From: Nostocoides sp. HKS02
GTDB lineage: Bacteria; Actinomycetota; Actinomycetes; Actinomycetales; Dermatophilaceae
Assembly: GCF_009707485.1 (NCBI RefSeq)
Contig: NZ_CP046121.1
Location: forward strand, 2,666,001 to 2,730,000
Direction of reading: 5' to 3'
Length of the DNA stretch: 64,000 nucleotides
Shown here: one piece after another, positions 1-64,000 of the stretch
Position numbering within the stretch: the stretch's first letter is position 1
Layout: every line of letters begins with the position of its first letter
Position numbers and translations under genes: made by a program
The notes under the pieces: generated by a model
The model's database searches: none
The model's input: the letters and a program-made list of their open reading frames with translations, nothing else
Told to the model about the DNA's origin: nothing

Positions 1-1
1 G

Positions 2-1456
2 GGCATCGTGCACCGCGACATCAAGCCCGCGAACGTCATGATCAGCAACCACGGCGAGATCAAGGTCATGGACTTCGGTATCGCCCGGGCCGTCGCCGAC
101 GCGAACGCCACGATGACCCAGACCCAGGCCGTCATCGGCACGGCGCAGTACCTCTCGCCGGAGCAGGCGCAGGGTCATGCCGTCGATGCTCGCTCCGACC
201 TGTACTCCACCGGCTGCCTGCTGTTCGAGCTGCTCACGGGCCGCCCGCCGTTCCAGGGTGACTCGCCGGTGGCCATCGCCTACCAGCACGTGGGCGAGCC
301 GGCGCCGCACCCCTCGACGTTCAACCCGGCCATCGACTCGGCCCTCGACGCCGTCGTCCTGCACGCGCTCGCCAAGGACCGCGAGGCCCGCTACCAGGAC
401 GCGACCGCCTTCCGGGCAGACCTGCAGGCGGCCAGGCTCGGCCGACCCATCAGCGACGCCGCCCGGGGCACGGCCCTGGTGGCCGGCGAGACCACCATGG
501 CCATCGGAGGCGTTGCCTCTGCTGCCGGCGCGACGACCCTCCTGCCCGCCGGCCCGTATGCCGCCGGCGGACCAGGCGCGGACGTCGCCGACCACGGCAA
601 CACCGCCAGCCTGCCAGCCATCGGCCACGACCCCGACGACGAGCCACGCAAGCGGCGGGGGCTGGCGTACGTCCTGCTGGTCCTGGCGGTCGTCGGTGCC
701 CTCGTGCTGCTGATCCTCGCGGGCAAGTCGCTGCTCAACCAGCCAGCCGCCAGCGTCCAGAAGGTCGCCGTCCCGTCGGTTGTGGACAGCCCGGTCGAGA
801 CCGCGAGCGCGGCCGTGCGGGCTGCCGGGCTGGTCCCCGAGACGCACAACGTGGCCAGCGCCAAGGACATCGGCACGGTGATCGACCAGAGCCCGAGCGG
901 AGGTGACCTGGTCGCTCGCGGCTCGACCGTCTCGTTGAGCGTGTCGAGCGGGCCCGACACGGTGCCTGTCCCGGACCTGCGGGACGACAGCCCCGACGAG
1001 GCCAAGACGCTGCTCACCAGCCTCGGGCTCAAGCTCGGCACGTCGACCCCCGTCGACGACAGCAGCGTCGACAAGGGCAAGATCGTGTCCACCGACCCCG
1101 CGAGCGGTCAGGCCGTCGCCGTCGGCTCGACGGTGAACCTCAACGTCTCGTCGGGTCAGGTGACCGTCCCCGACGTGGTCGGCAAGCTGCGCAGCGATGC
1201 GGCATCCCAGCTGAGCGATCTCGGCTTCCGGATCAAGACGACGTACGTGACCAGCACCCAGACCGAGGACAGCGTGCTCAAGCAGAGCGCCAAGGCCGGC
1301 GCGAAGCTCAGCTACGGCAGCACGATCACGTTGACCGTCGCCCAGCCTGCTCCGCCGACCCCGACGACCACGACGACGACGACCACGGCCCCGTCGCCGA
1401 CCACGACCGTGACCGTGCCGCCCGTGCCGACGCTGACCACGGGCGCCACCCACTGA
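2..1456 (+). CDS. pknB: Serine/threonine protein kinase with PASTA repeats (PknB-like), 5' end outside window
   Basis: This is the C-terminal part of a membrane Hanks-type Ser/Thr kinase. The frame is open from base 2, so the N-lobe lies upstream of the window. Visible kinase motifs are the catalytic loop HRDIKPANVM at the very start, the DFGIARA metal-binding motif and SPEQ as the APE-like motif. A juxtamembrane Arg/Lys cluster (KRRG) precedes one membrane helix near residues 220-240. Three extracellular PASTA-like repeats follow, then a Thr/Pro-rich tail. PASTA kinases bind muropeptides or lipid II and control growth and division. Classical mycobacterial PknB has four PASTA units, so three is a short version. 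The gene lies convergent to pabA/trpG, as in other actinobacterial origin regions. The family is clear; assignment to PknB rather than a paralogue is inferred from context. Confidence 0.9.
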   Translation, partial: GIVHRDIKPANVMISNHGEIKVMDFGIARAVADANATMTQTQAVIGTAQYLSPEQAQGHAVDARSDLYSTGCLLFELLTGRPPFQGDSPVAIAYQHVGEPAPHPSTFNPAIDSALDAVVLHALAKDREARYQDATAFRADLQAARLGRPISDAARGTALVAGETTMAIGGVASAAGATTLLPAGPYAAGGPGADVADHGNTASLPAIGHDPDDEPRKRRGLAYVLLVLAVVGALVLLILAGKSLLNQPAASVQKVAVPSVVDSPVETASAAVRAAGLVPETHNVASAKDIGTVIDQSPSGGDLVARGSTVSLSVSSGPDTVPVPDLRDDSPDEAKTLLTSLGLKLGTSTPVDDSSVDKGKIVSTDPASGQAVAVGSTVNLNVSSGQVTVPDVVGKLRSDAASQLSDLGFRIKTTYVTSTQTEDSVLKQSAKAGAKLSYGSTITLTVAQPAPPTPTTTTTTTTAPSPTTTVTVPPVPTLTTGATH

Positions 1457-1521
1457 CCGGGTCGGTCAAGCGGGTTGGCCTGAGCGGGTTCGCCTGAGCG
1501 GCTTGGCCTGAGCGGGCCTGC

Positions 1522-2178
1522 TCAGTCGGCGGCGACGGCCCGAGCGACACCCTCGGCGTCGTGGACGAGCGGGCTGAGCCCCGCCGAGCGCTCGACGGCG
1601 TCGGCCTGACCGCAGAGCTCCAGCCAGTTCGCCAAGATCCGGTGACCGCCTTGGGTGAGCACGCTCTCGGGGTGGAACTGCACGCCGTGCAGGGGCAGCT
1701 CGCGGTGCCGAGCAGCCATGATGACGCCGCTGCGGGTGTGCCCGTTGGCCAGCAGCGTGTCGGGCAGGGTCGGCGGCTCGATGGTCAGTGAGTGGTACCG
1801 CGTCGCCGTGAAGGGCGTCGGCAGGCCTCGGAGCACGCCCGAGCCGTCGTGCTCGACGTGGGAGGTCTTGCCGTGCAGGAGCTCCGGGGCCCGCCCCACC
1901 GTGGCCCCGAAGACCACGCCCAGCGCCTGGTGGCCCAGGCAGACGCCCAGCATCGGCTGGGACCGCTCGGCGCAGCCCTCGATCATCGCCATGGAGACCC
2001 CGGCGTCCTCCGGGGTGCCGGGGCCGGGCGACACGAGGACCCCGTCGAACCCGGCGCCGTCGGCTGCCGCGAGCGCGTCGTTGCGCACCACCTCGCACTC
2101 GGCGCCGAGCTGCTGGAGGTAGCCGACGATGGTGAAGACGAAGCTGTCGTAGTTGTCGACGACCAGGATCCGGGTCAT
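1522..2178 (-). CDS. pabA: Glutamine amidotransferase of anthranilate/aminodeoxychorismate synthase
   Basis: A class I glutamine amidotransferase of 218 residues that releases ammonia from glutamine for PabB or TrpE (folate or tryptophan synthesis). The N-terminus MTRILVVDNYDSFVFTIVGY is typical. The oxyanion motif SPGPGTPEDAG, the nucleophile elbow GVCLGHQALG with catalytic Cys, and the C-terminal GVQFHPES with the His-x-Glu pair are all present. The ATG at 2178 is preferred because it overlaps the upstream stop as ATGA and has a GGGGGG ribosome site six bases before it; an ATG six bases further upstream would sit directly on that site. The 5' neighbours are a small membrane protein and a sortase, and the string of start-stop overlaps indicates one transcript. 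Whether it serves PabB, TrpE or both cannot be decided here. Confidence 0.92.
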   Translation of the reverse strand: MTRILVVDNYDSFVFTIVGYLQQLGAECEVVRNDALAAADGAGFDGVLVSPGPGTPEDAGVSMAMIEGCAERSQPMLGVCLGHQALGVVFGATVGRAPELLHGKTSHVEHDGSGVLRGLPTPFTATRYHSLTIEPPTLPDTLLANGHTRSGVIMAARHRELPLHGVQFHPESVLTQGGHRILANWLELCGQADAVERSAGLSPLVHDAEGVARAVAAD

Positions 2179-2396
2179 CGCCATCCCCCCGGGTATGCCG
2201 CGTGGGCGCCTGTCGCGCTGGTTGCGCTCCCCGTGCTCGGGTCGACGGTGTTGTCGTTGAACGGCATGAACGGCGCGATCCGCGGGAACAGCCAAAGGAA
2301 GCAGAAGGCGACCACGGCCAGCGCGAGGACGAGCGCGAGCAGCACCTTGACCGGCCACGGTCCGGGCAGGGCACGCCAGAGCGCGGCGTAGATCAC
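2175..2396 (-). CDS. Small single-pass membrane protein between sortase and pabA
   Basis: A 73-residue protein starting with GTG at 2396. The GTG overlaps the sortase stop (GTGA), and its own stop overlaps the pabA start (ATGA), so translation of all three is probably coupled. A GGGAG ribosome site precedes the start. One hydrophobic helix near residues 14-34 (VKVLLALVLALAVVAFCFLW) is followed by an aromatic stretch and a Ser/Thr/Ala-rich tail. Small membrane proteins occur at this position next to class E sortases in other actinobacteria, so a role at the envelope is likely. No enzymatic motif is visible and the function is unknown. Confidence 0.7.
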   Translation of the reverse strand: MIYAALWRALPGPWPVKVLLALVLALAVVAFCFLWLFPRIAPFMPFNDNTVDPSTGSATSATGAHAAYPGGWR

Positions 2397-3073
2397 GGTG
2401 CTCCCTTCGGGGGCGTGAGCGTGCCGGGCGGAAGCCCCTCGGCATGCGGGTAGACATGGACGAGCTGGGCGAAGACGACGTACCGCTGGGCCGCGGAGTA
2501 CTTCGGGTGGCAGGCGGTCATGGTGAGCCAGGCAGCGGTGGGCTTGACCCCCGGCTGCTCGGGGACGGGCGCGATGACGTCGACCGCGGTGGGCGCGACG
2601 ATGACGTGCCGCTTCACGGCATACACGCTGTAGGTGGCGTGGGTCTCGACGATGATGAGGTCGCCGGGGACGAGGGTGTCGATGTCGTGGAAGGGCCGGC
2701 CATAGGTCGTGCGGTGGCCGGCGACGGCGAAGTTGCCCACGGCCCCCGGCGCCGCCGTGCCGACGTAGTGGCCGACCCCCTCCTCGAGGATGTCGTGGTC
2801 GGTGCCCTCGAGCACCGGACGGGCGTACTGCGCGCCGAACCGGGGAATGCGCACGATGGCGAACGCCTTGCCGAACGCCACCGGCTCGGGCGTGATGCCC
2901 GTCGCCCCCGGGGTGGAGAACTCGCGGGTCAGCTCGTGGACAGTGCCCGCCTGGACGCGGTTGGCGGTGACGTCGGTCCACCACAGCTGCCAGCCGACGA
3001 ACAGCAGCAGCAGCACCCCGGCTGTCACGAACAGGTCGCCGAGCAGGCCGAGCGCGCCCCGCAGCGCCCTCAC
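2393..3073 (-). CDS. Class E sortase
   Basis: A membrane-anchored cysteine transpeptidase of 226 residues that attaches surface proteins to the cell wall. An N-terminal helix (residues about 8-30) serves as signal anchor. The catalytic triad is visible as His in AGHRTTYG, Cys in LTMTACHPKY and Arg in SAAQRYVVFA. Genome position beside pabA/trpG is where class E sortases sit in streptomycetes and relatives; these enzymes prefer LAxTG-type signals. The GTG start at 3073 is chosen because an upstream GTG in a repeated sequence (gtgagggcgct twice in tandem) is followed at once by a stop. It lies 18 bases after the DUF881 gene, so the two probably share a transcript. No sortase substrate is obvious nearby. 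Confidence 0.92.
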   Translation of the reverse strand: MRALRGALGLLGDLFVTAGVLLLLFVGWQLWWTDVTANRVQAGTVHELTREFSTPGATGITPEPVAFGKAFAIVRIPRFGAQYARPVLEGTDHDILEEGVGHYVGTAAPGAVGNFAVAGHRTTYGRPFHDIDTLVPGDLIIVETHATYSVYAVKRHVIVAPTAVDVIAPVPEQPGVKPTAAWLTMTACHPKYSAAQRYVVFAQLVHVYPHAEGLPPGTLTPPKGAP

Positions 3074-3091
3074 AGCGCCCTCACCATGACG

Positions 3092-3844
3092 TCACCGAGC
3101 CGCCTTGGCGAAGGCGAGGTTGAGCGAGCCGGCGAACTCGGGGAACGCCTGCTGCGACTGGGTCTGCACCTCATAGCCCAGCCCGACGGCGTCAACCCAC
3201 TGTCGGTAGATCGCGACGTTCGGGCTCGCGTCCAGAGCAGCCTGCAGCGCGGACGGGTCACCCATCGCGGTGATGACGTAGGGCGGGGAGTAGACGCGCC
3301 CCTGGAGGATGAGGGTGTTGCCGACACACCGCACCGCACTGGTCGAGATGACCCGCTGGTCCATGAGCATCATCGCCTCGGCGCCCCCCTTCCACAGTGC
3401 GTTGACGACCGCCTGCACGTCCTGCTGGTGAACCACGTAGTCGTCGACGCTGAAGTCGCGCGGCAGCACGCTCGGGACGTTCTTGGCGTCGGTCAGAGTA
3501 ACCCGGATGGTCGGACCATGCACTGCTTCGGTGCCGGCGGCCAAGGCGAGGGCGTTGGCGCGCTGGGTCAGCTGGGTGACGCGCAGGTCACCGGGCGCCT
3601 GCTGCGCGGACAACCGGTCGACGTCAGCGCGCAGCTGGCGGACGTGCTCGGCGGCCGTCGCGTTGGCGTGGGTCTGCTGCCGGATCAGCCCGGGCAGGTC
3701 GGTGCTCGAGGACCGCAGGTCGGTGCCGTGGGCGGTGGCTGCACTCACCGCGAACAGCAGCCCGGCGCTGAGGGCGACGACGGGGACGAGGGCCGACCAG
3801 AGCGTGGGTCGACGCGTCAGCCACGTCAGCCGCTGGTCTGCCAT
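3092..3844 (-). CDS. DUF881 family membrane protein
   Basis: A 250-residue protein matching the DUF881 family, the counterpart of the conserved membrane protein located near crgA in mycobacteria. It has an N-terminal hydrophobic segment (residues about 18-38), a coiled-coil-prone stretch (EHVRQLRADVDRLSAQQ) and a C-terminal domain with the family hallmarks DDYVVHQQDVQAVVNALW and a GAEAMMLMDQRV strand. Members are thought to act at the divisome or cell envelope, but no biochemical role is established. It is divergently transcribed from crgA and reads into the sortase-pabA cluster. Confidence 0.85.
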   Translation of the reverse strand: MADQRLTWLTRRPTLWSALVPVVALSAGLLFAVSAATAHGTDLRSSSTDLPGLIRQQTHANATAAEHVRQLRADVDRLSAQQAPGDLRVTQLTQRANALALAAGTEAVHGPTIRVTLTDAKNVPSVLPRDFSVDDYVVHQQDVQAVVNALWKGGAEAMMLMDQRVISTSAVRCVGNTLILQGRVYSPPYVITAMGDPSALQAALDASPNVAIYRQWVDAVGLGYEVQTQSQQAFPEFAGSLNLAFAKAAR

Positions 3845-3908
3845 GCCACTACGCTATGCCACACGTCCCCGGCGGGTTGAAGCCGTCCGACCGCAAGGAG
3901 TGTCTCCC

Positions 3909-4157
3909 GTGCCAGAGTCCAAGGGTCGCGCCAAGCGCGCGTACACCGCGCCCGCAAAGCCGGCGAAGCCCAAGGTCGGCAACCCTCCGTGGTTCGTGCC
4001 GGTGATGCTCACGCTCATGGTGCTGGGCCTGCTCTGGGTGGTCGTCTTCTACATCACCAGCCAACGCTTCCCGGTGGAGTCCCTCGGTCGCTGGAACCTC
4101 GGCATCGGCTTCGGTCTCATGCTGTCCGGTTTCGCCATGACCACCCGCTGGCGCTGA
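3909..4157 (+). CDS. crgA: Cell division protein CrgA
   Basis: An 82-residue membrane protein with a Lys/Ala/Pro-rich cytoplasmic N-terminus (KAKRAYTAPAKPAKPKVGNP-like) and two membrane helices (about residues 31-52 and 63-79). CrgA is an actinobacterial divisome protein that interacts with FtsZ, FtsI and FtsQ and coordinates septal peptidoglycan synthesis. The GTG start at 3909 is supported by AAGGAG at 3894-3899; longer upstream extensions of the frame do not resemble CrgA. Length and position beside DUF881, cyclophilin and rhomboid genes agree with the family. Confidence 0.93.
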   Translation: MPESKGRAKRAYTAPAKPAKPKVGNPPWFVPVMLTLMVLGLLWVVVFYITSQRFPVESLGRWNLGIGFGLMLSGFAMTTRWR

Positions 4158-4161
4158 CGAG

Positions 4162-4192
4162 TTATCCACAGACTTGTCCCCAGCTGGGGACA
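4162..4192. other. Perfect DnaA box (4162-4170) plus 18-bp palindrome (4175-4192) downstream of crgA
   Basis: TTATCCACA, the consensus DnaA box, lies five bases after the crgA stop and about 24 kb from oriC. Four bases later comes the perfect palindrome TGTCCCCAGCTGGGGACA. As RNA the palindrome would make a seven-pair stem with a four-base loop and could assist termination; as DNA its halves resemble degenerate DnaA boxes (TTGTCCCCA versus TTATCCACA). Function is not known. Confidence 0.55.
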
Positions 4193-4211
4193 GAATGACA
4201 GCCGTGTAATA

Positions 4212-4246
4212 CGTCAGACGGGTGAGGGGCTCTCACCCCTCTGACG
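4212..4246. terminator. Bidirectional hairpin between convergent crgA and rhomboid genes
   Basis: The arms CGTCAGA-C-GGGTGAG (4212-4226) and CTCACCC-C-TCTGACG (4232-4246) pair with one C:C mismatch around a five-base loop. The element sits between two converging genes, so it can stop transcription from both sides. There is no clear U tract. Just beyond it (about 4255-4300) a 15-bp sequence related to GCCAGCCCAGCACCG is repeated three times and runs into the 3' end of the rhomboid gene. Confidence 0.6.
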
Positions 4247-4288
4247 GAGGGGCTCCGGCCAGCCCAGCACCGGCCAGCCCAGCACCGG

Positions 4289-5173
4289 TCAGCCCAGCGC
4301 CGGGGTCGTGGCGTACTTGACCACGGTGAGCGCCACGAGCAGCACGACCACGAGCGCCATACCCGGCCACTGCCACCGGCGCCGTGCGGGCGTGCTCGTC
4401 CACGAGATCACCGCCGCCAGGGCGGCACCGGTGAGCAGGCCACCGAGGTGGGCCTGCCAGGCGACGTTCGGCACGACGAAGCCGATGACGGCGTTGATCC
4501 CGATCGTCGCGTACATCCCGGCCGACGAGCGGCCGAGGTGGCGGTTGAGCACGAGCAGCGCGCCGAACAATCCGAATACCGCACCCGAAGCACCGACCGC
4601 GGGCGTGATCCACAGGCTGTGGGTATCGAACTCGTTCTGCGGCGGGGACGCCATCAGCGTGTAGACCACCGACCCGCCCACCGCACTGATGAGGTACACC
4701 GCGGCATACCGCGCACCACCGAGCAGCCGCTCGACGTACTGCGCGCCCACGAACCACAGCGCCAGCATGTTGAACAGGATGTGCGTCACCCCACCGTGCG
4801 CGAACGCCGCGGTGAGGAAGCGCCAGGGCTGGCTCTCACCGAGGAAGGGGACGAACGCGATCTCGTCGGTGAGGCTCGGCTGCACCTGCTGGAGGACGAA
4901 CACCGCGACGCAGATCGCGACGATGGCGGTGGACACCACCGGGGTGTCGGTCACGGTGCCCCCGAACACCGTGCGCGCGGACGGCAGGGTGCGGGCCTGC
5001 TCCCGGACGCAGTCGACGCACTGCACGCCCACCGCGGCCGGCCGCTGACACTCAGGACAGACGGGCCGGCCGCAGCGCTGGCAGCGGACGTACGACACCC
5101 GGTCGGGGTGCCGCGGGCAGACCGGTGGCGCCGCTGGCGCCTCCTGGGGGGCGTATGCCGGGGGCTCGCTCAT
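4289..5173 (-). CDS. Rhomboid family intramembrane serine protease with N-terminal zinc-ribbon-like domain
   Basis: A 294-residue rhomboid protease that cleaves within membrane helices. The N-terminal 60 residues hold a Cys/His cluster (CPRHP, CQRCGRPVCPECQ, CVDC) resembling a B-box or zinc ribbon, as in many actinobacterial rhomboids. At least six helices follow. The catalytic Ser lies in GASGAVFG and the catalytic His in WQAHLGG, and the conserved HILFNM motif in helix 2 is present. The ATG at 5173 (MSEPPAYAP) is chosen because it precedes the Cys cluster directly; the frame continues upstream with low-complexity residues. It lies 52 bp downstream of the cyclophilin gene on the same strand. 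Substrates are unknown. Confidence 0.93.
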   Translation of the reverse strand: MSEPPAYAPQEAPAAPPVCPRHPDRVSYVRCQRCGRPVCPECQRPAAVGVQCVDCVREQARTLPSARTVFGGTVTDTPVVSTAIVAICVAVFVLQQVQPSLTDEIAFVPFLGESQPWRFLTAAFAHGGVTHILFNMLALWFVGAQYVERLLGGARYAAVYLISAVGGSVVYTLMASPPQNEFDTHSLWITPAVGASGAVFGLFGALLVLNRHLGRSSAGMYATIGINAVIGFVVPNVAWQAHLGGLLTGAALAAVISWTSTPARRRWQWPGMALVVVLLVALTVVKYATTPALG

Positions 5174-5225
5174 GCGTCGGTCGGCGTCAGTCGGTGCGCG
5201 GTCGCTGGGGTCGTCGGTCGGCTGG

Positions 5226-5744
5226 TCAGTCGTGGACGACGACGGACTCGATGACGACGTCCTCGACCGGCTTGTCGTTGGCCCCGGTGCGGACGGCGGC
5301 GATGGCGTCGACGACCTCGCGGCTCGGGCCGTCGGCCACCTCACCGAAGATCGTGTGCTTGCCCTGGAGCCAGCTCGTGTCGCCCACCGTGATGAAGAAC
5401 TGGGACCCGTTGGTGCCCTTGCCCATGCGCTTGCCGGCGTTGGCCATGGCGAGCATGTAGGGCTTGGTGAAGTTCTTGTCGGGGCTGATCTCGTCGTCGA
5501 AGGTGTAGCCGGGACCGCCGATGCCCTGCCCCAGCGGGCACCCGCCCTGGATCATGAAGCCGGGGATGATGCGGTGGAAGGTCAGGCCGTCGAAGAACGG
5601 CGTGGGGTTCGAGCGACCGGCGTCGTCGCGGTACTCCTGCTCACCCGTGGCCAGTCCGACGAAGTTCTTGACGGTCTTCGGGGCGTGGTCGGGGAACAGC
5701 GTGATGTTGATGTCGCCGTGGTTGGTCTTGAGGGTGACGTCCAT
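5226..5744 (-). CDS. ppiA: Peptidyl-prolyl cis-trans isomerase, cyclophilin type
   Basis: A 172-residue cytoplasmic cyclophilin that accelerates proline isomerisation during folding. The active-site core is visible: FDGLTFHRIIPGFMIQGG with the catalytic Arg, NGSQFFIT, and the WLQGKHTIFGEV loop. No signal peptide is present. The ATG at 5744 has GGAAGG nine bases upstream; the in-frame ATG at 5753 touches that ribosome site and is less likely. Position near crgA and the rhomboid gene matches the conserved actinobacterial origin region. Confidence 0.95.
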   Translation of the reverse strand: MDVTLKTNHGDINITLFPDHAPKTVKNFVGLATGEQEYRDDAGRSNPTPFFDGLTFHRIIPGFMIQGGCPLGQGIGGPGYTFDDEISPDKNFTKPYMLAMANAGKRMGKGTNGSQFFITVGDTSWLQGKHTIFGEVADGPSREVVDAIAAVRTGANDKPVEDVVIESVVVHD

Positions 5745-5799
5745 GCCGCTCATCCTTCCACGAGCCGTGGACTCGCCGCGCCCGCGCCATGGCAACGAG

Positions 5800-5832
5800 G
5801 CAGCGACGAGCCAGCGACGAGGCAGCGACGAG
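5800..5832. repeat. Three tandem 11-bp units (SCAGCGACGAG)
   Basis: GCAGCGACGAG, CCAGCGACGAG and GCAGCGACGAG follow each other in the divergent intergenic region between ppiA (minus) and the helical-repeat gene at 5921 (plus). A fourth partial copy may precede them. The function is unknown; it could be a protein-binding array or replication slippage. Confidence 0.6.
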
Positions 5833-5920
5833 CCCCAGAACACACCCCACGGGCTTGCCCACCAGCGGAAACAAGGCAGGATGGGTCACGAGACAGAGTC
5901 CGCCAAGAGCCACAGGAGGC

Positions 5921-6799
5921 ATGGTGTTCCGCACCAAGAGCACGACTGAGCAGGCCGCCGACGCCCTGAGCACCAGCGCGCGCAGCGCTGCCGATCACGC
6001 CGCATCCCTCAAGGACCGCGTCGGCCCAGCCGCCGAGGTGGCCCGTGATCGCGCCACCACGGCTGCCAGCACCGCGATGGACTGGAGCAAGCCCCACGTG
6101 GAGGCCGCGCGCGAGTGGGCCAAGCCGCACGTCGAACACGGCATCGAGGTCGCTGCGCCCAAGCTGCAGGAGGCCGTCGAAGGGCTGGCCCCCAAGGTCG
6201 ACACGGCGCGCGACACGATCGTCGACACCCTGTTGCCGAAGGTCGCCGAGGCGCTCGCCGCCGTCGCAGCGGCGTCGGCCGCCGCGAAGGCCTCTGCGGC
6301 CGACACGGCCGATCGTGCCCCCGACGCTATCGCTGTGCTCAAGGGAGAGCGGGTCGCCAAGCGCCGCAAGGGCAAGTTCTTCCTGTTCCTCGGCCTGGCT
6401 GCGGCGGCTGCCGCCGCCATTGCGGTGTTCCGCAAGTCCACGCCCCGCGAGGACCCCTGGGCCACCCCGCTCGAGGACCCCTACACCGCGCCGACCACGG
6501 GTCGTGACTCCTCGGTGGCGAGCATCGCCGAGGCGGCCAAGGACAAGGCGAGCACCGCCGCCGGCGCGGTCAAGGACAAGGCCGCCAGCGCGACGACGAC
6601 CGTGAAGGATGCGGCCAAGGACGCCAAGGACGCGACCTCCTCCCAGGGACGGCACGCTGCCGACAAGGCGGCTGACGCCACCAAGGACGCGACCGACACG
6701 GCGGCTGAGGCGACCAAGGACGCGACCGACAAGGCTGCTGACGCCACCAAGGACGCCGCTGACTCGGCAGCCGACCAGACCAAGGACGCGCTGGACTGA
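5921..6799 (+). CDS. Ala/Lys-rich helical repeat protein with one membrane segment
   Basis: A 292-residue protein of unknown function. Residues 1-140 are amphipathic Ala-rich helix, including the near repeat W(S/A)KPHVE. A basic RRKGKFFLF stretch leads into a membrane helix (FFLFLGLAAAAAAAIAVF, about residues 150-168). The C-terminal 110 residues are 11-residue-type repeats of the form A(T/A)KDATDxAA, resembling apolipoprotein, LEA or YtxH-like stress proteins. AGGAGG at 5914-5919 is only one base from the ATG at 5921, so the GTG at 5924 may be the true start. It is divergent from ppiA. A role in envelope protection or membrane curvature is only a guess. Confidence 0.75.
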   Translation: MVFRTKSTTEQAADALSTSARSAADHAASLKDRVGPAAEVARDRATTAASTAMDWSKPHVEAAREWAKPHVEHGIEVAAPKLQEAVEGLAPKVDTARDTIVDTLLPKVAEALAAVAAASAAAKASAADTADRAPDAIAVLKGERVAKRRKGKFFLFLGLAAAAAAAIAVFRKSTPREDPWATPLEDPYTAPTTGRDSSVASIAEAAKDKASTAAGAVKDKAASATTTVKDAAKDAKDATSSQGRHAADKAADATKDATDTAAEATKDATDKAADATKDAADSAADQTKDALD

Positions 6800-6835
6800 C
6801 CTCGCAGGCCCCGCCCGCGGGTAGCGTGGTCAGGC

Positions 6836-7363
6836 ATGTGGAACGTGGCCGCCGGACCGTTCCTCGCTGCGGCGGGGCTGCTCGTGGTGGCCGGACTCCC
6901 CAAGGTCGCTGACCCGTTGCCCCTCGTGCGGGCCCTGCGTGCTGCGGGTCTGCCAGCAGGCCGCCCGCTCGTGCGCCTGTTTGCCGTCGCCGAGATCGCC
7001 ATCGGTGTCGGGGCGCTGGTCGCTCCCGGGCGGGCCAGTGCCCTCGCGGTCGCGGCGGCATACCTGCTCTTCACCGGCTTCGTGGCGCACGTGCTGCGGC
7101 GCGGCGGCGTGCTGGGTTCCTGCGGCTGCTTCGGCAAGCCCGACACCCCCGCGACCTACACCCATCTGGTCCTGACCGCGGCAGCCGCGCTGGCCGCCCT
7201 CGCCACGGCAGTCGACCCGCCCGCGGGGCCCTGGGCGGGCGTGGACGGCGCGGCCGTGACCACGGCTGGGCTGGCCGTCCTCATCGCGTTCCTCGCCTGG
7301 CAGGTGATGGCGGTACTGCCCACCACCACACCGGCCGCCGTCCGCACGACCACGAAGGGCTGA
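6836..7363 (+). CDS. MauE/DoxX-like membrane protein
   Basis: A 175-residue protein with four predicted helices and the pattern of the MauE/DoxX family. The loop motif GVLGSCGCFGKPD carries a CxC pair typical of MauE-like proteins. In methylotrophs MauE works with MauD in forming disulfides of the periplasmic methylamine dehydrogenase small subunit. Here it is followed two bases later by a MauD-like thioredoxin-fold gene and further on by a Cys-rich MauA-like protein, which supports a role in extracytoplasmic disulfide formation. Methylamine oxidation itself is unlikely because no large-subunit, MauG or amicyanin gene is present in the window. Confidence 0.8.
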   Translation: MWNVAAGPFLAAAGLLVVAGLPKVADPLPLVRALRAAGLPAGRPLVRLFAVAEIAIGVGALVAPGRASALAVAAAYLLFTGFVAHVLRRGGVLGSCGCFGKPDTPATYTHLVLTAAAALAALATAVDPPAGPWAGVDGAAVTTAGLAVLIAFLAWQVMAVLPTTTPAAVRTTTKG

Positions 7364-7365
7364 CC

Positions 7366-8247
7366 ATGCTGGCTGCCGTCATCGCCGAGGGAGTCGCGAT
7401 CGCGCTCCTCGGCGTCCTCGTCCTCGGGTTGCTGCGCAGCCACGCGCTCATCCTCAAGGCACTGCACGAGCTGGGGGCCGGCCTCGAGCTGGAGAAGGAC
7501 GCCGGCACCGGTGTCACGACAGCCACCACCGGAGGTACGCCAGGGCCGGTGCCCGTCGAGCTGGAGCAGGGCGTCGTCCCGGCGACTCGAGCCGACTCCA
7601 CCCGCGCCCACGACATCGTCGGCACCGATCTCGACCGCCGCGAGCGCACCGTCACCGTCCGCACCCCTGGCACCAGGACCCTGCTGGCCTTCCTCACGAG
7701 CGGGTGCAGCGTCTGCCAGACGTTCTGGGACGAGTTCGACCGCGGCGTCGACGTGCCCGGCGACGGCGTGCTGCGGATCGTCGCCAAGGGACCCGAGGAG
7801 GAGTCGATCCCGAGCCTCCGGTCCCTCGCGGGTCGCCTCGACGTGGTGCAGTCCTCGCGGGCCTGGACCGACTACGACATCCCCGGCTCGCCGTACTTCA
7901 TCTACGTCGAGGACGGCCGGGTCACCGGTGAGGGCTCGGCGACCACCTGGCCCCAGGTGCGCGACCTCATGGCGCAAGGAGTCTCCGACAGCGCCGAGGC
8001 GAGGGCGGCGGCTGGCCGCGGTGGCCCGGGGCTGCTCGTCGGCGAGGCGCTCGGCCGCGGTGAGCAGGACCGCCTGCCCCGCATGGACGCCGAGCTGCTC
8101 GCCGCCGGCGTCGGCCCAGGCGACCCCAGCCTGTACCGCTCGCCGGACCTCGACCTCGACCCCGAGCACGACGACCACGACCAGCACGACCACGACCAGC
8201 ACGACCACGATCACCAGCACGACCACCAGCACCCGCCAGGGCGGTGA
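7366..8247 (+). CDS. Membrane-anchored thioredoxin-fold protein (MauD-like) with His/Asp-rich tail
   Basis: A 293-residue protein with an N-terminal membrane anchor (about residues 5-24) and a thioredoxin-like domain at about residues 85-205. The redox motif is TSGCSVCQTFW (CxxC) and the cis-Pro region is IPGSPYFIYV, both like MauD/TlpA proteins. After a linker the last 25 residues are almost only His, Asp and Gln, in repeats of DHDQH, which could bind Zn, Cu or Ni. The gene begins two bases after the MauE-like gene. Function inferred: oxidase or isomerase for cysteines of the exported Cys-rich protein encoded at 9500-11062. Confidence 0.8.
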   Translation: MLAAVIAEGVAIALLGVLVLGLLRSHALILKALHELGAGLELEKDAGTGVTTATTGGTPGPVPVELEQGVVPATRADSTRAHDIVGTDLDRRERTVTVRTPGTRTLLAFLTSGCSVCQTFWDEFDRGVDVPGDGVLRIVAKGPEEESIPSLRSLAGRLDVVQSSRAWTDYDIPGSPYFIYVEDGRVTGEGSATTWPQVRDLMAQGVSDSAEARAAAGRGGPGLLVGEALGRGEQDRLPRMDAELLAAGVGPGDPSLYRSPDLDLDPEHDDHDQHDHDQHDHDHQHDHQHPPGR

Positions 8248-8248
8248 C

Positions 8249-8329
8249 ATGTCGGTGACCACCCTGGCCCTCGCGCTGGGCCTGCCCATGGCCGTCATCG
8301 CTGCGGTGCGGGCCACCTGGTCTCCTTGA
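8249..8329 (+). CDS. Possible 26-residue membrane peptide
   Basis: A short frame starting ATG at 8249, one base after the MauD-like stop, with a GGGCGG sequence just upstream. It encodes one hydrophobic helix (TLALALGLPMAVIAAVRATW) and ends nine bases before the next gene. It fills the only gap in an otherwise tightly packed operon, which favours translation, but composition alone could produce it. It may only couple translation to the next gene. Confidence 0.35.
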   Translation: MSVTTLALALGLPMAVIAAVRATWSP

Positions 8330-8338
8330 GGCGAGTCG

Positions 8339-8935
8339 ATGCTCTCGAGCATCAGCCCGCTCGGTGAGCGGGCCCGCAACTCCCGGTGGTGGCTCACCAC
8401 CACGGCATACCTGCTCGGCTCGCTAGGCGGGGGACTGACGCTCGGGGCACTCGCCTCGCTGGCCGGCTCCGCCCTGCCGTCCACGGTGCGGACCTCGCGC
8501 TGGGCGCTCGCCGTGGTCGCCGTGCTGCTGCTCGTGGGGCTCGCGTTCGAGCTCCGCGGCTCGCGGTCGCTCCCGTCGTGGCGGCGGCAGGTCGACGAGC
8601 AGTGGCTCACGCGCTACCGCGGCTGGGTCTACGGCCTGGGGTTCGGCACGCAGCTGGGCTTCGGCCTGGTCACCATCATCACGAGCGCGACGACGTATGC
8701 CGTGGCGCTGCTGGCGCTGCTCACCAGTCACCTCGCTGCGGGGTTGGCCATCGGCGGGACGTTCGGGGTCGTGCGGGCCCTGCCGTCACTGCTCATGGCC
8801 GGGGTCCACGACCGGCACCAGCTGCACGGCGCGTTCAGCCGGGTCGAGGGTTGGGCCCGTCCGGTGGCCATCCTCGCTAGGGTGGCCCTCGGAGTGGCTG
8901 CGGTGACGGTGTTCGCCGCAGCAGTTGGGAGCTGA
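8339..8935 (+). CDS. Multi-pass membrane protein of the MauE/MauD-like operon
   Basis: A 198-residue protein with about five to six hydrophobic helices, for example AYLLGSLGGGLTLGALASLA and GFGLVTIITSATTYAVALLA. It occupies the place of MauF or a CcdA/DsbD-like transporter in mau-type clusters and has the same general Gly/Leu-rich pattern. It contains no cysteine, so it cannot pass electrons by thiol exchange as CcdA does. It could instead be a structural partner or a transporter. It is spaced nine bases after the small ORF and four bases before the next gene. Confidence 0.65.
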   Translation: MLSSISPLGERARNSRWWLTTTAYLLGSLGGGLTLGALASLAGSALPSTVRTSRWALAVVAVLLLVGLAFELRGSRSLPSWRRQVDEQWLTRYRGWVYGLGFGTQLGFGLVTIITSATTYAVALLALLTSHLAAGLAIGGTFGVVRALPSLLMAGVHDRHQLHGAFSRVEGWARPVAILARVALGVAAVTVFAAAVGS

Positions 8936-8939
8936 CGCG

Positions 8940-9503
8940 ATGGCTGACCTCTACGGGCTCGACGCCCACCCGCCCCGAGGCTGGGTGGTGGCCGTGTCGC
9001 GTCGCCCCGGAACCCTCCCGCCGCCCGCCAGTGTGCGGCTCGCAACCGCGGTCGCGTCCGGGGTCGCTGACGGGGTCGCTGACGAGGTCGCTGACGGGGT
9101 CGAGGCCGATGTGACCCGCCCGGTCCTGCACGCCTGCACCCGCCCGCTGCCCGCCGATCGCGGCGACTTCGGCAGCGGTGCCGTCGACCTGCTCGGCCCC
9201 AACGACATCTTCGTCGCGCTCGTCGACTACGGCACCGAGGTCGCGGACCAGGGGTTGTTCGAGAAGCAGGGGATGCCGCGGCTCGCTCCATCGCAGTTCG
9301 CGCCGAACCGGTTGCAACGACCGCTGCCGGGCATGAGCGCCTGCCAGCACTTCTTCAGCGTCGGCGGCCGGGCGTTCTGCCTCTTCACGGTCCTGGGGAG
9401 TCATGCCCGACGGATGGCGTCGGTGCCTCGCGCCGCGGCCCTGGTCCAGACCGTCCAGATCACCGACCGCCACACGCTGGCCCGGCGGGGAGGCCGCCCA
9501 TGA
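8940..9503 (+). CDS. Hypothetical protein preceding the Cys-rich Tat substrate
   Basis: A 187-residue protein without a recognised domain, signal peptide or membrane helix. Residues about 45-58 are encoded by a 12-bp tandem repeat (GVADGVADEVADG). The C-terminal half holds the strand-rich segment SACQHFFSVGGRAFCLFTVLG with two of its three cysteines. A GGGAG ribosome site lies before the ATG at 8940. The stop overlaps the next start as ATGA, so it is probably made in fixed ratio with the exported Cys-rich protein. A dedicated chaperone or cytoplasmic partner is possible but not shown. Confidence 0.65.
   Translation: MADLYGLDAHPPRGWVVAVSRRPGTLPPPASVRLATAVASGVADGVADEVADGVEADVTRPVLHACTRPLPADRGDFGSGAVDLLGPNDIFVALVDYGTEVADQGLFEKQGMPRLAPSQFAPNRLQRPLPGMSACQHFFSVGGRAFCLFTVLGSHARRMASVPRAAALVQTVQITDRHTLARRGGRP
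9060..9101. repeat. 12-bp in-frame tandem repeat (GGGGTCGCTGAC)
   Basis: Three and a half copies of a 12-bp unit, one with a single change (GAGG for GGGG), lie inside the gene at 8940-9503 and encode VADG-type tetrapeptides. In-frame unit length means copy changes would not break the gene. Confidence 0.75.
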
Positions 9504-11062
9504 GCACCCTCGAGGACCTCACCACCGGGCCCGGCGGCGTGGCCGGCTTCGTCGGATCGCTCTCGCGGCGCTTTCGGCCCGTCACGCGCCGCAGCCTCCT
9601 GCTCGGGGCGACCGTCGCAGCCACCGCGCTCGCCACCAAACCCAAGGAGTACGTCCTTCGGCCGGTCCCGGCATACGCCACGATCTGCGGGCCCGGCAAC
9701 ACCGCGTCGAGCGGCTGGACCGTGTTCTGCTGCACCATCAACAACGGCGTCAACGCCTGCCCGCCCGGCAGCTTCGCAGCGGGCTGGTGGAAGGCCGCGG
9801 ACTCGTCGTGGTGTGGCGCGGGCTACCGCTACATCGTCGACTGCAACGCCTCCTGCTCGAAGTGCACCAGCGGGTGCAGCGACGGCATCTGCGACTCCCG
9901 GTGCTGGAGCTGCTCGTGCGGCTCCGGGTCGACCGCCACCTGCGACCAGCGCCGGGTGTGCTGCAACGCGTTCCGCTACGGCCAGTGCAACACGCAGGTG
10001 AAGTGCAGCGGTGGCGTGCACTGCCGGGTCGTGAGCTGTGTGCCGCCGTACCGGTGGACCAACTGCACGACCACGAGCCTGGTCGACAACCGCACCAGCG
10101 AGCACAGCGCACCGTGCCTGCCGGTCTGGAACGCCATCGAGCGCAAGTACGACGCGATGGGGGCCCAGGGGTCCTACCTGCGGGCGTCGATCACCCCGTC
10201 GCGGTCGGTCGGCGACGGCCGGGGTGTCTACGTCCGGTACCAGGGCGGCGGCATCTACTGGACGTCCACCACCGGGGCGATCGCCCTGACCAGCCACACG
10301 CTGCGGGGCTGGGACGCGAGCGGGGGTGTCTACGGCCAGCTGCGCTACCCCATCGCCGACCCCGCCCCAGGCCGGCGTGCCGGCGGCTGGATCCAGGCGT
10401 TCGAGCACGGGGCCCTGGCCGGCGCCTCCAACGCGGCGATCGCCGCGGTCTACGAGCCCAGCTGGACCGTTTGGAAGGCGAACAACCGCGAGGCAGGACC
10501 GCTGGGATACCCAGTGGCAGCGCGGGTCACCAACCCCGACGCCCGGGGCTGGCACCAGCAGTTCCAGGGCGGCTTCATCACCGACAGCCCCGCCACTCCC
10601 ACCGTCGCCGTGTACGAGACGTCCGCGACCATCTGGGTTCGCGAGGGTCGTGAGGCCGGCCCGCTCGGGTACCCCACCGCGGGACGCACGGTGACGGGCA
10701 CAGGCATGTGGATCCAGCTGTTCGAGGGGGGCGCCATCGCCGACACCGGCGTCACGACAACGACCGCCGTCTACGGCGTGATGTATGCCGGGTGGCAGCG
10801 GTTCGGTCGTGAGGCCGGGCTGCTCAAGTACCCCACCGCCTCGGTAGCCCGGGACACGCGGGGCGCGGGCCAGACCTTCCAGGGTGGCCAGCTGTGGGCG
10901 CTCGGGGCAGGACCTGCACGGCTGGTCTACGGGTCGGTGCTCACTGGCTGGACCAACGCGGGCGGGGCGGCTGGCTCGTACGGCTACCCGGTCACCGACA
11001 CCACGGCGACCGGCGATGGCCGGCTCACGTGCCAGTTCGAGGGCGGCACCATCACGGCCTGA
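9500..11062 (+). CDS. Tat-exported Cys-rich MauA-like protein with C-terminal LGFP repeats
   Basis: A 520-residue secreted protein. The twin-arginine signal is TRRSLLLGATVAATALAT at about residues 29-46. Residues about 57-210 contain 22 cysteines, and the order CxxxxxxxxxCPPG followed by Trp-rich and CxxxC clusters resembles the methylamine dehydrogenase light chain (MauA), whose CPPG segment precedes the Trp that becomes the TTQ cofactor. Here GWW and SSWC lie in the matching place. The rest is five LGFP-type repeats with cores such as REAGPLGYPVA and REAGPLGYPTA, which in actinobacteria bind or organise the cell wall. It overlaps the upstream gene by four bases and the 3' end of convergent selA by eleven. 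Relation to MauA is moderate; enzymatic function and TTQ are unproven. Confidence 0.8.
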   Translation: MSTLEDLTTGPGGVAGFVGSLSRRFRPVTRRSLLLGATVAATALATKPKEYVLRPVPAYATICGPGNTASSGWTVFCCTINNGVNACPPGSFAAGWWKAADSSWCGAGYRYIVDCNASCSKCTSGCSDGICDSRCWSCSCGSGSTATCDQRRVCCNAFRYGQCNTQVKCSGGVHCRVVSCVPPYRWTNCTTTSLVDNRTSEHSAPCLPVWNAIERKYDAMGAQGSYLRASITPSRSVGDGRGVYVRYQGGGIYWTSTTGAIALTSHTLRGWDASGGVYGQLRYPIADPAPGRRAGGWIQAFEHGALAGASNAAIAAVYEPSWTVWKANNREAGPLGYPVAARVTNPDARGWHQQFQGGFITDSPATPTVAVYETSATIWVREGREAGPLGYPTAGRTVTGTGMWIQLFEGGAIADTGVTTTTAVYGVMYAGWQRFGREAGLLKYPTASVARDTRGAGQTFQGGQLWALGAGPARLVYGSVLTGWTNAGGAAGSYGYPVTDTTATGDGRLTCQFEGGTITA

Positions 11063-12356
11063 CGGCCGCAATCGCCTGCAGGACGAGGGTGTCGGAATCC
11101 TCGGGGATGCAGCGCAGGTCCACCAGCGCGCGCCCGCGCTCGACGCGCGCCAGGACCGGGCGAGCCTGCGCCCGCAGCGCCGCGGCATACGCCTCGGGCA
11201 AGGCCACGGCCCATCCGGGGAGCATGACCCCTGGAGCGCCGCCGCCCCCGACCACCCCGTCCGAGGGGACCGTCTCGGCACCTACTCGCACTGGCAGCCC
11301 GGCGACCAAGGCGTCGCACCGCTCACGCAGCCGAGCCGGGTCGGCCTCCAGCGCGTCCCACACGGGTGGCCGCGGCCCCCGAACCGTGGCCTCGAGCGCG
11401 GCCAGGGTGGTCTTGTCGGCGCGGACGGCGCGCGCGAGCGGATGACGGCGGAGCCTCTCCACCGTCTCGGCGCGCCCGAGCACGAGCCCCGCCTGCGGGC
11501 CGCCCAGCACCTTGTCACCGCTGCAGGTGACGACAGCGGCGCCGTCGCGCAGTGACCGCGCGGCGTCGGGCTCGTCCGGCAGCAGCCGGTGCGGCCGGAG
11601 CAGGCCACTGCCGATGTCGTGGACGACCGGGGGGCCGAGCGCCACGAGAGCCGCCACGTCGACGGACGCCGTGAAGCCGTCGACCCGGAAGTTGCTCGGG
11701 TGCACCTTGAGGATGCACCCGGTGTCGGGGCCGACCGCCTGGGCGTAGTCGGCCAGGGTGGTCCGGTTGGTCGTGCCGACCTCGCGCAGCCGGGCCCCCG
11801 TGCTCGCGATGAGGTCGGGCAGCCGAAAGCCGTCCCCGATCTCGACCATCTCGCCGCGGCTGACCACGACCTCGCGGCCGGCGGCGAGCGCCGTCGTGGC
11901 GAGCACGAGGGCCGCCGCCCCGTTGTTGACGACCAGGGCTGCCCCGGCCTCAGGAAGCAGCTCGAGCAGGGCAGCGATCGCGCCGGCCCCCCGCCGCGAG
12001 CGCCGTCCGGTGGCGAGGTCGAGCTCCACGTCGACCGTGCCGGCCGCCGCGCGCATCGCCTCGATGGCGGCGTGCGACAGCGGTGCGCGGCCGAGGTTGG
12101 TGTGGATCACGACGCCGGTGGCGTTGAGGACCGGGGTCAGCGACATGACGCGCTCCGGCAAGGCGGCCAGGGTTGCGGCGACGACGTCGTCGGGGCCGAT
12201 CTCGCCGTCCCGGACCCGGCCCTGGACGGTCCGGACGACTCCGCGGACCACGTCGCGGCCCAGCCGCGAGACCGCTTGCGCCACAGCGGGATCCGCGAGT
12301 ACGGCGTCGGTCCGCGGCACGAGGCGCCGGGCATCCGCGTGGTGCGGCTGCGGCAT
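11052..12356 (-). CDS. selA: L-seryl-tRNA(Sec) selenium transferase
   Basis: A 434-residue PLP enzyme that converts Ser-tRNA(Sec) to Sec-tRNA(Sec) using selenophosphate. Family marks are LTPVLNATGVVIHTNLGRAP near residue 70, the VNNGAAAL segment, HPSNFRV, and the PLP lysine in TCSGDKVLGGPQAG. The ATG at 12356 has GGAGG five bases upstream and lies inside a GTATGCC heptamer. The frame can be read further upstream, but that would run into the tRNA-Sec gene. It is followed by nothing co-directional in the window; selC lies 17 bp upstream on the same strand and selD is divergent. Confidence 0.96.
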   Translation of the reverse strand: MPQPHHADARRLVPRTDAVLADPAVAQAVSRLGRDVVRGVVRTVQGRVRDGEIGPDDVVAATLAALPERVMSLTPVLNATGVVIHTNLGRAPLSHAAIEAMRAAAGTVDVELDLATGRRSRRGAGAIAALLELLPEAGAALVVNNGAAALVLATTALAAGREVVVSRGEMVEIGDGFRLPDLIASTGARLREVGTTNRTTLADYAQAVGPDTGCILKVHPSNFRVDGFTASVDVAALVALGPPVVHDIGSGLLRPHRLLPDEPDAARSLRDGAAVVTCSGDKVLGGPQAGLVLGRAETVERLRRHPLARAVRADKTTLAALEATVRGPRPPVWDALEADPARLRERCDALVAGLPVRVGAETVPSDGVVGGGGAPGVMLPGWAVALPEAYAAALRAQARPVLARVERGRALVDLRCIPEDSDTLVLQAIAAVRP

Positions 12357-12373
12357 ACGGGCCTCCCTGTCGT

Positions 12374-12469
12374 TGGCGGAGGCGGACGGGAATCGAACCC
12401 GCCCAGCCGAGCTGCTCGGCTGCACCGGTTTTGAAGACCGGGAGGGCCACCAGGCACCTGTACGCCTCC
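12374..12469 (-). tRNA. selC: tRNA-Sec (anticodon TCA)
   Basis: A selenocysteine tRNA of 96 nt including an encoded CCA. Reading the minus strand, the acceptor GGAGGCG pairs with CGCCTCC, the anticodon arm CCGGTCTTCAAAACCGG carries TCA at 12432-12434, a long variable arm (CAGCCGAGC-AGCTCGGCTG) follows, and the T arm is GCGGGTTCGATTCCCGT. The long variable arm and extended acceptor/T stack are diagnostic for tRNA-Sec. It lies between selA and selD, completing a compact Sec biosynthesis locus. Confidence 0.93.
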
Positions 12470-12493
12470 GCTGGCGAGGCTAGCGTAGGCACC

Positions 12494-13484
12494 ATGACGA
12501 CGTTGGAGACGCCCGTACGGCTCACGCAGTATGCCGCGGGCGGCGGCTGCGCCTGCAAGCTCCCGCCGGGCGAGCTGGAGCAGGTCGTGCGCGACCTGGT
12601 CGGGCAGCCCGCCGGTGACGTGGTGGTCGGGCTCGACACCGGCGACGACGGCGCGGTGGTCCGGGTGGCCGACGGGTTGGCGGTGATCAGTACCGCCGAC
12701 TTCTTCACGCCGGTCGTCGACGACGCCTACGACTTCGGACGCATCGTGGCGGCCAACGCGCTCTCGGACGTCTACGCGATGGGCGGCCGACCGGTGCTCG
12801 CCATCAACCTCGTGGGCTGGCCGCGGGGGGTCCTGCCGCTGGAGCTGCTGCGCGAGGTGCTGCGGGGCGGTGTCGACGTCGCGCGCCAGGCGGGCTGCCC
12901 TGTCGCGGGCGGCCACAGCATCGACGATCCCGAGCCCAAGTACGGCATGGCGGTCACCGGGGTAGCCGACCCCGATCGGCTGCTGCGCAACGACGCAGCG
13001 CGGCCCGGGCTCCCGCTCAGCCTGACCAAGCCCATCGGGGTCGGGATGCTCAACAACCGCCACAAGGCGACCGGCGAGGTCTTCCCGCAGGCCATCGCCT
13101 CGATGACGACCCTCAACGCGCAGGCCAGCGCCGCGGCCCTGGCAGCCGGGGTCGTGGCGGCGACCGACGTCACCGGGTTCGGGCTGCTCGGTCACCTGTT
13201 CTCGATGCTGCGGGGGTCCGGCGTGGGCGCCGTGCTGGACGCCGCGGCCGTGCCGGTGCTCGAGGGGGCCCGCGACGCGTTGCGCGACGGCTTCGTCAGT
13301 GGTGGTACGCGGCGCAACCTCGAGTGGGTGCGCCCGCACCTCGACACCGCGCTCAGCGAGGACGAGCTGCTGGTGCTCGCGGACGCGCAGACCAGCGGCG
13401 GGCTCCTCGTCGTCGGTGAGGTCCCCGGCGCGCCGGTGATCGGGCACACCGTCGCCGGCCCCCCCGCGTATCCGCATCGCCTGA
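12494..13484 (+). CDS. selD: Selenide, water dikinase (stop restored across a C-run indel)
   Basis: Makes selenophosphate from selenide and ATP for SelA. Motifs include the catalytic GGCACK near residue 18, DTGDDGAV, ADFFTPVVDDAYDFGRI, NALSDVYAMGG, AGGHSI and TDVTGFGLLGHL. As written, the frame does not stop but runs into the downstream SRPBCC gene (to 14032). At 13459-13465 there is a run of seven C; with six C the protein ends naturally as AGPPRIRIA at a TGA at 13482-13484, matching normal SelD length (about 330 residues). The read-through fusion is therefore probably a sequencing artefact. The gene is divergent from selC and selA. Confidence 0.93.
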
Positions 13485-13597
13485 GCACCGCTGCGGATCC
13501 GCGAATCCGCGTTGAGGCAGTAGCGTGGCGCCACTCGCCCACTTGGCACCCGCCCCGGCCACGCGCCCCGGCCATGCCCTCGCAGCTCGGAGAACCC

Positions 13598-14032
13598 ATG
13601 CCGCACTTCGCCCACACGCTCTCGGTGAGTGCAGCGCCGTCCGCCATCTTCGCGATCATCGACGACTTCTCGAAGACCCCGCAGTGGTTGTCGCGGTGCA
13701 CCGGCATCGACAAGCTCGACCCGGGTGCCAACGACGTCGGCACCCGGCTCAACTACCACTACGACGACGGCCGCCGCTCGGGCACGATGGACGGCCAGAT
13801 CGTCGCGCGCGAGCCGGACCGGCACTTCGCGATGAAGTTCACCGACCGGATGATGGATGTCACCGTCGACTTCGTCGCGGCCTCGGACGGGGTCGGCACC
13901 ACCTTGACCCACACGATCGATATCGCCACCAAGGGTTTCGGCGTGCTGCTCTCTCCCCTCATCAAGCGACAGCTGCCCAAGCAGACCATGGATGCGATGA
14001 CCGCCCTCAAGGCCATGGCCGAACAGCCCTGA
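13598..14032 (+). CDS. SRPBCC family protein
   Basis: A 144-residue START-like (SRPBCC) fold protein: N-terminal FAHTLSVSAAPSAIFAIIDD, the central YHYDDGRRSGTMDGQI strands and a long C-terminal helix ending MDAMTALKAMAEQ. Such proteins have a hydrophobic ligand cavity and diverse roles (polyketide cyclase-like, ligand transport). The ATG at 13598 has GGAG eight bases upstream. In the raw frame it appears fused to selD, but that depends on a doubtful C run (see selD). Ligand unknown. Confidence 0.85.
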   Translation: MPHFAHTLSVSAAPSAIFAIIDDFSKTPQWLSRCTGIDKLDPGANDVGTRLNYHYDDGRRSGTMDGQIVAREPDRHFAMKFTDRMMDVTVDFVAASDGVGTTLTHTIDIATKGFGVLLSPLIKRQLPKQTMDAMTALKAMAEQP

Positions 14033-14084
14033 CAGGGCCTAGGCTCCGAAAGGTCCGGGTCCCGACCGCACGGAGGTGCACCAG

Positions 14085-14267
14085 ATGGCAGCCAAGTTCG
14101 AGCTCTACCAGGACAAAGCGGGCAAGTACCGGTTCCGGCTCAAGGCCGGCAACGGCCAGGTGATCGCCACGGGCGAGGCGTACGAGTCCAAGGACGCGGC
14201 CCAGAACGGCATCGAATCGGTCCAGAAGAACGCGCCGGGTGCGCCCATCGTCGAGGTGGACAGCTAG
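14085..14267 (+). CDS. YegP/DUF1508 family protein
   Basis: A 60-residue protein that is one DUF1508 (YegP-like) repeat: AAKFELYQDKAGKYRFRLKA followed by NGQVIATGEAYESKDAAQNGIESVQ. The family is small, cytoplasmic and of unknown function; larger homologues carry two repeats. GGAGGTG lies nine bases before the ATG at 14085. An in-frame GTG nine bases earlier overlaps that ribosome site and is less likely. A strong hairpin terminator follows 32 bases after the stop. Confidence 0.88.
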   Translation: MAAKFELYQDKAGKYRFRLKAGNGQVIATGEAYESKDAAQNGIESVQKNAPGAPIVEVDS

Positions 14268-14298
14268 GCCCCACGCGTTTCGCTGCATGGCCGCGAGG

Positions 14299-14322
14299 CC
14301 CCGTCCGGTATGCCGGATGGGG
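14299..14322 (+). terminator. Intrinsic terminator after the YegP-like gene
   Basis: CCCCGTCCGG (14299-14308) and CCGGATGGGG (14313-14322) form a ten-pair stem with one G-U pair and a TATG loop, followed by TCTTTG. The loop and inner stem contain a GTATGCC heptamer. Confidence 0.75.
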
Positions 14323-14447
14323 TCTTTGCGCGTCGCACCTCCAGGCCGCGTGGTCGACCGGACGGTCCGAGGACGGTCGCCGGACGGTCACCCGATGGTC
14401 CACGGGTCTCGTGTTTTCGTCGGGTTGCGTGACCCACCGCGAGCGCG

Positions 14448-14963
14448 ATGATGGCCGTGATGACCGGGGAGAAGTGGCGGATCTGGGCTGCGCGGGTGGC
14501 AGTGGTCGTCGGCGCCGCCGTGGTCGTCGTGAGCCTGAACTGGCTGTGGGGGTATGCCACCACCGACAACCCGAAGGTGATCGAGGACCCGCTGATCGTG
14601 CGTGTCGCGAATGCCGCGTGCGCCAGCATGCGCGACGAGGCAGCGGCCGCGGCGGTGGGCACGTCGGCCCCGATGGCGCAGCGGGTCGACGCCATCAACA
14701 CCCAGGACAACGCCGTGGTCGAGCTCATCACGACGATGCACCGGATGGTCGACCCCAGGACCTTGGAGCGCGACCAGCCCACCGACCAGTGGCTCGAGGA
14801 CTGGCAACGCCTCGTGACCGCGCGCGACGCCTACGCGCGGTCGCTGGCAGCGGGAAAGCCGGTGCCGATGGTGCTGCCGGTCATCGACGGCCAGTCGCTG
14901 GCGGACCGCCTCGACAACGTTGGGCTCAACTGCCGGGTGCCGCTGGTCATGATGGAGCCATGA
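14448..14963 (+). CDS. Hypothetical secreted or membrane-anchored protein
   Basis: A 171-residue protein with an N-terminal membrane helix (AARVAVVVGAAVVVVSLNWLW) and a helical extracytoplasmic domain. Two cysteines (NAACASM and LNCRVP) could form a disulfide. The pattern of a conserved Asn near QDNAVVELITTM and WLEDWQRLV repeats suggests a helical bundle, but no family is recognised. The start may be ATG 14448 or ATG 14460. It overlaps the next gene by ATGA. Confidence 0.7.
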   Translation: MMAVMTGEKWRIWAARVAVVVGAAVVVVSLNWLWGYATTDNPKVIEDPLIVRVANAACASMRDEAAAAAVGTSAPMAQRVDAINTQDNAVVELITTMHRMVDPRTLERDQPTDQWLEDWQRLVTARDAYARSLAAGKPVPMVLPVIDGQSLADRLDNVGLNCRVPLVMMEP

Positions 14964-15376
14964 ACGCCGCGCGAAGGCCCCCGTCACACCCGCCGACCTG
15001 GCTGCTGAACGCGACCGCTCCCGTGGCCAAGGCCGTCGCGGGTCGGCGGTGGTTCCCCCTGTGGGCGGTGATCCACCACCGCGGCCGCACGAGCGGCACG
15101 GCATACGCCACCCCGATCGCGGTGATCCCCACCCGGCGCCAGGACATCTTCCTCATCGGGCTGCCGTGGGGCGCCAAGACGAACTGGGCCAGGAACGTGG
15201 TCGTCGCGGGAGGTGCGACGGTGCGGTGGAGGGGGCGCGACTACGCGGCGACGGAGCCGCGCATCGTCGGACCGGAGGTTGCCGTGGTGCAGGCCAGGGG
15301 CCCAGTCAGGCGAGTGGTGGGCAGCGGGCGGTTCCCGGCGTTCCTCGAGCTGCGGCGCACGGGTCCGTCGGAGTAG
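14960..15376 (+). CDS. F420-type nitroreductase/quinone reductase family (DDN-like) protein
   Basis: A 138-residue split-barrel protein of the deazaflavin-dependent nitroreductase family. The motifs HHRGRTSGTAYATPI and GLPWGAKTNWARNVVVAGG, with the conserved Trp-x-x-Asn, are typical of DDN-like F420H2-dependent reductases. Members reduce quinones or nitro compounds in actinobacteria. Its ATG overlaps the stop of the previous gene. Cofactor use is inferred from the family and substrate is unknown. Confidence 0.85.
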   Translation: MNAARRPPSHPPTWLLNATAPVAKAVAGRRWFPLWAVIHHRGRTSGTAYATPIAVIPTRRQDIFLIGLPWGAKTNWARNVVVAGGATVRWRGRDYAATEPRIVGPEVAVVQARGPVRRVVGSGRFPAFLELRRTGPSE

Positions 15377-15398
15377 GCCCGGTCTACAGTGTCCCGTG

Positions 15399-16923
15399 AT
15401 GACCCAGTCAGTCGTGGACCGTTGGCGGCCGTCCCAGCGCACCCTCGGTCCGCGGCAGTGGCGCCTCGCCGGCACTGCGGCTGCCGTGGTCGTGGCCGTC
15501 ACCTCGTGGCTGTGCGGCGCGACTCCGAAGGAGTACTCCAGCGTGTGGCCGGGCATCGTCCCGTGGCGCTCGAACGGCGGCTCACCGCTTGCCTGCTCGC
15601 TGCTGTTCATCGCGCTCGGGGTGATGCTCTATGCCTGGTGGGCGGTGCGTGACCTCGACCTGTCGGTGGGCTGGCACGTGCGCACCGGGCTGCTGTGGTT
15701 CGCGCCGCTGCTCGTGAGCGCGCCGCTGTTCAGCCGCGACCTCTTCTCGTATGCCGTGCAGGGCCTCATGCTCCACCGAGGCCTCGACCCGTACCACCAC
15801 GGCGTGCGGGGGCTCGCGTCGCCGTGGGTCAGCTCGGTGTCGCGGGTGTGGCTGGACACGACGGTGCCGTACGGGCCGCTTGTTCATGGTGCTGGCCAGG
15901 TTCGCGGCGGCGGTCTCTGGCGGGTCGTTGCTCGTCGCGTTGGGGCTGCTGCGCCTGGGCGCGACGGCGAGCGTGCTCGTCCTCGCCTGGGCCGTGCCGG
16001 TGATCGCGCGTCGGCTGGGCACCGACCCGGTCCGAGCCGTCTGGCTGGGGTTCCTCACTCCGCTGGTCGGGATGCACCTGGTCGCCGGCGCCCACAACGA
16101 CGCCCTGATGATTGCGGCAATGGTTGCGGCGGTGGCGCTCGCCCTGCAGGGGCGACATGGGTGGGCGTGCCTGGCGATCGCGGCCGCGATGGCGGTCAAG
16201 GCGCCGGCGGCAGTCGCGATGCCGTTCGTCGCGATCCTCGCTGCCGTGGACCACCGGGGGTCGATGACTCACCCGGGGATGCCGACCCTTGGGATGCCCC
16301 TGGGGATGCGGCGCTTGGCGCTGCGGACGGTGGTCGCGGGGGCGGCGAGCTGCGTGGCATTCGTGGTGATCAGCCTCGTGACCGGGCTGGGATTCTCGTG
16401 GGTGAACAGCCTCTCCGAGCCGGGCAAGAGCATCCAGTGGACGTCACTGCCGACCGGGATCGGCATGGGGATCGGGTTCGTCGGGACCCTGTTCGGCCAC
16501 AACGTCGAGGACGGGGCCGTGTCGGTGGCGCGAACGGTGGCGCTGGTGGCACTCGGGATCGCGCTCGTCTGGATCTGGGTCCGGGCGCTGCGGCGGGCGC
16601 AGGACCGGCGGTTCGTCGTCGTGTGCGCGGGTCAGGCGCTGGTCGCGTTCATCGTGCTCTCGCCGGCGTTCCACGCGTGGTACCTGCTGTGGGCGCTGCC
16701 GCTGTTCGCGGCGAGCGTGACGGACCGGCGGTGGCAGACGGTGCTCGCCGGCCTCGCGACCCTGATGGCCGTGTCGATCCTGCCCGGCGGCTACAGCCTC
16801 GGGCTGGTGACGTCCTGGGTGGGTGTGCCACTGTGCTTCGTCGCTCTGGGCGCTGGGGTCGTCTACGGTTGGCGCTGGATCCAGGCGCAGCGCTCGCGGG
16901 TGAGCGCACGGCACACCGTCTGA
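15399..16923 (+). CDS. Polyprenol-phosphomannose-dependent alpha-1,6-mannosyltransferase (MptB-like); frame broken near 15880
   Basis: A GT-C membrane glycosyltransferase of about 508 residues with some 12 helices. The first extracytoplasmic loop carries the family motif SRDLFSYAVQGLMLHRGLDP. MptA/MptB-like enzymes extend lipomannan with polyprenyl-phosphate mannose outside the cell. The reading frame shifts at 15878-15885, where GCTTGTTC replaces the expected GCTGTTC: YGPL and FMVLAR are in different frames. Removing one T at 15880/15881 joins both halves into a normal family member ending at 16923. The same one-base change breaks six other places in the window, so the gene is probably intact in the cell. 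Confidence 0.85.
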
Positions 16924-17023
16924 GCACGAGGGGGTAGTGATGTGAGCGCGATCATGGGCTGCTGGCTAGCCCACCATTGGGCTTGGTCGCTGTCCGGCCA
17001 CTGAGCCCAAGCTCTGACAGGAC

Positions 17024-17425
17024 CTAGCGTCGCGGGAGCAGCCCAGCGACAGCCTGGCTGATCACGTCAAGGCCTGCCTGGGTGACGGAGTGTCGACCGC
17101 CGACCAGGGTGTCCCCGCTGTCACAGTCGGCCGTCCATTCGAGGCCCGCCTTCTTCGCGAGGGCCTGCCCGATCTGGGGCATGGACCGTGCGGAGACCCC
17201 GCACTGGCGAGCCGCGGCCTCGAAGACGTGCGACGGGAAGCTGCTCCCCACGCCGACTGGCACCGAAGGGATTCCGAGCTGCTTGCAGAGTCGGTCCAGC
17301 TGGTCCTGCTTGGGGTCGCGGCCCTGAACACCGATCTCGCGGACGCCGCTGAAGGCCCTGTCGTCATCACCTCGACACCTGGAACACCACTCCGGATTCA
17401 TCCCGTGCCGACAGTCATCACTCAT
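17024..17425 (-). CDS. Hypothetical protein with N-terminal Cys/His motif
   Basis: A 133-residue protein. The ATG at 17425 begins MSDDCRHGMNPEWCSRC, a compact Cys-x2-His...Cys-x2-Cys pattern that could bind zinc. The remainder is mixed helix with LDRLCKQLGIPSVPVG and a VFEAAARQCGVS segment. The frame extends upstream into the tRNA-Ala gene and cannot start there. No family or function is recognised. The upstream gap (17426-17529) holds no other gene. Confidence 0.6.
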   Translation of the reverse strand: MSDDCRHGMNPEWCSRCRGDDDRAFSGVREIGVQGRDPKQDQLDRLCKQLGIPSVPVGVGSSFPSHVFEAAARQCGVSARSMPQIGQALAKKAGLEWTADCDSGDTLVGGRHSVTQAGLDVISQAVAGLLPRR

Positions 17426-17532
17426 ACCTATGAATGTACGTCCGATCGGGGGGTACCAATGACCACGTGCCACCACGGCCATCGTGGAGCGGCCAGAAAC
17501 GCGGACATCGGGCCGAGCGAGTCGACCTGTGG

Positions 17533-17605
17533 TGGAGCCAAGGGGACTCGAACCCCTAACCCCCTGCTTGCAAAGCAGGTGCGCTACCAATTGCGCCATG
17601 GCCCC
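17533..17605 (-). tRNA. tRNA-Ala (anticodon TGC)
   Basis: On the minus strand a 73-nt cloverleaf runs from GGGGCCA to TGGCTCCA with encoded CCA (17530-17532). The anticodon TGC lies at 17570-17572 and the T arm is GGGGTTCGAGTCCCC. It sits with tRNA-Ile downstream of gyrA, a conserved arrangement in actinobacteria. Confidence 0.95.
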
Positions 17606-17634
17606 CGAACCGGGGTGCTGAGCCCCCGGACGGA

Positions 17635-17754
17635 CTACGAGGGGGAGTCGGTCGCCTGCGACCAGAGGTCACGCTCGGCCTGCTGAGCCTTGAGCTTCTT
17701 CTGGATCGCCGCTGCGCCGATCACGGTCGCGATGAGGATCAGGATCTTCTTCAT
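17635..17754 (-). CDS. DLW-39 family protein
   Basis: A 39-residue protein beginning MKKILILIATVIGAAA, with a short hydrophobic helix, a basic amphipathic segment (QKKLKAQQAERD) and the signature DLW at residues 29-31. Length and signature fit the DLW-39 family of tiny actinobacterial proteins, which lie near gyrA and the tRNA-Ile/tRNA-Ala genes. Its role is unknown; membrane association is likely. It lies between the two tRNA genes on the same strand. Confidence 0.85.
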   Translation of the reverse strand: MKKILILIATVIGAAAIQKKLKAQQAERDLWSQATDSPS

Positions 17755-17796
17755 GGCCGTCCGCCCTCCCAGAGGTGCCGCGGGGATCGGGATTGG

Positions 17797-17870
17797 TGGG
17801 CCTAACAGGACTTGAACCTGTGGCCTCTTCCTTATCAGGGAAGCGCTCTAACCGTCTGAGCTATAGGCCC
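17797..17870 (-). tRNA. tRNA-Ile (anticodon GAT)
   Basis: On the minus strand the 74-nt sequence runs from GGGCCTA to TAGGCCCA with encoded CCA (17794-17796). The anticodon loop CTGATAA carries GAT, and the T arm is ACAGGTTCAAGTCCTGT. Located downstream of gyrA and DUF3566 as in many actinobacteria. Confidence 0.95.
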
Positions 17871-17985
17871 GTGAGCCCAATCTCCGCTGCGCCACGGTGG
17901 GTGGCGCGAGGCACGAGGTTACCCCACCGGCATACCCACCACCAAAACGGTATCGAGCGGCCCGAGCAGGCCCTCTCAGCACACC

Positions 17986-18043
17986 TTGCTGCCGGCAGGA
18001 CAGGTTGCAACAAGGTCTCCCGGCAGCAACGTCTGCTAGCAGA
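17986..18043 (-). terminator. Inverted repeats after the gyrB-gyrA-DUF3566 transcript
   Basis: TTGCTGCCGG (17986-17995) and CCGGCAGCAA (18020-18029) form a ten-pair stem with a 24-base loop. Beside it is the perfect 12-bp palindrome TCTGCTAGCAGA (18032-18043). They lie 55-110 bases past the DUF3566 stop and may end that transcript before tRNA-Ile. No U tract is visible, so this could instead be a processing structure. Confidence 0.45.
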
Positions 18044-18097
18044 GGGTGCTGCCCACGGGCGTATGCCGCGGGGCCGCCGCCGGTGCCCGACGGCCGG

Positions 18098-18606
18098 TCA
18101 GTCGTCGGTCAGGGTCAGCTGCAGTCCGCCGACCAGGGCGGAGCAGATGTTGTAGAGGAAGGCCCCGAGCGTCGACAGCGCCGTCATGAGGATGACGTCG
18201 ATGACGCCGATGACGATCGACAGGGACAGCACCCGGCCGAAGCCGAGGAAGTCCATGATGTTGAACGGGTTCGCCGGGTCGTTGAACACGGTGCCGACCA
18301 GGCGGTTGACCTCGGAGAACACGCCCATCCCGGACAGGATCATCCAGAGCACGGCCACCATGACGACGCCGGCGATGCCGAGGGCCACCGAGATGAGGAA
18401 GGCCATCTTCATGGCCGACCACGGGTCGACCCGCGACACCGTGAGCTTGACCCGGCGGGCCCGGCCGACGCCGGCCGTGCCGACGGGGCGGGCGGTGCCT
18501 CCGGCCGGACGCGGGGCGCCGGCGGCACCGGTCGCGCCGGAACCACCGGTCACGCCCGACTGCCCTCCCTGCGGGCGGGGCGAGGTGCTCGTCTGGCCTG
18601 CCGTGC

Positions 18607-18610
<4 letters not shown>
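18098..18610 (-). CDS. DUF3566 domain membrane protein
   Basis: A 170-residue protein downstream of gyrA, counterpart of the conserved membrane protein found there in mycobacteria. The first 50 residues are Gly/Ala/Pro-rich and disordered. The DUF3566 domain follows: RARRVKLTVSRVDPWSAMKM, then two membrane helices (AFLISVALGIAGVVMVAVLW and a C-terminal IVIGVIDVILMTALSTLGAFLYN). The GTG start overlaps the gyrA stop (GTGA), so the two are translationally coupled. Function unknown. Confidence 0.88.
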
Positions 18611-21235
<2,625 letters not shown>

Positions 21236-21287
21236 GAATTCCCTTGTCCCTCAGTGCGTCTCAAACGATTCGGTATGCCGCGGGGCT

Positions 21288-21303
21288 GGTTTCACGTGGA
21301 ACC
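21288..21303. promoter_or_regulatory. Degenerate parS-like palindrome between gyrB and gyrA
   Basis: GGTTTCACGTGGAACC differs from the parS consensus TGTTTCACGTGAAACA at three positions and keeps the TTTCACGTG core. It is flanked symmetrically by GTATGCC (21273-21279) and GGCATAC (21313-21319). ParB binding is possible but not established. Confidence 0.45.
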
Positions 21304-21347
21304 TCGCCACCCGGCATACGAGTGTCAGATGTCCGTCAGATGTCTGG

Positions 21348-23552
<2,205 letters not shown>

Positions 23553-23729
23553 TCACCTCAGAGTCTACCTGTCGAGGGGGTCAGAGCTCGCGTCAGGAGG
23601 GCCGTGAGCCCACATTTGCGCCAAAAACCTGCCCCGGGACGGTCCCCGGTACGCGACCCGGCCTTTCAGGGCCCGATTCTGGCCTTCTTGACCTCGGGCG
23701 CCGCCGCCTGCCGCCCGCCCTCGGTCGCG

Positions 23730-24308
23730 TCAGCCGTAGGTGTCGCGTGGGCCGGGCCCCTGGGCTCGACGCAGGCCCTTGGACCACGACGGGGCACTCG
23801 GCCCCACGAGCTTGAGCGCCGTCACCGTCCCCTTGCCGACCTCGCCCTCGAGCCGCCCCATGATCGCGGACTCGAGCAGCTGGAGCTGCACCATCCAGGC
23901 AGTCGAGTCGGCACGCACCGTGAGCACCCCGAACTCGAACGTCACCGGGGTGCAGTGCTGGGCGACCTCGGCGCCGACGATGTCGGGCCAGCGCCCCATC
24001 ACCGAGCCCACCGCGACGTCGACCTTCCAGCCGCGGTCGGCGAGCAGTCGGTCCATCTGGTCGCCGAGCAGCTCCGGGTCGCGGCCGTCGCGGGGCGCCC
24101 TGGTGGTCGGCACTCCCGGTCGCCGGGCCCGCATCGGCTTCAGGCCGGGGCGCAGCCCCTTCTCCCGGGCCGCCGCCCGGGCGCGCAGCAGGGCGGCAGC
24201 CGCGGCGTCGTCGGCGTCGTCCGCAGGATTGCTCGGACGGTCCGGGTCGTTGGGGTCGTTGGGGTCGTTGGGGTCGTCCGCAAGGTTCGTCGTGGCGTCG
24301 TCACTCAC
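23730..24308 (-). CDS. dciA: DciA family helicase-loading protein (DUF721)
   Basis: A 192-residue protein of the DciA (DUF721) family, which loads the replicative helicase DnaB in bacteria lacking DnaC-type loaders. The KH-like C-terminal domain is visible: [20 protein letters not shown] then [20 protein letters not shown] and a Leu-rich ending. The N-terminal 40 residues are disordered with a PND repeat from 9-bp DNA repeats (24244-24277). The GTG at 24308 overlaps the end of recF by eight bases. Position between recF and gyrB is canonical. Confidence 0.92.
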
Positions 24309-25497
24309 GGGGCACCACCGTCCCGAGCGACACCGCGAACGTCTGCCCCACGAGCGAGGCCGGCACGTCGGCATCGACCGCGGCGGTGATCAACACCTGC
24401 TCGCAGTCGGCGATCATCGCCGCCAGGCGCTCGCGCCGGCCGGTGTCCAGCTCGGCGAAGACGTCGTCGAGGATGAGCACCGGATCGTCGCCGAGGTCGT
24501 GGCGCAACAGCTGGTATGCCGCGAGCTTGAGTCCCAGCGCGAACGACCAGCTCTCCCCGTGGCTGGCATAGCCCTTGGCGGGCAGGTCGCCGAGTCCGAG
24601 CACGAGGTCGTCGCGGTGCGGCCCGGCCAGTGACACCCCGCGCTCGATCTCACGGTCGCGCACCTGCGTCAGGGTGGCCAGCAGCTCGGCGTGCAGCTCA
24701 CCGATCTCGGGCACGTCGCCGGCCGCGATGCGCTCGGCGCTCTCCTCGCGCAGTGAGCTGCGGTAGGAGACCCGTGCGTCGGACTGGCCGGCGCTGACCT
24801 CGTCGTAGGCCTTGGCGAGATAGGGGCCGAGGTCGCGCAGCAGCCGTAACCGGGCGTAGAGCAGTTGCGATCCGACCGTGGCGAGGTTCTCGTTCCAGAT
24901 GTCGAGGGTGTGCAGCGCCGAAGCACGGGCGTCATCGGCAGGCTCGTCGCCGGGCCGCGGCCGGTGGCGAGCACCCCGGCGCAGCACGGGCTGGGCCGAC
25001 TTCAACAGGGCGTTGCGCTGGCGCAGGATCTTGTCGTAGTCCGCCCGGACGCCGGCCCAGCGGGGCTGACGGGCGACAAGCAGGTCGTCGAGGAACCGTC
25101 GGCGCTCGGAGGGGTCGCCCTTGACCAGCGCGAGGTCCTCGGGGGCGAACAGCACGGTGCGCAGGGTGCCGAGCACCTCCCGGGGCCGGGTGACCGGTGA
25201 GCGCCCGAGCCGGGCGCGGTTGGCCCGGCCCGGGTTGAGCTCGAGCTCGACCAGGGTCTCGCGCCCGTCGCGCACCACGACGCCGCGGATGATCGCCTGC
25301 TCCGCGCCGAACCGCACGAGCGGCTGGTCGGTGGCGACCCGGTGGCTGGAGAGCGTGGCGAGGTAGCCGATCGCCTCGACGAGGTTGGTCTTGCCCTGGC
25401 CGTTGAGGCCGACCAGCGTCGTGATGCCGGGCTGCAGGGGGAACTCGGCGGCGGTGTAGCTGCGAAAGTCGGCGACGGACAGGTGACGGACGTGCAC
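24301..25497 (-). CDS. recF: DNA replication and repair protein RecF
   Basis: A 398-residue SMC-like ATPase that loads RecA at gaps. Walker A is [14 protein letters not shown], the signature helix region is [16 protein letters not shown], and Walker B is [15 protein letters not shown]. The GTG at 25497 ([14 protein letters not shown]) is chosen because this begins the conserved fold and GGGAG precedes it; the frame extends far upstream only as a shadow of gnd. It is spaced ten bases from gnd and overlaps dciA. Confidence 0.96.
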
Positions 25498-25507
25498 GCG
25501 CTCCCGA

Positions 25508-26582
25508 TCAGGCCTTCTTGGCGGTGCGCCTGCGCCCTGTGGTCGCCCCCGTGCCCGACGACGGTCCCGCAGTCGCGGCCTTGCGACCCTTGGCAGCAGC
25601 CTTCGCCGCGCTCTTGGTGGGCTTCTCCTTCGAGGCAGCCTTCGCCGCCACGGCCTTCTCGTGCTTGGGCGCACCCTCGGCGCGGAGCTTCTCGCCCTCG
25701 GCGACCGACATGACCTGGTGCCCACCGAAGCCACCGCGCAGCGCGGCGACGGCCTGCATCGTGGGGGACTCCTGCTGACGGGAGGCGAACCGCGAGAACA
25801 GCGAGGCCGAGATCACCGGCATCGGCACCGAGTTGGCGATCGCCTCCTCGACGGTCCAGCGTCCCTCGCCGGAGTCCACGGTGTAGCCGGACACGTCGTC
25901 GAGGTGGGGGTTCTTCTCGAGGGCGTCGACCAGGAGGTCGAGCAGCCAGGACCGCACGACGGTGCCGCGGGTCCACGCCTTGAAGGCGCCCGGGACGTCG
26001 GTGACGATGTCCTTCGCCTCGAGCAGCTCGTAGCCCTCGGCATACGCCGCCATGAGGCCGTACTCGATGCCGTTGTGCACCATCTTGGCGTAGTGGCCGG
26101 CCCCGACCTTGCCGGCGTGGACGAAGCCCTCGTCGCGGGGACCCTCGGGCCGCAGCGCGTCGAAGATCGGCATCGCCTTCTTCACGTTCGCCGGGGACCC
26201 GCCGACCATGAGGCCGTAGCCGTTGTCCAGGCCCCAGATGCCGCCCGAGACGCCGCAGTCGAGGTAGCCGATGCCCTTGGCCTTGAGGAGCGCCTCGTTC
26301 TCGAAGTCGTCGGTGAAGCGGCTTGTTGCCGCCGTCGATGACCATGTCACCCTTGTCGAGCAGGTCCGCGAGCTTCTCGATGGTCTGCCGGGTCGGGTCG
26401 CCCGACGGGACCATGACCCACACCGTGCGCGGGGCGTCGAGCGCCTTGACCAGCGCCGCCATCGTCTTGACGTCGGAGACCGCGGCGTTGCGGTCGAAGC
26501 CCACCACCTCGTGCCCAGCGCGGCGGATCCGCTCGCGCATGTTGCCGCCCATCTTGCCGAGGCCGATCAGACCGAGCTGCAT
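25508..26582 (-). CDS. gnd: 6-phosphogluconate dehydrogenase, short decarboxylating type, with Lys/Ala tail; frame broken near 26323
   Basis: Oxidises 6-phosphogluconate to ribulose 5-phosphate. The N-terminal Rossmann motif is [15 protein letters not shown] and the substrate region includes [19 protein letters not shown] and [12 protein letters not shown]. The length (about 300 residues plus tail) matches the short, usually NAD-dependent class common beside dnaN in actinobacteria. The frame shifts at 26321-26328, where the plus strand has GCTTGTTG; one T fewer restores IDGGNSRFTDD. The final 55 residues are Ala/Lys-rich ([19 protein letters not shown]), unlike the family and similar to histone-like tails. 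It lies between dnaN and recF. Confidence 0.93.
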
Positions 26583-26685
26583 GAGAGGTGCCTTCCCTGT
26601 CGAGCGAGTGGAGGTGACGGAGCGTGAAGCCTGCGTCGCGGCATACGGCCCGCGGGGCGCGTGCTCAGGCTACGCCCGGGTGAGG

Positions 26686-27819
26686 TCAGCTCGCGAAGCG
26701 AACAGGCATCAGGACATAGCGGTAGGAGGTGTCGGCATCGCCGTCCTCCTTGTCCTGGCCGGACAGGACGGCCGGGCGCGAGGGCTGGGTGAACGACAGG
26801 CGCGAGTACTCGGTGCCGACCGCGCCGAGGCCGTCGAGCAGGAACTGGGGGTTGAACGCGATCTCGATCTCAGGACCGGTGAGCACGGCCTCGACGGCCT
26901 CGGACGCCTGGGCGTCGTCGCCGGTGCCCGCCTCGATGGCGACCTGGCCCTCGCTGAAGCGAAGCCGCACGGGGGTGTTGCGCTCGGCGACCAGGGCCAC
27001 GCGCTTGACGGCCTCGACCAGGTCGGCGGTCTTGATGACCGACTCGGTCTCGACGGTCGTGGGGAAGATCGAGGTGACCTTGGGGTACTCGCCGTCGAGC
27101 AGCCGGGTCGTCGTGCGGCGCTGGCCGGCCTCGAACCCGACCAGCCCCTCACCGCCCGCCGAGGAGCCCAGGGCGAGGTCGACCGTGCCGGACGCGCCGA
27201 GCGCCTTGGCGGTCTCGGACAGGGTGCGGGCCGGGACGAGCGCGACGTGGGACGCGTCGCTGGCCTCGGGGTTCCAGGTGAGCTCGCGCATCGCCAGCCG
27301 GTAGCGGTCGGTGGCGAGCAGGGTCATCTTCTCGCCGTCGATCTCGACCCTGACCCCGGTGAGGATCGGCAGGGTGTCGCCGCGGTCGGCGGCGATGGAG
27401 ACCTGGGCGACGGCCTGGGTGAAGACGTCGCCGGCCACGGTGCCGCTGGGCGCGGGCGAGGTGGGCAGCGTGGGGTAGTCGTCGGCCGGCATCTGCATGA
27501 GGCTGAACCGTGAGGAGCCGCAGGTCACCGAGACCTTGGACCCGTCGGTCGAGATGTCGACCGGCTTGGACGGCAGGTTGCGCGAGATGTCGGCCAGGAG
27601 CCGGCCGAGGACCAGCACGGTGCCCGATTCGGACACGTCGGCCGCGACGGTGATCTTGGCGGAGACCTCGTAGTCGAACGCCGACAGGGTCAGCGTGCCC
27701 TCGTCGTTGGCCTCGATGAGCAGTCCGGCGAGCACGGGCACCGGCGGGCGGGCTGGCAGGCCACGAGCCACCCACGTCACGGCGTCGGCGAGCACCTCAC
27801 GTTCGACCCGAAACTTCAC
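26686..27819 (-). CDS. dnaN: DNA polymerase III beta subunit (sliding clamp)
   Basis: A 377-residue clamp with the three-domain fold. Recognisable parts are LADAVTWVARGLPARPPVPVL, FDYEVSAKI, VTCGSSRFSLMQMPADDYP, LPILTGVRVEIDG, LLATDRYRLAMRE, and the C-terminal YRYVLMPVR peptide site. The GTG at 27819 (VKFRVEREV) aligns with homologues and has AGG seven bases before; GTG at 27825 is the alternative. It lies downstream of dnaA across the origin. The 103-bp gap to gnd holds a GGCATAC copy only. Confidence 0.96.
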   Translation of the reverse strand: MKFRVEREVLADAVTWVARGLPARPPVPVLAGLLIEANDEGTLTLSAFDYEVSAKITVAADVSESGTVLVLGRLLADISRNLPSKPVDISTDGSKVSVTCGSSRFSLMQMPADDYPTLPTSPAPSGTVAGDVFTQAVAQVSIAADRGDTLPILTGVRVEIDGEKMTLLATDRYRLAMRELTWNPEASDASHVALVPARTLSETAKALGASGTVDLALGSSAGGEGLVGFEAGQRRTTTRLLDGEYPKVTSIFPTTVETESVIKTADLVEAVKRVALVAERNTPVRLRFSEGQVAIEAGTGDDAQASEAVEAVLTGPEIEIAFNPQFLLDGLGAVGTEYSRLSFTQPSRPAVLSGQDKEDGDADTSYRYVLMPVRFAS

Positions 27820-27825
27820 CGTCAC

Positions 27826-28424
27826 TACCTGCCCTTCGCGTGCGGCGTGGCCGCGGTCAAACTTCAAGAATGTGATTGCGGACTGACCCTAGTGCTCGCA
27901 CGACACCGGGCCAACCCGGATCGGGTAATCCGCACAGCTGTCCGGGTCGGGGGTGGGCTGGTGGGTGGGCTGGTGGGTGGGTTCAGTCTTGGTACTCGGG
28001 GCTGGACCCTTGAGTAGATGGATTTCGTCATGGTCTTAGGGGCTGTGGATTCTGTGGACAACCGGTGTCGTCGCAGGTCAGTGGGCCTCCAGCCCTGTGT
28101 ATGCCGCGTGGACGAGTCCTCGGACAAGCTGAGGCTGCCTGTGGACGGGGATCCGTCGCCCACAGGGTCTCCCCACGGCATACCCACTCGTCCCCAGGTG
28201 ACGGGCCCGTCGTGCACGCCTTGTCCACGGGTTGTCCACAGCTGTGGGCGAAATCAGCCGATCGGCCGATGGCGGTGAGGCTCGTAGACATACCCACAGA
28301 GTTGTCCACAGGCTGTGGACGGGCCGCTCAAGCGGGCGAGGGGTCGTCCGGCGCTCGTGGGCGCAGGTGACGAGAGGGTGAACACGCAGGCACAGCTGTG
28401 GACAAAGGTGTGGAGAAGGCACCC
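27826..28424. other. oriC region between dnaN and dnaA
   Basis: This 599-bp gap without genes holds DnaA boxes: TGTGGACAA at 28053-28061, TTGTCCACG at 28221-28229, TTGTCCACA at 28232-28240 and 28302-28310, and TGTGGACAA at 28397-28405. Degenerate forms lie at about 28140-28148 and 28314-28322. The least GC-rich part, about 28010-28040 beside the first box, may be the unwinding element. A repeated GGTGGGTGGGCTG-like tract lies at about 27950-27985. GTATGCC (28099-28105) and GGCATAC (28177-28183) form an inverted pair inside it. Orientation and box spacing match actinobacterial origins. Confidence 0.9.
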
Positions 28425-29933
28425 TCAGCGCGACTGCTGCTTGATCCGGTTGGTGAGCTCGGTGACCTGGTTGTAGATCGCGCGGCGCTCGGCCATCAGC
28501 TGGCGGATCTTCTTGTCGGCGTGCATGACCGTGGTGTGGTCTCGGCCGCCGAACTGCTGGCCGATCTTGGGCAGCGACAGGTCGGTGAGCTCGCGGCACA
28601 GGTACATCGCGATCTGGCGCGCCGTGACGAGCACCCGAGAGCGGGACGACCCACAGAGGTCCTCGATGGTCAGCCCGAAGTAGGCGGCGGTCTGGGCCAT
28701 GATCGTCGCGCTGGTGATCTGCGAGCCCTGCTCGTTGGGGATGAGGTCCTTGAGGACGATCTCGGCCAGGCCCATGTCGACCGACTGGCGGTTGAGGCTG
28801 GCGAAGGCGGTGACCCGGATCAGCGCGCCCTCGAGCTCGCGGATGTTGGTGGAGATCCGCGAGGCGATGAACTCGAGCACCTCGTCGGGGGCGCTCATCT
28901 TCTCCTGGATGGCCTTCTTGCGAAGGATGGCGATGCGGGTCTCGAGGTCGGGGGGCTGGACGTCGGTGAGCAGGCCCCATTCGAACCGGCTGCGCATCCG
29001 CTCCTCGAAGCCGGACAGCAGCTTGGGCGGCAGGTCGCTGGTGATGACGACCTGCTTGTTGGCGTTGTGCAGGGTGTTGAAGGTGTGGAAAAACTCCTCC
29101 TGGGTCTGCACCTTGCCCTGCAAGAACTGGATGTCGTCGATGAGCAGGACGTCGACGTCGCGGTAGCGACGCTGGAAGTTGGACGCCTTGTCGTCACGGA
29201 TGCTGTTGATGAAGTCGTTGGTGAACTCCTCGGAGTTCACGTACCGCACCTTGACGTGGGGGTACAGGTTGCGGGCGTAGTGCCCGATCGCGTGCAGCAG
29301 GTGCGTCTTGCCGAGCCCGGACTCGCCGTAGACAAAGAGCGGGTTGTACGCCTTCGCCGGCGCCTCGGCCACTGCGACGGCGGCCGCGTGCGCGAACCGG
29401 TTGCTGGCCCCGATGACGAACGTGTCGAAGGTGTACTTCGGGTTGAGCCGGGTCGCCGACTCATCGGTGATGCTGGGGACCTCGTCACGCGGCCGACGCT
29501 GCGTCTCGGCGTGCCGGGCCATCGGGTACACGTTGTCGGGCTGGGCCGGCGCGGTGCTCAGGCCGCTCAGGCCGGGGCCGCCCTGATGACCGCTCGGAGC
29601 GCCCGTGCCGCTTGGCCCGCCGGACCCCTCGTCGAGACCGTCGGTGTCCTGGTCGAGGTGGCCCTCCTCGAGGGAGAGGTCGACCGTCACCGCCAGGTGC
29701 ACGGTGGTGCCGAGCTGCGAGGACAGGGCGTGGGTGACCTCGTCGCGCACCCGGGTCTCGACGACGTCCTTGGTGTAGTCGTTGGGGACCTTGATCAGGG
29801 CGGTTCCGTCGAGCAGTCCCGAGAACCGAGCGAGCGTCAGGAAGGCGCGCTCCCGTGCTGGCAGGCCATCGGCGTCGAGAGTGGAGATCGTGTTCTGCCA
29901 GATCTGAGCGAAGTCCAGATCTGCATCACTCAC
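28425..29933 (-). CDS. dnaA: Chromosomal replication initiator protein DnaA
   Basis: The initiator ATPase, about 502 residues. Domain I begins DLDFAQIWQNTISTL; domain II is a Gly/Pro-rich linker (about residues 88-140); domain III has Walker A in YGESGLGKTHLLHAIGH, Walker B in VDVLLIDDIQFLQGK and the sensor-2 region; domain IV has the DNA-binding motif GGRDHTTVMHADKKI. GTG at 29933 (VSDADLD) fits homologues; GTG at 29942 is an alternative with less ribosome-site spacing. DnaA boxes lie both upstream and downstream of the gene, so autoregulation is likely. Confidence 0.97.
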   Translation of the reverse strand: MSDADLDFAQIWQNTISTLDADGLPARERAFLTLARFSGLLDGTALIKVPNDYTKDVVETRVRDEVTHALSSQLGTTVHLAVTVDLSLEEGHLDQDTDGLDEGSGGPSGTGAPSGHQGGPGLSGLSTAPAQPDNVYPMARHAETQRRPRDEVPSITDESATRLNPKYTFDTFVIGASNRFAHAAAVAVAEAPAKAYNPLFVYGESGLGKTHLLHAIGHYARNLYPHVKVRYVNSEEFTNDFINSIRDDKASNFQRRYRDVDVLLIDDIQFLQGKVQTQEEFFHTFNTLHNANKQVVITSDLPPKLLSGFEERMRSRFEWGLLTDVQPPDLETRIAILRKKAIQEKMSAPDEVLEFIASRISTNIRELEGALIRVTAFASLNRQSVDMGLAEIVLKDLIPNEQGSQITSATIMAQTAAYFGLTIEDLCGSSRSRVLVTARQIAMYLCRELTDLSLPKIGQQFGGRDHTTVMHADKKIRQLMAERRAIYNQVTELTNRIKQQSR

Positions 29934-29994
29934 GGGTCCCACATCCCTTTCGACGGTGGTGGTTGTTGCTGCCCTGTCTCCGGGTCATGGTGCC

Positions 29995-30015
29995 TTGTCC
30001 ACACACTTATCCACA
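29995..30015. promoter_or_regulatory. Two DnaA boxes upstream of dnaA
   Basis: TTGTCCACA (29995-30003) and the consensus TTATCCACA (30007-30015) lie in the dnaA leader, 62-82 bases before the start. They may repress dnaA or form the second half of a bipartite origin. Confidence 0.85.
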
Positions 30016-30046
30016 ACCTGTGGGTGAATCGAGGGACGAGGACGGA

Positions 30047-30075
30047 CGCTAACAACTGTGGCGTGTCAGCGGCAA
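30047..30075 (-). promoter_or_regulatory. Candidate dnaA promoter
   Basis: On the minus strand TTGCCG (30075-30070) and TTAGCG (30052-30047) are separated by 17 bases, a fair SigA-type -35/-10 pair. The transcript would cross both DnaA boxes. Predicted by eye only. Confidence 0.4.
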
Positions 30076-30196
30076 CCCGAATGCCGAAAATTGGGTCCCC
30101 GATTCCCGGATTCTGGCAACACCCCCGGCGTGTCCCGAGATGAGGATAGCGTGGCGAGTGCTAATGGACCTCAGTATGCGGGGCGGGTCAGCTGGT

Positions 30197-30226
30197 TTGA
30201 CCCTGCGCCTCGCGCTCGCGTACCGT
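30197..30226 (+). promoter_or_regulatory. Candidate rpmH promoter
   Basis: TTGACC (30197-30202) and TACCGT (30221-30226) with an 18-base spacer lie about 160 bp before rpmH. The region 30016-30388 between dnaA and rpmH has no gene; it holds the two divergent promoters and a long rpmH leader. Confidence 0.45.
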
Positions 30227-30388
30227 GGAGGCGGCCTGTCGGCCGTTTTCGCATGCCCGTGATCCCGGTGAGGACTCCTGTCCCTGCTCCGCGGGCTTCC
30301 GATTGCGGCCGAGACGCCCTGCAGGCGCTCTGCAGTCGCCCACCAAGCACCACTCAGGCCGCGGGCCTGACCAGTTACGGAGAACAAC

Positions 30389-30526
30389 GTGAGCAAGCGT
30401 ACTTTCCAGCCGAACAACCGTCGTCGGGCCAAGGTCCACGGCTTCCGCCTGCGCATGCGCACCCGCGCCGGCCGGGCGATCCTCTCGGCTCGTCGCCGCA
30501 AGGGCCGCTCCGAGCTGTCCGCCTGA
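30389..30526 (+). CDS. rpmH: 50S ribosomal protein L34
   Basis: A 45-residue, very basic protein: [20 protein letters not shown] followed by [20 protein letters not shown]. The length and sequence are canonical L34. The GTG at 30389 has GGAG eight bases upstream. Ten bases separate it from rnpA, with which it is co-transcribed. Confidence 0.97.
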
Positions 30527-30536
30527 GGCTCCTTCC

Positions 30537-30962
30537 GTGCTGCCCGCTGGGCACCGGCTGCGGCACCGCGCAGACTTCTCGGCAGCCGTGCGTGGCAGCG
30601 CAGGAGCCGCGGGTGGACCGAGCGGGGTACGCCTCGGCTCCAAGTTGATCGTGGTCCACGCCAACACGACCGACGCGCGTGCGGGTCATCCGCCGCGGGT
30701 CGGTTTTGTTGTCTCCAAGGCCGTCGGTGGCGCCGTGGTCCGCAACCGCACCAAGCGCCGGCTCCGGGCCCTCATGGCGGCCCGGATCGACCGGATCCCG
30801 CTTGGCGTCGACGTCGTGGTCCGCGCGAATCCCGTTGCCGCACAAGCGAGTTCGTCCGAGTTGGCTGTTGACCTCGACAGTCTGCTCGGCAAGGCGACGG
30901 CCCGACTCGCGGCGCGGCTGGCTGAGCCAGCGGCCGCCCGACCCGACGGGCGCCGGTCGTGA
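30537..30962 (+). CDS. rnpA: Ribonuclease P protein component
   Basis: A 141-residue protein that assists the RNase P RNA in tRNA 5' maturation. The N-terminal [18 protein letters not shown] and the RNR motif [17 protein letters not shown] are diagnostic. GTG start at 30537. The stop overlaps the yidD start (GTGA). The C-terminal Ala/Arg tail is longer than in many homologues. Confidence 0.95.
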
Positions 30963-31252
30963 CCGTCGTGCGCCGGGTCCTGGCCGCACCGCTCATCGGG
31001 CTGATCGTGTTCTACCAGCGGGTGATCTCGCCGCTCACGCCGCCGACCTGCCGGTACTACCCCTCCTGCTCCGCGTACGCCCTGACGGCGATCCGTCGGT
31101 TCGGCCCCTTCAAGGGAACCTGGTTGGCCGTCAAACGGTTGGTCAGGTGCCACCCCTGGACACCCGGGGGTGTCGACCACGTGCCCGCCGCGCCGGGTTC
31201 CGTGCCCGGGTCGACCAGTTCCACCGCACCACCTCCGCACGCCGCGCACTAG
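30959..31252 (+). CDS. yidD: Membrane protein insertion efficiency factor YidD
   Basis: A 97-residue protein of the YidD family. The N-terminal amphipathic segment [20 protein letters not shown] and the invariant [12 protein letters not shown] and RCHPWTPGG motifs are present. YidD supports YidC-mediated insertion. GTG start overlaps rnpA by four bases. The last 25 residues are low-complexity. Confidence 0.95.
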
Positions 31253-31354
31253 CGGCGGGGCACCACACCTGCCGGCCGCACGGCATACCCGCTGCGCAAC
31301 CGGAACCACCGGTGGGACGTCACCTCGACGGCCCACCACCAGATTGAGGACGAG

Positions 31355-32406
31355 ATGCAGTTCTACACATCGCTGATCTACCCGTTCGAATGGATCGTCT
31401 CGTGGATCCTCTACGGGTGGCACACCCTCTTCACCGCCATCGGCATCCCGTCCGCGTCGGGGGTGGCGTGGGTGCTGTCCATCGTCGGCCTCGTCGTGGT
31501 GATGCGGGCGGCCATGATCCCGCTGTTCGTGCGCCAGATCCACGCCTCGCGGCGGATGCAGCTCATCCAGCCCGAGATGCAGAAGATCCAGGCGAAGTAC
31601 AAGGGCAAGAGCGACCCTGAGTCCCGTCAGGCCATGACGCAGGAGACCATGGACCTGTACAAGCGGACCGGGACCAACCCGTTCAGCTCCTGCCTGCCGA
31701 TCCTGCTGCAGTCACCGTTCTTCTTCGGCCTGTTCCGCGTGCTCAACGGCCTCAAGGACATCGGCGCCGGCAAGGCCAAGCCGATCGGGCCGATCAGCCA
31801 GAACCTGGCCGCCCAGGCTGAGACCTCGACGCTTGTTCGGCGCCCAGCTGTCCGAGAAGTTCGTCCACGCCCCCACCCTCACGGTGCAGATCATCACCGT
31901 CGTGCTGATCCTGCTCATGTCCGCGAGCACGTTCACCACCCAGCGCCAGCTGATGATGAAGAACATGCCGGCGTCGGCGCTGGACAACCCGTTCGCCAAG
32001 CAGCAGAAGATGCTGCTCTACCTGATGCCGCTTGTTCTTCGCCATCTCCGGGATCAACTTCCCCATCGGCGTCCTGCTCTACTGGCTGACGACCAACGTG
32101 TGGTCGATGTGCCAGCAGTTCTACGTGATCCGCCGGATGCCGGCGCCGGGATCCCCCGCCGAGAAGGCCATGCAGGAGCGCCACGCCAAGCGCGGCAAGA
32201 CGGTCAAGGAGTTCACCGTCAAGGGGCTCGACTCCGGCTCGGGCAATGGCTCGGGTGATGGTTCCGGCACGGACGGTGACGCACCGAAGCCGACCGGTGG
32301 CCAGCGCCAGCAGCCCAGCCGCAACAAGAAGCGCAAGGGCGGCGCGCCCAAGGCCGCCGGCTCCGGCGGCCCCATCAGCGAAAACAAGCCGCAGACCGAC
32401 AACTGA
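31355..32406 (+). CDS. yidC: Membrane protein insertase YidC; frame broken at two sites
   Basis: A YidC/Oxa1-type insertase of about 349 residues after correction. It begins [20 protein letters not shown]; conserved parts are the Arg in [20 protein letters not shown] and the [20 protein letters not shown] segment. The frame shifts at 31831-31838 (STL then FGAQLSEKF) and again at 32030-32037 (LMPL then [17 protein letters not shown]). Both are GCTTGTTC in place of GCTGTTC. Removing one T at each gives a continuous protein with a Lys-rich tail to 32406. YidC is essential, so two natural frameshifts are implausible. Confidence 0.94.
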
Positions 32407-32417
32407 AAGCGACCGTC

Positions 32418-33095
32418 ATGACTGAACAGCACGACACCGTGGTGGATGACGCCGCCGAGGCGCCCACACACCAGCAGACCGAACCCACCTCGCCCGACGC
32501 CATGGACACCGACGCCATGGACACCGACGCCGTTGACCTCGAGACCGTCGCCAACGACACCGAGTACGCCGACACGGAGCACACCGACACGGACACCGGC
32601 ACCGAACCCAGGGCGCCGCGACGCAAGGTGGCCGACCTCGAGCGGGAAGGTGAGGTGGCAGCCGACTTCCTCGAGACCCTGCTCGACATCGCCGACCTCG
32701 ATGGAGACATCGACGTGGACGTCGACGGTGACCGCGCCGCCGTGTCCATCGTCGACTCCGAGGAGGGCCGCGTTCCGCGGCGTCTCATCGGCACCGACGG
32801 CAAGGTCCTCGAGGCGCTCCAGGAGCTCACCAGGCTCGCGGTCCAGGCGGCCACGGGTGAGCGGAGCCGGTTGATGCTCGACGTGGCCGGCCACCGTGCA
32901 GAGCGCCGCGCAGCGCTCGTGCAGATCGCCCGCCGGGCCATCGAGGATGTCAAGGCGACCGGTGAGCGCACCTCGCTGGAGCCGATGACGGCGTTCGAGC
33001 GCAAGGTCGTGCACGACGAGGTGCTCGCGGCCGGGCTGGTCTCCGAGTCGGACGGCGTCGAGCCCAAACGCTTCGTCGTGGTCCTGCCCGCATGA
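32418..33095 (+). CDS. jag: RNA-binding protein KhpB/Jag (KH and R3H domains)
   Basis: A 225-residue protein. Residues 1-70 are acidic and disordered, with a MDTDAMDTDAVD repeat from an 18-bp DNA repeat. The Jag core follows: KVADLEREGEVAADFLETLL, a KH domain with RLIGTDGKVLEALQELTRLA, and a C-terminal R3H domain with ERTSLEPMTAFERKVVHD. Jag-like proteins bind RNA and affect envelope growth. Canonical position between yidC and rsmG; its stop overlaps the rsmG start (ATGA). Confidence 0.94.
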   Translation: MTEQHDTVVDDAAEAPTHQQTEPTSPDAMDTDAMDTDAVDLETVANDTEYADTEHTDTDTGTEPRAPRRKVADLEREGEVAADFLETLLDIADLDGDIDVDVDGDRAAVSIVDSEEGRVPRRLIGTDGKVLEALQELTRLAVQAATGERSRLMLDVAGHRAERRAALVQIARRAIEDVKATGERTSLEPMTAFERKVVHDEVLAAGLVSESDGVEPKRFVVVLPA

Positions 33096-33940
33096 CGACG
33101 CTTGTTTCACGTGAAACAGGGCGCATGAGCTCCCCAGAGAACCCGGCGAACGGGCGCGGAACCGGCGAGGCCGGGACCGCGCCCGTTCCCTTGTCGACCT
33201 CACCCGCCCGCGACACGCCCAGGCCGCCAGAGGCGGCGCCCTCGGCGCCGGCGCCCCCCACGCCCGCGGCGGGTGCGGTCTTTGGCGTCCACCTTGGCCG
33301 CGCGGAGCACTTTGCGGCGATCCTCGCTGACACCGGGGTGTCCCACGGGCTGATCGGCCCTCGCGAGGTGCCCATTCTCTGGGAGCGCCACCTGCTCAAC
33401 TGCGCCGTGGCGCACGAGGCATTCCCCGAGGGGGCCGAGATCATCGATGTCGGCTCCGGGGCTGGGCTGCCCGGCCTGGCCCTGGCGATCGCGCGCCCCG
33501 ACCTCACGCTGCACCTGGTCGAGCCGATGTTGCGTCGCACCACGTGGCTGAGCACGACGATCGGCGAGCTGGGCCTGACCAACGCCATCGTGCACCGCGG
33601 CCGGGCGGAGGAGTTCCACGGTGAGCTGTCGACGGCATACGCGACGGCTCGGGCGGTCGCGCGCATCGACAAGCTGGCGCGGTGGGTGTTCCCGCTGCTC
33701 GCGGAGAACGGGACCCTGGTGGCGCTCAAGGGCAGCCAGGCAGCCGAGGAGCTGGCCGCCACCGAGAAGGCGCTCCGGACCTTGGGGATGCACGCCGCCC
33801 GCATCGGCACGTATGGCGCGGACCTGCTCGAGGTGCCCACGGTGACCCTCGAGCTCACGGTGGGCGCGCGGGGAACGGGTGCTGCCCGCAGCGGCCGGCG
33901 CGCCGGGACGGGTCGGCCCCGCCCGTCCCGCAGCACGTGA
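33092..33940 (+). CDS. rsmG: 16S rRNA m7G527 methyltransferase
   Basis: SAM-dependent methyltransferase that modifies G527 of 16S rRNA. The core holds LIGPREVPILWERHLLNCAV, the SAM motif IIDVGSGAGLPGLALAI and GRAEEF. The ATG at 33092 overlaps jag and gives a 60-residue disordered N-terminal extension that contains VSRET, encoded by a parS site at 33103-33118. ATG at 33125 (MSSPENPANG) is an alternative that would place parS outside the protein. The C-terminus is Arg/Gly-rich. Confidence 0.93.
   Translation: MTTLVSRETGRMSSPENPANGRGTGEAGTAPVPLSTSPARDTPRPPEAAPSAPAPPTPAAGAVFGVHLGRAEHFAAILADTGVSHGLIGPREVPILWERHLLNCAVAHEAFPEGAEIIDVGSGAGLPGLALAIARPDLTLHLVEPMLRRTTWLSTTIGELGLTNAIVHRGRAEEFHGELSTAYATARAVARIDKLARWVFPLLAENGTLVALKGSQAAEELAATEKALRTLGMHAARIGTYGADLLEVPTVTLELTVGARGTGAARSGRRAGTGRPRPSRST
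33103..33118. promoter_or_regulatory. parS site (perfect)
   Basis: TGTTTCACGTGAAACA matches the parS consensus at every position. It lies at the jag/rsmG junction, about 5 kb from oriC, and would nucleate ParB loading. Confidence 0.95.
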
Positions 33941-34029
33941 ACCGCCCGCTCGCCTCGGTGGCGCCTCCCGCGTTGGAGGACCAGCTCGCCGTAGGGTTGG
34001 ATGATGCTCATGGCCCCCCAGGTGACCGC

Positions 34030-35238
34030 GTGACCACGACCGCTCTCCAGCTCGAGCGTGGGCTGGGCTGGCCGCACCTTCCGGGTGGTCCGAGCGCACC
34101 CATCGGATGGCCGCTGCCCGACGGAACGACAGTTGCTGCCGCGACGGATGCCGCCGTGGCCGACGTGGTTTCACGTGAAACCGAGGGTGAGGGGGCCGCT
34201 GCCGCCGTTTCACGTGAAACGCCGGCGGGGGACCTGCCGTCTGTGGTGACATCGGAGGCCGCTGAGGACGCCTTGGCGCAGGTTGTTTCACGTGAAACGA
34301 AGGAGCGCGAAGAGTTGGCTTCATCGCTGCCGACCGGTGACCACCAGACGCCGTTGGCTCAAGCGGTCGCCGAGGACGCTCGCAAGCGGATCGCGCTCAC
34401 CGGTCGAGTCTTTCCGAAGCCGGCCCAGCCGCGGATCCTGACGGTGGCCAACCAGAAGGGTGGGGTGGGCAAGACGACGACGACGGTCAACGTCGCTGCC
34501 GCCCTGGCCCAGGCGGGGCTGACGGTGCTCGTGATCGACATCGACCCGCAGGGAAATGCCAGCACCGCACTGGGCATCGAGCACCACGCCGAGGTCATCA
34601 GCATCTACGACGTCCTCGTCGACGGCGTGGCGATCGCGGACGTCGTGCAGGAGTGCCCGGACATCCCGGGGTTGTGGTGTGCTCCGGCCACCATCGACCT
34701 CGCCGGAGCGGAGATCGAGCTCGTCTCGCTCGTCGCCCGCGAGACGCGGCTCCAGAAGGCCATCACGGCATACTTCGCTGGGGCAGCCGAGCACGGCAAG
34801 CCGACCCCTGACTACGTGCTCATCGACTGCCCGCCCAGTCTCGGGTTGCTCACCGTGAACGCCTTCGTCGCCGCGCAGGAGGTCTTCATCCCGATCCAGT
34901 GCGAGTACTACGCGCTGGAGGGCCTCTCACAGCTCCTCAAGAACATCGAGCTGATCCGCAGCCACCTCAACCCGACTTTGCACGTGTCGACGATCCTGTT
35001 GACGATGTACGACGGCCGAACCCGGCTGTCGGCCCAGGTCGCCGACGAGGTGCGCACGCACTTCCCGGACCAGGTGCTGCGCAACACCGTTCCCCGGTCC
35101 GTGCGCATCTCCGAGGCACCCAGCCACGGCCAGACCGTCCTGACCTACGACCCGAACTCCAGTGGCGCCCTCTCCTACCTCGGGGCCGCTGCCGAACTCG
35201 CCGATCGTGGCGCCACCAGCGCTCCCGCGCAGAACTGA
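34030..35238 (+). CDS. parA: Chromosome partitioning ATPase ParA with parS-encoded N-terminal extension
   Basis: Walker-type ATPase that segregates origins with ParB. The core begins at [20 protein letters not shown] (deviant Walker A), continues with [14 protein letters not shown] and [18 protein letters not shown], and ends with a normal C-terminus. An unusual extension of about 130 residues precedes the core; in it three parS sites (34167-34182, 34206-34221, 34284-34299) are all read in the same phase as VSRET. The GTG at 34030 with AGGTGA four bases before is the likely start; a TTG at about 33998 is possible. ParB follows 13 bases after the stop. Confidence 0.94.
34167..34182. promoter_or_regulatory. 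parS site inside parA
   Basis: GGTTTCACGTGAAACC, a perfect palindrome that differs from the consensus only at the outer base pair. It encodes VSRET in ParA. Confidence 0.9.
34206..34221. promoter_or_regulatory. parS site inside parA
   Basis: CGTTTCACGTGAAACG, a perfect palindrome differing from the consensus only at the outer base pair. It encodes VSRET. Confidence 0.9.
34284..34299. promoter_or_regulatory. parS site inside parA
   Basis: TGTTTCACGTGAAACG matches the parS consensus at 15 of 16 positions. It encodes VSRET and is the last of three in-gene sites within 133 bp. Confidence 0.9.
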
Positions 35239-35251
35239 GAAGGAAGACTTC

Positions 35252-36373
35252 ATGAGTGAGAAGCGTCGCGCCCTGGGGAGAGGCTTGGGAGCCCTGATCC
35301 CCAACGCGCCCACCTCGCCGACCTCCAGCCGACCGGTGGACGTGTTCTTCCGCGACCAGCAGCCGGGCGAGAACGGCAGTGGCAGCCACGAGCCGGCGCC
35401 CCAGCCGCCAACCCCTAACGGGGCACCCGAGGCACCGATGAGCGAGGCGCCCGACGCGGTCGGGGCCGCTGATGAGGTCCTTGACAGCGCCCAGGATGAG
35501 CCTCAGGAGCAGCCTGGAGACTCCGCGGCCGAGCTCGCGCCGGTGCCCGGTGCGTCCTACGGTGACCTGCCCATCGGCTCGATCCGCCCGAACCCCCGCC
35601 AGCCGCGCAGGGTGTTCGACGAGGACGACATGGCCGAGCTCGTGCACTCGATCCGCGAGATCGGGGTGCTCCAGCCGATCGTCGTTCGACCCATTCCCCC
35701 AGGTCAGGACGGTGCCGAGGACGGTGTCGTCTATGAGCTCATCATGGGCGAGCGGCGCTGGCGTGCATCACAGGCGGCCGGGAAAGAGACCGTCCCGGCG
35801 ATCGTCAAGGAGACCGACGACGACGACCTGCTCCGGGACGCGCTGCTGGAGAACCTCCACCGCAGCCAGCTCAACGCCCTCGAGGAAGCCGCGGCCTACC
35901 AGCAGCTGCTCGAGGACTTCGGTTGCACGCACGACGAACTGGCCAGTCGTATCGGCCGGTCCCGACCGCAGATCTCCAACACGATCCGGCTGCTCAAGCT
36001 GCCCCCGCTCGTGGCCCGTCGGGTGGCCGCGGGAGTGCTCTCGGCTGGCCACGCCCGCGCCCTGCTGGCACTCGATGACGGGGCGGCGATGGAGCGCCTC
36101 GCCCAGCGGATCGTCGCCGAGGGGCTCAGCGTCCGCAACGTCGAGGAGATCGTGACGCTCGGCGGCGACCAGGAGAAGACCAAGCCACGCCGCCCGCGCG
36201 CAGGCGGGCGTCACCCCCAGCTCGACGACCTCGCGTCGCGACTGTCAGACCGGTTCGACACCCGCGTGAACATCGCGCTGGGTCAGCGCAAGGGCAAGCT
36301 CACTGTGGAGTTCGCCTCGGTCGAGGACCTCCACCGCATCGTCGACCTGCTCGGGGTCAACCCTCGCGGCTGA
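35252..36373 (+). CDS. parB: Chromosome partitioning protein ParB
   Basis: CTP-dependent clamp that loads at parS, 373 residues. The N-terminal ParA-contact peptide is [14 protein letters not shown] disordered acidic linker of about 90 residues follows. The CTP-binding fold has [20 protein letters not shown] and the GERRWRAS box; the helix-turn-helix region is [22 protein letters not shown]; the dimerisation domain closes the protein. AGAAGGAAG precedes the ATG at 35252. It ends before a strong bidirectional terminator. Confidence 0.97.
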
Positions 36374-36392
36374 CCACTGCATCCGTTTGAAA

Positions 36393-36431
36393 GATGACGA
36401 AACCCGTTGCGTTGCAACGGGTTTCGTCATC
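36393..36431. terminator. Perfect 18-bp inverted repeat between convergent parB and cwlM
   Basis: GATGACGAAACCCGTTGC (36393-36410) and its exact complement (36414-36431) surround a GTT loop. T- and A-rich steps in the arms (GGGTTTCG) allow termination from both sides. Confidence 0.9.
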
Positions 36432-36463
36432 TCGAGAAGTATGCCGTGGGCTGCGTGAGGTCC

Positions 36464-37642
36464 TCAGCCGTGGGCCGCGAGGAAGGCGCGCAGGTCACCC
36501 AGGCGCAGGACGCCGGTGGTGGCGGTGTCGTCGTCACCGAGGTAGAGGCGCTGCAGGCTGACCAGGACGGCCTCGGCGACGGTGTCGCGGAACGCCGGAT
36601 CGGCGAGACGGGCGGCATCCTCGGGGTGGGAGAGGTAGCCGGCTTCGACGCGTACTGCCGGCATCCTCGTCTGCTGCAGCAGCGTCCACGAACGACCGTG
36701 CGAGCGGCAGTTGGCCAGGCCCGTGCGCGCGACGACCTCACGCAACAGCAGGTCGGCGAAGTGCTCACCGACCGCGGACCAGGTCGTGGCACGGTCCCGG
36801 CCGAAGAAGAACGTCGCCACCCCGCTCGCATCGCCGGCATCGTGGGAGTCGCAGTGCAGGGAGATGACCAGGTCGGCACCGGCGGCGTTGGCCAGTGCGG
36901 CGCGCTCGTCCTCGGTGGGGCAGGTCGAGTCGGTCCGGGTGTAGATCACCGAGACGCCGATGGCGGTGAGGCGTCCCTCGATCCGGCGGGCGAGGTCCAT
37001 GACGACCTGGGACTCGACCAGGCCGTGGGCGCTGGCCCCGGTGTTGGAGCCACCGTGCCCGGGGTCGAGCACGATGGTCCGGCCGCTCAGGCTGTGACCG
37101 GAGCGACGGATCAGCTCACGCTCACGCAGGATGGTCGCCGAGCCACCCGACACCGATCGCCGCAGGTCCTCGAAGGCGCGCAGGGTCTCCGGGCCCACTG
37201 ACCCGTCGCCGGGGAGGCCGTAGGAGCGCTGGAAGGACCGGACTGCCCGCTCGGTCTCGGGTCCGAACCGGCCATCGACCCGACCAGCCGCGAAGCCGAG
37301 GGTGTTGAGGCGCTCCTGGAGGGCGACGACGTCCTCACCGCGCTGCAGGTGGCCGGGGGTGTGCATGAGGATGCGGTCGCCGAGCGACCAGCGCGCGCCG
37401 TCGATGGCGGCGAAGGTCTCGACCCCGACCACCCCGTCGACGATGAGGCCCTTGTGCTGCTGGAACGCTCGAACCGCCCGCTCGAGGACCTCGTCGAACA
37501 CCTCGACCGCCACCGCGGGGTCGGTGAGACCCGCGCCTTCGGGCAGCTGGTCCGCGGGCAGCGATGCGAGCCGCGCACGGACGTCGGCTACTGCGGGGCC
37601 ACGGCTGCCCAGGCCCAGGAGACCGTACTTGCTGTCGGACAT
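36464..37642 (-). CDS. cwlM: Peptidoglycan-binding amidase-fold protein CwlM
   Basis: A 392-residue protein with two peptidoglycan-binding domains (residues about 10-85 and 95-165, the second with GFAAGRVDGRFGPETERAVR) and a C-terminal Amidase_3 domain (IVLDPGHGGSNTGA, the SLHCDSHD strand and VRVEAGYLSHPEDA). No signal peptide is seen, as in mycobacterial CwlM, which is cytoplasmic, phosphorylated by PknB and controls MurA and the flippase MurJ. murJ, sigM and a PknB-like kinase all occur in this window. Zinc ligands HGG...E...H appear retained, so catalysis cannot be excluded. The 260-bp gap downstream to trxA holds only a terminator. Confidence 0.9.
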   Translation of the reverse strand: MSDSKYGLLGLGSRGPAVADVRARLASLPADQLPEGAGLTDPAVAVEVFDEVLERAVRAFQQHKGLIVDGVVGVETFAAIDGARWSLGDRILMHTPGHLQRGEDVVALQERLNTLGFAAGRVDGRFGPETERAVRSFQRSYGLPGDGSVGPETLRAFEDLRRSVSGGSATILRERELIRRSGHSLSGRTIVLDPGHGGSNTGASAHGLVESQVVMDLARRIEGRLTAIGVSVIYTRTDSTCPTEDERAALANAAGADLVISLHCDSHDAGDASGVATFFFGRDRATTWSAVGEHFADLLLREVVARTGLANCRSHGRSWTLLQQTRMPAVRVEAGYLSHPEDAARLADPAFRDTVAEAVLVSLQRLYLGDDDTATTGVLRLGDLRAFLAAHG

Positions 37643-37856
37643 CGGGCCTCCTTCGCGTGCGCCGAGTTCTGGTGTTTACGCAGGTCAACCGGGGTGCCGT
37701 CGGGTTTCGGTGCACTTCCCGGAGACGTCGAGCCTAGGTCAGATTGCCCCGGGGACCAACCGGAGAGGTCCACCGGGGCCGGGCACGGGGCGGGGCACCG
37801 GGCCACCGCCGGCCCACAACCAGGCCGGTGGGAGCACCGGGGCCGCCGACACGACA

Positions 37857-37891
37857 CTGCCGGCCGGACTCCCATCGGAGCCGGCCGGCAG
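37857..37891 (-). terminator. Hairpin after trxA
   Basis: CTGCCGGCCGG (37857-37867) and CCGGCCGGCAG (37881-37891) form an eleven-pair stem with a 13-base loop, 12 bases past the trxA stop. Confidence 0.75.
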
Positions 37892-37902
37892 GGCGGACGG
37901 GC

Positions 37903-38229
37903 TCAGTTGAGGTAGTCGGCCAGCTCGCGGACGAGCTTCGGCTTGGGCATCGCCCCGACGAGGGTCTTGACGACCTCGCCGCCGACGTAGACGTTGAGCG
38001 TCGGGATGCCGGTGATGCCGTATCGGCTGCTCACCGCGAGGTTCTCGTCGGTGTTGAGCTTGACGATGTCGATCTTGTCGGCGTGCGCGATGGCCAGCTC
38101 CTCGAGGACCGGGGCGACGGCGCGACACGGGCCGCACCAGGGCGCCCAGAAGTCCACCAGGACCGGCTTGTCGTTCTGGAGGACGTCGGCCTCGAAGGTG
38201 GCGTCCGTGGTGTCCTTGATGGCTCCCAC
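37903..38229 (-). CDS. trxA: Thioredoxin
   Basis: A 108-residue thioredoxin with the redox motif FWAPWCGPCRAVAPVL and the cis-Pro segment GITGIPTLNVYVGG. It reduces cytoplasmic disulfides using TrxB. GTG start at 38229, with AAAGGAG seven bases upstream. It lies 87 bp downstream of trxB on the same strand. Confidence 0.97.
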   Translation of the reverse strand: MGAIKDTTDATFEADVLQNDKPVLVDFWAPWCGPCRAVAPVLEELAIAHADKIDIVKLNTDENLAVSSRYGITGIPTLNVYVGGEVVKTLVGAMPKPKLVRELADYLN

Positions 38230-38316
38230 TCGGGGGCTCCTTTCGGTGGTGCGGTTGGCGGGGGATCGTAGGCCGCGTGCTTGCAGGATCTCAGCACGCG
38301 GTGACAGCGGCGGGCC

Positions 38317-39321
38317 TCAGTGGGTGAGGGCGGGTTCGTCGATGAGGGCGGCGTCGGGAGCGGGGAGGCCAGCGTGCTCCCGGTCGGCAAGGAAGCGTTC
38401 GGCGTCGAGCGCCGCGGCGCACCCGGAACCGGCCGCCGTGATGGCCTGGCGGTACGTGTGGTCCACGAGGTCACCCGCGGCGAAGACGCCGGGCAGGTTG
38501 GTGTGGGTGGTGCGCCCGTCCACGAGCACGTACCCGTCGTCGTCGAGCGCGACGACGTCCTTGACGAGCTCGTTGCGGGGATCGTGGCCGATGGCGACGA
38601 ACAGGCCGGTCACCGGCAGCTCTCGGGTCTCGCCGGTGGTCGTGTCGCGCAGCGTGATGCCGGTGAGCTTGCTGTCGCCGTGGATGGCCTCGACGGCGGA
38701 GTTCCAGGCGAACCGGATCTTCTCGTTGGCCAGGGCGCGCTCGGCCATGATCTTGGACGCACGCAGCTCGTCGCGACGGTGGACGATGGTCACGGACCGG
38801 GCGAACTTGGTGAGGAAGGTTGCCTCCTCGACGGCGGAGTCGCCGCCACCCACGACCGCGATGTCCTGGTCGCGGAAGAAGAAGCCGTCACAGGTGGCGC
38901 ACCACGACACCCCGTGGCCGGAGAGCCGCTTCTCGTCGGGAAGCCCGAGCTCGCGGTAGGCCGAGCCCATCGCGAGGATCACGGCATACGCGCGGTAGGT
39001 CGTGCCCTCGGCGTCGACGACCGTCTTCACGTCGCCCTCGAGCGAGACGGACTCGACGTCGTCGGTGATGATCTGTGCACCGAACCGCTCGGCCTGGGCG
39101 CGCATGTTCTCCATGAGGTCGGGGCCCATGATGCCGTCGCGGAAGCCCGGGAAGTTCTCGACCTCGGTGGTGTTCATGAGGGCGCCGCCAGCGGTGACCG
39201 CACCCTCGAACAGCAGCGGCTGAAGGTTGGCGCGCGCCGCATAGACCGCCGCGGTGTACCCAGCGGGGCCGGAGCCGATGATGATCAGGTTGCGGATCTC
39301 TTCGGAAGCGGTGGTGCTCAC
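38317..39321 (-). CDS. trxB: Thioredoxin-disulfide reductase
   Basis: A 334-residue flavoenzyme that passes electrons from NADPH to thioredoxin. The FAD motif is [19 protein letters not shown], the redox-active pair lies in [11 protein letters not shown], the NADPH motif is [12 protein letters not shown] with [10 protein letters not shown], and the C-terminal [21 protein letters not shown] closes the FAD site. The trxB-trxA pair follows an anti-sigma and sigM gene, a conserved actinobacterial order. Confidence 0.97.
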
Positions 39322-39458
39322 GCGGCTACAGCCCCTTGTGGTCGAAGCGGTGGTGCACCGCTACATACGGTGCCGATTGCTGCAACCGATCGTAGGGCCT
39401 GATTGTTCCGCCACGGGACCCGGCAGGCCGGTTGGCGCGGGGACAAACCAGGGACCGC

Positions 39459-40214
39459 TCAGCCGACGCGGATCGGGCCGGCCAGGACCGTGGTGGCCCC
39501 GGCGGTGCAGCCGCGTCCGACGGCATACGCCGTCTGGCCGGTGTCGCTGAGCGCGACGACCACGACAGCGGGCACCCCGTCGAAGGTGGCCAGGTCGGCC
39601 TGCATCCGGGCCGCGGGGTCGAGTCGCAGCGCGGCCAGGCACGGCGCCAGCCCCAGCGGGGTCGCCGCGGGGCCGAGGTGGGGTGACTCGGCGGACAGGG
39701 GTGCCAGCGGGGCACCCGGGTGGTCGAGGAAACCCTGGACCTGCGTCGCGAAGGCGCCCGAGGCGTATGCCGTGCCGCTGGCGTAGATGGTCACCGCCGG
39801 CGCCGGCGCCTTGGCCGAGGCGGGGCCACCCGCGGCGGAGTCGGCGACGGAGCCAGCTGACCCCGCCGAGGAGCTGTGCGTCGTGAGCGAGGCCATCCAG
39901 CTCGACCCCGTGGTGGAGAGCAGCGCGGGCACGCCGACGGCCGCCACCGCGGCCACAGCCGCAGCCAGCCCCAACCGCTGCCAGCGCGGCCGACGCCGCA
40001 GGGGAACCACGGTGGGGTCAGTGAACGGGCCGACTGGTTGGCTCGCGGACCGGCCGGACCGGGCGGACTGCTCGGCGGCGATCGAGGCGTTGATGCGCGC
40101 GACGAGGTCGGCCGGCATGGGGCCGGGGTCGGGCATGGCACCCAGCAGCGCCCGGATGCCCGTGGGGTCGTCGCGGTCGTCGGGTCCGTGCGGGGGCACG
40201 GGTGGGTTGCTCAC
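39459..40214 (-). CDS. Candidate transmembrane anti-sigma factor for SigM
   Basis: A protein of about 251 residues downstream of sigM. The cytoplasmic N-terminus has a Pro-rich stretch and a helix MPADLVARINASIAAEQSAR resembling the sigma-binding end of actinobacterial anti-sigma proteins. One membrane helix (RLGLAAAVAAVAAVGVPALL) follows, then an extracytoplasmic domain with Cys pairs CLAAL and RGCTAG. GGAGG precedes tandem GTG codons at 40217 and 40214; either may start. Position suggests it restrains SigM, but no zinc-binding HxxxCxxC motif is seen. Confidence 0.7.
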   Translation of the reverse strand: MSNPPVPPHGPDDRDDPTGIRALLGAMPDPGPMPADLVARINASIAAEQSARSGRSASQPVGPFTDPTVVPLRRRPRWQRLGLAAAVAAVAAVGVPALLSTTGSSWMASLTTHSSSAGSAGSVADSAAGGPASAKAPAPAVTIYASGTAYASGAFATQVQGFLDHPGAPLAPLSAESPHLGPAATPLGLAPCLAALRLDPAARMQADLATFDGVPAVVVVALSDTGQTAYAVGRGCTAGATTVLAGPIRVG

Positions 40215-40299
40215 CACAGCGACCTCCAGACGGCGGGAAACGGTGCTCGACACGTGCTGGTGCCGGCGATGTCACGGCAGAGGCGACATGGGTAGGACG

Positions 40300-40893
40300 T
40301 CACGGCTGCCCCGATGGTTCCCGCAGCAGCTCGGCCATGGCTTCGCGGCCCCTGCTGCAGCGCGACTTCACGGTGCCCTCGGCGACCTCGAGGACCGCGG
40401 CAGCCTCGGCTACCGACAACCCGTGCATGTCGACCAGGATCAGGGCCATCCGCTGGCCCTCGGGGAGCTGGTGGAGGGCCTGCCAGACGTCGAGGCGCAC
40501 CTCGGCGCTGGCCTGCGCGTCGTGCCGGTCGGCAAGGTCGAACTCGGGCAGCTGGCCCACCGGCTTCTCCTTGCGCAGACGGTCGAGGCAGGCGTTGACG
40601 ACGATGCGGTGCAGCCAGGTCGTGACCGCGGCATCACCGCGGTAGGACGAGGCCCGCCGGAAGGCCGAGATGAACGCGTCCTGGACGCAGTCGGCCGCGA
40701 GCTCGCGGTTGCCGGTCGTGCGCAGGGCCACTGCCCACATCCGGTTGCGGTGCCGGCGAAAGAGCTCGCCGAAGGCATCGGGATCGCCCTCGAGGTGCCG
40801 CCGCACCAGCTGCCGGTCGTCGAGGTCGCTCAGCGGGGAGGGTGGGGCGGAGCCTGCGGGCTCAGCGGGGTCGGCGGGGTCAGCACTGCGCAC
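40300..40893 (-). CDS. sigM: ECF RNA polymerase sigma factor SigM
   Basis: A 197-residue ECF sigma factor. Region 2 spans DPDAFGELFRRHRNRMWAVALR and CVQDAFISAFRRASSYRGDA with WLHRIVVNACLDRLR; region 4 has LHQLPEGQRMALILVDMHGL and VAEGTVKSRCSRGREAM. Neighbours trxB, trxA, pseudokinase and murJ match the SigM locus of mycobacteria and streptomycetes. It may respond to envelope or redox stress. A region of Pro/Ala codons at the N-terminus leaves the start uncertain. Confidence 0.9.
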   Translation of the reverse strand: MRSADPADPAEPAGSAPPSPLSDLDDRQLVRRHLEGDPDAFGELFRRHRNRMWAVALRTTGNRELAADCVQDAFISAFRRASSYRGDAAVTTWLHRIVVNACLDRLRKEKPVGQLPEFDLADRHDAQASAEVRLDVWQALHQLPEGQRMALILVDMHGLSVAEAAAVLEVAEGTVKSRCSRGREAMAELLREPSGQP

Positions 40894-40917
40894 GGATGCC
40901 GGTCCTCGCGTCGCGAC

Positions 40918-42918
40918 TCAGCGCGCCGAGACTTCGGCGAGCGTGGCGCGGAACCGGCCGCCCGGAGCCTGCGAGATCTTCGTGAACCACACGATGATGT
41001 ACTGCCCCGACACCGGACCACCCGGGTGAGCCAGCGTGATCGTGCCGGCCTTGCCCGAGGAGGCACCCACCGGCTTGGCGCCATCGAGGCTGCGGTTCGG
41101 GCCGACGTAGACGGTCAGGTCGGAGGCGGTGGGCAGGATGAGCTGCACGGAGCTCACCGCGCGCACCTGGCCGAGGTCGAGCAGGACGCCGACGCCCTTC
41201 TTGAGCCCCCCGAGGTTCGGGGTGGAGTAGCCCTCGGAGCTCCAGAACGTGCTGGGGTTGCCGTCGAAGACGCGCGGCGCCTCGCCGTTGCGCTCGGCGT
41301 TGTCACCCTCCGGGTCGAACCCGGTCGCGCTGAGGATCGGGATCGGCGCGGCTCCGGGGGCCGGGGCGCTGCTCGTCTGGCCCGATGGTCGGACGGTGGT
41401 GGGGGACCCGGTCACGGTCACCGTGGGCCGGGGTGTCGTGCCGAGGTCGAGGTGGGTCCCGGACCCGATCAACGATGCGCCCCACACCCCGAGGACGGCC
41501 ACGACGGCCAGGAAGCCCGCGATGATCACCAGGACCAGCTTGGACTGGTCGCGGGTCGGCGCCTCGGCGGTCTCCGGCGGAAGGAGGGGTAGCGGAGGCT
41601 CGATGGGCTCGTCGCCCTCGAGCAGGGCGTCGTCGAGGCTGATCCGGCGCTGCTCTGCGTGCTCCTGCGCAGCCTGGCGCTGCGCGCGGCGCTCGGCTGC
41701 CCGGTCAGCCGCCTTGTCCGCGGCCGCCTTGGCGAAGATGCCGACCTTCTGGGCGGCTGCGCCGGCAGCTTGCCCGGCTGCCTGGCCCGCAGTGCCGAGG
41801 GCGGAGCCCACCGAGGTGGCGGCCGCGGCGGCTGCGGCGGCGGTCGCCGCCGTCGCCGCAGGGCGGTCGGCGGACCCGGGCGCCTCAGGCGACTCCGGGG
41901 AGTCGGTGGATTCCGGTGAGTCGGGGGACGGCACGGGCAGCGTGGCGGTGGGCTCGATGGCCGGGGTGGGGCGGCTGGCGCCGGCTGCCTTCGCGGCCCC
42001 AGCGGCGCCCGCGGCGGCCCCAGCCGTGCCCACGGGGGCTCCGGCGGCGTCCGCCCCACCGGGACGTCGCGAGGCGGGCCGCAGGCCCTCCATCGGCAGG
42101 GCGATGGTCTTCTCGACGCCGCTGTCGGTGACCGGTCGCGCCCCACCCATGCCGGACACCTGGTTGGCGGACCACGGGGCGATCTGGGTGGCGAAGTCGC
42201 CCGGGGTGAGCGGGCCCTCGTCCTCGTTCAGGGTCAGTCGGCACAGCGCGTCGAGGTCGCCGGGTACGCCCGCGGCGATCTCGGAGGGCGCCGGCACGCC
42301 ACCGACGACTCGCGGCGCTGCCTCGAGGCCCGCCACGGTGCCCGGGAGGGGCCACCGGCTGGTGAGGGCGGCATACGCCACCGCGACGACGCCCACGGCG
42401 TCGGTGCGCGAGGCCTGCACGGAGTCGACGTCATCGACGCCCTCGAGGGCTGCTGCGGTGGCCACCCCACGCACCTTGATGGTGCCGTCGGAGCCGCGCA
42501 GGACGGCGCTCGGGGTGAGCACGAGGTGGTGCAGGCCCCGGGCGCGGGCGGCCTCGAGACCGGTGGCGCTCTCTCCGGCGATGCGGCGGACCTCCTCGGC
42601 GGGCAGGCCACCCTGCTCGAGGATGTGGGCCAGGGTCTGGGCGTCGTGGAGGGCTTCCTCGACGAAGAAGGCGATGCCTTCGGACCGCCCGACGTCGAGG
42701 ACCCGCACGAGGCGGTGGTTGTCGAGCCCGGCGACCCGGCGGGCGGCGTCGAGGACGGCGGGGGCGTGCGACTCGTGCTCCTCGAAGCAGACAACGACGA
42801 CGTCGCGCTCGAGGGTCAGGTCGTGGGCGGACCAGCGCTCGGCGCGCGGCAACTGCTCCAGGCGACGCTGCACGGCATACCGACCGCCCAGCACCGTCGA
42901 AGGGCCTACCCCGTGCAC
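40918..42918 (-). CDS. Membrane pseudokinase with C-terminal discoidin-like domain (MurJ-associated)
   Basis: A 666-residue protein. Residues 1-270 have a protein kinase fold (LGGRYAVQRRLEQLPRAERW), but the HRD...N catalytic loop is replaced by LHHLVLTPSAVL and the DFG by VRGVAT, so it is a pseudokinase. A long Ala/Pro/Glu-rich linker, one membrane helix (KLVLVIIAGFLAVVAVLGVWG) and a beta-sandwich of about 150 residues follow (PRVFDGNPSTFWSSEGY, typical of discoidin-like domains). In mycobacteria a comparable pseudokinase is fused to MurJ and binds FhaA; here it is a separate gene next to murJ. AGGAGG precedes the GTG at 42918. Confidence 0.88.
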   Translation of the reverse strand: MHGVGPSTVLGGRYAVQRRLEQLPRAERWSAHDLTLERDVVVVCFEEHESHAPAVLDAARRVAGLDNHRLVRVLDVGRSEGIAFFVEEALHDAQTLAHILEQGGLPAEEVRRIAGESATGLEAARARGLHHLVLTPSAVLRGSDGTIKVRGVATAAALEGVDDVDSVQASRTDAVGVVAVAYAALTSRWPLPGTVAGLEAAPRVVGGVPAPSEIAAGVPGDLDALCRLTLNEDEGPLTPGDFATQIAPWSANQVSGMGGARPVTDSGVEKTIALPMEGLRPASRRPGGADAAGAPVGTAGAAAGAAGAAKAAGASRPTPAIEPTATLPVPSPDSPESTDSPESPEAPGSADRPAATAATAAAAAAAATSVGSALGTAGQAAGQAAGAAAQKVGIFAKAAADKAADRAAERRAQRQAAQEHAEQRRISLDDALLEGDEPIEPPLPLLPPETAEAPTRDQSKLVLVIIAGFLAVVAVLGVWGASLIGSGTHLDLGTTPRPTVTVTGSPTTVRPSGQTSSAPAPGAAPIPILSATGFDPEGDNAERNGEAPRVFDGNPSTFWSSEGYSTPNLGGLKKGVGVLLDLGQVRAVSSVQLILPTASDLTVYVGPNRSLDGAKPVGASSGKAGTITLAHPGGPVSGQYIIVWFTKISQAPGGRFRATLAEVSAR

Positions 42919-42984
42919 ACTGCCTCCTGGGAAATCGCCGCGGGAATCACCGCTGGTGCCGGCCTCATCCTAGGGTGTGGCCAC

Positions 42985-44718
42985 TCACGACGGGCGCCGG
43001 CGGACGCGCCGCACAACTGGGTCGAGCAGCTGGCCGACCTCCTCGACCCGCATGACGTGGGCGAGGACGAGGGCCGCCACCACGAAGACGCCCCCGCCGA
43101 CGACCAGCTGGGTCAGCGCCCCCGACCAGCGCGTCGCGGCGAAGCCGGCGGCCCCGAGCAGCATCAGCACGACCCAGGTCAGCGCCGCCGCGACCAGTGA
43201 GGCCACGAACAGGCGCAGGTAGGTCCGCACGCTGCTGGACAGGTCGAGCGAGCCGAGCCTTCGGCGGAGCAGCACGAACCCCACGAGGGCCGCGACGAGG
43301 TTGCTCAGGGTCTGGCCGATGCCGACGACCACCCCGGTGTGGGCGGGGTCGACGACGGCTCCGACGAGGTTGGCGAGGGTGGCCACCACCGTGACGACGA
43401 CCTGCAGGTAGAACGGCGTCCTGGCGTCCTCGAACGCGTAGAACACCCGCTGGACGAGGTACAGCCACCCGAACGGCGCCAGCCCCACCATCATCGCGAT
43501 CATGACCTGACCGATGGCCCGGCTCTCGACGGCCGAGTTGTCGAAGAACGCCACCCGAGCCGCCTGCGTCCCCAGCAGCACCATCGCCACCGACCCCGGC
43601 ACCAGCAGCACGGCGGGCATGCGCAGCCCGCGGCTGAGGTCGGCCACCACGCCCGCGCGGTCGCCCTGGTGCGCCGCGTGCGAGAGCCGGGTGAACAGCG
43701 CCGTGACCAGCGAGACCGTGATGAGCGAGTGCGGGAGCATGAACAGCAGGAAGGCATAGCCGTATGCCGCGAGGCCGGCCCCGGACTGCCCGCGGACGTC
43801 GAGGAGGTGGCCGGCCCGCGTCATCACCTGGGACGTGACGACGTAGCCGAGCTGGCTGAGCGCCACCGCCGCGAAGGTCCAGCCGGCCACCCGGGACGCA
43901 CTGCGCAGACCCACGCCGCGGAACCCCCACACCGGTCGGTACCGGAAACCGCTGGCCCGCAGGGGCAGCCACAGGGCGACGGCCTGGGCGGCCACCCCGA
44001 GAGTCGAGGTCCCGGCCAGCACCCAGACCATCTGGGGCGTCCAGCCGCTCACGGGCACCTTGCTGGAGAAGCTGGCCTGGAACCACAACAGCCCGGCGAT
44101 GGCCACGATGTTGGCCAGGGCCGGCGCCCACATGTAGGCCGCGAACTGGCCGCGGGCGTTGAGGACCTGGCCGAAGAGCGTGTAGAGCCCGTAGAACAGG
44201 ACCTGGGGCAGGCAGATGAAGGCGAACGCCGTCGCGAGCCCCAGGGCGTGGGAGTCCCAGCCGTGCGTGGCGAAGATCCGCACGAGCAGCGGTGACGCGA
44301 GGGTCGCCACCACGGTGGCCGCGACGAGGATCGTCAGCGAGAGGGTGAGCAGGCGGTTGACGAACCGGTGGCCGCCGTCGTCGTGGCTGGCCGCCTTGGT
44401 GATCTGCGGGACGAGGACGGCGTTGAGCACGCCACCGGCAAGCAGCAGGTAGAACTGGTTCGGCAGGGTGTTGGCCACCTGGAACGCGTCGGCGGAGAGC
44501 CCGATGCCAAGCGTGCCGCCGAGCAGCGCCGCCCTGGCGAAGCCCAGCACCCGGGAGACCACCGTGCCGGCGGCCATGACCGCGCTGGACCGGGCGAGGC
44601 TCGCCTCGGAGCTGCGGGCGCCGGCAGACCTTGCTGAGCCGGGTGCGCCTGAGGAGCTCGGGGAGCTAGGTGAGCCAGGTGAGCCAGGTGAGCCAGGTGC
44701 GCCTGAGGAGTCGGTCAT
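42985..44718 (-). CDS. murJ: Lipid II flippase MurJ
   Basis: A 577-residue MOP-superfamily flippase that moves lipid II across the membrane. About 14 helices are predicted; family marks are AAGTVVSRVLGFARAALLGG, PNQFYLLLAGGVLNAVLVPQ and the RxxYAFED loop (VFYAFEDARTPF). The N-terminal 40 residues are a Gly/Ser/Pro repeat from 9-bp DNA repeats at about 44650-44700. The ATG at 44718 overlaps the stop of the DUF6049 gene (ATGA). The pseudokinase gene follows 66 bp downstream. Confidence 0.95.
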   Translation of the reverse strand: MTDSSGAPGSPGSPGSPSSPSSSGAPGSARSAGARSSEASLARSSAVMAAGTVVSRVLGFARAALLGGTLGIGLSADAFQVANTLPNQFYLLLAGGVLNAVLVPQITKAASHDDGGHRFVNRLLTLSLTILVAATVVATLASPLLVRIFATHGWDSHALGLATAFAFICLPQVLFYGLYTLFGQVLNARGQFAAYMWAPALANIVAIAGLLWFQASFSSKVPVSGWTPQMVWVLAGTSTLGVAAQAVALWLPLRASGFRYRPVWGFRGVGLRSASRVAGWTFAAVALSQLGYVVTSQVMTRAGHLLDVRGQSGAGLAAYGYAFLLFMLPHSLITVSLVTALFTRLSHAAHQGDRAGVVADLSRGLRMPAVLLVPGSVAMVLLGTQAARVAFFDNSAVESRAIGQVMIAMMVGLAPFGWLYLVQRVFYAFEDARTPFYLQVVVTVVATLANLVGAVVDPAHTGVVVGIGQTLSNLVAALVGFVLLRRRLGSLDLSSSVRTYLRLFVASLVAAALTWVVLMLLGAAGFAATRWSGALTQLVVGGGVFVVAALVLAHVMRVEEVGQLLDPVVRRVRRRPS

Positions 44719-46807
44719 GGGCGAGCCTTCCGGGGCAGGGGCTCTGCCGGTCGGGAGCGGGGGCGTCGGGTGAACGAGCGGACGATGCCGAGCACCAGGA
44801 TGATCCCGGCGAGGCCGCCGAGCACCCAGTAGACCCAGTCGCCCGTCGGGGTCACCCGAACCTGCACGTCGGCACCCTGCCCGATGACCGTGCCGTCAGG
44901 AGTGGTCAGGGTGGTGCGCAGCGGGACCACGCCGGCGGCGAGGGCCGTGACCCCGACGTTGACCGTGGCCTTGCTGTTGGCCCCGATCCGCACCACGGGG
45001 GGCTGGCTGTCGATGCGCAGTCGCGGGTTGGACGCCTCGACCGTGAGCTTGACGTCGCGGACCGGCACGTCGAGGCCGTTGGTCACGGTGATCTGGAGCC
45101 GGCCGGTGTCGGCGAGGAAGTTGATGGTGCTGGCGGAGACCTTGACCGCGGTGGTCGTCTGCTGGGCGGCGGCGAGGATCCGCCCGTTGACGGTGTTCCA
45201 GGCGACGGGCGAGGAGCGCCAGCGGGTCGAGGCCAGCTGTTCGGCGGACCGGGCCCAGACCCGGGCGAAGCGGGCTCCGTCCTCGCGGACCTGGGCGACC
45301 CCTCGCACCGTGCGCAGCGTCTGTTCGAGGCCGGACATCCGGGCCGGGGTCAGGATGGCCGGGCTGGCCGCGAGCTGCGGGTTCGCCGGCTTGGTCACGG
45401 GCGCCGCCGCGCTCGGCACCGCCGTGCGCGCGGACGCGAGCTCGGCGTTCGTCGTCGTGGGGACGAGCCAGGGGACGCTCGCCGCGGCGGCGAAGAAGGC
45501 CTTCGCGGTGTCCGGGTCGGGGTTGAACGTCCGGGGCGCGGCCACCAGCAGGGTCCGGCCCTGGGTGCCGGGGAGCTCGTTGAGGATGGCCGCCGACTCC
45601 GCGATGAACTGCTGGGCACTCAGGGCGCCCTCGGACGGGGACGTGGTGCGGGTCAGCAGCGCGCTGAGCCCGTCGTCGTAGGCGAGCAGCGGCAGTCCGC
45701 TGGTGCTGCGCTGGGCGGCACCGGGCGTGGCACCGACGCCCCCCGAGCGGCTCGACGCGGGCGTCACCTGTCCGGCGAGCGGTGGGGTGCGGTACAACGC
45801 CCGCAGGCCGGCCTCGGTGCTCGTCGTGGATCCGCCGTCGGCGGGCCAGGCCACGTCCGCGCGGCCGCCGAGCGCGTCGGCCACGGTCGCGGCCCGGCCG
45901 ATCAGCGTCGCCATGAGCGACTGGCCTTCGCCGGACCCGGTCAGCGTCCCCACGTCGGCATCGGTGTCGGGAAGCACCCAGGGTGTATGCCGTGCGGCAC
46001 CCGTGGTGATCCGCGCCTCCGTCGTGGCCCGCAGCACGGACTCCTGGGTCGTCGTGGGCACGGTGTCGACCGAGGCGGGCAGCAGCGAGGGCGTCAGCGT
46101 CGGGTCGACCGCCCAGGTCACGGGCGCGTCCGACGTCGCGTCGAGCACCCGGCTGAGACGTGACTGTGGCCCGAGGGCCTGGGCCCAGGCGACCTCGCGG
46201 TCGGGGCCGTCCTGCGCGAAGAGGTTCGGGTCGGGGTCGAGGGTCAACGGGGCGGCCCAGGCGATCGACATCGGTTGGTACTGCTTGAGCCGCTGGTACC
46301 CGACGAAGGTGCGCAGGCTCGTGCCGCCCGTCTCGATGCTGAGCGGCAGGGCTCCGTAGGTCGAGGGGCCCCGCCCAGCCAGACCAGCCACGGTGATCTT
46401 GAACGGCGCCGAGGCGCCGGGGGTCAGGGCGGACGACAGGGCGGTGCGACCGACCTCGGCGCCCTCGGCCGGCCCGGTGGCCGTGGCCCACTCGCGCACC
46501 TCGTCGCGGTTGAGGTTCACCTCGCGCGCGACCAGGCGGATCACCGGCTTGGGCAGGGCGGTGGCCGTGGCGTTGTGGATGACCCCCGAGATCACGAGCT
46601 TGGTGCCGGGGAGCACCACGGCGGGGCTCACCGACGCGAGCTCCAAGGTCACGCCCGACGTCACCGCGGGGGTCGTCGCGGGCAGGGCGCCGGGGGGTCC
46701 GCGGGCAGGTGCTCGGGCAGCGCCGGAACGGCGAACGCCGTCGTCGCGAGCAGCGGCACGCTGAGCAGCGCCGACGTGACCACGCGGCAGACAACGGGAA
46801 GGCGCAT
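44715..46807 (-). CDS. DUF6049 family secreted membrane protein; frame broken at a G run (46692-46697)
   Basis: A large extracytoplasmic protein of about 697 residues with a C-terminal membrane helix (YWVLGGLAGIILVLGIVRSF), matching the DUF6049 family found between NUDIX and murJ genes. The main frame lacks a start with a signal peptide. In the neighbouring frame a good signal peptide begins at ATG 46807 (MRLPVVCRVVTSALLSVPLL), and one additional G in the run of six at 46692-46697 joins the two. That ATG overlaps the NUDIX stop by one base, supporting this start. The protein may act in peptidoglycan assembly with MurJ; biochemical function is unknown. Confidence 0.82.
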
Positions 46808-47292
46808 CAGCCGTCCCCGTGGAGGCGCGCCCACGCCTGCCGCGCGATGCGTCGTTCGTTGGGGAAGGTGAGGTGCTCGTGCGCCTCGCGCAGCGGCAGC
46901 CACGCCACGTCGACCGCCTCGTGGTCGGGGTCGTTGTCGATGGTCAGGTGGCCGCCGGTGGCCTCGAGGAGGTAGTGGTGCACGTACTTGTGGATGCGCC
47001 GGTCGCTGGTCGCGAACCAGTAGTCGATGGTGCCGAGCTCGGTCAGCACCCGGCCCTCGATGCCGGTCTCCTCGGCGACCTCGCGGGCCGCGGTCTGCTG
47101 GAGCGTCTCGCCGAGCTCCATGTGTCCCTTGGGCAGGCACCACTCGATGCGGCCGGCCCGGTTGCGGCGCGCGATGACCGCGATCCGCGCCTCGCCGTCG
47201 TGCACGTCGACGACGATTCCCCCTGCGGAGCGCTCCTCCACCGCGGGCAGGCGCCGGGCGAGCCGCTCCGGGTCGCGTGCAGGGGAGGTCAC
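46807..47292 (-). CDS. NUDIX hydrolase (MutT4-like)
   Basis: A 161-residue NUDIX pyrophosphohydrolase. The NUDIX box is complete: G(5x)E(7x)REVAEETGI in GHMELGETLQQTAAREVAEE. Preceding strands RSAGGIVVDV and LPKGHM are typical. Homologues at this locus lie next to pcnA and murJ. The substrate is unknown. It is divergent from pcnA with only 35 bp between starts and overlaps the DUF6049 start. Confidence 0.92.
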   Translation of the reverse strand: MTSPARDPERLARRLPAVEERSAGGIVVDVHDGEARIAVIARRNRAGRIEWCLPKGHMELGETLQQTAAREVAEETGIEGRVLTELGTIDYWFATSDRRIHKYVHHYLLEATGGHLTIDNDPDHEAVDVAWLPLREAHEHLTFPNERRIARQAWARLHGDG

Positions 47293-47327
47293 CCCGCCAC
47301 TCTAACGACGCCCTACCCTTGACCCTC

Positions 47328-48807
47328 ATGTCCACCGCCGATCCCCGCGAGCCGCAGCGCGCCCTGCTGCAGCGCGCCGTCGCCCAGCTGGCGCCGGTGC
47401 TGCCCGTGCTCACCGAGCTCGGCGAGCTTGTTCGCGGCGGGCGGTCACGAGCTCGCCCTCGTGGGGGGCCCGGTCCGCGACGCGTTCCTCGGCCGACGCG
47501 CGCCCGACCTCGACTTCACGACCGACGCGTCGCCGGAGCAGACGGCGACGATCCTCAAGGCCTGGGCCGACTCCCACTGGGACGTCGGCCGCGAGTTCGG
47601 CACGATCGGCGCCCGGCACGGCGCGCACACCGTCGAGGTGACGACCTACCGCGCCGACGCCTACGACGGCCAGACGCGCAAGCCGGTGGTCGCCTTCGGC
47701 GACAACCTCGAGGACGACCTCGTGCGCCGCGACTTCACGGTCAACGCGATGGCGCTGCGCCTGCCGAGCATGGAGTTCGTCGACCCGTATGCCGGGCTGG
47801 CCGACCTCGCGGCGCGCGTGCTGCGGACCCCGTCACCGCCGCAGGTGTCGTTCGGCGACGACCCGCTGCGGATGATGCGGGCGGCCCGGTTCGTGGCCCA
47901 GCTGGGGTTCGAGGTGGCCCCGGAGGTTCGGACGGCCATGCAGGCCATGGCCTCCTCGATCGAGATCGTGTCGGCCGAACGGGTCCGCGACGAGCTGACC
48001 AAGCTGCTGCTCGCGCCCCGTCCGCGCGCCGGCCTGCGCCTGCTGGTGGACTCCGGCCTGGCTGAGCTGGTCCTTCCCGAGCTCCCCGCCCTCAAGCTCG
48101 AGGTCGACGAACACCACCGTCACAAGGACGTCTACGAGCACTCGCTCACGGTGCTCGACCAGGCCATCGCCCTGGAGGGCCCTGCCACCGGCCCGCCCGA
48201 GTCGGTGCCCGGCCCCGACCTGGTCCTGCGGCTGGCGGCGCTGCTGCACGACGTCGGCAAGCCCGCCACCCGCCGGTTCGAGCCCGGCGGCGGGGTGTCG
48301 TTCCACCACCACGAGGTGGTCGGGGCCAAGCTCGCGGCCCGGCGCCTGAAGGCCCTGCGCTACGACAAGGACACCGTCAAGGCGGTGTCGCGCCTGGTCG
48401 AGCTGCACCTGCGCTTCCACGGTTACGGCGAGGGGCAGTGGACCGACTCGGCCGTCCGCCGCTACATCACCGACGCCGGCCCGCTCCTGCCGCGCCTGCA
48501 CCGGCTGACCCGCTCGGACTCGACGACCCGCAACGCCCAGAAGGCGGCTCGACTCTCGCGCACCTACGACGAGCTCGAGCGGCGGATCGGGGCCCTCCTC
48601 GAGCAGGAGGAGCTCGCCAAGGTCCGCCCCGAGCTCAACGGCAACGAGATCGCCCAGGTGCTCGGCATTCGTCCGGGCCCGGTGCTCGGTCGGGCCTACG
48701 CCTACCTGCTGGAGGTCCGGCTGGACCGCGGCGTCATCGGTCGCGAGGCGGCTGAGGCCGCGTTGCGCGAGTGGTGGGCCGCCCAGCCGGAGTCCACCCA
48801 GTCCTGA
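47328..48807 (+). CDS. pcnA: CCA tRNA nucleotidyltransferase; frame broken near 47428
   Basis: Adds or repairs the 3' CCA of tRNAs, about 492 residues after correction. The head domain has [22 protein letters not shown] with the catalytic DxD, then [11 protein letters not shown]; an HD domain follows ([11 protein letters not shown]...[11 protein letters not shown]). At 47426-47433 GCTTGTTC stands for GCTGTTC, so TELGEL and [13 protein letters not shown] are in different frames. Removing one T restores the family N-terminus from ATG 47328. A terminator shared with ino1 follows. Confidence 0.94.
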
Positions 48808-48824
48808 CCGCTCGCGGCATACGA

Positions 48825-48854
48825 AAAGGGGCACCCGCGAACGGGTGCCCCTTT
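48825..48854. terminator. Bidirectional terminator between convergent pcnA and ino1
   Basis: AAAGGGGCACCCG (48825-48837), loop CGAA and CGGGTGCCCCTTT (48842-48854) form a perfect 13-pair stem with A and T ends on the two sides. Confidence 0.92.
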
Positions 48855-48864
48855 GCGTGTGGTC

Positions 48865-49943
48865 CTAGCGCTCTTCGGTGCCTGCGATGAAGGCCTCGAG
48901 CTTGGCGCGGCCCTCGGTGTCCTCGCGCTGCACGGGGGGGACTTCATGAGGTACGACGAGGCGCTGATCAGCGCGCCGCCGATGCCGCGGTCCTTGGCGA
49001 TCTTCGCCGCACGGATGGCGTCGATGATGATGCCGGCCGAGTTGGGGGAGTCCCAGACCTCGAGCTTGTACTCGAGGTTCAGCGGGACGTCACCGAACGC
49101 GCGACCCTCGAGGCGGACGTAGGCCCACTTGCGGTCGTCGAGCCACTGGACGTAGTCGGACGGGCCGATGTGGACGTTCTTCGCACCGAGGTCGTGACCG
49201 AGGTTGGAGGTGACGGCCTGGGTCTTGGAGATCTTCTTCGACTCGAGGCGGTCGCGCTCGAGCATGTTCTTGAAGTCCATGTTGCCGCCGACGTTGAGCT
49301 GGTACGTCCGGTCGAGCACGACGCCGCGGTCCTCGAACAGCTTCGCCATGACGCGGTGGGTGATGGTGGCACCGACCTGGCTCTTGATGTCGTCACCGAT
49401 GATCGGCACGCCAGCAGCCTCGAACTTCGCCGCCCACTCGGGGTCGGAGGCGATGAACACCGGCAGCGCGTTGACGAAGGCCACGCCCGCGTCGATGGCG
49501 CACTGTGCGTAGAACTTGTCGGCCTCTTCCGAGCCCACCGGCAGGTAGGACACGAGCACGTCGGCCCGGGTGTCCTTGAGGACCTGGACGATGTCGACCG
49601 GGGTGGCGCCGGACTCCTCGATGGTCAGGCGGTAGTACTTGCCGAGACCGTCGAGGGTGTGACCGCGCTGGACCTCGACGCCGGTGGTCGGCACGTCCGC
49701 GATCTTGATGGTGTTGTTCTCCGAGGAGTTGATCGCCTCGGACAGGTCCTTGCCGACCTTCTTGTCGTCGACGTCGAACGCCGCGACGAACTCCACGTCG
49801 TTGACGTGGTACTCGCCGAACATGACGTGCATGAGCCCGGGCACAACGCCGGCGGGGTCAGCATCCTTGTAGTACTCGACTCCCTGAACCAGCGAGCTGG
49901 CGCAGTTGCCGACGCCAACGATGGCGACGCGCACGGATCCCAT
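48865..49943 (-). CDS. ino1: Inositol-3-phosphate synthase; frame broken at a G run (48934-48940)
   Basis: Converts glucose 6-phosphate to inositol 3-phosphate with NAD, the first step to mycothiol and phosphatidylinositol. Family marks are [40 protein letters not shown] and [15 protein letters not shown], with [12 protein letters not shown] and SYLMKSPP at the end. The plus strand has seven G at 48934-48940; eight would keep the frame and give a natural ending ([20 protein letters not shown]) with a stop at 48865. As written the frame runs on to 48702. AAGGAG precedes the ATG at 49943. padR lies three bases upstream. Confidence 0.95.
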
Positions 49944-49946
49944 GTG

Positions 49947-50585
49947 TTACTCCTTGTTTCGGGTGGGGCTTGCGGTGGTGGTGCTGCTCGGGGTGTGCCG
50001 CGTGGCCGGTGCGGCGGGGATGGTGCGTTCGGGGATGTTGCGTTCGGCCGTGATCAGCTCGTTGAGCCAGCGCACCTCGCGCTCCGCGGCGTCTTCGCCG
50101 TGCTGCTGGAGGGCAGCGGTGTAGGAGTCGATGCGCTCGCGGTTCTTCGCCGAGGTGGTGCGGATGTTGGCCAGGCGCTCCTCGAGGCGGCTGCGTCGCC
50201 CCTCGAGGATGCGCAGCCGGACCTCGGCCTCGGTCCGGGCGAAGAACGCGAAGTGGACGTCGAACGTGTCGTCCTCCCAGGCGGTGGGCCCTGCCTGCTT
50301 GGCCAGCTCCTGGAACTGCTCCTTGCCCTCGGCGGTGAGCTCGTACACGATGCGGGCCCGCTTGGAGCCCGCCGTCGCGGCCGCGGTGGCCCGCGGTCCG
50401 GTGGCCTCGGTGATCCAGCCGCGGTCGAGCAGCCCGCGCAGGCAGGGGTACAGCGTCCCGTAGGAGAGTGCCCGGAACACACCGAGCGCGGCGTTGAGGC
50501 GCTTGCGCAGCTCGTAGCCGTGCATGGGGCTCTCGTGCAGCAGTCCGAGGACAGCGAACTCGAGCAGCTCTGAGCGTCGGCTCAT
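49947..50585 (-). CDS. PadR family transcriptional regulator
   Basis: A 212-residue regulator. The winged helix is at the N-terminus (LLEFAVLGLLHESPMHGYEL, then GTLYPCLRGLLDRGWI), and the C-terminal domain is a coiled coil (RILEGRRSRLEERLANIRTT). It lies directly upstream of ino1, a conserved pairing, so it probably controls inositol synthesis. A dyad resembling PadR operators lies 54 bases upstream of its start. AGGAGG precedes the ATG at 50585. Confidence 0.92.
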   Translation of the reverse strand: MSRRSELLEFAVLGLLHESPMHGYELRKRLNAALGVFRALSYGTLYPCLRGLLDRGWITEATGPRATAAATAGSKRARIVYELTAEGKEQFQELAKQAGPTAWEDDTFDVHFAFFARTEAEVRLRILEGRRSRLEERLANIRTTSAKNRERIDSYTAALQQHGEDAAEREVRWLNELITAERNIPERTIPAAPATRHTPSSTTTASPTRNKE

Positions 50586-50638
50586 GGCGGGGCACCTCCT
50601 TCACACGGCTGGGGAACGGGCCTGAGCGTACCACCCCA

Positions 50639-50659
50639 GATATATCGGCGCGATATATC
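50639..50659. promoter_or_regulatory. Candidate PadR operator
   Basis: GATATATCG, spacer GCG, CGATATATC: a perfect 9-bp dyad in an otherwise GC-rich gap between divergent padR and the penicillin-binding protein gene. AT-rich dyads of this kind are bound by PadR proteins, so autoregulation is likely. Confidence 0.75.
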
Positions 50660-50795
50660 CAATCGCGACCTCTGGGGCACGGGTGTGCGCCGCACCACGC
50701 CGGGACGAATGGGTCTTCTCAGGCCCAGCGGTCATACTGAGCACAGTTCACGCGGGTTCCCTGCGTGACTTCTGTATGCCGATCGAGAAGGTCAC

Positions 50796-52991
50796 ATGAG
50801 TTCCTCACGTCCCCAGACCCGAGCCCAGGCCACCGGCGCGGCACCCAGCCGGCGCCGGTCCACGAGCGCCAAGACCACGGGTGGGGGCAGCCGGAAGACG
50901 AAGTGGGCGAAGATCGTCGGCCTGACGGTCCTGGGTGGCCTGCTGCTGCTGCTCATCGCGTTCTTCGTGGCCTACGCGACGATCAAGACGCCGCAGCCCA
51001 ACGACCTCGCGAGCGCCCAGGCGTCGATCATCTACTACTCCGACGGCAAGACCGAGATCGACCGGATCAGCCAGGTGAACCGCGAGTCGGTCGCGTTGTC
51101 GAAGGTGCCCAAGTTCGTGCAGGAGGCCCACCTCGCCGCAGAGGACCGCAACTTCTACCAGAACTCCGGCATCAGCCCGAGCGGCATCGCCCGCGCGGTG
51201 TGGGTGGCCCTGCGCGGTGGTTCGACCCAGGGTGGGTCGACGATCACCCAGCAGTATGTGAAGAACTACTTCCTGTCACAGGACCAGACCCTCACGCGCA
51301 AGGGCAAGGAGATCATCATCTCCATCAAGATCGCCAAGCAGGAGTCCAAGAGCACCATTCTCGAGAACTACCTCAACACCATCTACTACGGGCGCGGGGC
51401 GTACGGGGTCGAGACGGCGTCGCGCGCGTACTTCGGCAAGGACGTCTCCCAGCTGAACGTCTCGCAGGGCGCGCTGCTCGCCTCGGTGATCCGTGGCCCG
51501 TCGTTCTACGACCCGCGCCTGGGCCCCCAGCAGAAGGCCAACGCCGAGGCCCGGTGGAAGTACGTCATCGACGGCATGGTCAAGGAGGGGTGGATCACCT
51601 CGACCCAGGCCGCGCAGGCCAAGTTCCCGACGACCATCCCGCGCTCGACGCAGAAGGCCACCAGCGGGCCCAACGGCTTCATCACCGACGCGGTGAAGCG
51701 GGAGCTGAAGTCCAAGCTGAAGCTCACCGATGCCGACATCGACCGGGGTGGCTACCGCATCGTCACGACGATCGACAAGCGGGCGCAGCAGGCCGCGATC
51801 GACACCATCAAGTCCGACATGCCCAAGGGGCCTGGCACCGAGACCCTGCGCGTCGGCCTGACCTCCATCAAGCCCGGCGACGGAGCGGTGGTCGCGATGT
51901 ACGGCGGGGCGGACTACCTGAAGAACCAGTTCAACACCGCGACCCAGGCGCAGATGCAGGCCGGGTCGACGTTCAAGGCCTTCACCCTGATCGCCGCCCT
52001 CCAGCAGGACATCAGCACCAAGACCCGGTTCAAGGGGTTCAGCCCCCAGTACTTCCCCCAGTACGCCGACAGCAACGGCACCACCGACGCGCAGCGCCGT
52101 GGACGGGTGGCGAACTTCAGCAACGAGCAGTTCGGCGACATCGACCTGCGGACCGCGACCGGGCACTCCGTCAACACGGTCTACGCCCAGCTCAACATCA
52201 AGGTCGGGCCCGACAAGACCAAGGCCGCTGCCGTGGCCGCCGGCCTGCCGGAGAAGGCCCAGAACGCCACCTACTCGAACGTCTTCGGCACCTCGCACGA
52301 GCACGTGATGGACATGGCGAACGCCTACGCCACCATCGCCGCCCAGGGCCAGCGCGTGTCGCCCTACTTCATCAAGAGCGTCAAGGGCGGCCCCGGCGGG
52401 CTGGACTACACGGCCAAGCCCGCCCCGAAGTCGATCTTCGACAAGAAGGTCATGGCCGACACCATCGACGCGCTCCAGCAGCCGGTGAAGATCGGCACCG
52501 CGACCTACGCCCAGAACCTCGGCCGCCCGGCCGCAGGCAAGACGGGCACGACCACCGACAACAAGGCGGCGTGGTTCAACGGCTTCGTCCCCCAGCTCGA
52601 GACCGCGGTCGGCATCTACAGCAGCGGCAAGGGCGGAGCCGAGCTGTCGATGAACCACGTCCCCGGGGTTGGCGAGCTCACCGGTGGCACGATCCCGGTC
52701 CGGATCTGGACCGACTACATGAAGCTCGCCCTCCAGGGCCAGAAGGTCATCGACTTCCCGGCGCGCGCCGGGGTGGGTGACGACAAGGTCGTCATCCCGA
52801 CCATAACGACGACGAGCACGACGACGACCTCCACCACCACCACGACCACCACGACGACGACCACCGCGCCGCCGACCACGACCACTACGACGACCAAGAC
52901 GCATGGCCCGGTCCCGACGCCCACCGGCCCGCCGACGACTGGGACGATCACCATCCTCGGCAAACCGCAGAACTCCACGACCACCCAGTGA
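50796..52991 (+). CDS. Bifunctional penicillin-binding protein (transglycosylase/transpeptidase)
   Basis: A class A PBP of 731 residues. After a cytoplasmic basic stretch and one helix (IVGLTVLGGLLLLLIAFFVA), the GT51 domain has AEDRNFYQNSG and QGGSTITQQYVKN. The transpeptidase domain has the SxxK Ser in AGSTFKAFTL, SVN in GHSVNTVYA and KTG in AGKTGTTTDN. The C-terminal 60 residues are Thr/Pro-rich. It is divergent from padR-ino1. It polymerises and cross-links peptidoglycan. Confidence 0.95.
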   Translation: MSSSRPQTRAQATGAAPSRRRSTSAKTTGGGSRKTKWAKIVGLTVLGGLLLLLIAFFVAYATIKTPQPNDLASAQASIIYYSDGKTEIDRISQVNRESVALSKVPKFVQEAHLAAEDRNFYQNSGISPSGIARAVWVALRGGSTQGGSTITQQYVKNYFLSQDQTLTRKGKEIIISIKIAKQESKSTILENYLNTIYYGRGAYGVETASRAYFGKDVSQLNVSQGALLASVIRGPSFYDPRLGPQQKANAEARWKYVIDGMVKEGWITSTQAAQAKFPTTIPRSTQKATSGPNGFITDAVKRELKSKLKLTDADIDRGGYRIVTTIDKRAQQAAIDTIKSDMPKGPGTETLRVGLTSIKPGDGAVVAMYGGADYLKNQFNTATQAQMQAGSTFKAFTLIAALQQDISTKTRFKGFSPQYFPQYADSNGTTDAQRRGRVANFSNEQFGDIDLRTATGHSVNTVYAQLNIKVGPDKTKAAAVAAGLPEKAQNATYSNVFGTSHEHVMDMANAYATIAAQGQRVSPYFIKSVKGGPGGLDYTAKPAPKSIFDKKVMADTIDALQQPVKIGTATYAQNLGRPAAGKTGTTTDNKAAWFNGFVPQLETAVGIYSSGKGGAELSMNHVPGVGELTGGTIPVRIWTDYMKLALQGQKVIDFPARAGVGDDKVVIPTITTTSTTTTSTTTTTTTTTTTAPPTTTTTTTKTHGPVPTPTGPPTTGTITILGKPQNSTTTQ

Positions 52992-53031
52992 CCTCAGTGA
53001 CCCAGTGACCTCAGTGACCCAGTGACCTCAG
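52986..53031. repeat. 17-bp tandem repeat (CAGTGACCTCAGTGACC, about 2.7 copies)
   Basis: The repeat starts within the last codon and stop of the PBP gene and fills the gap to the next gene. Each unit contains TGACC twice, giving several stop codons. Function unknown. Confidence 0.8.
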
Positions 53032-53038
53032 CCACCCC

Positions 53039-54397
53039 ATGACCCGATCGACCGACCCGCTGTCACGCGGCTCGCTGGCGTTCGCCGGCGGGCCGCTCGG
53101 TCGCCACGCCTCCGGTCGGGCCGCCTCCTGGCTGGCGACACTGGTGCCACTGCTCGTGGCGACAGCACTGACGATGGCGCTGTCGGTCGTGGAGCGCGCC
53201 CACTGCATCCAGCAGGGGTGGACCGGCTCGGACCAGTTCTGGCACGGGTGCTTCTCCGACCTGCCGGCGCTCTACCAGCTCGGCCACCTGCACCGCGGCC
53301 TGTCCGGGTACGTCGCCGGCAGCGGGGTCACCAGCGACCACCCCGTCCTGACCGGCTCGGTGATGGCGATGCTGGGTGGCCTCGTGCCGAACGGCACGCT
53401 GCTGGGCCAGACCCGCTGGTACTTCGGGCTCTGGGCCGTGGTCGGGGTGGTGCTCGCGCTCGCCGTCGTCTGGTTCGTGGCTGCCTCCCGGCCGCGCCAC
53501 GTGGCCGACGCCGCCCAGGTCGCACTCAGTCCCGTCCTGCTCATGACCGCGCTGATCTCGGCCGACCTGTTCGGCGTCGCCCTCGTCAGCGCCGGCATCT
53601 GGGCCTGGGGTCGACGTCGGCCCGTGCTGGCCGGCGCCCTGCTCGGACTCGCCGTGAGCGCGCGGGTCTACCCGCTGCTGGTCCTGCTGGCGCTGGTGCT
53701 GCTCGGCGCGCGCGCCGGCCGCCTCGCGTCGGTGGGCCGGGCCCTCGCCGCGGCCGCTGGCGCGGTGATCGTCGTGCTGCTGCCGTTCGTCGTCGGCCAC
53801 CCCTCCGCGATCCTGCGGTTCCTGCAGGTGTGGCTCGACAGCGCAGCCGGGTTGGGGTCGCTGTGGATGCTGCCGCAGCTCATGACCGGGAAGGTCCTGC
53901 CGGCCGGCGCGGTCACGGTCCTGGCGATCCTGGGCCTGGTGCTGGCGGTTCTTGCCGGGTGCCTCTTCGCGTGGTCCACCCCGCGCCGCCCGACCCTCGC
54001 CGAGGTGAGCCTCGTCCTGGTCGCCCTGGCCCTGGTCACCGGCAAGAGCTTCCCGGTCCAGTCGTCCCTGTGGCTCGTACCCCTCGTCGCGCTGTGCGGC
54101 CTGCGCTGGCGCGACCACCTCCTGTGGGCCGGCGCCGAAGCCCTGCACTTCGTCACCGTCTGGCTCTACGTCGGTGGCCTGTCCAGACCCGAGCGCGGCC
54201 TGCCCGCCGGCTGGTATGCCGTGTTCCTGGTGCTCCGGCTGATCGGCGTCGGCTACCTGGCCTGGCGCGTGTGGCGCACCGCCACCCAGAGGGACGGTGA
54301 GCGGGACGACGAGAGGGACGACGAGCTGGACGAGCTGGCCGGCGACCTCGGGGACGCCCAGGACACCCCTGACCGCTTCGTCGTGCGGGTCGGCTGA
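53039..54397 (+). CDS. GT87-type polytopic membrane glycosyltransferase
   Basis: A 452-residue membrane protein with 10-12 helices and a periplasmic loop containing the D-x-P type segment SDLPALYQLGHLHRG near residue 75. It resembles the mannosyltransferase-like membrane proteins located between ponA and rpsF in mycobacteria. The C-terminal 45 residues are acidic (RDDERDDELDELAGD). It probably uses a polyprenyl-phosphate sugar donor; acceptor unknown. Confidence 0.8.
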   Translation: MTRSTDPLSRGSLAFAGGPLGRHASGRAASWLATLVPLLVATALTMALSVVERAHCIQQGWTGSDQFWHGCFSDLPALYQLGHLHRGLSGYVAGSGVTSDHPVLTGSVMAMLGGLVPNGTLLGQTRWYFGLWAVVGVVLALAVVWFVAASRPRHVADAAQVALSPVLLMTALISADLFGVALVSAGIWAWGRRRPVLAGALLGLAVSARVYPLLVLLALVLLGARAGRLASVGRALAAAAGAVIVVLLPFVVGHPSAILRFLQVWLDSAAGLGSLWMLPQLMTGKVLPAGAVTVLAILGLVLAVLAGCLFAWSTPRRPTLAEVSLVLVALALVTGKSFPVQSSLWLVPLVALCGLRWRDHLLWAGAEALHFVTVWLYVGGLSRPERGLPAGWYAVFLVLRLIGVGYLAWRVWRTATQRDGERDDERDDELDELAGDLGDAQDTPDRFVVRVG

Positions 54398-54527
54398 CCA
54401 GCGCCGAAGCGCTGTGGACAGCGATTCGGCGTTGTCGCCACCGCCCGGTACCCTTGTGCCGTTCCTCCCCGGCATACCGGTCACTCTGGCCCTGGTCTGC
54501 TCGGGGGGATCGCACTGCAACCCTCCT

Positions 54528-54546
54528 GTCACGGAGAGACCGTGAC
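54528..54546 (+). promoter_or_regulatory. Leader hairpin upstream of rpsF
   Basis: GTCACGG, loop AGAGA, CCGTGAC forms a seven-pair stem 12 bases before the AAAGGAGG ribosome site of rpsF. S6:S18 leader structures regulate this operon in many bacteria; whether this is one is not shown. Confidence 0.4.
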
Positions 54547-54577
54547 CGCCATAGACCAAAGGAGGCGGGTTATCAGC

Positions 54578-54865
54578 ATGCGTCAGTACGAACTCATGGT
54601 CATCCTCGACCCCGAGCTCGACGACCGGACCGTCGCGCCGTCGCTCGACAAGTTCCTCACCGTCGTGACCAAGGACAACGGCACCGTCGACAACGTCGAC
54701 ATCTGGGGCCGTCGTCGTCTTGCCTTCGAGATCAAGAAGAAGTCCGAGGGCATCTACGCCGTCGTCAACTTCACCGCGGAGCCGGCCACGGCCAAGGAGC
54801 TGGACCGTCAGCTCGGCCTCAACGAGTCGGTCATGCGTACCAAGCTCCTGCGCCCCGGCGCCTGA
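54578..54865 (+). CDS. rpsF: 30S ribosomal protein S6
   Basis: A 95-residue ribosomal protein with the family strands [20 protein letters not shown] and [20 protein letters not shown]. It pairs with S18 on the 30S platform. AAAGGAGG lies 12 bases before the ATG at 54578. First gene of rpsF-ssb-rpsR-rplI. Confidence 0.97.
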
Positions 54866-54931
54866 GCTGCACCTGATCTGATCCGGACCACCGGCTCCAC
54901 CACCTGACCCAAACGAACAGGGGACTGCTTC

Positions 54932-55480
54932 ATGGCTGGCGACACCGTCATCACCGTCATCGGCAACATCACCGGCGACCCTGAGCTGCGCTTCACTCCC
55001 TCGGGCGCTGCCGTCGCGAACTTCACCGTGGCCTCCACGCCGCGCCAGTTCGACCGGCAGTCCAACGAGTGGAAGGACGGCGAGACGCTGTTCATGCGCT
55101 GCTCGGTGTGGCGTGACGCGGCCGAGAACGTCGCCGAGTCGCTCCAGCGGGGCACTCGGGTCATCGTCTCCGGCCGTCTGAAGTCGCGCTCGTACGACAC
55201 CAAAGAGGGCGAGAAGCGCACCGTCATGGAGATGGAGGTCGACGAGGTCGGCCCATCCCTGCGCTACGCCACCGCGAAGGTCAACAAGACCCAGCGCGGC
55301 GGAGCGGGTGGTGGCGGCTTCTCCGGTGGCGGCCAGCAGGGCGGCGGTCAGGGTGGCCAGCAGGAGGACCCCTGGGCCACCGGCCCGTCGTCCGCTCCTG
55401 CTGCGGCTCCCCAGTCCGGTGGCCAGCAGGGTGGCGGGTGGGGCGGCGGAGCGCCGTCCTACGACGAGCCGCCCTTCTGA
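54932..55480 (+). CDS. ssb: Single-stranded DNA-binding protein
   Basis: A 182-residue SSB. The OB fold covers residues 1-115 ([52 protein letters not shown]). A Gly/Gln-rich linker follows and the acidic tip ends DEPPF, the usual protein-interaction tail. It lies between rpsF and rpsR as normal. Confidence 0.97.
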
Positions 55481-55578
55481 CCGGCCAGTCAGACCCTTTC
55501 CAGAAACACCTCGAACACACCATCCCTGGGAGACCAGGGCTCATCCGCTGAGACACTCAGCAGAAGGAGAGCACCACG

Positions 55579-55816
55579 ATGGCCAAGCCCGTTGTGCGCA
55601 AGCCCAAGAAGAAGGCCAACCCGCTCAAGGCGGCGAAGGTCGAGAACATCGACTACAAGGACACCGCGCTTGTTGCGCAAGTTCATCTCCGACCGCGGCA
55701 AGATCCGCGCTCGTCGGGTGACCGGCGTGTCCGTCCAGGAGCAGCGGCTCATCGCCACCGCGGTCAAGAATGCCCGCGAGATGGCGCTGCTGCCCTACTC
55801 GAGCTCGTCCCGCTGA
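55579..55816 (+). CDS. rpsR: 30S ribosomal protein S18; frame broken near 55670
   Basis: Expected about 78 residues. It begins [20 protein letters not shown] and, in another frame, continues [20 protein letters not shown] to SSSR. At 55668-55675 GCTTGTTG stands for GCTGTTG; removing one T at 55670/55671 rejoins DTAL and LRKF. S18 is a core ribosomal protein and the rest of the operon is intact, so the break is probably an error. AAGGAG precedes the ATG at 55579. Confidence 0.94.
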
Positions 55817-55846
55817 GCCGGGCACCCCAGACCAAAGGAGAAGGTC

Positions 55847-56293
55847 ATGCGCGTAATTTTGACCCACGAGGTGTCTAGTCTCGGCAACCCCGGCGATGTC
55901 GTCGAGGTCAAGGACGGCTACGCCCGCAACTTCCTGTTCCGCCGTGGCCTGGCCACCGCGTGGACCAAGGGCGGGCAGAAGCAGGTCGAGGCGATCAGCA
56001 AGGGCCGTGAGGTCCGCGCCGTCAAGACGCTCGAGGAAGCCAAGTCCATCAAGGGCAACCTCGAGAACAAGGCCGTCAAGGTCGTGGCCCACGCCGGTGC
56101 GGGCGGCCGCCTGTTCGGCGCGGTGTCGACCACCGACGTCGCGTCAGCCGTCAAGGCTGCCGGTGGCCCCGAGCTCGACCGCCGCAAGATCGAGATCACC
56201 CACCCGATCAAGTCGGTCGGCAGCCACCAGGCGCTGGTCCGACTGCACCCCGAGGTGCAGGCCACGGTGACGCTGGACGTCGTCGCCGGCTGA
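55847..56293 (+). CDS. rplI: 50S ribosomal protein L9
   Basis: A 148-residue protein with the N-terminal domain [20 protein letters not shown] and [12 protein letters not shown], a connecting helix and the C-terminal domain with [23 protein letters not shown] precedes the ATG. Last gene of the operon, ended by a strong terminator. Confidence 0.97.
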
Positions 56294-56309
56294 CCTGCCA
56301 CGCTGCACC

Positions 56310-56346
56310 GACGAGGCCGCCACTCCTTCGGGATGGCGGCCTCGTC
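56310..56346 (+). terminator. Terminator after rplI
   Basis: GACGAGGCCGCCA (56310-56322) and TGGCGGCCTCGTC (56334-56346) make a perfect 13-pair stem with an 11-base loop, 17 bases past the stop. Confidence 0.88.
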
Positions 56347-56490
56347 GCGTCCCCCGGGACCGGCTCAAAACCTGCAGTCATCCTGAACGTGACCTGTGAG
56401 CCCCCTGCGTCGTTGTGCGTTTCACTCGGGTCGATGTCGCCCGGGCTCGACCGCGGTCGCCCCTGACCGCCTTCTCCGCAAGGAGTCAGC

Positions 56491-59400
56491 GTGCGCACTC
56501 CGTCCCGCCGTCACCTCGTCCTCCCGATCGTGGCCGTGCTGGCCGTCGCCGGGGCGGTGGTGGCCCAGCAGGCTCACGAGCAACCGGCCGTGGCGGCCAG
56601 CTGCGCACCCGGCTTCTCCCCGGTCGACTCGGTGCTCAGCGAGGTGCGCGCGGAGATGCGCGCCGAGGATGCGGGGAAGGGCGGCGGCTGGGTCCGCGAG
56701 GCCTTCCGCGAGCTCACCGGGGCAGAGCAGAAGGAACTGGCCCGCGAGGCGACGGCCGAAGTCCCACCGCTGGCCTCCGTCCCACAGAACGAGTGGTCGT
56801 CGTACTGCGTGCGCACCAAGCGGCCCGAGTCGCTCAAGGAGGTGCTGGCCCTCTTCGGCGCCCGCGCCATCCCAAGGATGGCTCCTTACGGCAGCTGGGC
56901 CGACGGAGCCGCCGCCGCGGCGGTGAGCCAGCGCCAGGCGATGCGCGCCGGGGCCGTGACCGGCAGCGACGGCACCGGCGCGGCATACGGCAAGGGGCCG
57001 CTCATCGTGAACGACCCGCGGTACCCCCACGTCAACGGCCTGGGCCTGGTGTACAACTCGGGGCGGGTCGACTCGTTCGCCTGGGACCCGGCCGCCGGGC
57101 GGTTGTTCGCCGCTGTGGGCAACGGCGGAATCTGGCGCTCGGACGACAAGGCCAAGACCTGGACCAGCGCCAACGGCAACCTGCCCACCTCGGTCACCGG
57201 GGCCGTCGCGTGGTCGCCCGCGGGCAAGGGCACGCTGCTCGCGCTGACGGGTGAGCCGACGTTCGGCGCCTCGGCGTTCACCGGCCTCGGCGCGTACTAC
57301 TCGACCGACCTCGGCAGCACCTGGACCAAGGCGGCCGGGGTGCCCGACGGCGGGCTCGGGTTCGGGCTCGCGGTCGACCCGGGCAACCCGCTCAAGGTGT
57401 ATGCCGCGACCCAGCTCGGCCTGTTCGCCTCCACCGACGGGGGCAAGAGCTACGTCAACGCGAACCTGCCCACCGGTGAGTGCTCCGGCGTGACCGACAC
57501 CAAGGCGCGCCCGGAGTGCGCCCTCGCCAACGTGGTCACCGACGTCGTAGTGGCCAAGGGTGGCGGCGTGGGGACGACCACCCCGGCTGGCACCGTCGTG
57601 GCCACCGTCGGGTGGCGCGGGGGCCAGAAGGCCAACCCGGACGGCTCGATCCAGTCACCGAACAACGGCGTGTACCGGTCGACCTCCGGCAGCGCGAACA
57701 CCTTCACCAAGGTCGTGACGTCGGGCTTCGCCCCCCAGGACCGGATCGGGCGGGTCAAGCTGGGCAACGCGGTCGGTGCGGCGCAGGACCACGACGTCCT
57801 CTACGCCCTCGTCCAGGACGCGACGCTGCTCAACAACGGCGGGGTGGCCGGCATCGACGCGCCCGCCGGCCAGAAGTCACCGATCGGCACCACGGTGCTC
57901 AACGGCCTGTACGTGTCGCGCGACTTCGGGACCACGTGGACCGAGCTCGCCACCGGGACCGAGCTGGCCACCGACCCCACCACGAGCTCGGCCCTGGTCG
58001 GCGTCGGCACGGCCACGGGGTACCAGCCCGGTGTCCAGGGTTGGTACAACCTCTGGGTGCAGCCTGACCCCACCCGTCAGACCGCCACGGGCGCCCCGAC
58101 TCGACTGGCCTTCGGGCTCGAGGAGATCTGGTCGAACGAGGCCGCGAACACCGCGGTGGTCCCCCTGGACGGCACCGTGCCGGCCAAGTTCCGCGTGGTC
58201 GCCAAGTACTTCGCCGGCCAGTCGTGCCAGCTGCTCTCGACCGGGCTTCCGGCCTGCCCGACCGACCGCGAACCGCTCGACGACAACCTCACCACGCACC
58301 CCGACCAGCACGCCGGCCTGTGGGTGCCCGACCCGAGTGTCAAGGGCGGGGTCCAGCTTGTTCGTCGGCAACGACGGCGGCGTCTACCGCTACGGCTTCG
58401 ACACCGACCCTGACAGCGAGCTCGACAACGGGCACTGGGGCCTCGGCGAAAACGACGGGTTCCACACCCTGATGCCGTACTACGCCGCCATGGCCAAGGA
58501 CGGCACGGTCTGGGCGGGGCTGCAGGACAACGGCAACCTGCGCATCGACCCGGTCGACCAGAAGCAGTACGAGACCTACGGCGGCGACGGGTTCTTCTCC
58601 GCGGTGGACCCGAACACGTCCACGACCGCCTACGAGGAGTACACCAACGGCGCCATCTCGGTGACGACCGACGGTGGCACGTCGTGGAAGAGCATCGACC
58701 CGACCCTCACGTCGGCGAAGTTCTCCACGCCGTTTGCCATGGACCCGACCGACGCCACCCACCTGCTCACCGCCGGCCGTGAGGTGGTCGAGACCCTCAA
58801 GGGTCCCGACACCACGAGCGGGCAGACGGCAGCGGACAGCTCGACCCCGGCGACCACGACCTGGCGCACCGTCTACAACCTCGGGACCCGCTCCCACCCG
58901 GGCGACCCGGGCGCGACCTCGAGCGCCACCGACCCCGACAACTCGATGTCCGCGGTCGACGTGCAGGGCGCGGCGGCATACGTGGGCTTCTGCGGCCAGT
59001 GCGACACCCTCAACAAGCTCGGGCCGACACCGAACCTGTTCCAGAACGGCCTGGCCACCAACGTGGGCGGCGCCGCGGCACCGGAGAAGGGCACCAGCAA
59101 GGGGTGGCACGTGGCCGCCGCCCAGGGGCTGCCGAACCGCTACATCACCTCGGTCGCCATCGACCCCCGGAACCCGAAGAACGTCTTCGTGACGCTCGGT
59201 GGCTACACCCGCCGGTGGTTGCCGCCGGGCGCCGTGGGCGACGCGAACGCCGCGATCGGCACCGGTCACGTCTTCCGCTCGACCGACGCCGGCCAGACCT
59301 TCACCGACGTCACCGGCAACCTGCCGGACTCTCCGGCCTCCTGGGTCGAGCTGCGCGGCGACCAGCTCCTCGTCGCCACCGACGTGGGTGCCTTCGCCTC

Positions 59401-60118
59401 GCAGACCGGTGGGGCGTACGCGACCCCGACCTTCGCACCGCTCAAGGACATCCCGGCCACCGCCGTCTCGAGCATCGCGCTGAAGCCCGGTGACCCGAAC
59501 ACCGCGGTCGTCGCCGTCTTCGGTCGTGGGGTCTGGACCTACCACTTCGCGAAGACGCTCCCGGTCCCCGTCGACCCGCCGCCCACCCCCACCCCGAGTG
59601 TGGGCACGGCCTACGCGTCGTACGACTTCGAGTCCGGCGCGCAGTCCTGGACGACGGGCGGCACCCCGACGTGGCTGCGCGGAACCCCGGGCCACGGCAC
59701 CGATGCTGCGGAGAACCCCTCCGGCAACGCCTTTGCCGTCAGTGGTCCGACCGGCTACCTCGACACCATGGACGCCACCCTCGCGTCGCCGAAGATCACC
59801 GCTCCGGCTGGTCCGACGGTCCTGCAGTGGTGGATGCGCCTTGACACGGAGGCGGGCTTCGACAGCGTGGCTGCGGAGTGGAGCAGTGACGGGACCACCT
59901 GGAACGCCCTCGGCACCTTCTCCGGCAAGAACACCGGGGCACCGGGGTGGAGCCGGTATGCCGTGCCGTTCACCTCTCCCGGCGGATCGGTGCAGGTGCG
60001 GTTCCACTTCGTGTCCGACTCGCTGTGCTCGGGGCTCGGCGGACCGATCTGCTCCTCGACCACTGGGTGGGACGGGGTCCACGTGGACGACGTCGCCGTG
60101 GGTGCGCCTGCTCCCTGA
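56491..60118 (+). CDS. Large secreted beta-propeller (BNR/sortilin-like) protein; frame broken near 58358
   Basis: A secreted protein of about 1,208 residues. A signal peptide (VLPIVAVLAVAGAVVAQQA) precedes a conserved helical region, then many BNR or GH74-like propeller blades with S-x-D-x-G-x-T-W motifs (STDLGSTWTKA, SRDFGTTWTEL, TTDGGTSWKSI, STDAGQTFTDV). The last 160 residues form a jelly-roll-like domain (ASYDFESGAQSWTTGG...WMRLDTEAGFD) resembling MAM or carbohydrate-binding modules. At 58356-58363 GCTTGTTC stands for GCTGTTC; removing one T joins GVQL and FVGNDGGVYR. AAGGAG precedes the GTG at 56491. Glycan binding or hydrolysis is possible; catalytic Asp residues of GH74 cannot be assigned by eye. 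Confidence 0.85.
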
Positions 60119-60188
60119 GTGGACCCCGGTGGCACTGGTCGCCGTACGCTGAGGTCCGTTGACGAGTGCGACGTGGACGGAGCGCGGC

Positions 60189-61193
60189 ATGAGGATCGGA
60201 CTTGCTGGCGTAGGGCGCATCGGCGCCTTCCACGCCCAGACCCTGCTGAGCCTCGACGCCGTCGAGGAGGTGGTGGTCACCGATCTCGTGCCCGAGCTGG
60301 CTGAACGGGTCGCTGCCGAGCACGGCCTCGAGCACGCAGCGGATGCGACGGCACTGCTCGGCAGCGGGATCGACGCCCTGGTCGTCGCCACCGCGACTCC
60401 GGGCCACGCGCCCCTGCTACGCCGGGGCCTGGCGGCCGGCATCCCCACGTTCTGTGAGAAGCCGGTGGCCGCGAGCCTGGAGGAGACGATCGAGCTCGCC
60501 GGGCTCGCATCGGCATCGGACGTCCCGGTCCACGTGGGGTTCCAGCGGCGCTTCGACACGGGGTACCGCCGGGCCCGCGCAGCGGTCGCGTCCGGGGAGC
60601 TCGGTTTCATCCACACGGTGCGCGCGAACACTCTCGACCAGGCACCTCCGCACGCGGCATACATCCCCACCAGCGGTGGGATCTTCCGCGACTGCAACGT
60701 CCACGACTTCGACATCGTTCGGTTCGTCACGGGCCGCGAGGTCGTCTCGGTCTACGCCACCGGGGCCAACCAGGGCGCCGCGTTCTTCACCGAGGCCGGT
60801 GACGTGGACACCGGCGCGGCCATCCTCACCCTCGACACCGGCACGCTCGTGCTCGTGTCGTCCTCGCGGTACAACGGTGGCGGCCATGATGTGCGCATGG
60901 AGGTCATGGGCGAGAAGGGCGCTGTGGCCGTCGGTCTCGACGACTCCTTGGCGCTGCGCTCGCTGGAGGACGGCGTCGACTTCCCGGCTGGTCCGCCAGC
61001 GCCGTCGTTCATGGAGCGGTTCCTCCCGGCCTACCGTGCCGAGCTGGCGGCCTTCCTCGAGGTGGCGGCCGGTCGGATCCCCAGCCCCTGCACCGTCGAC
61101 GACGCGCTCCAGGCGTTCCGCACCGCTGAGGCCTGCGAGCTGTCCAGGGTGCAGCGTCGCCCCGTCGACCTCACCGAGATCAAGGGAGCCTGA
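60189..61193 (+). CDS. iolG: Inositol 2-dehydrogenase
   Basis: A 334-residue GFO/IDH/MocA oxidoreductase. The Rossmann motif is MRIGLAGVGRIGAFHAQTL, the EKP catalytic motif is in FCEKPVAASLEE, and the active-site segment is GGIFRDCNVHDFDIVRFV with Asp and His. It oxidises myo-inositol to scyllo-inosose with NAD. It opens a co-directional cluster with an IolE-like gene, IolC and an aldolase, which supports the inositol assignment. Confidence 0.88.
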   Translation: MRIGLAGVGRIGAFHAQTLLSLDAVEEVVVTDLVPELAERVAAEHGLEHAADATALLGSGIDALVVATATPGHAPLLRRGLAAGIPTFCEKPVAASLEETIELAGLASASDVPVHVGFQRRFDTGYRRARAAVASGELGFIHTVRANTLDQAPPHAAYIPTSGGIFRDCNVHDFDIVRFVTGREVVSVYATGANQGAAFFTEAGDVDTGAAILTLDTGTLVLVSSSRYNGGGHDVRMEVMGEKGAVAVGLDDSLALRSLEDGVDFPAGPPAPSFMERFLPAYRAELAAFLEVAAGRIPSPCTVDDALQAFRTAEACELSRVQRRPVDLTEIKGA

Positions 61194-61196
61194 CCC

Positions 61197-62096
61197 GTGG
61201 CCAAGGCCCTGTCCGACCGCATCGCCGGCGCCCCCATCTCCTGGGGGGTCTGCGAGGTCCCCGGGTGGGGACACCAGCTCGAGCCGTCGGTGGTGCTGGC
61301 GCAGATGGCCGAGCTCGGGCTCGCAGCGACGGAGTTCGGCCCCGACGGCTTCCTGCCGGCCGCCTCCGAGGACAAGGTCCGGGTGCTCGCGGACCACGGG
61401 CTCGAAGCAGTGGGGCAGTTCCTGCCGGTGGTGCTCCACGACCCGGGCCACGACCCGGTGCCGGAGGTCGACCTGGCGATGGACGCGCTCGTCGCGGCGG
61501 GCGCATCGACCGTCGTGCTCGCCGCCGCCACCGGGGCCGAGGGGTACGACGCGCGCCCGGTGCTCGACGAGCCCGGCTGGACGACCCTGCTCGCAAACCT
61601 CGACCGGCTCGCCACGGCGGCCACCTCCCGCGGCCTGGTCGCGACGCTCCATCCGCACGTCGGCACCATGGTCGAGACCGGCGAGGACACCGACCGGGTG
61701 CTGGCCGGCAGCAGCATCGGCCTGTGCCTGGACACCGGTCACCTGCTCATCGGCGGCGGTGACCCCGTCGCCGTCGCGCAGCGTCACCCCGGCCGGATCG
61801 CCCACGTGCACCTCAAGGACGTCCGGCTCGACTGGGCGCAGCGGGTGCGCTCCCGCGAGGTCACCTACACCGAGGCCGTCGCCGGTGGCATGTACGTGCC
61901 CCTCGGCGAGGGCGACGTCGACCTCGGCGCCATCGTCAGCGCTCTGGAGGACCACGGGTATGCCGGGTGGTACGTCCTCGAGCAGGACACCATCCTCGCC
62001 GGGCCACCACAGGGTGAGGGTCCCGCGGCAGACGTCGCGACGAGCCTGGACTTCCTGCTCGCGCACGAGGCGCGCCACTCCGGCGTCGGGGTCTGA
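61197..62096 (+). CDS. IolE-like TIM-barrel protein (inosose dehydratase or sugar isomerase)
   Basis: A 299-residue AP-endonuclease-2-fold TIM barrel. It starts with the IolE-like APISWGVCEVPGWGHQLEP and has metal-ligand segments ATLHPHVGTMVE, CLDTGHLLIGG and AHVHLKDVRLDW and a C-terminal WYVLEQDTIL with the last Glu. IolE dehydrates 2-keto-myo-inositol; the neighbourhood of iolG and iolC supports that role, although a sugar-phosphate isomerase is possible. GTG start at 61197, three bases after iolG. Confidence 0.82.
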   Translation: MAKALSDRIAGAPISWGVCEVPGWGHQLEPSVVLAQMAELGLAATEFGPDGFLPAASEDKVRVLADHGLEAVGQFLPVVLHDPGHDPVPEVDLAMDALVAAGASTVVLAAATGAEGYDARPVLDEPGWTTLLANLDRLATAATSRGLVATLHPHVGTMVETGEDTDRVLAGSSIGLCLDTGHLLIGGGDPVAVAQRHPGRIAHVHLKDVRLDWAQRVRSREVTYTEAVAGGMYVPLGEGDVDLGAIVSALEDHGYAGWYVLEQDTILAGPPQGEGPAADVATSLDFLLAHEARHSGVGV

Positions 62097-62098
62097 GG

Positions 62099-63112
62099 AT
62101 GTCGACCGACGCCGGCCCTGCCGCACCCGCGCCGCCGACCGCGGCGGCATACGACGTCGTGGCGATGGGCCGCACGGGGGTCGACCTCTACCCGCTCCAG
62201 CACGGCGTCGGGCTGGAGGACGTCCGCACGTTCGAGAAGTTCCTCGGGGGCAGCGCCACGAACGTCGCCGTCGCGGCGGCGCGCCACGGCCGACGCACCG
62301 CGCTGGTCACCCGCACCGGTCGGGATGCGTTCGGGCGCTACATCCACCAGGCGCTGCGCGGGTTCGGGGTGGACGACAGGTTCGTGAGTGCGGTCGACGG
62401 CCCACCGACACCCGTGACGTTCTGCGAGGTGTTCCCCCCGGACGACTTCCCGCTGTACTTCTACCGCTACCCGATCGCGCCCGACCTGATGATCGCCGCT
62501 GAAGACCTGCCGCTGGCCGCCATCGAGTCCGCCGGGATCTTCTGGTCCACCGTCACCGGGCTGTCGCAGGAGCCGAGCCGGGCCGCGCACTTCGCGGCGT
62601 GGCAGGCCCGGGGACGCCGGTCACCGACGATCCTCGACCTCGACTACCGGCCCATGTTCTGGCCCGACGCCACCGAGGCCAGCGCCCAGGTGGGCAAGGC
62701 GCTCGACCATGTCACGGTCGCCGTGGGGAACCGCGAGGAGTGCGAGGTCGCGGTGGGTGAGACCGACCCGGGGCGCGCGGCCGACGCCCTGCTCGAGCGC
62801 GGGGTCGAGCTCGCGGTGGTCAAGCAAGGGCCCCGAGGGGTGCTGGCCGCGACCGCGTCCGAGCGCGTCGAGGTGCCCGCCTTCCCGGTCGAGGTCGTCA
62901 ACGGTCTCGGTGCCGGCGACGCCTTCGGCGGGGCGCTGTGTCATGGGTTGCTGGCGGGGTGGGACCTGCGCCGAGTGATCGAGTTCGCCAACGTCGCGGG
63001 CGCCATCGTCGCGTCCCAGCTGGAGTGCTCGAGCGCCATGCCGACCACCGCCGCGGTGGAGCAGCTGCTCGGTGCCGCGCGACCCCAGGGCGCCGCACAG
63101 GAGACCCGATGA
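62099..63112 (+). CDS. iolC: 5-dehydro-2-deoxygluconokinase
   Basis: A 337-residue PfkB-family kinase. The N-terminal motif is FEKFLGGSATNVAVAAARHG and the C-terminal motif with catalytic Asp is NGLGAGDAFGGALCHGLL. IolC phosphorylates 5-dehydro-2-deoxygluconate in myo-inositol catabolism. It starts two bases after the IolE-like stop and overlaps the next gene by ATGA. Confidence 0.9.
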   Translation: MSTDAGPAAPAPPTAAAYDVVAMGRTGVDLYPLQHGVGLEDVRTFEKFLGGSATNVAVAAARHGRRTALVTRTGRDAFGRYIHQALRGFGVDDRFVSAVDGPPTPVTFCEVFPPDDFPLYFYRYPIAPDLMIAAEDLPLAAIESAGIFWSTVTGLSQEPSRAAHFAAWQARGRRSPTILDLDYRPMFWPDATEASAQVGKALDHVTVAVGNREECEVAVGETDPGRAADALLERGVELAVVKQGPRGVLAATASERVEVPAFPVEVVNGLGAGDAFGGALCHGLLAGWDLRRVIEFANVAGAIVASQLECSSAMPTTAAVEQLLGAARPQGAAQETR

Positions 63113-64000
63113 CGACTGGTGGGCCGGTGCCGACGACCCCGGGGATCCCGGTCGCCGACCTCACCGAGCTCCGGGTCCGTGAACCTGGGCGCATCGCCGC
63201 GGCGTGGGCGTTGCGCCAGCGACGTGACCTGGTCGGTCCGGACGGTCGGCTCCTCATCGTCGCCGCCGACCATCCGGCGCGCGGTGCGCTCGGCGTACGC
63301 GACGACGCGCACGCGATGGCCAGCCGCAGCGACCTGCTCGAGCGACTCGTGACGGCGTTGCGCCGACCCGGCGTCGACGGGGTGCTCGGCACGCCGGACA
63401 TCCTCGACGACCTGCTCCTCCTCGGGGTCCTCGAGGGCAAGGTGGCGATCGGGTCGATGAACCGCGGCGGTCTCCAGGGGGCCTGCTTCGAGCTCGACGA
63501 CCGGTTCACGGCATACGGCGTGAAGCAGATCGCCGCCTGCGGCCTCGAGGGCGGCAAGATGCTGACCCGGATCGCGCTCGACGACCCCGGCACCGCCGCC
63601 ACCCTCGAGGCGTCCGCGGCCGCCGTCACCGAGCTCGCCGAAGCGGGGTTGATGGCGCTGATCGAGCCGTTCCTCTCCGAGCGTCGCGCCGGCCGGGTCG
63701 TCAACCTGCTCGACCCCGACTCGACGATCCGGTCGATCCACGTCGCGGCAGGGCTCGGTGCCTCCAGCGCCCACACCTGGCTGAAGCTGCCCGTGGTGGC
63801 CGACCTCGAACGAGTCATGGATGCCACGACGCTGCCGACCCTGCTGCTCGGCGGCGACCCCGTGGGCGACCCGCACGAGACGTATGCCGCGTGGGCCCGC
63901 GCGCTCGAGCTACCGGCGGTGCGCGGCCTGGTCGTGGGGCGCGCCCTCCTCTACCCGCCCGACGGCGACGTCGCAGCCGCCGTCGACCTTGCCAGCGGCC
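63109..64000 (+). CDS. (Beta/alpha)8-fold aldolase-like protein of the iol cluster, 3' end outside window
   Basis: A frame of at least 297 residues from ATG 63109 with no stop before the window ends. It begins GIPVADLTELRVREPGRIA and has LLIVAADHPARGALG near residue 50, MNRGGLQGACFELDDRFTAY and a VVNLLDPD segment. The pattern fits the Cgl0158-like family found beside iolC in Corynebacterium and relatives, related to class I aldolases. It may cleave 2-deoxy-5-keto-gluconate 6-phosphate, the product of the IolC pathway. Its ATG overlaps the iolC stop. Confidence 0.82.
   Translation, partial: MTTGGPVPTTPGIPVADLTELRVREPGRIAAAWALRQRRDLVGPDGRLLIVAADHPARGALGVRDDAHAMASRSDLLERLVTALRRPGVDGVLGTPDILDDLLLLGVLEGKVAIGSMNRGGLQGACFELDDRFTAYGVKQIAACGLEGGKMLTRIALDDPGTAATLEASAAAVTELAEAGLMALIEPFLSERRAGRVVNLLDPDSTIRSIHVAAGLGASSAHTWLKLPVVADLERVMDATTLPTLLLGGDPVGDPHETYAAWARALELPAVRGLVVGRALLYPPDGDVAAAVDLASG

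Follow-up and report, generated by a model that had tools for sequence, protein, structure and literature searches.

The 64,000-nucleotide (nt) stretch of the Nostocoides sp. HKS02 genome analyzed here (the window, within which all coordinates below are positions) holds a cluster reminiscent of the mau genes of methylamine dehydrogenase (MADH), raising the question of what such a cluster encodes and what it would mature. A sequence-only reading had listed six tightly packed genes. Six stretches (A to F) do exist and the Mau-like cluster is real, but it was mis-parsed: the third and fourth stretches, taken for a 26-residue peptide and a Cys-free multi-pass protein, look like one gene.

Operon Organization and Conservation

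All features of the operon lie on the forward strand. Gene A (6836..7363) encodes a MauE-like membrane protein with a conserved C96-G97-C98, and gene B (7366..8247) a MauD-like, thioredoxin-like protein with a CxxC at C114/C117 and a His-rich tail, shared by most close relatives. They are followed by stretches C (8249-8329; 26 aa) and D (8339-8935; 198 aa), by gene E (8940..9503), encoding a conserved protein of 187 aa present in 14/14 relatives, and by gene F (9500..11062), whose product has a twin-arginine (Tat) signal recognized by eye, a Cys-rich domain and LGFP repeats. Searches with the product of gene E yielded nothing above the Pfam and NCBIfam cut-offs or, at E 5, in PDB, and it resembles none of nine mau proteins. 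All six stretches are present in 14/14 relatives by tblastn, the relatives having been picked for carrying F. Among another 57 loci chosen by the same criterion, 47 have the full set, the peptide being scored at a lax threshold. Conservation of the set together with the Cys-rich exported protein, on which the sequence-only reading had staked itself, is thus supported.

Selenocysteine (Sec) machinery adjoins the operon, comprising selA (11052..12356, reverse strand; TIGR00474 412 bits, cut-off 268), tRNA-Sec (12378..12469, reverse strand; Rfam RF01852 82.1 bits, placed by ARAGORN at 12374-12469) and selD (12494..14032, forward strand; TIGR00476 382.6 bits over residues 9-308), and selB is found over cut-off elsewhere in the genome. 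From about 13598 the selD open frame runs on as a second stretch. A further gene of the genome, which resembles FdhA and contains one TGA, scores 178 bits, less than the family cut-off.

A TGA Codon Probably Read as Selenocysteine

Stretches C and D share one frame whose sole break is a TGA at 8327..8329; the 26-residue peptide is not a separate gene, and the Cys-free protein, correctly described as lacking Cys, continues C through the TGA. Joined, they form a mauF-like gene (8249..8935) for a protein of 228 aa, with the TGA as the proposed Sec codon for residue 27 (TWSP-U-GESMLSSISP); neither part contains Cys, and Sec27 is the single redox residue. Outside the window, the junction carries TGA in 50 of 52 loci and Cys (TGC) in two (L101, L067), and the stop type in the 50 interrupted loci is always TGA. 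The flanks are conserved as WSP|G.S.L in the 52 loci with a D match and a readable junction, and W24, S25, P26, U27, G28, S30, L32 and P37 are invariant across 35 aligned rows, one of which has Cys at 27. Uninterrupted Cys homologues are found in L101, L067, L163, L164, L169, L170, L173, L174, P0132 and P0182.

The family is present in 67 of 396 Actinomycetota genomes. Its TGA form, with the site covered, occurs in 54, a selA match (E 0.001) accompanying it in 52; seven genomes have the no-stop form only, with Cys read in six (G070 unread) and selA in none (Fisher P 8e-8 for the association of TGA form and selA, not corrected for kinship). The two TGA-form genomes lacking selA are metagenome-assembled genomes 68 and 73% complete, and the selA match of G254 is weak (2.4e-12). 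G154, which has selA, carries both forms, one copy with Cys and one with TGA, and the Cys forms of G426 and G188 are located apart from the A-B-E-F genes.

No NCBIfam 20.0 model fits the C+D protein, and selenoprotein models matched 0/35 members at E 0.1. Judged by names and motifs in the table of a 2026 inventory (PMC13188914), which includes the families of Haft and Tolstoy 2025, none of its 119 selenoprotein families fits either.

Immediately 3' of the TGA lies a candidate SECIS-like element (8338..8373), with hairpin 1 at 8338-8353 and hairpin 2 at 8355-8373, the latter with an apical GGU at 8363-8365. The 14-pair structure is paired in 96.7% of cells, with 57 double-change cells versus 16.7 in shuffled data, and its covariation score is 0.258 versus 0.066 shuffled (0/500 shuffles as high) and at most 0.091 when the structure is slid. 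Two of five covariation measures were unremarkable, namely pairs changed on both sides (149/500 shuffles as high) and pair types (16/500). The set chosen comprised 36 of 47 distinct first-clade sequences and 9 of 12 other TGA-bearing ones; in the 11 omitted first-clade sequences the second hairpin is mostly in another register, and with these included seven of the eight hairpin-2 pairs hold in 30-39 of 47. Codon choice in the region points to synonymous constraint (AGC in 47/47 versus a background of 0.23, GGT in 26/47 versus 0.11). Across 52 genes, including the Cys gene L101, folding energy averages slightly under that of shuffled synonymous versions (mean z -0.71), with 21 genes below -1 and several positive, and the minimum-energy fold has both hairpins in three of the five second-clade sequences displayed.

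Conservation of the TGA, its tracking of selA, the covarying hairpins and the adjoining selA, tRNA-Sec and selD together indicate that C+D is very probably a selenoprotein in which UGA is decoded as Sec. It is hardly credible that the TGA is instead a true stop separating a 26-aa membrane micropeptide from a translationally coupled 198-aa protein. Such an arrangement would account for the ATG four codons past the TGA that opens D in 49 of 51 genes, for the length of 198-208 aa of 118 of the best 120 of 1244 matches (window's own D included) and for the start MLSSISPLGER in two of these 118 (P0178 and P0149). However, the Cys homologues read through without interruption, as does MauF through TWSPCG, and a true stop explains neither why all 50 loci have TGA and never another stop nor the selA link and the covarying hairpins; a stand-alone micropeptide C was rejected on these grounds. 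Moreover, the presumed start Met of D is GTG in L060 and CTG in L119, which leaves the latter no usable start there, and in distant loci this codon is ATC (L178) or GTC (L180).

The C+D protein adds a selenoprotein family whose public entries begin past the TGA under other names (sulfite exporter, permease, hypothetical protein), and the selenoprotein content of Actinobacteria is therefore underestimated.

Homology to MauE, MauD, and MauF

The three membrane proteins of the operon are supported as homologues of MauE, MauD and MauF. The MauE-like protein of the sequence-only reading is upheld by PF07291 (57.6 bits, cut-off 27) and by hhalign to Paracoccus MauE (95.2%, E 2.8e-8), residues C96, G97 and C98 being retained in at least 95% of 52 sequences; its MauD-like thioredoxin likewise aligns to Paracoccus MauD (97.0%, E 1.1e-10, 170 columns), with C114 and C117 retained in at least 95% of 56. 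C+D aligns to MauF over the membrane domain (98.8%, E 5.2e-17, 165 columns, 33% identity), placing Sec27 opposite the Cys of TWSPCG in MauF (TWSPUG here), where the first membrane helix ends. In the comparison of A, B, E and CD with the nine mau proteins, three pairs alone stood out from the rest (A-MauE, B-MauD and CD-MauF), and the mauF-like gene is linked to mauE and mauD except in G426 and G188. MauF is needed for methylamine dehydrogenase, and the comparison singles out one of its Cys residues as the probable redox centre.

Part of the C+D family also shows some likeness to CcdA/DsbD. At E 1, 16 of the 35 members match DsbD_2 and 8 match DsbD_TM, with best E-values of 4.7e-9 and 3.8e-6, respectively; the window's own C+D had no Pfam DsbD match. 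The structure lists for C+D give general transporters, with a weak likeness to the CcdA structure 5vkv (rank 7, prob 0.60, E 0.27, TM 0.36) in one and no CcdA among the listed rows of the second.

The Cysteine-Rich Protein F

Protein F has 23 Cys in all, 22 of them in residues 45-217, and its Cys-rich part is fused, as had been proposed, to LGFP repeats, of which six stretches were matched. Its description as a Tat-exported MauA-like protein holds for the 22 Cys and fails at the sequence level: the proposed search of the Cys-rich domain against the MauA family gave no match to PF02975 (MauA/TTQ light chain), nor did a PDB profile search or hhalign give anything significant. The fold match of F to TTQ light chains is weak. 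A W96-W97 pair is invariant in 45/45 aligned members, no third Trp being so, and a weak alignment sets this pair near the first TTQ Trp. Single TGA codons occur in the F matches of L096, L098, L099 and L100; Sec within F was rejected for L096 and L098, where the TGA ends a short, anchorless F.

The large subunit and MauG had been thought absent, and neither PF06433 (MADH large subunit) nor PF03150 (MauG) is matched in the window's genome, nor PF06433 by any operon protein. Among 44 F-carrying genomes, PF06433 matched none, a weak absence because its control gave no match anywhere; PF03150 matched one of the 44, G426 (23.4 bits alone, 31.6 with neighbours, cut-off 25.6).

More distant C+D relatives occur in 16 loci, with a MauD-like match nearby in 10 and a MauE-like match in 8 (E 0.01). 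Nine of these loci encode a further protein with a Tat signal, in which ten Cys are invariant; it lies beside the Sec form in eight and beside the Cys form in L169. These second-clade clients keep one invariant Trp. They were also rejected as MauA, the match lying in the signal peptide only (mature parts, 5/60 shuffles as high), and a motif common to both client families, W..C...R..DC, proved weak (P 0.005; 2/60 shuffles).

Proposed Role of the Module

We consider it likely that the operon is a MauE-MauD-MauF assembly module with a Sec-containing MauF, together with E and a Cys-rich client, F; apparently, Sec-MauF helps build a Cys-rich surface protein in many actinobacteria. By analogy, the Cys of TWSPCG would be the redox centre of MauF in methylamine dehydrogenase maturation. 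MauF would be a membrane protein that carries thiol electrons in the manner of DsbD/CcdA. Its Sec would exchange selenenylsulfide/disulfide bonds with MauE at the CGC pair, with MauD at the CxxC, or with both, and MauD may make or re-shuffle the many disulfides of F, whose LGFP repeats should keep the Tat-exported 22-Cys client at the cell surface. The electron route through C+D is a guess, since C+D has one redox residue versus two in CcdA/DsbD. The earlier proposal of a disulfide-folding and export system for a surface protein is partly supported, and the MauE/MauD/MauF trio is suggested as a general maturation module independent of methylamine.

The Trp-derived cofactor that the same proposal allowed for is best treated as a rival. 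F would then be more than a disulfide-rich surface protein, namely a subunit of a redox enzyme whose cofactor derives from residues of F itself, the invariant Trp pair being one possibility. The module would serve cofactor and disulfides alike; the invariance of W96-W97, the weak TTQ light-chain fold match and the presence of counterparts of MauE, MauD and MauF fit this reading, yet we think it unlikely given the single MauG match in 44 genomes, the lack of MauB in all 44 (control silent), the missing PF02975 match and third invariant Trp in F, and the one invariant Trp of the second-clade clients. It is rather improbable that the selenoprotein is transporter-like and moves sulfur, selenium or metal species used by its neighbours, as the transporter folds in the structure lists, the public naming of D relatives (e.g., sulfite exporter TauE/SafE) and the His-rich tail of B might suggest. 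Against this stand the MauF homology, the CxxC and CGC proteins and Cys-rich exported client alongside, and the redox roles thought to hold for most known selenoproteins (PMC13188914, section 7). In extending the assembly-module reading, we would give little chance to a phylum-wide system in which Sec-MauF, MauE and MauD mature at least two Tat-exported Cys-rich families of TTQ-enzyme stock, some gaining a protein-derived cofactor at an invariant Trp without MauG.

Comparison with Known Systems

We found no work joining a selenoprotein with MauE in Actinobacteria, and searches for selenoprotein with methylamine dehydrogenase, or UGA/selenocysteine with MauF, returned, among the records accessible, only work that is unrelated judging by title or abstract. 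By name, TsoB, a rhodanese/DsbD fusion-like selenoprotein in Table 1 of PMC13188914, similarly combines Sec with a DsbD-like part, but it has two Sec in the motif UxxxxU and its model, NF045694, matched 0/35 C+D members at E 0.1. Streptomyces candidate RiPP clusters are alike in pairing mauE with a Cys-rich precursor (at least 8 Cys), mauD being present as well in one family; their authors report no further mau orthologues in those genomes, and in the available part of their description neither MauF nor selenocysteine is mentioned (PMC7794033).

The membrane domain of CcdA/DsbD (PF13386, PF02683) uses two redox Cys. Part of the C+D family matches its profiles, and its redox residue, which follows "SP" close to where helix 1 ends, resembles the CcdA motif; unlike CcdA/DsbD, C+D has one redox residue, Sec, and its structural match is not clear.

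The mau clusters of Paracoccus denitrificans and Methylobacterium (L183, L182) differ in that A, B, E and CD match none of MauB, amicyanin, MauJ or MauG, in the Sec of MauF and the extra protein E here, and in a larger client with 22 Cys and LGFP repeats that is not MauA by sequence. They nonetheless share with the operon MauF, MauE and MauD homologues and a Tat-signal Cys-rich protein, and the TWSPCG motif of their MauF corresponds to TWSPUG here.

Conservation of the operon

The six same-direction stretches at 6836-11062 were found as the sequence-only reading had described them, encoding a MauE-like protein (A), a MauD-like protein (B), stretches of 26 residues (C) and 198 Cys-free residues (D), a 187-residue protein (E) and a Tat-signal protein with a 22-Cys domain and LGFP repeats (F). 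Pfam identified MauE in A and LGFP repeats in F with no match over cut-off in the stretches between them, and no NCBIfam model exceeded its cut-off for any of the six. The predicted conservation of the gene set also held, as all six stretches recur in 14 of 14 relatives chosen because they have F, of which ten share the genus, one only the family and three only the order. Another 57 loci were likewise chosen for F, and 47 of them contain all of A to F (C at a lax threshold). Ten loci are incomplete, some of them stopping at contig ends: A is missing from L053, L058, L059 and L063, several genes from L062 and L067, and C and D from L068, L069, L111 and L115. Gene order is variable, with F in second place in L107, L114, L117 and L119.

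An Ala/Lys-rich repetitive protein (5789-6799) adjoins the operon upstream in 10 of 10 same-genus relatives. B ends in a His/Asp-rich tail (DHDQHDHD..., ~8170-8244), possibly metal binding, that is also present in most same-genus relatives and absent in L023 and the more distant L029-L031.

A putative selenocysteine codon

The interpretation of C and D as two genes was not upheld, as they form one frame interrupted only by TGA at 8327-8329. Junctions elsewhere are alike (RATWSP-TGA-GESMLSSISPLGER and variants). D was matched at 52 loci, of which 50 have TGA at this point and two, L101 and L067, have TGC. Few residues of the joined protein are as well conserved as those flanking the codon. The presumed start codon of D is ATG in 49 of 51 genes, CTG in L119 and GTG in L060.

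Two hairpins follow the TGA; counting downstream from the codon, the first pairs columns 9-14 with 19-24 and the second pairs 26-33 with 37-44. Pairing was found in 96.4% of cells in 36 first-clade sequences (those close to the window's), a count that excludes 11 others mostly having the second hairpin in another register (UCCCC-GGUC-GGGGA); with these included, seven of eight second-hairpin pairs hold in 30-39 of 47. Adding nine sequences from a second, more distant clade, which have different stem letters at identical offsets, gave 96.7%. The covariation score of these 45 sequences was 0.258 versus 0.066 (sd 0.011) when shuffled, a value reached in 0 of 500 shuffles, and did not exceed 0.091 when the structure was slid along the alignment. 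Double-change cells numbered 57 versus 16.7 in shuffles; pairs changed on both sides (6 vs 5.0, 149/500 shuffles) and pair types (11 vs 8.4, 16/500) did not stand out. Codon choice in the region is constrained, including AGC (47/47, background 0.23), CCG (47/47, 0.55), CGG (35/36, 0.37) and GGT (26/47, 0.11). Folding energy is only slightly low relative to synonymous shuffles (mean z -0.71; 21/52 below -1). The two-hairpin pattern was absent from all seven Cys genes folded, and both hairpins were present in three of five second-clade TGA genes folded. Bacterial SECIS elements have loops and distances of this kind.

Selenium machinery

Across one set of 396 phylum genomes, F was matched in 31, selA in 236 (226 of them over cut-off) and the joined protein in 67. 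Twenty-eight F-carrying genomes have selA; the three without it (G188, G426, G434) encode a joined protein with no stop and Cys at the site. Among genomes with the site covered, selA was matched in 52 of 54 TGA carriers (weakly in G254) and in none of the seven carrying only the no-stop form (Fisher P 8e-8, related genomes not being independent). G154, with one TGA and one no-stop copy, was counted with TGA, and six genomes matched only outside the site (G096, G163, G243, G320, G340, G415) were excluded. tRNA-Sec scored at least 56 bits in 39 of 44 F-carrying genomes, no more than 48.7 bits (the level of look-alike tRNAs) in the three without selA, and also low in two MAGs, G243 and G320. G005 and G007 each have two tRNA-Sec matches above 75 bits, one of each pair near the operon.

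In the window, selA, tRNA-Sec and selD are located at 11052-14032. The selD frame (12494-14032) continues stop-free from near 13598 into a second stretch that by eye we take to be SRPBCC/cyclase-like, possibly a fusion. Elsewhere in the same genome, an FdhA-like gene whose frame contains a single TGA, likely encoding a second selenoprotein, lies close to selB (G000:C1:1507356-1508102 and 1500524-1502266).

Apparent diversity of clients

The second-clade relatives of the joined protein, which carry either Sec (FGPUGLSM) or Cys, occur in genomes that lack F. Of 16 loci of this kind, 10 have MauD-like and eight have MauE-like matches nearby (both E 0.01), and nine encode a Tat-signal protein in which ten Cys residues are invariant; judging from these neighbors, more than one kind of Cys-rich exported protein seems to be a client of the module.

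This second family of Cys-rich proteins with a Tat signal (HICGHTYTTGSCPHP...GGGWSRCC...DCC) adjoins the TGA form in L165-L168, L172 and L175-L177, with a relative beside the Cys form in L169. In G114 (L119, 7842-8306), F comprises the Cys domain alone, ending in EEGCL without a surface anchor, and the G320 copy (L098) has the same ending. A very distant relative with STGUGTS (L181, 9089-9688) lies in G154, next to a short RR-containing protein with 16 Cys; the same genome encodes a Cys form of the main joined protein as well.

Relationship to the methylamine dehydrogenase system

According to PMC7794033, MauE is speculated to aid disulfide formation in methylamine dehydrogenase and the function of MauD is called unclear. 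The joined protein, as a putative Sec-MauF, would supply or remove electrons for MauD and MauE during client folding.

At E ≤1, 16 of 35 joined-family members match DsbD_2 (best 4.7e-9) and eight match DsbD_TM (best 3.8e-6), the window member matching neither. None of the 35 matched a model in NCBIfam 20.0, and in the open literature covered, the 119 families of a 2026 inventory include none that fits by name or motif. An AlphaFold model of the joined protein is confident (pLDDT 94.7, pTM 0.90), its comparison to solved folds not being decisive. A, B, E and the joined protein were compared with nine proteins of a Paracoccus mau cluster, taken from an annotated plasmid. The sole partners that stand out are MauE for A, MauD for B and MauF for the joined protein (hhalign of the family, 165 columns, 98.8%, E 5e-17), and E has none. 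The Paracoccus MauF contains STWSPCGYSS.
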